The notes beneath the pieces are model-generated. The model did not search any database. It was not told the origin of the DNA and was given only the letters and a program-made list of their open reading frames with translations. DNA of 31,963 bases from the IMG/VR virus record IMGVR_UViG_3300020459_000044, positions 1 through 31,963 of that record. The stretch is one strand, 5' to 3'. Shown here in pieces: positions 1 to 31,963 of this stretch. Source of the DNA: a virus. Both the position numbers and the translations under genes were made by a program. The stretch's first letter is position 1, and each line of letters begins with the position of its first letter.

Positions 1-98
1 AATCTATTGAGATAATCATCCATTCCTATGCTGTTCCTAGTTATCTTATCAAAAAGTTCTGGAAGATTTGCAGCATGATATCTTGCTAGTGTGTTCAT
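1..98 (-). CDS. hsp20: Putative small heat-shock protein (Hsp20/IbpA-like), N-terminal fragment
   Basis: The reading frame starts at ATG 96-98 behind a clear AAGGAG ribosome site and runs off the window, so only 32 residues are visible. The fragment begins MNTLARYHAANLPELFDKIT and goes on with NSIGMDDYLNR. This resembles the N-terminus of IbpA-type small heat-shock proteins, in which a short arm is followed by an S-A-I-G-F-D-R-L-like segment. T4-like cyanophages commonly carry an hsp20 near the replication genes, which supports the guess. The alpha-crystallin domain that would prove it lies outside the window. It is separated from regA by a strong terminator, so it is probably transcribed on its own. 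The identity is inference from a short stretch. Confidence 0.5.
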   Translation of the reverse strand, partial: MNTLARYHAANLPELFDKITRNSIGMDDYLNR

Positions 99-128
99 GG
101 TTCTCCTTATTAAGCGAGTGTTAGTTGT

Positions 129-145
129 TGTCCCCGAAGGCGACA
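129..145 (-). promoter_or_regulatory. Stem-loop with UUCG loop in the leader of the putative hsp20
   Basis: On the minus strand TGTCGCC, TTC and GGGGACA form a stem closed by a C(UUCG)G tetraloop with one bulged G. It lies about 30 nt before the ATG of the putative hsp20 and downstream of the regA terminator. A TTAAATA sequence at 150-156, resembling a late promoter, lies just upstream. The stem could protect the 5' end of the mRNA or modulate its translation. No function is shown by the sequence. Confidence 0.35.
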
Positions 146-164
146 TTACTATTTAACCATAAAG

Positions 165-192
165 AACAAAAAAACGGGGTGTTGAACCCCGT
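165..192 (-). terminator. Rho-independent terminator after regA
   Basis: A perfect 7-bp inverted repeat, acggggt (174-180) and accccgt (186-192) with a 5-nt loop, is followed on the minus strand by seven T residues (167-173). It begins only 6 nt after the regA stop codon. A T-run also flanks the other side (195-200), so the structure could work in both directions. It closes the replication operon. Confidence 0.9.
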
Positions 193-198
193 AGTTTT

Positions 199-639
199 TT
201 ATTCGGTTTCCTGCGGTTTAGTCTTCTTTCCTATATTATACTTCTGTTCTAGTATCCAATCACCTTTATCTTTATATGATAAAACCTTAATTTGATTTAA
301 AGGTGCTATATCTGCCACATCAGTTTCTTTTACTATAGAAATAAGACCCCAATCAGAAAGCAAACGAGCAATACGATTCCGACGCTGAACGTCGTTAATA
401 GTAAGATTAGCGTGTTTACCATCAAGAGCAAATAACTCCTTGAAGTGAACTATGTAATATTTACCTTGCTTATGTAAAATATGGCAACTTTGGTAAAGTT
501 TCTTTTCTTTTCTGGATGCTACTCCAATTCTTGTTAAAGTCTCCCTAACTTTTAAAAAATCGTCTGGTTCGTTCAAAACCACTTCAAGCATCTTATCTTG
601 AGCCCACTCAACAGTAGGTTCAATTGTTGCGGTTGTCAT
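199..639 (-). CDS. regA: RegA translational repressor of early phage mRNAs
   Basis: The 146-aa protein matches T4 RegA closely, including PDDFLKVRETLTRIGVA, LYQSCHILHKQGKYYIVHFK and the later RIARLLSDWGLI segment. In T4, RegA binds the translation starts of many early mRNAs, its own among them, and blocks ribosome loading. T4 RegA starts at the position of Met17 here, so this protein has about 16 extra N-terminal residues. The upstream ATG is preferred because GGAGG lies 6 nt before it and it overlaps the gp62 stop as ATGA. It is the last gene of the 45-44-62-regA replication operon and is followed at once by a strong terminator. The T4 order would place DNA polymerase gp43 next, but that is outside the window. 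Confidence 0.95.
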   Translation of the reverse strand: MTTATIEPTVEWAQDKMLEVVLNEPDDFLKVRETLTRIGVASRKEKKLYQSCHILHKQGKYYIVHFKELFALDGKHANLTINDVQRRNRIARLLSDWGLISIVKETDVADIAPLNQIKVLSYKDKGDWILEQKYNIGKKTKPQETE

Positions 640-1019
640 TTCATTCCTCCAGTATCAAGTCGTTGTTTAATGAATCTGATTTGTTCGGGGGTTAATATTT
701 TCAAAGCTTGTGATGCTTTTTCATTGCTATAACCATAGTATTGTTTGACGATTTCAAGATCCGTGACTTTATCCTTACGGAGCCAGGGAGAAAATCTTCT
801 CTTTTTCCTAAGTGTATTTAGATAAAAAGAATATTGCATATCTTTATCTAAGAAAGAATACTTATTCATCTCGTTGGTAAACATAATACAATCAAGATTT
901 CCTGATAGACAACGGTTAATAATATAAGGAGCATAATCCTTTATGACTGAAGGATCATCTTGTGTTATATCTTCTTTTGTAAAGTTGATAGAGTTCAACC
1001 AATCTTTAAGTTCAGTCAT
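636..1019 (-). CDS. 62: Clamp-loader small subunit gp62
   Basis: The 127-aa protein sits exactly between the clamp-loader large subunit region and regA, the gp62 position of T4-like phages. In T4, one gp62 joins four gp44 subunits to load the gp45 sliding clamp on primer-template junctions. Sequence identity to T4 gp62 (187 aa) is low and the protein is a third shorter. The call therefore rests mainly on gene order, on the central basic KKRRFSPWLRKDK segment, which recalls the K-R-Y-G-K-W region of T4 gp62, and on the usual size in marine T4-like phages. Its start overlaps the stop of the upstream DUF4338-like gene (ATGA) and its stop overlaps regA, so translation is probably coupled. Confidence 0.8.
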   Translation of the reverse strand: MTELKDWLNSINFTKEDITQDDPSVIKDYAPYIINRCLSGNLDCIMFTNEMNKYSFLDKDMQYSFYLNTLRKKRRFSPWLRKDKVTDLEIVKQYYGYSNEKASQALKILTPEQIRFIKQRLDTGGMK

Positions 1020-2131
1020 CGTATTATTTGGATGTTAGTGTCATCAGTCCACAATTCAACTTTATTTCTAAACCTACCATCTTTCTTAAGAGTTTCATAT
1101 CTCTTAGATGCTTTACGTTTCCACCAAGCAGTTATATTTTCTAGGTGAAACTTATCCCAGTTCTGACCTGGTACTAACTTATCATGTTCTTGATTAATTA
1201 CTTCACGAACATTACCATAACCATAATCTGAAATATAAAATCTTTTCTTTTGGGTGAGACCATATGCCATATCAATTACAGAGTTAAACTCATTAAGTTT
1301 ATCTTGATCTTTCAATGACTTTTTAATACTAGCAATCATCTTAGTCTGACGTTTCATCTTCTTAGAGGATGCCTTATTATCTGTCAATGGAGTATTGTTA
1401 TTTAACACAGTGAAATGATCATGAAGACGATGAAAGACCTCCTCATGCAACAGAGGAAGGAATTTACTCTCAGTTAAACCTTTGTATCTCATGAATGGTT
1501 TAAGACCGTCATACTGTGATGCAGAGGTGGTAGAGCCATAAAGAGATGTAGTCTCAAATAATGCTATATCTTTCTCAAACACTTTATTCAAAGTCTCTCT
1601 TGCAAAGTGAGAAACACAAAGAAGTGCAAGAAATTTACCTCCCAAATAATTATAACCGAAAGGTTGAGATGGAACAATAACAAATCCCATAGCAGCATGA
1701 CGGTTGAAAACCGAAAGATTGGGTGGTTTACCCAACCATATGTTTCTTGGTTTTGAATTGATAGTCGGTGAACCGAACCGTATAAACCCTACAAGTAGTT
1801 GTGTTCTTTTCTCATACACCATCCAACGCAATTCTCTACCAGGTATATTACTTTCATTATTATGAGATGATACTGCTGCTAATAAATTATTATAATGTTC
1901 TTGAGGAAGAGATTGTTCAAATCTATTTCCAATAAATTTAATTTCAAACTCCATCTCCTCTGGATGAATATCCTCATTAAAGAATTCATCTTGCAATGGT
2001 GTAAGTTGATTTGTTTGAGCAACTAACTCTGTCTTTACATATCTAAGATAATCTTCAATAGATGTAAAGTTTTTAAAATAATTGATAAATTCGTCAGCAG
2101 CCCAATTAGCATCGGTCTCACTTATAATCAT
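1016..2131 (-). CDS. DruA-like DUF4338 domain protein in the clamp-loader operon
   Basis: The start is the ATG at 2129-2131, which overlaps the previous stop as TGATG; this gives 371 aa. Residues 98-200 follow the landmark order of the DUF4338 family, known from DruA of the Druantia anti-phage system: GRELRWMV (98-105), GFIRFGSP (115-122), NIWLG (130-134), FVIVPSQ followed by a Y-N-Y-L-G helix (150-165), and LFETTSLYGS (191-200). These correspond to the family's G-R-Q-L-R-Y-L-V, L-G-x-x-x-F, R-D-R-W-I-G-W, R-F-L-I-L-P and L-L-E-T-F-V motifs. The basic C-terminal half (about residues 240-371) is not recognised. It lies between gp44 and gp62, which are adjacent in T4. Its molecular role is unknown; a role in replication or in countering host defence is inference. 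The family call comes from remembered motifs and needs a profile search. Confidence 0.6.
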   Translation of the reverse strand: MIISETDANWAADEFINYFKNFTSIEDYLRYVKTELVAQTNQLTPLQDEFFNEDIHPEEMEFEIKFIGNRFEQSLPQEHYNNLLAAVSSHNNESNIPGRELRWMVYEKRTQLLVGFIRFGSPTINSKPRNIWLGKPPNLSVFNRHAAMGFVIVPSQPFGYNYLGGKFLALLCVSHFARETLNKVFEKDIALFETTSLYGSTTSASQYDGLKPFMRYKGLTESKFLPLLHEEVFHRLHDHFTVLNNNTPLTDNKASSKKMKRQTKMIASIKKSLKDQDKLNEFNSVIDMAYGLTQKKRFYISDYGYGNVREVINQEHDKLVPGQNWDKFHLENITAWWKRKASKRYETLKKDGRFRNKVELWTDDTNIQIIR

Positions 2132-2331
2132 CAATAAAACCTATCTCTTCGGTAATCTCTATCAACTTCTACTTCAACAGTATCAAAGATTCTATTTAAT
2201 GAACGAGCAAACATTCGGTATCCAGATCCAACATAGAGTTGACCTGCTACAACAGAAAATGTAGCTACACCCCAGAAGATGTAATAGAATTTAGATTTCA
2301 CTTGGTTTCTTTGTTTTTCTTTAGTAATCAT
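2131..2331 (-). CDS. Small single-pass membrane protein between gp44 and the DUF4338 gene
   Basis: The 66-aa protein has a basic N-terminus (MITKEKQRNQVKSK), one hydrophobic segment (about residues 15-35, YYIFWGVATFSVVAGQLYVG) and a charged C-terminal tail rich in Asp and Arg. The positive residues before the segment predict an N-in, C-out orientation. Small genes of this kind sit beside gene 44 in many marine T4-like phages, but the function is unknown to me. Its stop overlaps the next gene as TGATG, and gp44 ends 8 nt upstream, so it belongs to the replication operon. Confidence 0.7.
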   Translation of the reverse strand: MITKEKQRNQVKSKFYYIFWGVATFSVVAGQLYVGSGYRMFARSLNRIFDTVEVEVDRDYRRDRFY

Positions 2332-2339
2332 AATAATAA

Positions 2340-3281
2340 TTATTTGAAATTACACTCTACCATAATCTCAGTGAGACACGCAAGTAGATTGATTTCTTGG
2401 TCTGCAACAAACGCTATTTGATACTGGTACTTCGCAATAATAAGAACGGCAGCAGGAATAGAGTTATTGACCAAGGATTCGTTAAGACTATCGTAAATGC
2501 GACGCAGTAATACACTAGAATCATTATCCAAATTACTAACGACCCACTTCCGAACTTCAGGGAAGTTTTTTTCTTTGAGGTTTTTAATGAGATCATTAAC
2601 CTTTACATCACTAAAATGAGCAAGTATGCCACTATCTATCTTACCTCCTACTGAGTATCTTTGCAACTCATTTAACACTCTCCTCCAATCAGGAAAATGT
2701 TTATTAATTAATTCTGCTACAACTTTCTTATCTGCTTCTACCCGTTCTTGTTCCAGTATTGAGTTAACACGTTTGAAAAAGCATGTTGCGATTTCTTGCT
2801 TTTCTCTTCCTTTAATCGAAAACTCGACAACAGCACATCTACTGTGGAGGGGTTCGATGATTTTGTTCTTGTAATTGCAGGTAAAAATGAATCTACAGTT
2901 GCTGGAGAACTCCTCAATACTCGCTCTAAGAAGGAGTTGTACGTCGGGAGTGGTATTGTCTGCTTCATCGATGATGATGACTTTATGTTTCGACTCGCTG
3001 CTAAGAGAGACTGTAGAGGCGAAGTTCTTGGCATTATTCCTAACGGTATCAAGAAACCTTCCTTCATCCGATCCATTAATGACATAATAGTCTACTCCTA
3101 ATTCTTTACATAATGCCTTTGCTACCGTGGTCTTACCAACACCAGGTGGGCCAGCAAGAAGCATGTTTGGTATTTCACCTTTATTTAGAAATTCACTAAA
3201 TGTTTTTTTAATACTCTCAGGAAGAATACATTCATCAATTGTTTGGGGTCTGTATTTTTCAACCCAAATAAAATCACTCAT
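2340..3281 (-). CDS. 44: Clamp-loader ATPase large subunit gp44
   Basis: The 313-aa AAA+ protein starts with the clamp-loader signature FIWVEKYRPQTIDE. Walker A is GPPGVGKT (44-51), Walker B is IIIDEAD (102-108), and the SRC motif containing the arginine finger is at 147-149. T4 gp44 (319 aa) is the same length. It forms the ATP-driven complex with gp62 that opens and places the gp45 clamp for DNA polymerase, and in T4 also for late transcription. Its ATG overlaps the stop of the preceding membrane-protein gene as ATGA. Confidence 0.97.
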   Translation of the reverse strand: MSDFIWVEKYRPQTIDECILPESIKKTFSEFLNKGEIPNMLLAGPPGVGKTTVAKALCKELGVDYYVINGSDEGRFLDTVRNNAKNFASTVSLSSESKHKVIIIDEADNTTPDVQLLLRASIEEFSSNCRFIFTCNYKNKIIEPLHSRCAVVEFSIKGREKQEIATCFFKRVNSILEQERVEADKKVVAELINKHFPDWRRVLNELQRYSVGGKIDSGILAHFSDVKVNDLIKNLKEKNFPEVRKWVVSNLDNDSSVLLRRIYDSLNESLVNNSIPAAVLIIAKYQYQIAFVADQEINLLACLTEIMVECNFK

Positions 3282-3523
3282 TTTGCTTTAATAACAACGA
3301 TTGACATAAAACCTAGAATAGCAAAGATGATTGCCCATATAGGAAAGAATGGAAGCACTATAAATGCATGTATTAACTGCACTATCACTATACCATAGAA
3401 AATCCACATAATCCACATTCCAATTTTATTATGGAGTGATCCACGCTTATATGGATGGCAACCAGTTGGGCCACTATCCCAACCATCTTGCATGTATTCT
3501 TTTGTGTCAATTTGTTTAGTCAT
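3278..3523 (-). CDS. Small two-pass membrane protein upstream of gp44
   Basis: The 81-aa protein has a polar N-terminal third with GCHPYKRGSL (about 21-30), then two hydrophobic helices at about residues 36-57 and 60-79 and a short Lys end. I do not recognise the family. It is translationally coupled to gp44 by an ATGA overlap and follows two other tiny membrane-protein genes. The position in a replication operon suggests early expression. A role in membrane attachment of the replisome or in altering the host membrane is only conjecture. Confidence 0.65.
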   Translation of the reverse strand: MTKQIDTKEYMQDGWDSGPTGCHPYKRGSLHNKIGMWIMWIFYGIVIVQLIHAFIVLPFFPIWAIIFAILGFMSIVVIKAK

Positions 3524-3535
3524 TCCAATGACGGA

Positions 3536-3655
3536 TTACTCCGCTAATAATAAAAAAATTAGTGATGAGATAAGTAAGAAAGATAAAAGATCGTACAATG
3601 ACAATAAGATTATCATACCTCTTGGTCTGTTCATCAGAGAACGAACCCAACGCAT
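3536..3655 (-). CDS. Micro-protein (39 aa) with one membrane segment
   Basis: A short frame starting at ATG 3653-3655 encodes MRWVRSLMNRPRGMIILLSL, followed by YDLLSFLLISSLIFLLLAE and a stop. GGAGG lies about 10 nt before the ATG. Four Arg residues in the first 12 positions followed by about 24 hydrophobic residues make a classical N-in membrane anchor. It fills the gap between two other small membrane-protein genes in the same direction. No family is recognised. The ribosome site, the composition and the fit in the gap are the evidence that it is real. Confidence 0.55.
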   Translation of the reverse strand: MRWVRSLMNRPRGMIILLSLYDLLSFLLISSLIFLLLAE

Positions 3656-3675
3656 ACTTCCATATCCTCCATAAT

Positions 3676-3885
3676 TTAGTCGTCATGATCATCCCAAGGA
3701 TCAGTTAGATTCTTATTTGCAAAGAATGCTCTATAGACTCCAAATACAGTAAGTGCTAATACAATGACTGAGGTGGAGATGGCAAATGTGAGAGTAGTAT
3801 TTGCAGTGTAATGTGGGATTAATGCATTACACTTATTCCATGTACCAGGTAAATGATATACTGGTGGGCATGATAATAGAATCAT
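3676..3885 (-). CDS. Small single-pass membrane protein
   Basis: The 69-aa protein has a short N-terminal region containing LLSCPP and another Cys, one membrane helix (about residues 30-53, TLTFAISTSVIVLALTVFGV) and an acidic C-terminal tail ending DPWDDHDD. It is one of several very small membrane proteins between gp45 and gp62. The Cys at position 6 resembles a lipobox, but there is no charged signal sequence before it, so I do not call a lipoprotein. Function unknown. Confidence 0.6.
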   Translation of the reverse strand: MILLSCPPVYHLPGTWNKCNALIPHYTANTTLTFAISTSVIVLALTVFGVYRAFFANKNLTDPWDDHDD

Positions 3886-3888
3886 AAA

Positions 3889-4401
3889 TTATATCCAATT
3901 TGGTTTTCTGGATGGGTCACGTAAATAATTAGATGCAACCCAAGGTTTGCTGCTAATGTAATTTTTGTAAGCAGTAAAAGTGTCAATGCTTGTGTCATGT
4001 TTATACTCATCAGGCATTGCTCTGGTAAAGGATGATGGTGTAGTTGGTTTACGAACAGGAAGTAAACTTGCTGCCTCTAGTATGGCTTTTTCACAACTAT
4101 GAATTTTACCATATCTATGTGTGTATTCTGAACACAATGCCATACCATGAGCAACTAACCACCATGTATTGATCAAAGATTCATTTGCCCATATTGTGCA
4201 AGGGTGATTACGAAATGCACCTTTGTCTGTTTTGTATGCTTCACCATTGACACGATGTATTTGACCATAACCATGACCCCACTTATCAGAACAGACAATA
4301 GAGAGCATTTGACAAGTCTCTAGAGGCATTTTAACGACATGTTTGTCGGGCAATACCTGTGCAGATATTTGAGGTGATGGATTGGTTACAAAGATATTCA
4401 T
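3889..4401 (-). CDS. Conserved phage protein with DKHVVKM motif, unknown function
   Basis: The 170-aa protein begins MNIFVTNPSPQISAQVLPDK, continues HVVKMPLETCQMLS, and later has NHPCTIWA and CSEYTHRYGK. These motifs recur in an uncharacterised phage family whose members carry a C-D-K-H-V-V-K-M-type N-terminus and the pair N-H-P-x-x-x-W-A and E-Y-x-x-R-Y-G-K. Conserved His, Lys, Cys and Trp suggest an enzyme or nucleic-acid binding protein, but no activity is known to me. Its ATG overlaps the gp45 stop (ATGA), so it is co-translated with the clamp. Confidence 0.75.
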   Translation of the reverse strand: MNIFVTNPSPQISAQVLPDKHVVKMPLETCQMLSIVCSDKWGHGYGQIHRVNGEAYKTDKGAFRNHPCTIWANESLINTWWLVAHGMALCSEYTHRYGKIHSCEKAILEAASLLPVRKPTTPSSFTRAMPDEYKHDTSIDTFTAYKNYISSKPWVASNYLRDPSRKPNWI

Positions 4402-5084
4402 TCAAATGTTGAATCAGGCTCTAGAGCTATATAATACTTCAGTGAGTAATTTTGGCAAGTAAAACGTGACAGTAATTTTTGTGACACAACGATATCATAT
4501 GTGCCAGGAACAATCTTAATGTTCTCCACTTTAAAGTTGAAAGAAAACTTTTTATCAGTTTCTCCTACAACAATAGAGAAATCATTTGAAGTATCATTCT
4601 TCTTATCTCTTACAAGAACCTTAACTACTCCATCTCCACCCACTACTGCCAAATCAGGAAGTTGATAGATTGCTGCTGCTTTCAATAACTTATCCAATTG
4701 GGATGTGCTTAATTGAAATGAAACATCTTCACTTGGAAGTGTAATCTCTTTATCAGGTGGAGTAACAATGACCTTTGGATCTGCAAAGAAATACTTAGAT
4801 CTCATGCGACCTTCTCTGATCATTACATAACTATCATCTTGAAAATCTAATTCTGGTTTTTGATGAAGAGCAAGACCATTTAAAAACTGGTTTAAGTCAT
4901 AGATACCAAAATCTTTAGGTATCTCCTCGTCAATATGTGCTTCTGCCAAAATATTTTTCATGACAGAAATTGTTCTCAATGAACTACCATGCTTAAAAAG
5001 AATTGATTGATTAATATTAGAAAAATTCTTAAGCAGGGTTAATGTTTTATCAGATAATTTCATAGTGTGGGGTCGAAGTTTCAT
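4398..5084 (-). CDS. 45: Sliding clamp gp45, processivity factor
   Basis: From residue 8 the protein reads MKLSDKTLTLLKNFSNIN, close to the start of T4 gp45 (M-K-L-S-K-D-T-T-A-L-L-K-N-F-A-T-I-N). The end, YYIALEPDSTFE, also matches the T4 C-terminus. Length 228 aa equals T4 gp45. The trimeric clamp tethers DNA polymerase gp43 and, in T4, is the mobile activator of late transcription with gp55 and gp33. Two starts are possible. ATG 5082-5084 is coupled to the preceding stop (TAATAATG). ATG 5061-5063 matches the T4 start. Neither has a good ribosome site. It is followed by gp44, gp62 and regA as in T4, with small genes inserted. Confidence 0.95.
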   Translation of the reverse strand: MKLRPHTMKLSDKTLTLLKNFSNINQSILFKHGSSLRTISVMKNILAEAHIDEEIPKDFGIYDLNQFLNGLALHQKPELDFQDDSYVMIREGRMRSKYFFADPKVIVTPPDKEITLPSEDVSFQLSTSQLDKLLKAAAIYQLPDLAVVGGDGVVKVLVRDKKNDTSNDFSIVVGETDKKFSFNFKVENIKIVPGTYDIVVSQKLLSRFTCQNYSLKYYIALEPDSTFE

Positions 5085-5086
5085 TA

Positions 5087-5782
5087 TTAGGGCATATTGT
5101 GATCAATGTTTCCACTGGTCATTGATGGTTTACCGTAATGTTCATCAAAATGTAATAGTAGCATAGCATAATGAATCACTTTCAGCAAGTCTTTTTTATT
5201 TCTTCCGTCTTTACTTCCATACCTACTACCATACTTAAGTATGTTTGCTTGACAGAAATCTGAAGCTAGATCTCTGGATGCCATCAAGTCTATTGTTTGA
5301 ACATTACGGAACTCATGTTTGTTTCCTGTGTAATGACCATTGTAAGTGCTTGATACATAATCTTTAATATCTTCAAGTATTTCATTCTCATGATACTTGT
5401 TTCTACTGTCTGTCATAATCTCCTTTGTCGGACCCTCGGTATTTAGCATTAATGAATCTGCAAAATGATGTGCTACTTGATCATCATTATCAGAAAATGT
5501 AGTAAATGATGATGGATAACCATCACTAGAATCAGTTTCCATCATATGGTCAAATGCATCTACAAATGGGTCTGGTCTATCTAGATCATTTCTGTTGTAA
5601 TCATACCAGTATTCTGAATGTTCATAGTTATCTAAATTGATATCACTAGGAACATTCACAACCCCTTCATCTTTTGAGGTTTCTATTTTAATGTCATCAG
5701 TCATTTTATCATTTTTGATAGGAAAATTTTCATCTAAAGTTCCATTCATTACATCCCACGCAAGACTCCATGCGTTAATCAT
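5087..5782 (-). CDS. DUF3310-like protein (T7 gp1.7-type nucleotide kinase domain?)
   Basis: The 231-aa protein has an acidic, low-complexity N-terminal half rich in Asp, Ser, His and Met, and a structured C-terminal part. Residues about 145-225 (ENEILEDIKDYVSS, ANILKYGSRYGSKDG, DLLKVIHYAMLLL) resemble the DUF3310 / SaV family, in which a conserved A-x-K-Y-x-x-R-x-G-x-K core is followed by an L-x-K-x-x-x-Y helix. Phage members such as T7 gp1.7 are nucleotide kinases, but catalytic conservation cannot be judged here. The start is supported by GAGGAGG about 10 nt upstream, inside the end of cobS. The long acidic N-terminal extension is unusual for the family. Confidence 0.5.
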   Translation of the reverse strand: MINAWSLAWDVMNGTLDENFPIKNDKMTDDIKIETSKDEGVVNVPSDINLDNYEHSEYWYDYNRNDLDRPDPFVDAFDHMMETDSSDGYPSSFTTFSDNDDQVAHHFADSLMLNTEGPTKEIMTDSRNKYHENEILEDIKDYVSSTYNGHYTGNKHEFRNVQTIDLMASRDLASDFCQANILKYGSRYGSKDGRNKKDLLKVIHYAMLLLHFDEHYGKPSMTSGNIDHNMP

Positions 5783-5785
5783 AAC

Positions 5786-6916
5786 CTATTCCTCCTCAGT
5801 TGGCAACTGGAAATCTGCATCTACTTTATCATATAGTTCTAAGAATGACTGCTTAGTTTCATCATCAAATCTGTTTACACACATTTGGATTGCTTTTGCT
5901 TTATCATTAAAGATACTGTAAGCACGTAGGATATGAACCAATCTACGAGTGCTGATGATCTCTTCAATACCACCATCATAGAATGTTTTGCGGATGATGT
6001 CACCCCAGTCTACAAGTCTCTTACAGAAATCAATATCTGTGACTCCAAGAGTAGCAGCAACCCTACCAAGAATTTTTGATTCAATTTTAGGTGAAGGATA
6101 TTCCTGCTCAAATGTTATTGGGAATCTCTCAAGAAACGCTTCATTAAGAACATTAGTTCCTATGAATCTGCCATCATCAGATCCTTTACCCTTTGTATTA
6201 GCAGTTGCTATTACATTGAATCCTAACGCAGGTTCGATAAACTTACCGATTTTTTTGAGGAACAAGCCTTTGCCTTCAAGTATGGGTTGGAGGCATAAGA
6301 TTTTGTTACTAGCCAAGTCAATCTCATCGAGTAACAAGACTGCTCCTCGTTCAAGTGCTTCAATGACAGGTCCGTTATGCCAAACAGTTGCCCCATCCAC
6401 AAGACGGAAACCGCCAATAAGATCGTCTTCATCAGTTTCAATAGTAATGTTTACACGTATAAGTTCTCTCTTAAGTTGAGAACAAACTTGCTCTACACCA
6501 AAGGTCTTACCATTACCAGATAGACCAGTAATAAATGCTGGATAAAATAACTTAGATTTAACTACCGACTTAACATCTACAAATGGCCCAAATGGAACAA
6601 ATGTATCATCTTTTTCTGGAATCAGATTCTGTTGCACAGATGGTTCTACAGAAGGAGCACTAAATGATTTTTCAATATTCTCAACTGCTTTAGTAGTGAC
6701 TTCAAGATTCCACTTACCTTTACCCACCTTATATTGTTTAATTTTTTTAGTGACGGTTGAATAACCAATGTCATTTATTCTGCAAAAAGCACGAACATCA
6801 GCAGCAATAAATTCTTTACCAAACGATTCTTTCAATCCATCAAATACTTCCTGTTCAGTCATCTTAAGTTCAAAAGTCATAATGTAGTTTGTTTCAATGA
6901 CCTTATTATAGACCAT
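5786..6916 (-). CDS. cobS: CobS-like MoxR-type AAA+ ATPase
   Basis: The 376-aa protein has an N-terminal helical region (about 15-85), then an AAA+ module with Walker A GLSGNGKT (131-138), Walker B VLLLDEID (193-200), a sensor-like IATANT (236-241) and LNEAFLERF (257-265). This is the arrangement of CobS, the ATPase subunit of aerobic cobaltochelatase, and of related MoxR/NorQ ATPases that work with VWA proteins. cobS-like genes are nearly universal in cyanomyoviruses, where they are annotated as porphyrin or cobalamin biosynthesis. No CobN is present, but a VWA protein lies about 1.7 kb upstream (8591-10759). A second start (Met13, 6878-6880) is possible, because a TATAAT sequence (6905-6910) sits inside the longer N-terminus; neither start has a clear ribosome site. 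Confidence 0.85.
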   Translation of the reverse strand: MVYNKVIETNYIMTFELKMTEQEVFDGLKESFGKEFIAADVRAFCRINDIGYSTVTKKIKQYKVGKGKWNLEVTTKAVENIEKSFSAPSVEPSVQQNLIPEKDDTFVPFGPFVDVKSVVKSKLFYPAFITGLSGNGKTFGVEQVCSQLKRELIRVNITIETDEDDLIGGFRLVDGATVWHNGPVIEALERGAVLLLDEIDLASNKILCLQPILEGKGLFLKKIGKFIEPALGFNVIATANTKGKGSDDGRFIGTNVLNEAFLERFPITFEQEYPSPKIESKILGRVAATLGVTDIDFCKRLVDWGDIIRKTFYDGGIEEIISTRRLVHILRAYSIFNDKAKAIQMCVNRFDDETKQSFLELYDKVDADFQLPTEEE

Positions 6917-6943
6917 CGAAGGGGATTTAAAACCCCATGTCAG

Positions 6944-7186
6944 TTAATGTTGATATTTCTTAACACTTGCTTCCCATTCCTTCATAGATGATTGTAATTG
7001 ACCCTCATTCTCCTTTGGATCTAACTTATTATATCCATTCCTTTTTTTCCATTCATTATACATTGCTCCCATTATCCATGATTGAGAAAGACTTTTAGGC
7101 CCATTCAACAATAATTCTACCTTCTTACCTGAATAGTAAGGTATAGATTCTTCTCTCCAATTGGAGTCATCATAAAGTTTTGCCAT
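6944..7186 (-). CDS. Small hypothetical protein (80 aa)
   Basis: An 80-aa soluble, Lys/Trp-rich protein (MAKLYDDSNWREESIPYYSG at the start, EWEASVKKYQH at the end). Its ATG directly follows the stop of the upstream basic protein, with GGAG inside that gene's last codons, so the two are translationally coupled. No domain is recognised. Its pairing with the putative internal head protein may mean it is a partner or another virion protein, but this is inference. Confidence 0.6.
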   Translation of the reverse strand: MAKLYDDSNWREESIPYYSGKKVELLLNGPKSLSQSWIMGAMYNEWKKRNGYNKLDPKENEGQLQSSMKEWEASVKKYQH

Positions 7187-7672
7187 TTAATCTCCGTATG
7201 AAAAAGTTTTTCCTTTGATTTGGGATTGACCATATGGGTTTTTACCTTGAGGTTTGAACCTACCCACATTTTCTCCTTTTTTATCTAATCCTCCTTTCCT
7301 TGTTCTATGAAGTGTAGCAGTTTTTTTTGTTTGAGTCAACACTGAGTCCTGCCCATACTTCTTACCCAGTTTCTTTACTTCTTTCTTAAACTTCCTTTTA
7401 CTTTTTTTACCACGATCTATAACATAACTTTTCTCTTTCACCTTTCTTTCATCTTTTGTGCCAGGATTTTCTAAATATGAACCCTTTACTTTAGTTGGTC
7501 CTCTACCAAATTTACCACGAATATCTTTTTGTAATTGCTTTGATCTTGCTTGATTTTCCTTTCTTGATTTGTCGCCACGATCAGCAGAAAGAGCTGCTAC
7601 ACCACTCTTATCAGACTTGGATTTGATTCTAGAGAGACTACTCTCTTGCATAAACTCTTGATATGTCTTCAT
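7187..7672 (-). CDS. Putative internal head protein with T4-type capsid-targeting sequence
   Basis: The 161-aa protein starts MKTYQEFMQES. The first seven residues and the tenth are identical to the capsid-targeting sequence of T4 internal proteins IPI and IPIII (MKTYQEFIAE). In T4 that sequence brings these proteins into the prohead and is cut off after the Glu by gp21 protease. Here cleavage would follow Glu10. The rest is extremely basic and low in complexity, with repeated Lys/Arg-Gly motifs (RGKKSKRKFKKEVKKLGKKYG), which suits a protein packed with DNA. A late-promoter-like AATAAATA (7695-7702) lies 22 nt before the ATG. T4 internal proteins are injected and can counter host defences. 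The same role here is inference, and a nucleic-acid-binding protein of another kind remains possible. Confidence 0.7.
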   Translation of the reverse strand: MKTYQEFMQESSLSRIKSKSDKSGVAALSADRGDKSRKENQARSKQLQKDIRGKFGRGPTKVKGSYLENPGTKDERKVKEKSYVIDRGKKSKRKFKKEVKKLGKKYGQDSVLTQTKKTATLHRTRKGGLDKKGENVGRFKPQGKNPYGQSQIKGKTFSYGD

Positions 7673-7694
7673 CGTATGTGACAGTTTCTAATCT

Positions 7695-7702
7695 TATTTA
7701 TT
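7695..7702 (-). promoter_or_regulatory. Late-promoter-like AATAAATA before the internal head protein gene
   Basis: The minus strand reads AATAAATA, one base from the T4 late consensus TATAAATA, 22 nt before the ATG of the putative internal protein. It overlaps the stop codon of the small gene upstream. The spacing agrees with the late motifs before tail and capsid genes. It would give this gene late expression inside an otherwise early or middle gene region. Confidence 0.45.
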
Positions 7703-7841
7703 GTTCTTTCTCCTCTAATACATCTAAAAGGTATTCATATTTTTTAAAAGTAACACCTTTCTTTGCTAAAAGAATCATCTTTGATACAGTCATTTCCTCA
7801 CTGTAAAAAATAACTGGTTGTTCTCTACAATCTCCACTCAT
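7698..7841 (-). CDS. Small hypothetical protein (47 aa)
   Basis: A frame from ATG 7839-7841 encodes MSGDCREQPVIFYSEEMTVS, then KMILLAKKGVTFKKYEYLLD and VLEEKEQ before TAA. AAAGGAG lies 7 nt before the ATG, and the ATG overlaps the previous stop as TAATG. Strong ribosome site and coupling support a real gene. No family is recognised. Confidence 0.6.
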   Translation of the reverse strand: MSGDCREQPVIFYSEEMTVSKMILLAKKGVTFKKYEYLLDVLEEKEQ

Positions 7842-7966
7842 TACTCTTTCTCCTTTACTACTGACTTATAATATTCAAGTCTCCTATTTAAAATAAGAAC
7901 TTTCTTTTCAAGTTCCTCATTTTGTTTTTCCAGTTGTTCGATGTGTTCTTCGTATACAATGTACAT
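7841..7966 (-). CDS. Small coiled-coil protein (41 aa)
   Basis: A frame from ATG 7964-7966 encodes MYIVYEEHIEQLEKQNEELE, then KKVLILNRRLEYYKSVVKEK and E. Residues 9-35 show a heptad pattern of Leu, Ile and Val, so a short coiled coil is likely. Its last codons supply the ribosome site of the next gene (TAATG overlap). No good ribosome site precedes its own start. Function unknown. Confidence 0.5.
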   Translation of the reverse strand: MYIVYEEHIEQLEKQNEELEKKVLILNRRLEYYKSVVKEKE

Positions 7967-8022
7967 AAATTTTCAAATAAAGAATACCATAATATAAATT
8001 ATATTTTTATTTCGTTAAATAT

Positions 8023-8214
8023 TTAATCATTTAACTTTCTCTTTATCTTCTCCCTGTTATATTCAAGTAAAGATAATTGACGCTCAAGTTCAAATTCAAT
8101 TGTGTGTAAATTACCTTTCAAATAAGTTTCCCACTCATTATCTTTAATTAAATCATGTAGATGAGCTACATGTTCTAAAGCAAATACTAGTTTAGTTTGA
8201 TCATTCATTTTCAT
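8023..8214 (-). CDS. Small hypothetical helical protein (63 aa)
   Basis: A 63-aa, probably all-helical charged protein (LEHVAHLHDLIKDNEWETYL; then ELERQLSLLEYNREKIKRKL). The ATG overlaps the stop of the 125-aa gene upstream (ATGA), so the two are coupled. No domain is recognised. Confidence 0.6.
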   Translation of the reverse strand: MKMNDQTKLVFALEHVAHLHDLIKDNEWETYLKGNLHTIEFELERQLSLLEYNREKIKRKLND

Positions 8215-8588
8215 TTCTTTTTCCTAAGTGGAACTTCAATCTCCCATGATGGAGATGATAGTTTAACCATTGTAAACTGTTGTCTATTCTTCTCATATGT
8301 TTTAGCAGGTTCATCACCAGCAGTCTCACCATAATGAGTTCTATGTTCTATAACAGCAGATCTCAAACCCATGTAATCTAATATAGCACCATCTATCATA
8401 TGATAGAGTGTATCCCAAGTAAGTGTTTCTCTTAATTGAGATGCAATCTTATCAATATCATTTCCATCAAGATACTCACCAGTTGATACTGCCTTTGAAT
8501 AATCTTCATATTGAGTCAAGAGTTTTGCTCTGATCTCTACCAACTCATTAAGGTTGATAGTGATTTTAATGTCATCATTAATTGCCAT
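8211..8588 (-). CDS. Hypothetical protein (125 aa)
   Basis: A 125-aa soluble protein with an N-terminal helical part (ELVEIRAKLLTQYEDYSKAV) and a C-terminal part rich in beta residues ending in a Lys/Arg tail. It starts 2 nt after the stop of the VWA protein and overlaps the next gene, so it belongs to the same transcript. I do not recognise it. Its constant association with the VWA gene would be worth testing in relatives. Confidence 0.65.
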   Translation of the reverse strand: MAINDDIKITINLNELVEIRAKLLTQYEDYSKAVSTGEYLDGNDIDKIASQLRETLTWDTLYHMIDGAILDYMGLRSAVIEHRTHYGETAGDEPAKTYEKNRQQFTMVKLSSPSWEIEVPLRKKK

Positions 8589-8590
8589 AG

Positions 8591-10759
8591 TTAAGCCACC
8601 AATTGAATAAATTCACCAAGAACTTTTTTATTAAGTTTTTTAGTCTTAAGAGATTTTACAAATGCTCTTTTGATTTGTGCTTTAGTTGCATCTTGTTGAA
8701 CATCAAACTCAGAATCATCTGCAAGATTAGTTGATGATAATGCAAAGTATGCATCATATCCAGACTTAGTAATCGTGAAACTTTTTTGTTTCTTCCAATC
8801 CTTTTCTATTCTTGTATAGTCATCAGTATACTCCATATGATACAATCTCGCAAATCGTAAAGCATCTCTCTTCTCTAAGACTCTCATACCAATAAAGTTA
8901 ACTGTAGGAAATGAATCTTTAAGATTTTTAAGTAAAGCATCAGTATACTCATGAAAATTCCAACCTAACCTATAAGTTTTACCATGTTTACGATCTCTCA
9001 AAAATACACATTCACCATTAATATTTCTGGTTCCTAGATACTCCTCATCTTCCCAATGACGTTTTACAGTAGCACGATATGGTAATTGATATGCTTCACC
9101 ATCAGTAAGAACAATACATTGAACTTTTTCAACTTTGTTTCTTTTTTGAAATTCTGGAATGATTTGATGTAAAGCAACTAGACTTTCATTTAAAGGAGTT
9201 CCTGAAAGAGATAATTTACTAGGATAGGTATAGAAACGATGGTAATTAACTCTACCAAATGATGCAGCAAGTCTCCAAACATTAATTAGTTGTTGCTCTA
9301 AAGTTTTTGAATTTACTTTATTAGTAAAAAGATTCATCAAACCAAAATGATTATCAACATGCAAATTATATTCTTTTCCTTCATAATGATTTACTCCTTC
9401 ATCTGCTCTCTCATATGTACCACGACCATACCATTCATTAGTAAAACCATATACATCAAAAGGAATATTAACTTTTCTACAGAACCAGATTAGATTATAA
9501 AGTTGCTTCAGAGTATCTTGTAAAACATAAGCCATAGATCCAGACCAATCAAGAATGAATACTAAACCATGATTCTTACCATCAGGTAATACTGTTATCT
9601 TCTTAAAAAGATCCTCATTAAATTTGTAAGTATGAAGTTTTGCTGTATCTAAAACTCCAGTGCGACTAGTAGTAGCACGAGCATAACTGGTAGCTGCCTT
9701 GCGAGACTCAAACTCTTTGACCAAATAATTTACTTCCTTTTGTGCATTGCGTTTGAATTGAACATAATCTGCATCTACAAAATCAAATAAGTTTTTTGGA
9801 AATACATCTGAAGTATGTCTATCTTCTGTTGATTCCCAATCTGATTCTGCCACTGTATAAAACGATTCAATCTCATTATGAACTTCAGAATTTTTAATGA
9901 TTACAGTATCAAGATTTACTTTTGGTAATTCAACATATACATTCTCAACTCCGTGAGTATTTACCAAACCTTTTAATTTCTCATCCAAAGATTCTGCTGT
10001 TTGAACTTCTATATCTTCATTGATTGGAGACTCTGGTATTTGATTGCTATGGTGGCCACCACTTTCTTCTGAGACAGATTGTGGTGCATTTTCATTTGAT
10101 TCAGATTCCTCTTCTTCACCCTCTTGATCCTCATATTCAGTATTATCTTCACCTAGATCGGGAGGTTCAAAATTAAAATTCATTTCATTATCTACATCAT
10201 CTTGCTTTTCATCTTCCTTCTCTTCCAGACAATATTCATATACTAATCTTGCAGCATCTTCCATCTCTTTAAAGGTCTCAGTAGATCCAACCAAATCAAC
10301 AATCTCTTGCTCACGATCTGTAAAAGATACATCAACGAACGCACCAATCTTGTAATATAGATTGATCCTATCAGCAAGATTAAGACTATCAATATCTTCA
10401 TTTTCTACTTGAAAGAAATCATTATCACTAAGTTCGGTATAACCTCTATAAAATGTCTTGGCAATTCCCATATACTTACGCTTCATCAATTTCTCAATTC
10501 TTACATCCTCACATACATTTACAATCCCATGTGGAATATCTTTTGCAGGATCTTGATCTGGTGTGAAGAGTGCATGACCAACCTCATGACCAACAAGCAT
10601 ATCATATACTCTATTACTTGCTTTCTCCCAGAGTGGAAGTGTTAACACACGAGTGTGAACATTGAACTGTGCTGTCTCAACCTGCTTGTGCTCTACTACT
10701 AGATCTTCAGTAGCAAGTAACTTTGCTAGTTGTGACTTGATTTCTTGCTGAACTGCCAT
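8591..10759 (-). CDS. CobT-like VWA protein with HExxH zinc-peptidase-like motif
   Basis: The 722-aa protein has three parts. The N-terminal region carries HEVGH (58-62) in the context MLVGHEVGHALFTP, followed by CEDVRIEKLMKRK (83-95). An acidic linker lies at about 175-255. The C-terminal von Willebrand factor A domain has MIDAS motif DWSGS (404-408), Thr in SGTPLNES (519-526) and LTDGE (551-555). The segment before the VWA domain (GVLDTAKL, 368-375) resembles the matching part of CobT of cobaltochelatase. The protein is larger than usual CobT proteins and has a metalloprotease-like motif. It probably works with the CobS-like ATPase as an AAA+/VWA remodelling pair. Whether HExxH is catalytic is unknown. 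AAAGGA precedes the start. Confidence 0.75.
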   Translation of the reverse strand: MAVQQEIKSQLAKLLATEDLVVEHKQVETAQFNVHTRVLTLPLWEKASNRVYDMLVGHEVGHALFTPDQDPAKDIPHGIVNVCEDVRIEKLMKRKYMGIAKTFYRGYTELSDNDFFQVENEDIDSLNLADRINLYYKIGAFVDVSFTDREQEIVDLVGSTETFKEMEDAARLVYEYCLEEKEDEKQDDVDNEMNFNFEPPDLGEDNTEYEDQEGEEEESESNENAPQSVSEESGGHHSNQIPESPINEDIEVQTAESLDEKLKGLVNTHGVENVYVELPKVNLDTVIIKNSEVHNEIESFYTVAESDWESTEDRHTSDVFPKNLFDFVDADYVQFKRNAQKEVNYLVKEFESRKAATSYARATTSRTGVLDTAKLHTYKFNEDLFKKITVLPDGKNHGLVFILDWSGSMAYVLQDTLKQLYNLIWFCRKVNIPFDVYGFTNEWYGRGTYERADEGVNHYEGKEYNLHVDNHFGLMNLFTNKVNSKTLEQQLINVWRLAASFGRVNYHRFYTYPSKLSLSGTPLNESLVALHQIIPEFQKRNKVEKVQCIVLTDGEAYQLPYRATVKRHWEDEEYLGTRNINGECVFLRDRKHGKTYRLGWNFHEYTDALLKNLKDSFPTVNFIGMRVLEKRDALRFARLYHMEYTDDYTRIEKDWKKQKSFTITKSGYDAYFALSSTNLADDSEFDVQQDATKAQIKRAFVKSLKTKKLNKKVLGEFIQLVA

Positions 10760-10928
10760 GTAATTTCCTTTCGTATATACCCATAATACTAGAAGACCTC
10801 CGCTTAATGGAGGTCATGTAACGCATCTTAACATTTTGTAACTTTTGCTTTGCTTGACGCAAGGCTTGTGGTTTTAACCTTCGTTTAGGTTCTTTCTTAG
10901 AATGGTGTCGCCAGTTAGGTACTCTCAT
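10707..10928 (-). CDS. Possible small basic protein overlapping the VWA gene start
   Basis: An open frame of 73 codons begins at ATG 10926-10928, inside the end of the epimerase gene, and runs 53 nt into the VWA gene. The product is strongly basic (MRVPNWRHHSKKEPKRRLKP, then QALRQAKQKLQNVKMRYMT). It fills a gap of 155 nt that would otherwise be empty. Against it are the long overlap, the absence of a good ribosome site and the stem-loop inside the frame (10795-10815). The first 45 residues look more protein-like than the rest. Confidence 0.4.
   Translation of the reverse strand: MRVPNWRHHSKKEPKRRLKPQALRQAKQKLQNVKMRYMTSIKRRSSSIMGIYERKLHGSSARNQVTTSKVTCY
10795..10815 (-). terminator. Stem-loop, possible weak terminator before the VWA gene
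   Basis: GACCTCC and GGAGGTC form a perfect 7-bp stem with a 7-nt loop. On the minus strand it is followed by TTCTAGTATT, a poor U-tract. The stem sequence resembles that of the gp23 terminator (20741-20765). It lies 35 nt before the VWA start codon and may attenuate read-through from the epimerase. Confidence 0.45.
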
Positions 10929-11664
10929 TGTTCTTCACCGTATCCAGAATATTTATCATTGGCATCCATCCAGTGCTAGCTATAATGGATATGTCAGCAA
11001 CATTATCTTCTGCTTCACCAGGCGTATATTCTTTAAGTGGAAGATCGCCTTGACCAAATTTCTCTGCCAACTTCTTGACAGGAACAGACTCACCATATCC
11101 TACAGGAACAGGCCCTGTTATTGTGCTAGGAGCAAGATACCGTATAGCACTACACACATCCTTAACATGAATCCAATCTCTTCTATGATTAGTTACATAG
11201 GTTGCTTTTTTATCACGTAATAACCCATACATCATATTAGGTCTAACATCAGGGCCATATACTGTAGTAAATCTCATCCCAACTGAATTGGGTGGAGCCA
11301 TTTGTTCGTTAACCCACTTACTCATAGCATAAGGATTATTCCAATAATCACCATCAACAGCACTTGATGAAGCATAAAGAAGTCTTGTATTCGTATCTCT
11401 ACACCAATCAAATAATGGTTTTGCCTTTACAATATTATTCTCATAATACTCTTCAGGTTTTTCAATACTCTCACGTATATCTGCCCATGCTGCAAGATGA
11501 ATCACAAGATCATAGTCACCAACTTTAAAATTACCACTAGTATTAAAATCACCCACATCGTCTGGATGATCTATACCATGAACTTTATACCCAAGTTGAT
11601 TCCTCCAATCGGCAAAAACATACCGACCAATAAAACCTCTATGCCCTGTTACTAATACTTTCAT
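10915..11664 (-). CDS. NAD-dependent nucleotide-sugar epimerase/dehydratase (SDR family)
   Basis: Starting at ATG 11662-11664, which overlaps the previous stop as ATGA, the protein is 249 aa. It has the Rossmann glycine motif GHRGFIG (7-13), a DxVIHLAA segment (52-59), active-site Ser residues at about 99-101 and YAMSK (112-116) as the YxxxK catalytic pair. This is the extended SDR fold of UDP-sugar epimerases and dehydratases. It is shorter than typical GalE-type enzymes (about 330 aa), with a reduced substrate domain, so the substrate cannot be predicted. Together with the UDP-sugar dehydrogenase just upstream it forms a two-gene sugar-nucleotide cassette inserted among recombination and CobT-like genes. 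Confidence 0.85.
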   Translation of the reverse strand: MKVLVTGHRGFIGRYVFADWRNQLGYKVHGIDHPDDVGDFNTSGNFKVGDYDLVIHLAAWADIRESIEKPEEYYENNIVKAKPLFDWCRDTNTRLLYASSSAVDGDYWNNPYAMSKWVNEQMAPPNSVGMRFTTVYGPDVRPNMMYGLLRDKKATYVTNHRRDWIHVKDVCSAIRYLAPSTITGPVPVGYGESVPVKKLAEKFGQGDLPLKEYTPGEAEDNVADISIIASTGWMPMINILDTVKNNEST

Positions 11665-12449
11665 GTCACTGGCCAATCAATAACTTTTCTAATTTGTTCA
11701 TTATACTTCCATACTTCTTTGAGCATGTCAGCATTTACTCCATGAGATTCCATCTGAACAATCAAGGAGTTTAGATCTTTAGGGAAGCACGTTCCACCAA
11801 ATCCCCTGTCATTATCTATACCAGGAACTTGAGTATGTGATTTACCTATTCTACTATCTGCAGTAACTCCCTCACATACTGTATCATAATCCATTCCAAC
11901 TGCTTGGCATAAGTCATATATCTTATTGAAATATGCTACTTTATAGGCAAGGAATGTGTTAGAGAAATATTTAATTGCTTCACTCTCATCCGAGGTGGTA
12001 ATGATACTTGGGATATTAGGAAAACACTGTTCAAAGAAACGAATAAAATCAACACATAGTTCTTGATCTCCTCCAACAATATTTCTTTCTGAATTGGAAA
12101 AATCCTCCACCGCATTTCTTGCTGTGAGGAATTCTGGGTTGTGAATAACATTATGCCTCTCAGTATACTTCTTAGTTGTACCAATAGGAACGGTAGACTT
12201 TATAATAAATGTTCCGTCTATGTATTCAGGAAGTTCCTTAAAAAAATTATCCAATATTGATAAGTCACATTCACCCCCTTCTCTCATTGGAGTGGGAAGA
12301 CATACAAATATAAACTCTTGATTTATAACCTCACCTAAAGTATTAAGTGATCTATTTTTATCTGCATCATAGACTTTACAATTTACTTTATCACGTAGGT
12401 TTTGATATACAGCATTTCCTACAAAGCCATTACCAACAATTCCAATCAT
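11661..12449 (-). CDS. UDP-glucose/GDP-mannose 6-dehydrogenase-like protein, C-terminal domain missing
   Basis: The 262-aa protein has the Rossmann motif GNGFVG (6-11), VCLPTPM (about 49-55), STVPIGTT, and the catalytic-cysteine motif GFGGTCFPKDL with Cys221. These belong to the UDP-glucose 6-dehydrogenase family, which oxidises a UDP-sugar to the uronic acid with two NAD+. Family members are usually about 390-450 aa. This one stops about 40 residues after the catalytic Cys, so the C-terminal UDP-binding domain is absent. The central dimerisation helix and catalytic residues remain. It may use another partner or substrate, or bind without full catalysis. Its start overlaps the gp46 stop (ATGA). 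Confidence 0.85.
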   Translation of the reverse strand: MIGIVGNGFVGNAVYQNLRDKVNCKVYDADKNRSLNTLGEVINQEFIFVCLPTPMREGGECDLSILDNFFKELPEYIDGTFIIKSTVPIGTTKKYTERHNVIHNPEFLTARNAVEDFSNSERNIVGGDQELCVDFIRFFEQCFPNIPSIITTSDESEAIKYFSNTFLAYKVAYFNKIYDLCQAVGMDYDTVCEGVTADSRIGKSHTQVPGIDNDRGFGGTCFPKDLNSLIVQMESHGVNADMLKEVWKYNEQIRKVIDWPVT

Positions 12450-14158
12450 AATGCCATCCTACTAAATCCTTTAATTTTTTCAAATCGAATGTGATTTTCA
12501 AATTTATCTTCCATCCCTGTCTTATGAGATATGATAAAGATATTAGCATCTTTAATTACATATCTGATAATCTTTAAAAATTCTTCTGTTCCTTGGCCAT
12601 CAAGTGAACTGTCAAACACTTCATCCAGTATCATTAAGTTTGTGGATACTGAATTCTTAAACTTAGCAACTTCCCTCCATGTGAAGAGAAGTGCTAAATC
12701 GATTCTTTGTTTTTCACCTTCACTAAACGATGCATAAGAAAAATCCTCATGTATTGGGGATTGAATGGTTTCGTTAAACTCCTCATCAAGAGTAAAATTA
12801 ATGTAAAAATCCATCATCTGTAGATAACGGTTTACTTGTTGATTTATCAACGGTAGATACTTCTTGATGATTTTAGTCTTAACTCCTCCATCTTTCAATA
12901 GGTCGTATGTGAAATTGTAATATTTGATTTTTTCTTTACGGGTGACTAACTCGTCATAGGTCTCTTGGAGATTTTGTTTGAATTTTTCTAACTTGTCATG
13001 CTCAGTATTTCTGTTTTCAAGTTGACTGGTAAGTGTTTGAATTTCAGATTCCAGTTCTCTGATCTGTCTCTGGCAAGCAGATACAGTTGTATTGTTTTTA
13101 GAAATGCCATGCGTTAGTGTTGTGATCCCCTCTGATAGTTTTGTAAAGTGACGCTCTCGCTCTTGTTCTTCTTTAATTGCGTCTTCTAGTTTGTCGTAAC
13201 CAGATTGCAACTCTTTTGCTTTAATTTGAGCATCGTTAATTTTATTTATTCTAAACTCTTCATTTATAGACTGTGTGCAAGTTGGGCATACCGTCTTGTT
13301 TGTGAAAAACTTATGCTCTTTAGTAATGGTCGCTACCTTCTGAGATATTTTACCTCTATAATTGTTAAGTTCTACTAACTTATCTCTTGAACCCATTACC
13401 TCTTTTTGCTTCTCAGTAAGGCCATATACATCATCTTCTAACCCTTCATTCTTCATTGTAAGAATACATATTTCATCACTCAAACCATCTTGTTTCTTTC
13501 TCTTTACTTCAATTCTTTCCTTACCTTGACTCTCTATCTCACTCATAAACTTCTCTTGCATCTCTACCTTATCAGTAAGAGATTCTTTTTTCAACTCTAA
13601 AGTTCTAGCATCATCTTTAATGATACGAATCTTATCCTTAAGAATATTATTCATTGAAGAGAATATCTTAATATCAAGTAAGTCTTCAATAACCTCTCTA
13701 CGATTAGTAGCACTCAGTTGCATGAATGGAATAAAAGCACTACTACCAAGAACTACAATCTGTGTAAAGGATTTGTAGTTCATCTTAAGAACATTTTGCT
13801 CTAACCATTTCTGCTGATCATTAGCAGAAGATGATTGATCTAAAAGAGTATCATCTCTCCATATCTCAAATAAATTTGGTTTAATTCCCCTTACAACTTT
13901 CCATTTAATAGTTCCAACAGAAAACTCAAGTTCAACCCTACAGTCTTTCTCATTGGTAGAATTTATTAATTGACCTTTACTAATCTTACGAAAAGGTTTA
14001 TTAAACAAACTGAATGTAAGTGCATCTAATACAGTGCTCTTTCCACTTCCATTAACACCCACAATTAAAGTAGTGGAAGTTCCTTGGAGATTAATTTCAG
14101 AATATTGATTACCCGTTGAAAGAAAATTCTTCCATCGAATATTTTCAAATAAAATCAT
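12446..14158 (-). CDS. 46: Recombination endonuclease subunit gp46 (Rad50/SbcC-like ATPase)
   Basis: The 570-aa protein has Walker A GVNGSGKS (34-41), a long coiled coil split by the zinc-hook CPTC (291-294), the ABC signature SFSEGEKQR (about 477-485) and Walker B LMILDEVFD (about 508-516). T4 gp46 is 560 aa. With gp47 it forms the Mre11/Rad50-type nuclease that resects DNA ends for recombination-dependent replication and degrades host DNA. The start overlaps the end of the DUF3110 gene by 14 nt. Confidence 0.96.
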   Translation of the reverse strand: MILFENIRWKNFLSTGNQYSEINLQGTSTTLIVGVNGSGKSTVLDALTFSLFNKPFRKISKGQLINSTNEKDCRVELEFSVGTIKWKVVRGIKPNLFEIWRDDTLLDQSSSANDQQKWLEQNVLKMNYKSFTQIVVLGSSAFIPFMQLSATNRREVIEDLLDIKIFSSMNNILKDKIRIIKDDARTLELKKESLTDKVEMQEKFMSEIESQGKERIEVKRKKQDGLSDEICILTMKNEGLEDDVYGLTEKQKEVMGSRDKLVELNNYRGKISQKVATITKEHKFFTNKTVCPTCTQSINEEFRINKINDAQIKAKELQSGYDKLEDAIKEEQERERHFTKLSEGITTLTHGISKNNTTVSACQRQIRELESEIQTLTSQLENRNTEHDKLEKFKQNLQETYDELVTRKEKIKYYNFTYDLLKDGGVKTKIIKKYLPLINQQVNRYLQMMDFYINFTLDEEFNETIQSPIHEDFSYASFSEGEKQRIDLALLFTWREVAKFKNSVSTNLMILDEVFDSSLDGQGTEEFLKIIRYVIKDANIFIISHKTGMEDKFENHIRFEKIKGFSRMAL

Positions 14159-14417
14159 GCTTAGTGATAGGTGGAATTACAATATCATTGGGAGTGATAA
14201 CGGTATATTCATAACCGTGTTGTTCACACACTCCAATCATCATATCAGGCTCAACTTCAATAACGTGCATTTCTGGATAATTATTGTCTTCTAACTGCAT
14301 GGCATAACGAGTAGCATCATCTTCTTCTTGAAAAAGATATAGGATATGATCACCCTCATCATTTTCTACAGAGTATGCACCCTCGTTTTCTTTACCATGA
14401 ATGGTTAGAATATACAT
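14145..14417 (-). CDS. DUF3110 family protein
   Basis: The 90-aa protein begins MYILTIHGKENEGAYSVEND and has LYLFQEEDDATRYAMQLEDN, a later CEQHGYEYTVI and IVIPP. This matches the pattern of DUF3110, a short domain typical of cyanobacteria, with N-E-G-I near the start, then F-E-x-E-D-D-A-x-R-Y and L-E-A-Q-D-F-P, and a final L-x-x-P-P. Function unknown. It lies between gp47 and gp46 and touches both, so it is co-expressed with the recombination nuclease. It is one of the best hints that the host is a cyanobacterium. The assignment is from remembered motifs. Confidence 0.75.
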   Translation of the reverse strand: MYILTIHGKENEGAYSVENDEGDHILYLFQEEDDATRYAMQLEDNNYPEMHVIEVEPDMMIGVCEQHGYEYTVITPNDIVIPPITKHDFI

Positions 14418-15457
14418 TAAACTAACTCACACGCCTCCTGATAAACCGATTGAATCATTTCTTGAACTCTTGCTTTATCAAGGTTAATTTCAGATTCTTC
14501 TATGTATCGATTTAATATAGAGAGTGTATCTTCAGACTCGAAGGCCTCAAAATCTTCACTCTCTTGGAGTTGGAAATTTTCAACTACCTTAAGTTCGTAT
14601 ACATTACTATTATACAACTTATCGATAAATTTTTCAAATTTCTTAGGATTGGTTTTCTTACGAACAATTACCTTTACTATTTTATCCTCATATTCACGAG
14701 TGTCAAATGTTTGATAATTGGTATCCTCATAGTAAATATTATAGAACATTCGATAAGGATTATCTATAGGAGTATGCTCCAAAGTTTCTGTATCAAAGAG
14801 GTGAAAACCTCTAGTATCATTTAAATCATTCCAGAACATCTCATAAGGATTTCCAAGATAAAAGATTTTTCCATTATCCGATCTAGTATGATAGTGACCA
14901 GAATAAACTTTGTCAAATTTATCAAAAACATTTATATCAGTTCCCTGCTCCATCACATATCCCCTATGTATTCTAAACCCCTTACATTCAAGGTGACCCA
15001 TACAAACAGGAGATCTTGTTTTATTAATCATCGCCATAGTTCTTTCTTCATTCTCGCTGTTAATCCAAGGAACAAGAAGAATACTTAAACCACCTACTTC
15101 TATAGGTGTTGTTTCAGAATAGATGTTTACATTACCATACTCACGAAGTAGTAAATCAATAGCATTTACTTCATTGGTATTCTTATAGTATGCTGTATGA
15201 TTTCCAACAATACTATGAACCGTGCATCCTAATTCTTTTAGTCTGTCAAAGTAATTGATTTTAGCCCACCCTAGACAAGAAAAATCAACACCCTTTCTAC
15301 TATCAAAAGTATCACCCATATCAATAACCGTGGTGATACCTTCCCTTTCTATAGTAGGAAAAAATACATCCTCATAGAACTTTAAAAAGTATTCATGAAA
15401 ATGTTTGGAGTTCTTTCTTGCACCAAAATGCTGATCTGTAATAATTGCTATCTTCAT
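14417..15457 (-). CDS. 47: Recombination endonuclease subunit gp47 (Mre11/SbcD-like)
   Basis: The 346-aa protein has the calcineurin-like phosphoesterase motifs in order: DQHFG (8-12), GDTFD (48-52), GNHT (about 85-88), GHLEC (about 153-157) and GHYHT (about 186-190). T4 gp47 is 339 aa. It is the nuclease partner of gp46. Its ATG overlaps the stop of purS (ATGA), and its stop overlaps the next gene, an example of the tight coupling in this operon. Confidence 0.96.
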   Translation of the reverse strand: MKIAIITDQHFGARKNSKHFHEYFLKFYEDVFFPTIEREGITTVIDMGDTFDSRKGVDFSCLGWAKINYFDRLKELGCTVHSIVGNHTAYYKNTNEVNAIDLLLREYGNVNIYSETTPIEVGGLSILLVPWINSENEERTMAMINKTRSPVCMGHLECKGFRIHRGYVMEQGTDINVFDKFDKVYSGHYHTRSDNGKIFYLGNPYEMFWNDLNDTRGFHLFDTETLEHTPIDNPYRMFYNIYYEDTNYQTFDTREYEDKIVKVIVRKKTNPKKFEKFIDKLYNSNVYELKVVENFQLQESEDFEAFESEDTLSILNRYIEESEINLDKARVQEMIQSVYQEACELV

Positions 15458-15777
15458 TTTTCAAACAAATGATGTTTTGAGGTTCCTGCATTATCATTTG
15501 ATATATCCCCTATTCCAGTTTCTTCAGTCTCTTCTAATTTATATTCCCAATCTTCTATCACAGTATTAGCAAGCATCCTATCAGAAAGAAGATCCATCTC
15601 TTCTCTTGCTATCTCTTCAGTTTCTGCATCAAACCAAAAGTCTATTGCTTTACCTATCCTCAACAAATGAGGTTGAAGATTGGGGGCAATTCGATTGACA
15701 TTATTCATCACTGCATTACCAGCAGCATCTGATACAGATCCTCTCAATCTGACATGAACGAGTGCTTTGAATCTCAT
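15454..15777 (-). CDS. purS: PurS-like subunit of FGAM synthase
   Basis: Residues 1-83 of this 107-aa protein match PurS: a first beta strand (FKALVHVRLRGSVSDAAG), a V-x-x-x-x-x-x-P helix, RIGKAIDFWFDAE, and the family end LANTVIEDWEY, which corresponds to L-A-N-P-V-I-E-D-Y-E. Cellular PurS is about 80 aa and bridges PurL and PurQ in formylglycinamidine ribonucleotide synthesis, step four of purine biosynthesis. The extra C-terminal tail is acidic and probably disordered. No purL or purQ lies nearby, so it would work with host or distant phage subunits to raise purine supply. purS is known as an auxiliary metabolic gene of cyanophages. Confidence 0.85.
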   Translation of the reverse strand: MRFKALVHVRLRGSVSDAAGNAVMNNVNRIAPNLQPHLLRIGKAIDFWFDAETEEIAREEMDLLSDRMLANTVIEDWEYKLEETEETGIGDISNDNAGTSKHHLFEK

Positions 15778-15953
15778 TGTTTAGTCGTGTTACTACGAGT
15801 TCTGTTTATAATACTAATAAACTTATCACCTGCAAATGTGCCACCTAGACAAACATCTATCTCATCACCATCTTTCCAGTTGGTTTCACCATTCATTTTG
15901 GTGTGTAGCATTGCCAATTGAATCTTGTCAATGACTTCTTGTTTTAATATCAT
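15774..15953 (-). CDS. Small hypothetical protein (59 aa) between gp55 and purS
   Basis: A frame from ATG 15951-15953 encodes MILKQEVIDKIQLAMLHTKM, then NGETNWKDGDEIDVCLGGTF, then AGDKFISIINRTRSNTTKQ. It overlaps the gp55 stop as TAATG and the purS start as ATGA, so it fits the space exactly. No family is recognised. Confidence 0.7.
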   Translation of the reverse strand: MILKQEVIDKIQLAMLHTKMNGETNWKDGDEIDVCLGGTFAGDKFISIINRTRSNTTKQ

Positions 15954-16429
15954 TAATATCTCAACTTCGAATGAACAGCATCTTTAATTTGATTATAGTC
16001 GGAAGTGTCTCCACCGTCAACTGAATCTCCAGAAAATACTTCATCGAAGCCAGATCTTTCAAGTATCTTATTCTTAATTTCTAACTGACGCTTTTCTCTC
16101 TGTATCCTGCGGAGAAACGCATAATGTATAATCTGCGTAAAGTAAGCAAAAGGATTTTTGGATTTCTCAGGATTAAAATTATGAATGTATTGAACGCAAT
16201 TTTCGATTCCATCTGAGATCATATCCTCCTTGAACATATAGTTAACAAAATTTGGTTTAAATGATAAATGATTTGCTATCTTTAAAAAACAATCACCAAT
16301 ATAGCGAGGGATAACTGGTTTTGGTTTATCTTGCAATCGTGCAATTTCAATATCTTCTTGATATCTAATTAAAGCAGCAAGAAATTCCTTGTTGTTAACA
16401 TAGTGTTCTGACCTTTTTCGTTTCGCCAT
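15953..16429 (-). CDS. 55: gp55, sigma factor for late transcription
   Basis: From MAKRKRSEHYVNNKEFLAAL the protein matches T4 gp55 (K-Y-N-Y-V-N-N-K-E-L-L). It later has MISDGIENCVQYIHNFNPEK and KNPFAYFTQIIHYAFLRRIQ, equal to the sigma region 2-like part of T4 gp55 (M-I-A-D-G-I-E-A, N-P-H-A-Y-I-T-Q). gp55 replaces the host sigma factor and recognises TATAAATA late promoters, with the gp45 clamp as activator. It is 158 aa from this start, against 185 in T4. An upstream in-frame ATG (16445-16447) adds six residues, but alignment to T4 favours the shorter form, and an AGG lies near it. A sigma70-like promoter precedes it (16473-16501). Confidence 0.94.
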   Translation of the reverse strand: MAKRKRSEHYVNNKEFLAALIRYQEDIEIARLQDKPKPVIPRYIGDCFLKIANHLSFKPNFVNYMFKEDMISDGIENCVQYIHNFNPEKSKNPFAYFTQIIHYAFLRRIQREKRQLEIKNKILERSGFDEVFSGDSVDGGDTSDYNQIKDAVHSKLRY

Positions 16430-16472
16430 AGTGCCTGTTTTAATCATAAGTCATTATCACTATTATGTAGAT

Positions 16473-16501
16473 ATTATAACACTTATCAATTTACTTGACA
16501 A
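16473..16501 (-). promoter_or_regulatory. Host sigma70-type promoter for gp55 and downstream genes
   Basis: The minus strand carries TTGTCA (16496-16501), a spacer of exactly 17 nt, and TATAAT (16473-16478). This is 11 of 12 consensus bases with ideal spacing. It lies in a 100-nt gap before gp55, with about 45 nt from the -10 element to the gp55 ATG. It should be read by host RNA polymerase and would supply the late sigma factor before late transcription begins. Confidence 0.8.
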
Positions 16502-16550
16502 GTTCTCAAATAATATGTAGAATAACTCTGTCAGGGTTCATGAAAAGGCT

Positions 16551-16958
16551 TTAGCTTGTTTCTTTATTTTGATTAGACTTATATATTTTCTCTAAGATAT
16601 CTTTAGCATCATTTACAGAAGAGATATATCCCATTTTTCTACTTAGTTTAGGCTGGCCTTTTCTATCTCTTGCTTGGTCTTGAACAAATTGTTGAAACAT
16701 ATTGATCATTTGAAGATCTGAAGATTCAGACATCGTTAAAACATTATCCATATTAATAATAAACATATCATCTTTGGTAGTCTTTAACCAAGGTTCTACT
16801 TTATAACCAACGATTCCACCTCTTGATTTTATTTCAACAGTAGTAATGGGGTAAGATATTACAAGCATCGTGCGATCTTCTTCTTCAGAGGCTGCTACTT
16901 TAGCAAAGATCTCTTCACCATTTTTAAATTTAATTGTTGCGTAAAAATCGTCTTCCAT
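16551..16958 (-). CDS. Hypothetical protein with Sm/LSm-like N-terminal barrel
   Basis: The 135-aa protein begins MEDDFYATIKFKNGEEIFAK and continues with alternating beta-strand segments (TMLVISYPITTVEIKS, GYKVEPWLKT, DMFIINMDNVL), then a helical, Lys-rich C-terminus. The strand pattern with K-N-G-E-E-I-x-A-x-V resembles a small Sm/Hfq-like barrel, but the similarity is weak and RNA binding is not shown. It starts 2 nt after the uvsW stop and is the last gene before the gp55 promoter. Conservation next to uvsW and gene 55 in marine T4-like phages would suggest a role in transcription or recombination. Confidence 0.6.
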   Translation of the reverse strand: MEDDFYATIKFKNGEEIFAKVAASEEEDRTMLVISYPITTVEIKSRGGIVGYKVEPWLKTTKDDMFIINMDNVLTMSESSDLQMINMFQQFVQDQARDRKGQPKLSRKMGYISSVNDAKDILEKIYKSNQNKETS

Positions 16959-16960
16959 AA

Positions 16961-18436
16961 TTATTTTTTTAATTGAATTGTTATTATCTCATAATTAAAA
17001 TTTTCTTCGTTATAGATTTTAATTCTCTCTATGAGGTGATTTAAGGTATAGTTTTTTCTTGATTTCTGGGAGCAGTCGTCGGCAATATCATAAAGGATTG
17101 CTTTAATTTTATTAGATCCTTTTCTGAGAACTCGACCAATTGATTGGAGATTTCTGATCCTAGATTTTGATGGAGAGGCAAAAATAATATTATGGAGATT
17201 TTTAATATTGATCCCTGTAGAAAATGTTCCATAGGATGCGACGATGATTGCATTTTTTTCTTGCTCCGTAATTTCACGAACCAATTCTCTTTCTTCAGCA
17301 TCCACTCCACCGTGAATAAAGAAGACCTTTCTGTCACCTTGCTTATTAGTATTTATCTTATCATAAAGTATCGCACCATGTGTTTCCACTCTACTATACA
17401 ATACGAGCGTGTTGCCTTTTAAATCTAAAGTTAGGTTAGTTATAAATTTATTTCTCTGTTCATGTGAGATGAGATATTGTATTTCATCTTCATAAGTTTC
17501 AAATTTCTGAGGAGGATGTTTCAATACTAAACATTGAATATCTAACTGAGAAAGATGACCTTGCTTCATTAATTCATCTGTTTTCGTTACTTTATATGAT
17601 GGCCCAAACAACCCCTCTAACACCCATTTATGGGTCTGTGTTCCATCTAAAGTTCCCGTAAACCCAAACCTATACTTAGCATGATGTAACTTTGTCATTA
17701 TAGATACTAATGACTTACTTTTAAATAGGTGTGCTTCATCTCCTATAACTACATTATAATCTTCAAAAAATGATCTTTCTAATTTATAGACTGATTGCCA
17801 TGTGGTTATAGTAACAGGAAGTTCATTTGTTTTTTCTTTTCCAGCATAGATACGGTGACAGTATGACTCAGCATTCCAACCATAATCTTCGAAGTCCTTA
17901 TACATCTGTTCTACGAGAGATGTCGTTGGAACAACTAAGAGAATTTTTTGCTGCCTATCAACATAGTATCTTACAAGAGAGTAAATCATCAAAGATTTGC
18001 CTGAAGCAGTTGGTGATATCAGTAGCTTTCTGTTATGTTTTAGAGCATCATATACTCCCTCTATTTGATATTTCCTTGGGGGATGAGAGCATATGGATTT
18101 CATATAATCCGTAACACCTTCATATGATATCCCATTGTTAACTTCAAAGGGAGCACCATAGTATTCATTATCTACAAACTTATAACTATAATCGTGTCTG
18201 TTACAGAAGGATATTATTTTATCGAGTAATCCTATATAAATTCTTTTTGTTCTTAAATCAAATAAATGTATTTCCCCATTCCAATTTCTTTTACGGTATT
18301 GTGGCATAAACTTTGCACCCTCTACTTCAAAAGTAAAGTGGTCACGTAGTTCATACTGAATATGAGGTTCTGCATTAATCTGCAAGAACACCTCATTCAT
18401 CTTTCCTATAACAACATTAGCTGAGGAATCAATCAC
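16961..18436 (-). CDS. uvsW: UvsW-like superfamily 2 helicase
   Basis: The 491-aa protein has Walker A PTASGKS (142-148), VVPTTSLVEQ, DEAH (233-236), GFTGTLD (motif III) and QSIGRVLRKG (motif VI). Its N-terminus aligns with T4 UvsW (H-E-L-R-D-F-F-S-F-E and N-W-D-G-R-I-R-L here ELRDHFTFEV and NWNGEIHLF). T4 UvsW (502 aa) unwinds R-loops and branched DNA, switching replication from origin-dependent to recombination-dependent initiation. The start codon is probably GTG 18434-18436, since the first in-frame ATG (Met13) would cut into the region that aligns with T4. A CTAAATA late-type motif lies 21 nt before it. Confidence 0.95.
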   Translation of the reverse strand: MIDSSANVVIGKMNEVFLQINAEPHIQYELRDHFTFEVEGAKFMPQYRKRNWNGEIHLFDLRTKRIYIGLLDKIISFCNRHDYSYKFVDNEYYGAPFEVNNGISYEGVTDYMKSICSHPPRKYQIEGVYDALKHNRKLLISPTASGKSLMIYSLVRYYVDRQQKILLVVPTTSLVEQMYKDFEDYGWNAESYCHRIYAGKEKTNELPVTITTWQSVYKLERSFFEDYNVVIGDEAHLFKSKSLVSIMTKLHHAKYRFGFTGTLDGTQTHKWVLEGLFGPSYKVTKTDELMKQGHLSQLDIQCLVLKHPPQKFETYEDEIQYLISHEQRNKFITNLTLDLKGNTLVLYSRVETHGAILYDKINTNKQGDRKVFFIHGGVDAEERELVREITEQEKNAIIVASYGTFSTGINIKNLHNIIFASPSKSRIRNLQSIGRVLRKGSNKIKAILYDIADDCSQKSRKNYTLNHLIERIKIYNEENFNYEIITIQLKK

Positions 18437-18457
18437 ATAGGCCCATGAATCTAATTC

Positions 18458-18464
18458 TATTTAG
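18458..18464 (-). promoter_or_regulatory. CTAAATA late-type motif before uvsW
   Basis: The minus strand reads CTAAATAG, 21 nt before the GTG start of uvsW, the same spacing class as the copies before gp19, gp20 and gp3. A TTGACA (18470-18475) lies just upstream, but no good TATAAT is found 17 nt from it. In T4 uvsW has a late promoter, which fits. Confidence 0.4.
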
Positions 18465-18473
18465 ATAGCCTTG

Positions 18474-18911
18474 TCAACCCAATCCAGATTGGAATCTCAT
18501 AAACTCAATTGCATTTTTTATTTGAAAAGTTCTGTTCTGCACCACCTTCAATATACTTTCAATGTATGTAAGCATCGTATCATAGTATTCTATCTTAAGA
18601 GATGAGTTTGAAAGTTTCTCATCTGCATCAAGATACTTGGTCATTGTATCTTTATCTCTTATCTTTTTTCCAAAAGGATCTTTCTGATATACTTCTGGGT
18701 CTGCTTTCCCACTAAAATACTCATACCGTTCATGACGGATGTTCTTTCTTTGTTGTTCTGCCTTCTTTCTTAATAAGAAGATTGTATTATATAATTCAAA
18801 ATACTTTGCATGTAGAGAGGGGATGTTTAAAGATTCTTCATGTAGATTATCTCTGTCTATCTTTGCATCTTTTTCCCACATCTCTTGAATAGATTCAAGA
18901 TTTATACTCAT
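18474..18911 (-). CDS. uvsY: UvsY recombination mediator
   Basis: The 145-aa protein resembles T4 UvsY (137 aa): MSINLESIQEMWEKDAKID at the start, HERYEYFSGKADPE (T4 A-R-L-D-Y-Y-S-G-R-G-D), a central LDADEKL (T4 L-S-A-D-K-D-V), and the C-terminal FQIKNAIEFMRFQSG (T4 F-A-I-K-H-I-Q-D-M-R-A-F-E-A-G). UvsY loads UvsX recombinase on gp32-coated single-stranded DNA. It overlaps the gp3 stop (ATGA) and precedes uvsW, as in other T4-like phages. Confidence 0.92.
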   Translation of the reverse strand: MSINLESIQEMWEKDAKIDRDNLHEESLNIPSLHAKYFELYNTIFLLRKKAEQQRKNIRHERYEYFSGKADPEVYQKDPFGKKIRDKDTMTKYLDADEKLSNSSLKIEYYDTMLTYIESILKVVQNRTFQIKNAIEFMRFQSGLG

Positions 18912-19468
18912 AAAGGATTGTTAGCAGTATCGGTTATATTGTACATAGTATACTTGAAAGATACGTCTGCTGTAAAGTATTCTATGTCAGTATCTGTAGC
19001 ATCAAAAGTCATAGTTGTCAAAGAGTAAGGCCATAATTCATTAAAATTAACATTAAACTTTGCTACCATATTACTACTTAAAATCTGAAGAGTTCCATCA
19101 GAATATATTTGATCTCCAGTATTCTTGTATGTTTTAGGTATTGTAGAAGTGCCAGATTTTTCCCACTCATCAAACTGTTCTGTGCTTTCTGGATATCCTA
19201 ATCCTCTTAACCACTTTTGAATTTCCATGTAATTAGTAAGATCTTCATCTACTAAAAATCTAATATTTAAATCTCCAAAATCAATTTTATCACCAGGTGT
19301 TGGAAGATCTCTAAGTGGGTTTGGTTGTATTGCAACACCAAGATTTAAATCAGGAATGTTTGCCTGATTACAAAAATATGCAACACCTGGTGATCTTTGC
19401 AGATTGAATTTAAAACCTACTGGAGATAAAAAATTCCTATTTTCAATTTGTGCCTTTCTCGTTGCCAT
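18908..19468 (-). CDS. 3: Tail completion protein gp3 (tail-terminator/tube-like fold)
   Basis: The 186-aa protein lies between the halogenase-like gene and uvsY, the gp3 position of T4-like cyanophages. Features include NFLSPVGFKFNLQRSPGVAY, a segment IRFLVDEDLTNYMEIQKWL that resembles the D-E-D-L-x-x-Y-x-E-I-x-x-W signature of gp3, and repeated beta strands to the end. In T4, gp3 caps the tube at the head-proximal end of the tail and stabilises the sheath (176 aa). The start ATG overlaps the stop of a two-codon frame, ATG-AAC-TAATG, and the good ribosome site AAGGAG is placed for that mini-frame, so initiation may be by re-initiation. A CTAAATA motif lies 23 nt upstream. Confidence 0.8.
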   Translation of the reverse strand: MATRKAQIENRNFLSPVGFKFNLQRSPGVAYFCNQANIPDLNLGVAIQPNPLRDLPTPGDKIDFGDLNIRFLVDEDLTNYMEIQKWLRGLGYPESTEQFDEWEKSGTSTIPKTYKNTGDQIYSDGTLQILSSNMVAKFNVNFNELWPYSLTTMTFDATDTDIEYFTADVSFKYTMYNITDTANNPL

Positions 19469-19486
19469 TAGTTCATGCAGGTCTCC

Positions 19487-20620
19487 TTATGTATTTAGTT
19501 TTATATTCATCCCTTCATTCCATACTTTAAAATAATATGCTGGCCATTGACCATAAAACTTATCCCTTGTTGCTCCACCATACTTTGATGTTGGTATACA
19601 ATCACTAATTTGACTATACCCTAAAAACTTATCAAAGGTTGGATCCTCAAATCTAAATGCTTTTGCATAATCCCAGAACGGTGTATCATACTTAGATCCA
19701 AACTGATAGTGCCAAAGAACAAAATTCTTAAGTTGATTGATATAATTTTTAATATCATTCGCAACAAATTCTGCACTACATTTTTCTTGTAAGTAATAAT
19801 CAAATACTGCTCTAGCCATTTCAATGTATGTCTGAGTAGAAGATGACTCTAATGGTTCTAAGAAGAATAATCTATTTCCATTCAGGAATATTCTACCATC
19901 CTTGATTGGATTCTTTGCGACATAATTTTTATAATCAATATGATTTGTCACTTCAACATTGAACATTTCTAAGAAATTATATTCTGCTTCCTCTTTAGGT
20001 GTTATGGTTGAGTTATAACAATAACCAACAGAATACTGATGTGATGGTGATTTCTTACGTGTTGGTATAACAAATGCCCATCCATCAGGAGTTGCCACAT
20101 GTCTGCTCCAAGGATTCTTTGCAGTATTCCAATTTGGTTCTCCTAGAATACATGCATTAGTTGGATTCTTTAATTCTTCATATTCTAGAAAGTCTTTTGG
20201 TTTACCTCTACAATCAAATACAAAATCAGCATCTACATCTTCAGGATCTACATCACCTTCTGTTACTTTAAAATGACCAGATTGTAAGATACTTTTTTGC
20301 ATTTCCCAAGGGCAGTAATGCATTGCCATACTGTCTGATGGGAAAGGTGCGAATACTTTCTTATTAACTTTACCCCAACCTTCATATAATATACCACTCT
20401 TCATCGTGGCATTTATATTGTTATTATACCAGTTAAACCCAGTCGTAGCCCACAATAAACCTGGTGGTTCTAATACTGTTGCTTGACCAACTTTTTCTGG
20501 TGGTATGTTTGGATTATATATTAACTCTACTTCTGAATTAGTTTGCTTCCCTCTCCATGCACAATACAATGCAGTGAAACATCCAGCATTACCACCACCA
20601 ACTACTGCTATCTTTGGCAT
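19487..20620 (-). CDS. prnA: Flavin-dependent tryptophan halogenase-like protein
   Basis: The 377-aa protein begins with the FAD-binding motif VVGGGNAG (6-13). EKVGQATV (42-49) matches the family G-E-A-T-V-P region. NATMKSGILYEGW (70-82) aligns with N-A-T-F-K-L-A-I-R-F-x-x-W of PrnA, keeping the catalytic Lys (Lys74). GWAFVIP (180-186) corresponds to the W-x-W-x-I-P motif but has lost its first Trp. LFFLEPLESS (251-260) is the family E-P-L-E-S motif. PrnA-type enzymes (about 530 aa) chlorinate tryptophan with FADH2, oxygen and chloride. This one is much shorter. The substrate is unknown and could be a host metabolite or a protein. It follows gp23 and has its own sigma70-like promoter and structured leader. 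The symbol is a family label only. Confidence 0.8.
   Translation of the reverse strand: MPKIAVVGGGNAGCFTALYCAWRGKQTNSEVELIYNPNIPPEKVGQATVLEPPGLLWATTGFNWYNNNINATMKSGILYEGWGKVNKKVFAPFPSDSMAMHYCPWEMQKSILQSGHFKVTEGDVDPEDVDADFVFDCRGKPKDFLEYEELKNPTNACILGEPNWNTAKNPWSRHVATPDGWAFVIPTRKKSPSHQYSVGYCYNSTITPKEEAEYNFLEMFNVEVTNHIDYKNYVAKNPIKDGRIFLNGNRLFFLEPLESSSTQTYIEMARAVFDYYLQEKCSAEFVANDIKNYINQLKNFVLWHYQFGSKYDTPFWDYAKAFRFEDPTFDKFLGYSQISDCIPTSKYGGATRDKFYGQWPAYYFKVWNEGMNIKLNT
19492..19498 (-). promoter_or_regulatory. CTAAATA late-type motif before gp3
   Basis: The minus strand reads CTAAATA 23 nt before the gp3 ATG, overlapping the end of the halogenase-like gene. The same heptamer at the same distance precedes gp19 and gp20, which supports a promoter role for the T4-type late machinery with C in place of the first A of the core. 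Confidence 0.45.
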
Positions 20621-20641
20621 ACAAACTAATAATATAAAGAC

Positions 20642-20676
20642 GGTGGGTTCTTGTCGCCCCTAGTGCAGAACCCACC
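20642..20676 (-). promoter_or_regulatory. 10-bp perfect stem-loop in the leader of the halogenase-like gene
   Basis: GGTGGGTTCT (20642-20651) and AGAACCCACC (20667-20676) are exact inverted repeats around a 15-nt loop. The element sits between a sigma70-like promoter and the ATG, ending 21 nt before the start codon. No clean U-tract follows, so it is more likely an mRNA leader structure (stability, binding site or small RNA) than a simple terminator. Confidence 0.65.
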
Positions 20677-20725
20677 AAAGAGTATGCTAGAGCAGTCATA
20701 GGTAGCGAAAACTTACGACTCCAAT

Positions 20726-20754
20726 ATTATAGCACAAAAAAAGACCCCCTGCAA
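20726..20754 (-). promoter_or_regulatory. Sigma70-type promoter for the halogenase/gp3/uvsY/uvsW group
   Basis: The minus strand carries TTGCAG (20749-20754), a 17-nt spacer and a perfect TATAAT (20726-20731). The -35 element lies in the loop of the gp23 terminator and the spacer runs through its U-tract, so terminator and promoter share bases. The next gene begins about 105 nt downstream. Confidence 0.6.
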
Positions 20755-20765
20755 GAGGAGGTCTT
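20735..20765 (-). terminator. Rho-independent terminator after gp23
   Basis: AAGACCTCC and GGGGGTCTT pair in a 9-bp stem with one G-U pair and a 7-nt loop, followed by a run of T residues on the minus strand (20735-20742). It begins about 22 nt after the gp23 stop and closes the late structural block. Confidence 0.88.
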
Positions 20766-20787
20766 TGAAAGTATATAAGCGTCTCGC

Positions 20788-22221
20788 TTACATGAGGTTC
20801 TTAACAGCAACACGTCTGTAGTAACGGTTAGCGTTAACTTGTAGACTGCCAAGTCCTTGAGTGGTTCCTTCAGCGAATGGGTTTGCAACAAGACCATATC
20901 TTGTCTTAAATCCAATTTTTGGCTGGAAGGAGTTCTCACCCACGGCACGAACCATCTGTAGTGGAACGTAAGGGCAGTAGAATATTCCTGCATCATAAGG
21001 GGATGTTCCCTTATAACCAACAACATAATACTGGTTACCACCTGTAGGTGCAGCGTTAGCAGCAGTAAGGTTAGCAGAATAAGGGTCAATGTAGACTCTA
21101 TACTTACCTTGTAGCACACCTGCGAAAGTGTTACCTGTATCGTCAACGTTAAGATTAGCGTTAAGAGCAGGAGTGTAATCAAGAACACCAGCCATGGTTA
21201 GTGCAGACGCAACGTCAGCAGAACACATGATGATGTTACCCTTTCCACGACGAGTTCTTTGTGCGATAGCGTTCGCATCTCTCTCGATCTGGAATAGAAG
21301 TCCTTTGAACTTCTCAACTGACCATCTTCCGTTTGAGTCGATGTCTAAGTCGAATACACCAGCAGTAGCAGTGTTTTGAACAGCACCTTGCTCGGCAACC
21401 TTGTAGATAGTTCTAATGACTTCCCTGTTGATTTCAGCAAGGATTTCAGTAGAAAGGATGTTAGCAAGTTCTGCTTCAGCGTTAAGACCATGAATTGCTT
21501 TAAGGTCTTGAGCAAGTTCTAAACTGTACTCAGCTTTCAACGCACGAGATTTCGCAGTAACTGTTACTTTCTCAATGCTGAATGCCATCTGGTTGAAGGC
21601 ATCATTACCAGTTCCACTGAGATTCTCAGAGTCTCCAGTAACCATTCCTTGACCAGTGTTGTATCCACGAGTAGACGCAGAACCAACAGGGTTCAGAACA
21701 GCAGGGTTTGCACCACTTTGTGATGTAGTTCCCATACCAGCGTTACCATCGGTAAAGCCAGATTCTTCATCGTTACCAGCATCTTGACCTGAGAACGCAG
21801 AATCTACTTCATTGTAGAATGTCTCTGTTCCAGACTGATTGGTGTAACGTGATCTCATTGCAAAGATGAGGCCAGTAGGACCACTCATCGGTTGAACACC
21901 AGCAAGGTCATATGCGACCAAGTTAGGCATAGAACGACGAATGAGGCTAATTAGCACAGGGTCGAAACCTGCAACTGGGCCTGCTGCGGTAGCACCACCG
22001 CCAAATCCACCACTAGCACCTGCAGCGTTTGCAGAGTTAGTTGGGACTGCTTCCATCAGGTTTAGACCTGATCCGAAGGCTTGCTCCTCTCGGAGGAATT
22101 TCTCTTGGTTTTCTAGCAGAACTGCGGTAACCGCTTTACGATGATTGTCTTTGATAGGATCAAGACCTTCATAGTTTAATAACGGAGCCCACTTTTCCTG
22201 CAACTGTTCTGATTGGAACAT
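20788..22221 (-). CDS. 23: Major capsid protein gp23 precursor
   Basis: The 477-aa protein has the gp23 hallmarks: an N-terminal precursor region (LQEKWAPLLNYEG), then IRRSMPNLVAYDLAGVQPMS, GPTGLIFAMRSRY, and the C-terminal VGENSFQPKIGFKTRYGLVANP. T4 gp23 is 521 aa and is trimmed by the gp21 protease. A likely cleavage point here is after Glu57 in LNLMEAVP, since the T4 protease cuts after a hydrophobic-x-Glu pattern. The gene is followed by a strong terminator. Its upstream gap is only about 40 nt and holds no clear TATAAATA, so it may depend on the gp22 or gp21 transcripts or on a divergent promoter. GC content appears higher than in the neighbours, as is common for this highly expressed gene. 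Confidence 0.97.
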   Translation of the reverse strand: MFQSEQLQEKWAPLLNYEGLDPIKDNHRKAVTAVLLENQEKFLREEQAFGSGLNLMEAVPTNSANAAGASGGFGGGATAAGPVAGFDPVLISLIRRSMPNLVAYDLAGVQPMSGPTGLIFAMRSRYTNQSGTETFYNEVDSAFSGQDAGNDEESGFTDGNAGMGTTSQSGANPAVLNPVGSASTRGYNTGQGMVTGDSENLSGTGNDAFNQMAFSIEKVTVTAKSRALKAEYSLELAQDLKAIHGLNAEAELANILSTEILAEINREVIRTIYKVAEQGAVQNTATAGVFDLDIDSNGRWSVEKFKGLLFQIERDANAIAQRTRRGKGNIIMCSADVASALTMAGVLDYTPALNANLNVDDTGNTFAGVLQGKYRVYIDPYSANLTAANAAPTGGNQYYVVGYKGTSPYDAGIFYCPYVPLQMVRAVGENSFQPKIGFKTRYGLVANPFAEGTTQGLGSLQVNANRYYRRVAVKNLM

Positions 22222-22263
22222 TGTAGGGTTACCTAATAAGTTTACGTTTGATTAATATTAAAT

Positions 22264-23355
22264 TCAGGATTGCTTAAATGCTGAAAGTGTCTTCAGATAA
22301 GCAGACATTGAACCTGTTGCATTTTCAGGTGAAATATCAACTCCTTCTGAAAGTGATTCAGATTTAGCTGTTGGTGTTACTTGTGAAGTGAAATAAGATT
22401 CCCTCAAAGTTTCCAACTTCTCACGATAAGATTCTTCACTTTCAAACTCTACACTTTCGGCAAGTGAAGCGAGCTTCTCTTTCTGAGTAGACGCTAATCC
22501 GTCAGAAACTGATTCAAGAATACCATTAGCAACAGATTCGCCAAGGCGACTGTTTAATCCAACGTTCTTCTCAATCTGCTCATTGAGCTTGGTTTCCATA
22601 TCATCTAGTTTTTCTACCATGCTTTCAAGCACATCATATTTGTCTTCAGGGATTGATACATAATGTTCTTCAAAAAGACCTCGCATTCCTTCAAGGAATG
22701 ATTCAGTCATATCTGTTTTAAGACCTTGCTCAACTGCAAGGGCATTTTCGTTAAACCACTCATCTGCAACATACTCAAGATAGTTATCAACACGCTCAGA
22801 AAGTGCGGCTTTTTCTGCCTCGATCTTTTCTTCAAGTGTCTCTTGGTATTTTGCTTCTAAAGCTTCATGAATTTCGGAAACTTTAGAATTCAAAGCAGTC
22901 TCGAATACAAGCTTTGCTTTTTCTCTAAACTCTTCAGAGAGTTCTTCGCCACCTAGTAGGGCATTAACATCATCTTCAATGTTAACTTCAACTGTTTCTT
23001 CCACAGTTTCCTCCTCTGCGACAACTTCTTCAGTAGTTTGCTCTTCTTCTTCAATTACTTCATCAGAAACTTCTGTCTCTTCAGCTTTCATTTTACCTTT
23101 ACGGTTAGTAACCACATCGCTCACTTGCTTAAGTGATGCACCTGGGGTTTTGAGTTTTGCTGAATCGTCATCCACCTTGTAATTTTCTGGTGTAGGTCCG
23201 CCTAGATCTTCATAACTAGGGGCAGTGCCACCAGTAGTTAATTTAGGCATTGGATCACCAGGTTTGGCGTTGGCGTTCACAGCAGTCTTAGATTGACTAA
23301 CACTAGGGTTAGCAACAGACTCATCCATTTCTTGTAATTTTTTACCACGAGACAT
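22264..23355 (-). CDS. 22: Prohead scaffolding (core) protein gp22
   Basis: The 363-aa protein is acidic and largely helical, with long Glu-rich stretches (about residues 95-150) and heptads through the middle and C-terminus (EEFREKAKLVFETALNSKVS, LDDMETKLNEQIEKN). It lies between protease gp21 and capsid gp23, the scaffold position in T4 (269 aa). It would form the core on which gp23 assembles and then be cut to peptides by gp21. The first 80 residues are low-complexity. A late-promoter motif lies about 33 nt upstream. Confidence 0.92.
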   Translation of the reverse strand: MSRGKKLQEMDESVANPSVSQSKTAVNANAKPGDPMPKLTTGGTAPSYEDLGGPTPENYKVDDDSAKLKTPGASLKQVSDVVTNRKGKMKAEETEVSDEVIEEEEQTTEEVVAEEETVEETVEVNIEDDVNALLGGEELSEEFREKAKLVFETALNSKVSEIHEALEAKYQETLEEKIEAEKAALSERVDNYLEYVADEWFNENALAVEQGLKTDMTESFLEGMRGLFEEHYVSIPEDKYDVLESMVEKLDDMETKLNEQIEKNVGLNSRLGESVANGILESVSDGLASTQKEKLASLAESVEFESEESYREKLETLRESYFTSQVTPTAKSESLSEGVDISPENATGSMSAYLKTLSAFKQS

Positions 23356-23388
23356 TTGTACGACTCCGATTCTTGTAATTAAAATCTA

Positions 23389-23396
23389 TATTTATT
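23389..23396 (-). promoter_or_regulatory. Late-promoter-like AATAAATA before gp22
   Basis: The minus strand reads AATAAATA, seven of eight bases of TATAAATA, 33 nt before the gp22 ATG. The overlapping CTAAATA (23393-23399) is an alternative reading of the same site. It lies just after the gp21 stop. Confidence 0.5.
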
Positions 23397-23404
23397 TAGA
23401 AGTT

Positions 23405-24055
23405 TTATAAGTTTGATAAGAAATCATTGAATAAATTCAACTTTTTCTCGTCTAGTTGTTTTTGATCAACTAATGTATTAATGTGTTTGTAGGTTTTCTC
23501 TGCGAACCTCTCACGCAGAATTCCACCATCCCAAACCCAGTCTTTTCCTTCCATAATTCCAGATACAAATGCATCAGGAGCTGAAGGATCGGCAACGATA
23601 TCAGCAGCAGTTGCTAACATAAAATCTTCACCTACGACAGAATAGCCTTCTTTCGTTTGTTGAAGTGAACCAACACCACGAGAAGATACGCCAAGTTTAA
23701 CACCTTCTTCAATTAGTGAAGATGCAATTTTACCCATTGGTGTAGAAAGTATCTTTGCTTTACCAATGAAGTTTGAACCGTTCTCTTTTAAAGAAACGAT
23801 TTTATGTGATACCCTATCCAAGTTAACAGTAGGGCCTTCTGGATGACCAAGTTCACCGAGTGCTCTTCCTGAAGTAATGTGGTTTTCGCTATAGCGACCC
23901 ACTTCCTTTCTAAGAGTTTCCATAGGATACATACGACCATTACGGTTCTTTATGTTTCCCTGTAGAAAAACGCCCTCAATATACATTGACTTCTTGCCGT
24001 TCTTTTGTTCGACGAGAAATTCAACAGATTCGATTTCTTCTCTAATCAGTTTCAT
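23405..24055 (-). CDS. 21: Prohead core protein protease gp21
   Basis: The 216-aa protein matches T4 gp21: MYIEGVFLQGNIKNRNGRMY, ALGELGHPEGPTVN with catalytic His71, LGVSSRGVGSLQ with the catalytic Ser at 124 or 125, and ADPSAPDAFVSGIMEGK. This is the herpesvirus-type (S78/U9-like) prohead protease. It removes the scaffold and trims gp23 and internal proteins during head maturation, so it is also the expected processor of the putative internal protein at 7187-7672. The ATG overlaps the stop of the upstream gene (TGATG). Confidence 0.96.
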   Translation of the reverse strand: MKLIREEIESVEFLVEQKNGKKSMYIEGVFLQGNIKNRNGRMYPMETLRKEVGRYSENHITSGRALGELGHPEGPTVNLDRVSHKIVSLKENGSNFIGKAKILSTPMGKIASSLIEEGVKLGVSSRGVGSLQQTKEGYSVVGEDFMLATAADIVADPSAPDAFVSGIMEGKDWVWDGGILRERFAEKTYKHINTLVDQKQLDEKKLNLFNDFLSNL

Positions 24056-24615
24056 CAGGCATCCCCTGTTGTTTGAACTTGTTGTATGTAAACTGCACCT
24101 TTAGAACCACCAGTTGAAATACCAGATACTTTTTGAGATCTGATTAATGTTGAATCAACATGAGACCATGCAGTGCTAATACCACTTGTATTAGCTTCAA
24201 CTGTTATCCTAGTACCAAAGAAACCATTTACACTTGCTGTTGTATTTACAGCAGTTACTTGAGTGTCATTAATTAAAGTTGTCCAGTTAGCATCATTTGC
24301 TGCAGTTAAAGTAACACGATCACCAATGTTAAATGGCATCGCTGTTCCTTCGGGGCAATCAATTAATGTAGTGCTTCCTTTTGTTATAGTCTGAACTTTT
24401 TGAGATGCTTTAGTTAAAGCAAGAGTTGCAGATGTATTTGCAGGAATATAATAATCAGTGTTATTAGCAACTGGATCAGTTCCAATTGCAACAAATGCAG
24501 GTGCATCTGTAGTCACTAATCTCAAGACACTAGATTGAACATTAAAGGCAGATGACGTTGAAGCCACTGCTGCAGTTGCAAAAGATTGTCCTGCTCCGAC
24601 GGGTCTATGTGCCAT
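24055..24615 (-). CDS. Probable virion protein, Ala/Thr-rich, between gp67 and gp21
   Basis: The 186-aa protein is rich in Ala, Thr, Ser and Val, lacks long charged runs and reads like an all-beta structural protein (ALTKASQKVQTITKG, FNIGDRVTLTAAND, GTRITVEANTSG). It occupies the place of T4 gene 68, but T4 gp68 is a small helical core protein and there is no resemblance. Candidates are a head decoration protein or a capsid-associated protein. It has a perfect TATAAATA 29 nt upstream and is coupled to gp21, so it is made late in infection. Function unproven. Confidence 0.65.
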   Translation of the reverse strand: MAHRPVGAGQSFATAAVASTSSAFNVQSSVLRLVTTDAPAFVAIGTDPVANNTDYYIPANTSATLALTKASQKVQTITKGSTTLIDCPEGTAMPFNIGDRVTLTAANDANWTTLINDTQVTAVNTTASVNGFFGTRITVEANTSGISTAWSHVDSTLIRSQKVSGISTGGSKGAVYIQQVQTTGDA

Positions 24616-24644
24616 TACTTATAACTCTGGATCATTTTACTAGT

Positions 24645-24652
24645 TATTTATA
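24645..24652 (-). promoter_or_regulatory. T4-type late promoter TATAAATA before the Ala/Thr-rich virion gene
   Basis: A perfect TATAAATA on the minus strand lies 29 nt before the ATG at 24613-24615 and just after the end of the gp67-like gene. It is one of only two perfect octamers noticed ahead of genes in the window. Confidence 0.7.
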
Positions 24653-24655
24653 AAA

Positions 24656-24937
24656 TTATTCTGCACCTGTTTCAGCAGCTACAGGAGTTTCCTCTTCAGC
24701 TTCCGTATCAAGTTCAGCATCAAATTCGATTTCATCTTCAACTTCATCTTCAACCTCTTGGTCACCAAATAAACTATTGGCTACTTCAGGTTTAAATGCG
24801 TCAATTCTTTCTGCTGATTTTGAAAACAGCATATCTTTAATACGATCACTAATTTGTGAAGGTGATTCATCTTTAGTAATCATATCCATCAATTCAGATT
24901 GCACAGAATCCATATCAGGTTTTTCATTCTCAGGCAT
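24656..24937 (-). CDS. 67: Prohead core protein gp67-like
   Basis: The 93-aa protein has a helical first half (DSVQSELMDMITK, SDRIKDMLFSKSAERIDAFK) and a strongly acidic C-terminal tail made mostly of Glu, Asp, Val and Ala. T4 gp67 (80 aa) has the same design, a helical part followed by an acidic tail, and lies directly after gene 20, as here. It would help form the prohead core. No ribosome site is visible before ATG 24935-24937, and a CTAAATA lies only 2 nt away from it, so initiation is unusual or the mRNA starts farther up at the perfect late promoter. Confidence 0.75.
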   Translation of the reverse strand: MPENEKPDMDSVQSELMDMITKDESPSQISDRIKDMLFSKSAERIDAFKPEVANSLFGDQEVEDEVEDEIEFDAELDTEAEEETPVAAETGAE

Positions 24938-24970
24938 CGTATTTAGTTAATAAAAATAACAGTCAAAAAG

Positions 24971-24978
24971 TATTTATA
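24971..24978 (-). promoter_or_regulatory. T4-type late promoter TATAAATA before the gp67-like gene
   Basis: A perfect TATAAATA on the minus strand, 33 nt before the gp67-like ATG and about 18 nt after the gp20 stop. It would be read by host core polymerase with gp55 and gp45. Confidence 0.7.
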
Positions 24979-24992
24979 CACTATCAATAGTG
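24979..24992 (-). repeat. Inverted repeat CACTAT/ATAGTG adjoining the late promoter
   Basis: CACTAT (24979-24984) and ATAGTG (24987-24992) form a perfect 6-nt palindromic arrangement with a 2-nt centre. It touches the upstream edge of TATAAATA and lies just after gp20. It could be a small hairpin at the gp20 mRNA 3' end or a protein-binding palindrome; the tight loop makes a strong hairpin less likely. Confidence 0.45.
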
Positions 24993-24996
24993 TGGA

Positions 24997-26655
24997 TTAT
25001 ATTTCACCACCTTTAGGTAACTCCTTACCTATGGTTTCTCCTTCTAAATCTGGTTCAGCTACTGGTTCACCCATACCCATTCCATCTGCACTACCATCTA
25101 AAGGTAATCCAGTTTCTGGATCAACAGGTATAGTTGGATCTGCAATAACACCATCTTTAATTTCCTGTTCAATCTTCTTATCCTCTTCAAGGATTTCTTC
25201 ATCTGTCTGACGAAGAATATTTCTCCTTACATAATCTTGAGAATAGTATTTACCAATGTATGGTTCTGCAGTAGCAGCAACATTGATTCTTTCATTAAAC
25301 AACTCAACTTCCTTCAATTCTGAGAAATGATTATCATATAAGAAGTCATATTGTATGTGTTCACTCATTATTTCCCAGTCTTCTGGAGTAATGATATTCT
25401 TCAAAACTAATTGGGTTTTAAGGAAGTCGTCAAACATTCTAGAGAATCTTTTTCTTAAACGACCTACAAATTTAGTGAATTTTAATTCATCTCTTAATAT
25501 CTCTGATGATCTTCCCAAGTTGAATCCTCCCTCTCCATCCATTCTTGATGGGGGTACATTGAGCGACCTATATAATTTCTTTTTGAAGTACTCAATATCC
25601 GTGATTTCACCAAGGTTCTGACCTCCTGGTAAAGTAGAAATTTCAGTTCCACGGCCTCCTTCCCTTCTAGGGAGCCAGAAATCTTCAAGCATTGCCATGT
25701 ACTTTTTGTCATCACGGATCTCCCCAGTGTTAGCGTCGTAAACAAGTTTGTTACGATATCTCATCATCACATCTCGGAGATATTGCTCAGCTTTAACCTT
25801 TGGTAGATTGCCGACATCAATATAAAAAATTCTTCTTTCGGGTGCTCTTGATAATCTGTATATAACAAGTGAGTCTTCAATCATTCTAAGTTGGTTGATT
25901 GACTTAATTGCTTTATGCAAATATGAAAGAGTTGACCCCTTGTTTCTATCTACTAATCCAGAAGTGCAATATGTAATTGCATCTCTTGCTATCTTTATTC
26001 CTTGACTTGCACCTTGTGCATTAATATTACCAGTTGGATATCCTCCTTTTTGATTGTAGATAAAATATTCTTCTATCTCAGGGAATGCGTAATCCATAGG
26101 ATTTTCGCTATTCAACTTCACCTTATACTTATCATCTGCGTTCTTCTTCTCTTGACGAACATAACGCATTTTCATTGCGTCAATATAACGTAACTCCTGA
26201 ATACCTTCTTCAGGTTTTTTCAAGTCAATGATTTTATGATAGTAGATCCTACCATCAATATACCAGTTTCTATAGATCTCATGTGATTTTTTACCAAAAT
26301 CTAATAGATCTATAATATGTTTAAATTCTTGTCTAACTTTCTTTTTAATACCATCACTGGCACTTAAGTTATCAAGATTGATTTGTATTGGAGTGTCATT
26401 TGTATCTGAAACAATTGCTTCATTTACAATATCTTCAATTGCACTATCCGCTTCTGGATGAAGTGCCATTTCCCGATACCTTTTAATAAGGTCAAATTCA
26501 GTTCGGTAGATACCTTCGATATCAACATAAGAACCAAAAAAACCACTACTCATATAGTGGTCACTCCCGTCCTCATTATTTGGAGGAACGGGAGATACCG
26601 CAGACGGAGATAGTGGTTCGGTGTCCTCGATTGAGAACCCAAATAATTTTGCCAT
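24997..26655 (-). CDS. 20: Portal vertex protein gp20
   Basis: The 552-aa protein (T4 gp20: 524 aa) has the family sequences VDIEGIYRTEFDLIKRYREM, EADSAIEDIVNEAIVSD, YIDAMKMRYVRQ, YLHKAIKSINQLRMIEDSLV and YRLSRAPERRIFYIDVGNLP, all typical of T4-like portals. Twelve copies form the ring through which DNA enters and leaves and on which the head assembles. The C-terminal end is enriched in Pro, Gly and Glu. A CTAAATA motif lies 22 nt before the ATG, directly after the gp19 stop. Confidence 0.97.
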   Translation of the reverse strand: MAKLFGFSIEDTEPLSPSAVSPVPPNNEDGSDHYMSSGFFGSYVDIEGIYRTEFDLIKRYREMALHPEADSAIEDIVNEAIVSDTNDTPIQINLDNLSASDGIKKKVRQEFKHIIDLLDFGKKSHEIYRNWYIDGRIYYHKIIDLKKPEEGIQELRYIDAMKMRYVRQEKKNADDKYKVKLNSENPMDYAFPEIEEYFIYNQKGGYPTGNINAQGASQGIKIARDAITYCTSGLVDRNKGSTLSYLHKAIKSINQLRMIEDSLVIYRLSRAPERRIFYIDVGNLPKVKAEQYLRDVMMRYRNKLVYDANTGEIRDDKKYMAMLEDFWLPRREGGRGTEISTLPGGQNLGEITDIEYFKKKLYRSLNVPPSRMDGEGGFNLGRSSEILRDELKFTKFVGRLRKRFSRMFDDFLKTQLVLKNIITPEDWEIMSEHIQYDFLYDNHFSELKEVELFNERINVAATAEPYIGKYYSQDYVRRNILRQTDEEILEEDKKIEQEIKDGVIADPTIPVDPETGLPLDGSADGMGMGEPVAEPDLEGETIGKELPKGGEI

Positions 26656-26677
26656 GATTTATTTTCTACCTTAGGGC

Positions 26678-26684
26678 TATTTAG
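26678..26684 (-). promoter_or_regulatory. CTAAATA late-type motif before gp20
   Basis: CTAAATAG on the minus strand, 22 nt before the gp20 ATG and adjoining the gp19 stop. It is part of a group of copies at nearly constant distance from late genes. Confidence 0.45.
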
Positions 26685-27275
26685 TTAGCCATTTGAACCG
26701 CCAGCCGCAATTGCCCTGAAGGATTGCACTTGGAATTCAACGGTAAACTCTTCTATAGCATCGCTTGAATCATAAGATAAGTCAATAGCCGCTACGCTTG
26801 TTGGGAATATATCAACAAATTCATACTCTGCTAATACTGAGTTTGTTTCACCAGTACTGTCTTGACTACTCTTAGTAGATCCTCTACCTAGTTGGAATAC
26901 TTTTGCATTTGTCATATATGCTGATGGATCAGTTGCACCAAGGTTGTTATCCAACTTAGCGATTAATTCTGACCATTGCTCAAATGCTCTTCTAAGATTA
27001 AAACTTTCATCGTTGATGATAGTTACAGTCCATGTATCGATGGTGCGGTCTCCAGCTATTTTAAAAATACGACCTCTAAATGGAACATCAATGTTAGCGA
27101 TGTTTTGTGCTGGCAGCTGAGCCGCTTTACACATATATCGGAAACTATTTGCATCCCAATCGATACCTGCAGGTAGAGTAGTTAACTCTACCTCGAACAG
27201 ATTGGGTCTTGCTCCTCCACCAATAAGTGCTGACTTAAACTGAGAAATTGTTTTGTTTTCTCTGGATGTTGCCAT
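26685..27275 (-). CDS. 19: Tail tube protein gp19
   Basis: The 196-aa protein lies between sheath gp18 and portal gp20, as in T4 (gp19, 163 aa). Features include RPNLFEVELTTLP near the start, the FRYMCKAAQLPAQNI segment typical of tube proteins, a strand run IFKIAGDRTIDTWTVTIIND and a beta-rich end. It forms the inner tube of the contractile tail through which DNA passes. AAGGAG is well placed before the ATG, and CTAAATA lies 23 nt upstream. Confidence 0.93.
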   Translation of the reverse strand: MATSRENKTISQFKSALIGGGARPNLFEVELTTLPAGIDWDANSFRYMCKAAQLPAQNIANIDVPFRGRIFKIAGDRTIDTWTVTIINDESFNLRRAFEQWSELIAKLDNNLGATDPSAYMTNAKVFQLGRGSTKSSQDSTGETNSVLAEYEFVDIFPTSVAAIDLSYDSSDAIEEFTVEFQVQSFRAIAAGGSNG

Positions 27276-27298
27276 GATTCTTTACTCTCCTTGTTAGT

Positions 27299-27305
27299 TA
27301 TTTAG
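27299..27305 (-). promoter_or_regulatory. CTAAATA late-type motif before gp19
   Basis: CTAAATAA on the minus strand, 23 nt before the gp19 ATG, just after the gp18 stop. The Shine-Dalgarno sequence AAGGAG lies between the motif and the ATG, so a transcript starting about 6 nt after the motif would carry it. Confidence 0.5.
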
Positions 27306-27318
27306 ATGATTGATAGGA

Positions 27319-29568
27319 TTAAACTCGACCAGCGACTTCTTCAAACGAAACTCCAGTTCTAGTAGCAACGAATGTAAGAGTTACATAGTTGATAGACTTG
27401 GCAGGTTTCAAGAAGATATCTGCTCTAAATTCATTATTATCGATAACATCAGGAGTGTTATTTGAAGTATCACAAACAACTAGGAATCCGTAAAGACCAC
27501 GTTTTGCTTCGATATCTCTCAAATAAGGTTCAACAATGTTTCTAAAGTTGGCTCTTGTTAATTCGTCATTAAGCTCAAAGAGTTGTGCTTCAGCAGATCT
27601 TTGTAGTGCTTGCTCAATTGTTAGGAACAGGCGACGAACATTGATTCTGTCGAATGCTGATGCATAAGCAAGACCTGTCTTATCACCAAAGAGCATTGTT
27701 CCAGTGCCAGGTTTTGTAACTATGGCATTGACTCTTTGTGGATAAAGTTGATCTCTTTGATCCTTAGTAGGATTATATGCTAGTTTAATAGCATTATTAA
27801 TCATACCTCTCTGCTGACCAGCAGGTGAGAACCAAGGATACGCAACAATATTTGTGCGACACATCAGACCAGCAACGTCAGCGTTACATGGAATGTATCT
27901 AAACTCATTATTAAATCTATCATAGGTATACTTATAACCACTATCAAATATTGCATAAGATGATGATGTAAGTGGTGCGAAGTAATTAATTAAGTTAGTT
28001 GTTTGTGTTGTTGTGTTTGTAACATTTACAATATCTGCCCTATGAGGCCCGATAACCGCAACACAGTCTTTTCTTTCTGCAGCAATTGCAATCAATTTAT
28101 TTGCCTTTGTCTGAGATAGATCCTTAGATCCAAGACCAGGCCCCATGATTAAGTAGTCTACTGCAATTTCGTCTGTATTAGAAAACTCATTATAAGATGT
28201 GATTAGATCACCCAAAGTAGCGGTCATTCCACCGTTACCACCAACCAACGGAACACCTGCGGAGTAGTCTTCACCACCACCAAGTGTATAAGTTACATTT
28301 CCTATTGCAGAGAATGTAGTGTCTTGAGCATTCTGACTCCAAAGACCTTGAGCAGTCGTGAATGGAGTAAATGCAGTTCCAAATCCAGTTGCAACTGGAG
28401 TAGTATTGTGATAAGTATCAGCAGCACTTGATGGATTGTATCCAGCATATGCATTGTCTGAGAAATCTGCAACATACTGTTTGTAGTAATTCTTTTGAGG
28501 AGAATTTACTGCAGATATTGAGTCTACTGCTTTAGATAGACTTACGTGCTTCTCAATTACGTTACCTTTAATTCCAGTAACTGTTCCATAATCATCAACA
28601 ACAGCAACGTGGATTCCATCACCTTCACCATTTCTATCGGTTACATAAACGTTAGAAGCAGGTTTTGGTGCAAGAGATTTCCAGAAAATAGTTGCGTTAT
28701 CTAATGTAAGTGTCTGATTGTTATACCAGTCTGATACAGTTCCAGCTGTTGCATATACTGGAGTTGCAGGAGCATTTGGAGCACCAGTATTAAAACCAAC
28801 GTTATCTACAAACCAAAGACTATCAGATGCTTGGAATCCAGCATATCTAGTTCCTTCTTTGTAATCAATTTTAGTTTCTGCATAACTTCCAGTTGTTCCA
28901 GCAGCACCAGTTACACGGGAAACAATTTTAACATCGATAGATGAAGCACCATTAGTAGCGTCTGTAGAAACACCAGTGATGATACCTTTAATATATCCAT
29001 TGAATGTTGAAGTCGTTCCAGCACCAGGTATTACAACACTTGAAAGTGCAGCAGTAACACCATGACCAACTTTAGCACCATAGTCACCAGGACTGGTTGT
29101 GGTAATTGCGATTGTTTGGTCTCCCAGATCGTCAATAACACAAACCTTTAAACCATTTGCCCAAGAACCAGGAGTTTTTGCTGCCCAAGAGAAATCAGAC
29201 GTTGAAGTCCAGTTTGCTTGGTAGTCATCATAATTCTTAATTTTTGTCGTTGTTTCAGAAGCAATACCAACACCAGCATTTGCAGTGTTTAAGTTAGTGT
29301 TGTCTGTTCTTACAACTTTTAAAACGCCACCATATGAAAGGTATGACGCTGCACTCATCCAATACTCATATTGAGCATCCGTAGACAATGGCTTACCAAA
29401 GGTAGCAATTAGGTCTTCTTCAGTTGAAATATCAATTGGGTCGTCGATTGGGCCTATTCTAAATGGGCCTGCTATTGCACCGATGTTGTCCAATACATTA
29501 TCAGCTCTTCCTACTGTTAAGTCAACCTCCCTGGTTAACACACCAGGAGACAATTGAGGAGTAGCCAT
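27319..29568 (-). CDS. 18: Contractile tail sheath protein gp18
   Basis: The 749-aa protein begins MATPQLSPGVLTREVDLTVG, the T4-like sheath start. The C-terminal part has the conserved sheath core (LYPQRVNAIVTKPGTGTMLF, INVRRLFLTIEQALQ, TRANFRNIVEPYLRDIEAKR). T4 gp18 is 659 aa; the extra length is in the central protruding domain (about 100-450), which is Ser/Thr/Gly-rich. It contracts around the gp19 tube during infection. CGGAGAAC precedes the ATG. Confidence 0.97.
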   Translation of the reverse strand: MATPQLSPGVLTREVDLTVGRADNVLDNIGAIAGPFRIGPIDDPIDISTEEDLIATFGKPLSTDAQYEYWMSAASYLSYGGVLKVVRTDNTNLNTANAGVGIASETTTKIKNYDDYQANWTSTSDFSWAAKTPGSWANGLKVCVIDDLGDQTIAITTTSPGDYGAKVGHGVTAALSSVVIPGAGTTSTFNGYIKGIITGVSTDATNGASSIDVKIVSRVTGAAGTTGSYAETKIDYKEGTRYAGFQASDSLWFVDNVGFNTGAPNAPATPVYATAGTVSDWYNNQTLTLDNATIFWKSLAPKPASNVYVTDRNGEGDGIHVAVVDDYGTVTGIKGNVIEKHVSLSKAVDSISAVNSPQKNYYKQYVADFSDNAYAGYNPSSAADTYHNTTPVATGFGTAFTPFTTAQGLWSQNAQDTTFSAIGNVTYTLGGGEDYSAGVPLVGGNGGMTATLGDLITSYNEFSNTDEIAVDYLIMGPGLGSKDLSQTKANKLIAIAAERKDCVAVIGPHRADIVNVTNTTTQTTNLINYFAPLTSSSYAIFDSGYKYTYDRFNNEFRYIPCNADVAGLMCRTNIVAYPWFSPAGQQRGMINNAIKLAYNPTKDQRDQLYPQRVNAIVTKPGTGTMLFGDKTGLAYASAFDRINVRRLFLTIEQALQRSAEAQLFELNDELTRANFRNIVEPYLRDIEAKRGLYGFLVVCDTSNNTPDVIDNNEFRADIFLKPAKSINYVTLTFVATRTGVSFEEVAGRV

Positions 29569-29604
29569 GCTTTTGTTCTCCGATTCTCAGATTTATCTAA
29601 AAAT

Positions 29605-29612
29605 TATTTATT
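29605..29612 (-). promoter_or_regulatory. Late-promoter-like AATAAATA before gp18
   Basis: AATAAATA on the minus strand in the gap between gp17 and gp18, 36 nt before the gp18 ATG. A second AT-rich element (GATAAATC, 29590-29597) lies nearer. Confidence 0.5.
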
Positions 29613-29623
29613 GTTTTGGGTGT

Positions 29624-31273
29624 TTACATATACTCCCACATGTATGAACGGTCTCCATATTCGTCTGTATGCCATCGATCTCCGTCTTTATCGACGAAAC
29701 TTTCACTCTCTAATCCATCAGAAATAAACCCAAATGGAGCCATATCTTGTTCTATCTGATTCTTTTGTTCATCATATAATCTTTTACGAACATCCTGATC
29801 AGTAAGTTCTTTAAAATAATCTTGTGCAACTAACCATGCATATATTACAAGACACATAGCAAGGTCATCATTACATCCTTCTTCTGCCTCAAATGAGTTG
29901 CTTTTTTGGATGAATGTAGTAAGTTCACTTAATATTTCATAATCTTTGAATAATAATTTATCAGCTTCAATAATAGTCTTTAGATTAAGAGAACCAACCT
30001 TTTTAACAGTCTTAGACATCTTAACTCCAAGTTGAGTCTTTTTACCAGAGAATCCTTGACCTACAACTTGACCTGCTCTTCCTCTCATGGAACACATAAG
30101 AAGATTTTCATATTCCAAATCATAATTAATAATTGATGCTACTTGATCTCCAACATCATTTACTTCACATAAAATAAATGCTTCATTGTAACTCTTTGCT
30201 ACTTCATAGATTACACTAGGAAATAACATAGGTTTAATTTCATTGTTTCTATATTTTGCTACTACTCTATGGGGAAACTTTGTAATATCTATAATAACGA
30301 ATGCTGAATAGTCACTTCCAACTCCACGAGCAACGTCAACTGTGATTACATAATCATGCTTTGCTTTGGGATCCTCATATACATCCATTCCAGCACTTCT
30401 TTTTTTAGGGCTGTCATAGACAAGTGTTCTTAATTTACTTGGAGCAATAAGAGTATCAACAGATCCTAAAAACTCACACTCAAACTCAACTTTGAATTGT
30501 GATTCGGATGTGTTTGCAATAGTCTGTTCTCTCCATTTCTCATCTCTACCTGGTACTTCTGACCAATGAACATCTGTAGGAACATATTCATTCTTACGTT
30601 TTTCTGCATCGTGCCACATACGGTAGAAATGGTTCATACCATGTGGTGTAGAAACTATAATTACTTTTGTGCTTTTACCAGAAGTAATAGTAGGGTAAAC
30701 ACTAGCAAAGAAAGAATCAGCGATGTGATTGGGAACAAAAGCAAATTCATCCAAGAAAAGGATATTGAAAGACATACCCCTAACAGCACTAGCAGAGGTA
30801 GACGCAGCCAAGATTTTCGAACCATTTTCTAACTCCAGTGAACCTCTATTCCAAGACAAGACACCTTGTTGCATCCACTTGGGAACATTCTCATATGCAG
30901 TTTGTAGTCTGCCAAGAAGTTCCCTTGCGGTTGCTGCCTTGTTAGCAAGGATACCAATATTCACACTATCATTAAAAAGTAGATAATGCAACAAGTATGA
31001 TATAACAGTTGTAGATTTACCTGTCTGACGAGGCATCTTACAAATGTTAAATCTATTCTCGTGGAAATTCTTAATTAAACCCTCTTGAAAATCATAAGGT
31101 TCGAATGGCATTAAACCCGCATCAAGAGTAACAATCTTAACGTGTTCTTTTGCAAAGTAAACTGGATCATGCTTACAAGCCATGAACTCAAGAATTTGTT
31201 CTTGAGTAAATTCAATTGGAGTATTGGCTTTCTTTAGGTTGGGATTGCCAAGGTAAATGTCATGATCAGCCAT
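29624..31273 (-). CDS. 17: Terminase large subunit gp17 (packaging ATPase/nuclease)
   Basis: The 549-aa protein has Walker A PRQTGKST (81-88), Walker B ILFLDEFA (171-178) and the C-terminal nuclease domain starting VITVDVARGVGSDYSAF, with the metal-binding Asp313 and Asp321. T4 gp17 is 610 aa. It cuts concatemeric DNA and pumps it into the prohead through gp20. Its ATG lies 2 nt after the stop of a 50-aa coiled-coil ORF. Confidence 0.97.
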   Translation of the reverse strand: MADHDIYLGNPNLKKANTPIEFTQEQILEFMACKHDPVYFAKEHVKIVTLDAGLMPFEPYDFQEGLIKNFHENRFNICKMPRQTGKSTTVISYLLHYLLFNDSVNIGILANKAATARELLGRLQTAYENVPKWMQQGVLSWNRGSLELENGSKILAASTSASAVRGMSFNILFLDEFAFVPNHIADSFFASVYPTITSGKSTKVIIVSTPHGMNHFYRMWHDAEKRKNEYVPTDVHWSEVPGRDEKWREQTIANTSESQFKVEFECEFLGSVDTLIAPSKLRTLVYDSPKKRSAGMDVYEDPKAKHDYVITVDVARGVGSDYSAFVIIDITKFPHRVVAKYRNNEIKPMLFPSVIYEVAKSYNEAFILCEVNDVGDQVASIINYDLEYENLLMCSMRGRAGQVVGQGFSGKKTQLGVKMSKTVKKVGSLNLKTIIEADKLLFKDYEILSELTTFIQKSNSFEAEEGCNDDLAMCLVIYAWLVAQDYFKELTDQDVRKRLYDEQKNQIEQDMAPFGFISDGLESESFVDKDGDRWHTDEYGDRSYMWEYM

Positions 31274-31275
31274 AA

Positions 31276-31428
31276 TTAAGTCATCTCATATGTTTGTCCG
31301 AAGTGTTGTCTATCGTGTTCTATAGTTCTTTGTTGTAAGTCTAGTATTTTTTCTAAATTTTGTAATCTTTTTTCTAAGTCTTTAGTTTTACTTTCCTCCG
31401 ACTTGGAGGATTGGTTCTCCAGGTTCAT
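31276..31428 (-). CDS. Possible 50-aa coiled-coil protein before gp17
   Basis: A frame from ATG 31426-31428 encodes MNLENQSSKSEESKTKDLEK, then RLQNLEKILDLQQRTIEHDR, then QHFGQTYEMT. It overlaps the 3' end of the 131-aa gene by 41 nt in another frame and fills the 114-nt gap before gp17. Residues 16-40 form a likely coiled coil. It could be a small packaging partner or simply an unrecognised gene. The ribosome site is weak. Confidence 0.45.
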   Translation of the reverse strand: MNLENQSSKSEESKTKDLEKRLQNLEKILDLQQRTIEHDRQHFGQTYEMT

Positions 31429-31783
31429 GTTCCGATACTTGGTAGTTCCAGAGTTTAGATCCAGGATACACTTTTCTCACTTGATCCTGAACTTCTCTGC
31501 GTGAAGGTTTCTTGACTGAAGGGAAAAACATTTTTAACATGTAGTTTGATCCTCTCCAAGCAAGATATACATCTATTATATTTCCTACTTTATTATAATT
31601 GGGAAGTTTGGTTGCTTCTCTTAATGGGTCTTCGTATTGAATCTGTGACTGTGGAACCCTCATTGGTTCTGGTTTAATCACATCAACTACTTCAAATTCA
31701 CGAAAGGTGATATCTCCAGTGGCATCTTCGACTTGAATACCACAGTTTTCTAACGCACCTAATTGTGCTGGTGACCACCCCAT
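31388..31783 (-). CDS. Hypothetical late protein in the gp16 position (131 aa)
   Basis: The 131-aa protein begins MGWSPAQLGALENCGIQVED and ends with SRREVQDQVRKVYPGSKLWN and a P-G-E-P-I-L-Q-V-G-G-K tail. It lies where T4 has the small terminase gp16, but shows no resemblance to T4 gp16, which is helical with a central oligomerising coil. The mixed alpha/beta C-terminal part may be a virion-protein domain. A GATAAATA late motif lies 29 nt upstream. I do not assign a function. Confidence 0.65.
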   Translation of the reverse strand: MGWSPAQLGALENCGIQVEDATGDITFREFEVVDVIKPEPMRVPQSQIQYEDPLREATKLPNYNKVGNIIDVYLAWRGSNYMLKMFFPSVKKPSRREVQDQVRKVYPGSKLWNYQVSEHEPGEPILQVGGK

Positions 31784-31807
31784 TTTACAAATAAAAATAA
31801 TAAGACG

Positions 31808-31963
31808 TTAATTATTTATCTCTTCTGCAACTTCTGGCCCACAATCTTTACCCATTTGTGCCATATCTGCACCAATGTTTCCACCTTGTTCCATACCCAT
31901 CATTGTTGCAGCACCAGCAAGAACCCAACCAACAAAAGGTACAGAGGCGAGACCAGAACCAAC
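31808..31963 (-). CDS. C-terminal end of an unidentified late protein
   Basis: An open frame enters from the right edge and ends at TAA 31808-31810. The visible 51 residues are Gly/Ala/Met-rich (VGSGLASVPFVGWVLAGAAT, then MMGMEQGGNIGADMAQ) and end CGPEVAEEINN. The first 20 residues are hydrophobic enough for a membrane or lipid contact. The start and family lie outside the window. Confidence 0.6.
   Translation of the reverse strand, partial: VGSGLASVPFVGWVLAGAATMMGMEQGGNIGADMAQMGKDCGPEVAEEINN
31813..31820 (-). promoter_or_regulatory. Late-promoter-like GATAAATA before the 131-aa gene
   Basis: GATAAATA on the minus strand overlaps the last codons of the partial gene and lies 29 nt before ATG 31781-31783. 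It fits the NATAAATA form of the T4-like late promoter. Confidence 0.45.

Follow-up and report, generated by a model that had tools for sequence, protein, structure and literature searches.

The window, i.e. the whole stretch of DNA analysed, is an IMG/VR virus record of 31,963 bases whose nearest DNA belongs to marine single-cell viruses and to Kyanoviridae, e.g. S-SM2 and P-TIM68. On its minus strand, positions 7187–7672 hold an ATG-initiated frame of 161 codons with the N-terminus MKTYQEFMQE, coding for a member of the phage S-adenosylmethionine (SAM) lyases (Pfam PF23780; PHROG 12788, 1.4e-49) that bears a capsid-targeting-like tag. The further features named in this paragraph lie on the same strand. 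The tag, residues 1–10, occupies 7643–7672, and the lyase domain, residues 27–147, occupies 7232–7594. A late-type promoter motif, AATAAATA, is located at 7695–7702, 22 nt from the ATG, as the sequence-only reading of this DNA had reported. An 80-residue gene (6944–7186; PHROG 16908) begins directly past the lyase stop codon. The window also encodes the enzyme expected to process a tagged head protein, a gp21-like head maturation protease (23405–24055; PHROG 207, 4.6e-83), and its expected core partner, a gp22-like head scaffolding protein (22264–23355; PHROG 237, 5.1e-109). The 161-residue protein was rightly described as extremely basic, with a pI of 10.35, 46 lysines and arginines and a net charge of about +29.

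The SAM lyase domain

Residues 27–147 match PF23780 with 73 bits against a curated cut-off of 28. The part following the tag had been taken for a low-complexity sequence, which proved wrong, and a low-complexity DNA-binding protein is ruled out by the Pfam and fold matches. An AlphaFold2 model of moderate confidence, built from a 47-sequence alignment (pLDDT 67.7, pTM 0.63), has the T3 SAM lyase as its best structural neighbour (8bb1, Z 13.7 over 129 residues at 2.9 Å; 7ock, Z 13.5), followed by Svi3-3 (6znb, Z 8.2; 6zm9, Z 7.2), with unrelated folds from Z 6.4 and the SAM-AMP lyase 9gad at Z 5.4. As modelled, the fold of the cargo is the PII-like lyase fold of phage SAM lyases. Searches of solved structures with the single sequence and with a shallow profile did not find a SAM lyase, and a deeper profile gave weak matches to T3 (E 0.057) and Svi3-3 (E 0.29); the structural claim therefore rests on the Pfam match and the fold search.

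In Svi3-3, the SAM site is lined by Gly56, Tyr58, Glu69 and Gln104, and the E69Q substitution leaves almost no activity (PMC7877911). Profile alignment, albeit with weak E-values, places G64, Y66, E80, Q108 and D109 of the window protein opposite these residues and Glu105, and the same positions are also aligned with T3. All 47 aligned sequences have G64, Q108 and a D or E at position 109; Y66 is present in 42 and E80 in 36, the replacement of E80 in the other 11 being perhaps a misalignment. The cargo is a predicted SAM lyase, presumably active and trimeric.

The window protein thus shares Pfam family, fold and catalytic positions with T3 SAMase (8bb1, 7ock) and Svi3-3 (6zm9, 6znb). T3 SAMase, which is made early after entry, is untagged and near-neutral (+1.7), whereas the window protein is tagged, preceded by a late-type motif and strongly basic. 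The SAM-AMP lyase of type III CRISPR and the candidate AcrIIIB4 have a related PII-like lyase fold, but the SAM-AMP lyase is the weaker structural match and acts on another substrate; we know of no capsid tag on either.

The N-terminal tag and its spread

The likeness to T4 internal proteins pointed out by the sequence-only reading holds: IPII and IPIII (NC_000866) begin with MKTYQEFIAE, identical to the tag at 8 of 10 positions and different at positions 8 and 9, and IPI begins with MKTFKEF and has its hydrophobic-x-Glu (Phi-x-E) site further on. Targeting by the T4 tag depends on residues 4 and 7 and processing on residues 8 and 10; a protein with Asp at position 10 is still targeted but no longer processed, and foreign proteins bearing the tag are packaged and injected (PMC9026906). 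The window protein has the aromatic residue (Y4) and F7 needed for targeting, and its tag ends in M8-Q9-E10, by sequence a Phi-x-E protease site with a predicted gp21-type cut between Glu10 and Ser11. Followed by at least 60 open codons, the pattern MK.[FYL]..[FY][LIMV].E has a single match in the window, and five shuffled windows contain none. Residues 1–11 of the model have pLDDT under 50, so that the tag apparently lies outside the fold.

The same residues recur in relatives. In the 80 relatives kept out of 257 confirmed in a first scan, F7 and a hydrophobic residue (M, L, I or V) at position 8 are universal, position 4 is Y or F in 79 and Leu in one, and E10 is present in 76. The remaining four have Asp10 and, like P-TIM68, a second site, I-Q-E, inserted at 13. 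In P-TIM68, where the lyase combines Asp10 with IQE13, the strict tag pattern accordingly has no match, and a relaxed pattern finds three genes. More distant families, like T4 IPI, follow the same plan with linkers of different length, and in these families the Phi-x-E site still precedes the lyase domain; this linker comparison took in 42 of the 80 S-SZBM1-like loci. The sets of loci partly overlap and are related, so the counts given here are of distinct sequences and not of independent events. Most of the relatives' 179 distinct N-regions retain the T4-critical residues and a Phi-x-E site, and the residue two ahead of the site Glu is hydrophobic (or Cys) in all 179, a set for which the search pattern itself demanded the cut-site Glu.

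In the SSL class, an F..F tag shortly after a Met is present in 121 of 134 distinct N-regions; the other 13 comprise one with Leu4, one truncated by the end of its contig, five distant relatives and six longer, fused frames that lack a tag. Relatives that keep the lyase and lose the tag, which the sequence-only reading had held would refute it, are accordingly few in this class. In the GNRT class, the F..F motif is found in 45 of 45 regions, at a free-standing N-terminus in three and inside longer proteins in 42, which counts against a purely N-terminal signal.

The tag also behaves as a module. A scan of IMG/VR DNA for MKT, an aromatic residue, F7, a hydrophobic residue at 8 and E10, of the kind that the sequence-only reading had proposed, found at least 80 loci with at least 89 tagged frames. 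Among the matches listed, 87 frames over 40 residues fall, after removal of their first 12 residues, into at least 51 sequence clusters (E 1e-4). SAM lyase is the commonest Pfam match, in 21 of the 84 distinct tagged frames of at least 50 residues among those listed; further listed matches are to ADP-ribosyltransferase, acetyltransferase and DPBB families, one listed frame (L420) is a T4-type internal virion protein, and most listed frames other than SAM lyases have no Pfam match. The late motif accompanies 46 of the 87 listed frames versus 96 of 860 in the background. On individual marine viral contigs, we observed a tagged ADP-ribosyltransferase (PF18760; L392:6037-6813), a tagged GNAT acetyltransferase (L413:9945-10313), a tagged DPBB protein (L378:2400-2801) and a group of four tagged genes (L387:6505-9422), all of which are candidates for packaged and injected proteins.

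Late-type motif, neighbourhood and virion proteomes

The motif N[AC]TAAATA is conserved upstream of the lyase gene: of 58 distinct upstream regions, 54 have it between −45 and −20, whereas the figures for other ATG ORFs of at least 80 residues are 10 of 399 on the same strand and 0 of 75 on the opposite strand (Fisher 8e-55, for sequences that are related). On the minus strand of the whole window, it is not enriched (18 seen versus a shuffled mean of 21) and is thus informative by placement only. Within 70 nt, it precedes 10 of 26 window genes checked, namely, those for the lyase, scaffold, portal and sheath, uvsW and the genes starting at 19468, 24615, 24937, 27275 and 31783; it is absent within this distance from 11 early or middle genes as well as from gp23, gp21, gp17 and the genes starting at 18911 and 20620. 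Several of the names of these 26 genes are our presumed assignments, with the head genes confirmed by PHROG. In S-CREM2, ORF6, 13, 15, 136 and 154 have TATAAATA or GATAAATA at −27 to −30 and ORF12 and 14 have neither. In P-TIM68, the motif lies at −29 of the lyase gene and −14 of a gene for a tagged cytidyltransferase, with none at gp111, and it was not found at any of four S-SZBM1 genes checked.

The 80-residue gene lies downstream of the lyase gene in 54 of 56 loci having a neighbour, the window included. Upstream neighbours could be assessed in 55 of 59 loci, again with the window included, and fall into nine clusters (20, 8, 8, 7, 5, 3, 2, 1 and 1 members); in the window, the lyase gene has no qualifying upstream neighbour. 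Because the downstream gene is constant and the upstream neighbours vary, promoter, lyase gene and 80-residue gene act like a cassette. The 80-residue product is possibly a partner or antidote of the lyase. In S-CREM2 and S-H34, a DNA adenine methylase gene lies upstream of the lyase gene with one small ORF between.

S-CREM2 ORF6 is a homologue of the window protein, with 57.5% identity over 96% of the query and the tag MKDFDSFLEE. CsCl-purified virions yielded 19 unique peptides of this protein, covering 26.3% of its sequence, and the authors suggested that it enters with the DNA and protects against restriction, cautioning that such proteins may co-purify (PMC10665884, Table 3 for the detection). 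The strict tag is found in four of 219 S-CREM2 ORFs, i.e. the lyase, a kinase, a cytidylyltransferase and ORF13, all of them virion-detected (4 of 52 detected versus 0 of 167 undetected ORFs; Fisher 0.003). Looser patterns give a weaker association (Fisher 0.006 to 0.024), taking in the detected baseplate protein ORF122 together with undetected ORF71, 175 and 199 and, at their loosest, undetected ORF44 and 102. S-CREM2 ORF12 (L087:7704-10313), present in virions and carrying a Cas9 annotation, did not match any Pfam family; it and an S-H34 protein (L084:965-3898) display an F..F[LM].E motif about 20 residues from the start.

The association did not recur by pattern in S-SZBM1 (0 of 30 detected and 2 of 188 undetected ORFs), in whose virion proteome of 30 proteins the tagged small ORFs 191 and 192 and the fused lyase ORF194 are absent. 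The sole virion enzyme of S-SZBM1, a cytidylyltransferase, has a shortened tag, MRFRQFIIEA; a tagged cytidyltransferase is also encoded by P-TIM68. S-SZBM1 ORF194 (L091:2381-4504; relatives L249–L328) is a lysine-rich protein of 707 residues, encoded near neck and terminase genes, with a SAM lyase domain at its C-terminus and the motif ITYREFIAE immediately ahead of that domain. Possibly, the head protease processes this protein as a precursor at several Phi-x-E sites.

A SAM lyase as a probable internal head protein

We consider it probable that the window protein is a T4-type internal head protein with a SAM lyase as cargo, which would be packaged, cleaved, injected and active as a trimer. 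The lyase part of this reading is supported by the domain, the fold and the catalytic positions, and the packaging part by the tag residues kept in relatives, the variable linker behind which a Phi-x-E site persists, the late motif, the detection of the S-CREM2 homologue and the other strictly tagged S-CREM2 ORFs in virions, the modularity of the tag and the head protease and scaffold genes in the window. Counting against the reading are the S-SZBM1 negatives for virion proteins and late motif, the internal motif of GNRT-class proteins, the six untagged SSL-class fused frames, the replacements at E80, the possible co-purification in S-CREM2 (PMC10665884) and the moderate confidence of the model. 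The sequence-only reading had proposed an injected, anti-defence internal head protein; that idea, with packaging, cleavage and injection as predictions for the window protein, survives the tests run, but the identity of the cargo had been missed. The protein would be synthesized late from its own late-type promoter within a region of early and middle genes. Its first ten residues would bring it into the prohead core via the aromatic residue 4 and Phe7, and a gp21-type protease would cleave after Glu10. The 151 remaining, strongly basic residues would be held on the packaged DNA by charge and be injected along with it. Inside the host cell, a PII-like trimer would at once split SAM into methylthioadenosine and homoserine lactone. 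As to the purpose of SAM loss, we infer that SAM-dependent defences, i.e. type I restriction and BREX, would be starved ahead of all phage gene expression. The DNA adenine methylase of S-CREM2 and S-H34 would presumably run short of SAM if the lyase were made early, but not with a small injected dose followed by late synthesis.

Like IPI, IPII and IPIII of T4, the window protein is basic, preceded by a late-type motif and characterized by an aromatic residue 4, Phe7, a hydrophobic residue 8 and Glu10 within its first ten residues; longer propeptides resembling that of IPI also occur among its relatives. It differs in that its cargo, a SAM lyase, matches none of the T4 internal proteins and in that its packaging is a prediction. 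IPI binds one restriction enzyme, GmrSD, whereas the window protein would remove a cofactor. The nearest precedent is S-CREM2 ORF6, the virion 'SAM hydrolase', which is homologous, tagged, preceded by the late-type motif and already proposed to be injected (PMC10665884), but has 414 residues and a C-terminal extension. A virion SAM hydrolase is therefore known already, as a 2023 proposal (PMC10665884), and the tag is known from T4. The text of PMC10665884 does not mention targeting, internal protein, signal peptide, N-terminal, propeptide or cleavage, and in the open-licence literature we found no paper linking the T4 tag to a SAM lyase. What appears to be new is the combination of tag and SAM lyase, how widely it is spread and the conservation of the late motif.

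Some of these data would also fit a late-expressed SAM lyase that stays unpackaged and acts in the producing cell, e.g. against superinfecting phages or host methylation, its first ten residues being the enzyme's own N-terminus. In 42 of 45 GNRT-class regions, the motif stands directly ahead of the lyase domain within a fused protein; this placement, the S-SZBM1 proteome negatives and the possible co-purification of the S-CREM2 protein (PMC10665884) all favour the unpackaged enzyme. Nevertheless, we regard it as unlikely in view of the at least 51 sequence clusters fronted by the tag, the position of residues 1–11 outside the confident part of the model, the variable linker and the finding of all four strictly tagged S-CREM2 ORFs in virions.

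Two further explanations retain packaging and change the role of the cargo. An injected lyase might have another SAM-derived molecule as its true substrate, such as the type III CRISPR signal SAM-AMP, whose lyases share the fold (9gad, Z 5.4); since the model is far nearer to the T3 SAM lyase (Z 13.7) and marine picocyanobacteria seldom carry CRISPR systems, this appears very improbable. Just as improbable is a basic protein that is packaged to condense DNA and descends from a lyase no longer active. The net charge of about +29, versus +1.7 for T3 SAMase, is consistent with such a protein, but the invariance of G64 and Q108 in the 47 aligned relatives, Y66 in 42, the D or E at 109 throughout and an active-site alignment with T3 and Svi3-3 that holds argue for a retained enzyme.

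If the window protein is indeed an internal head protein carrying a SAM lyase, T4 internal proteins and phage SAM lyases would join as one mechanism of counter-defence, in which an injected enzyme strips the host of a cofactor, and the tag becomes a simple sequence handle for finding further injected phage proteins. A broader hypothesis, to which we give about even chances, is that marine T4-like phages make general use of the T4 capsid tag, as the address label of an arsenal of injected effectors. The SAM lyase would be its commonest recognisable cargo, delivered ready-made and able to empty the tiny cyanobacterial cell of SAM in seconds, ahead of any phage gene expression; it would be made late and packaged to spare the phage methylases. 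A Prochlorococcus cell has a SAM pool of about 10^4 molecules, as estimated from cell volume and concentration. The T4 head contains 40 copies of Alt and 360–370 of each internal protein (PMC9026906), and the turnover measured for Svi3-3 with 1 mM SAM at 25 °C was 9.5 SAM per second (PMC7877911). Plausibly, 40–370 copies would empty the Prochlorococcus pool in about 3–26 s, ignoring resynthesis and lower saturation.

PADLOC gave no hits. An ORF of 372 residues with a TTG start (1016–2134) weakly matches the DruA family of defence proteins (27.3 bits against a cut-off of 27), and in some relatives a homologue of this DruA-like ORF lies directly ahead of the lyase gene. Finally, a tryptophan-halogenase-like gene (19487–20620; PF04820, 2.4e-26) adjoins the major capsid gene.
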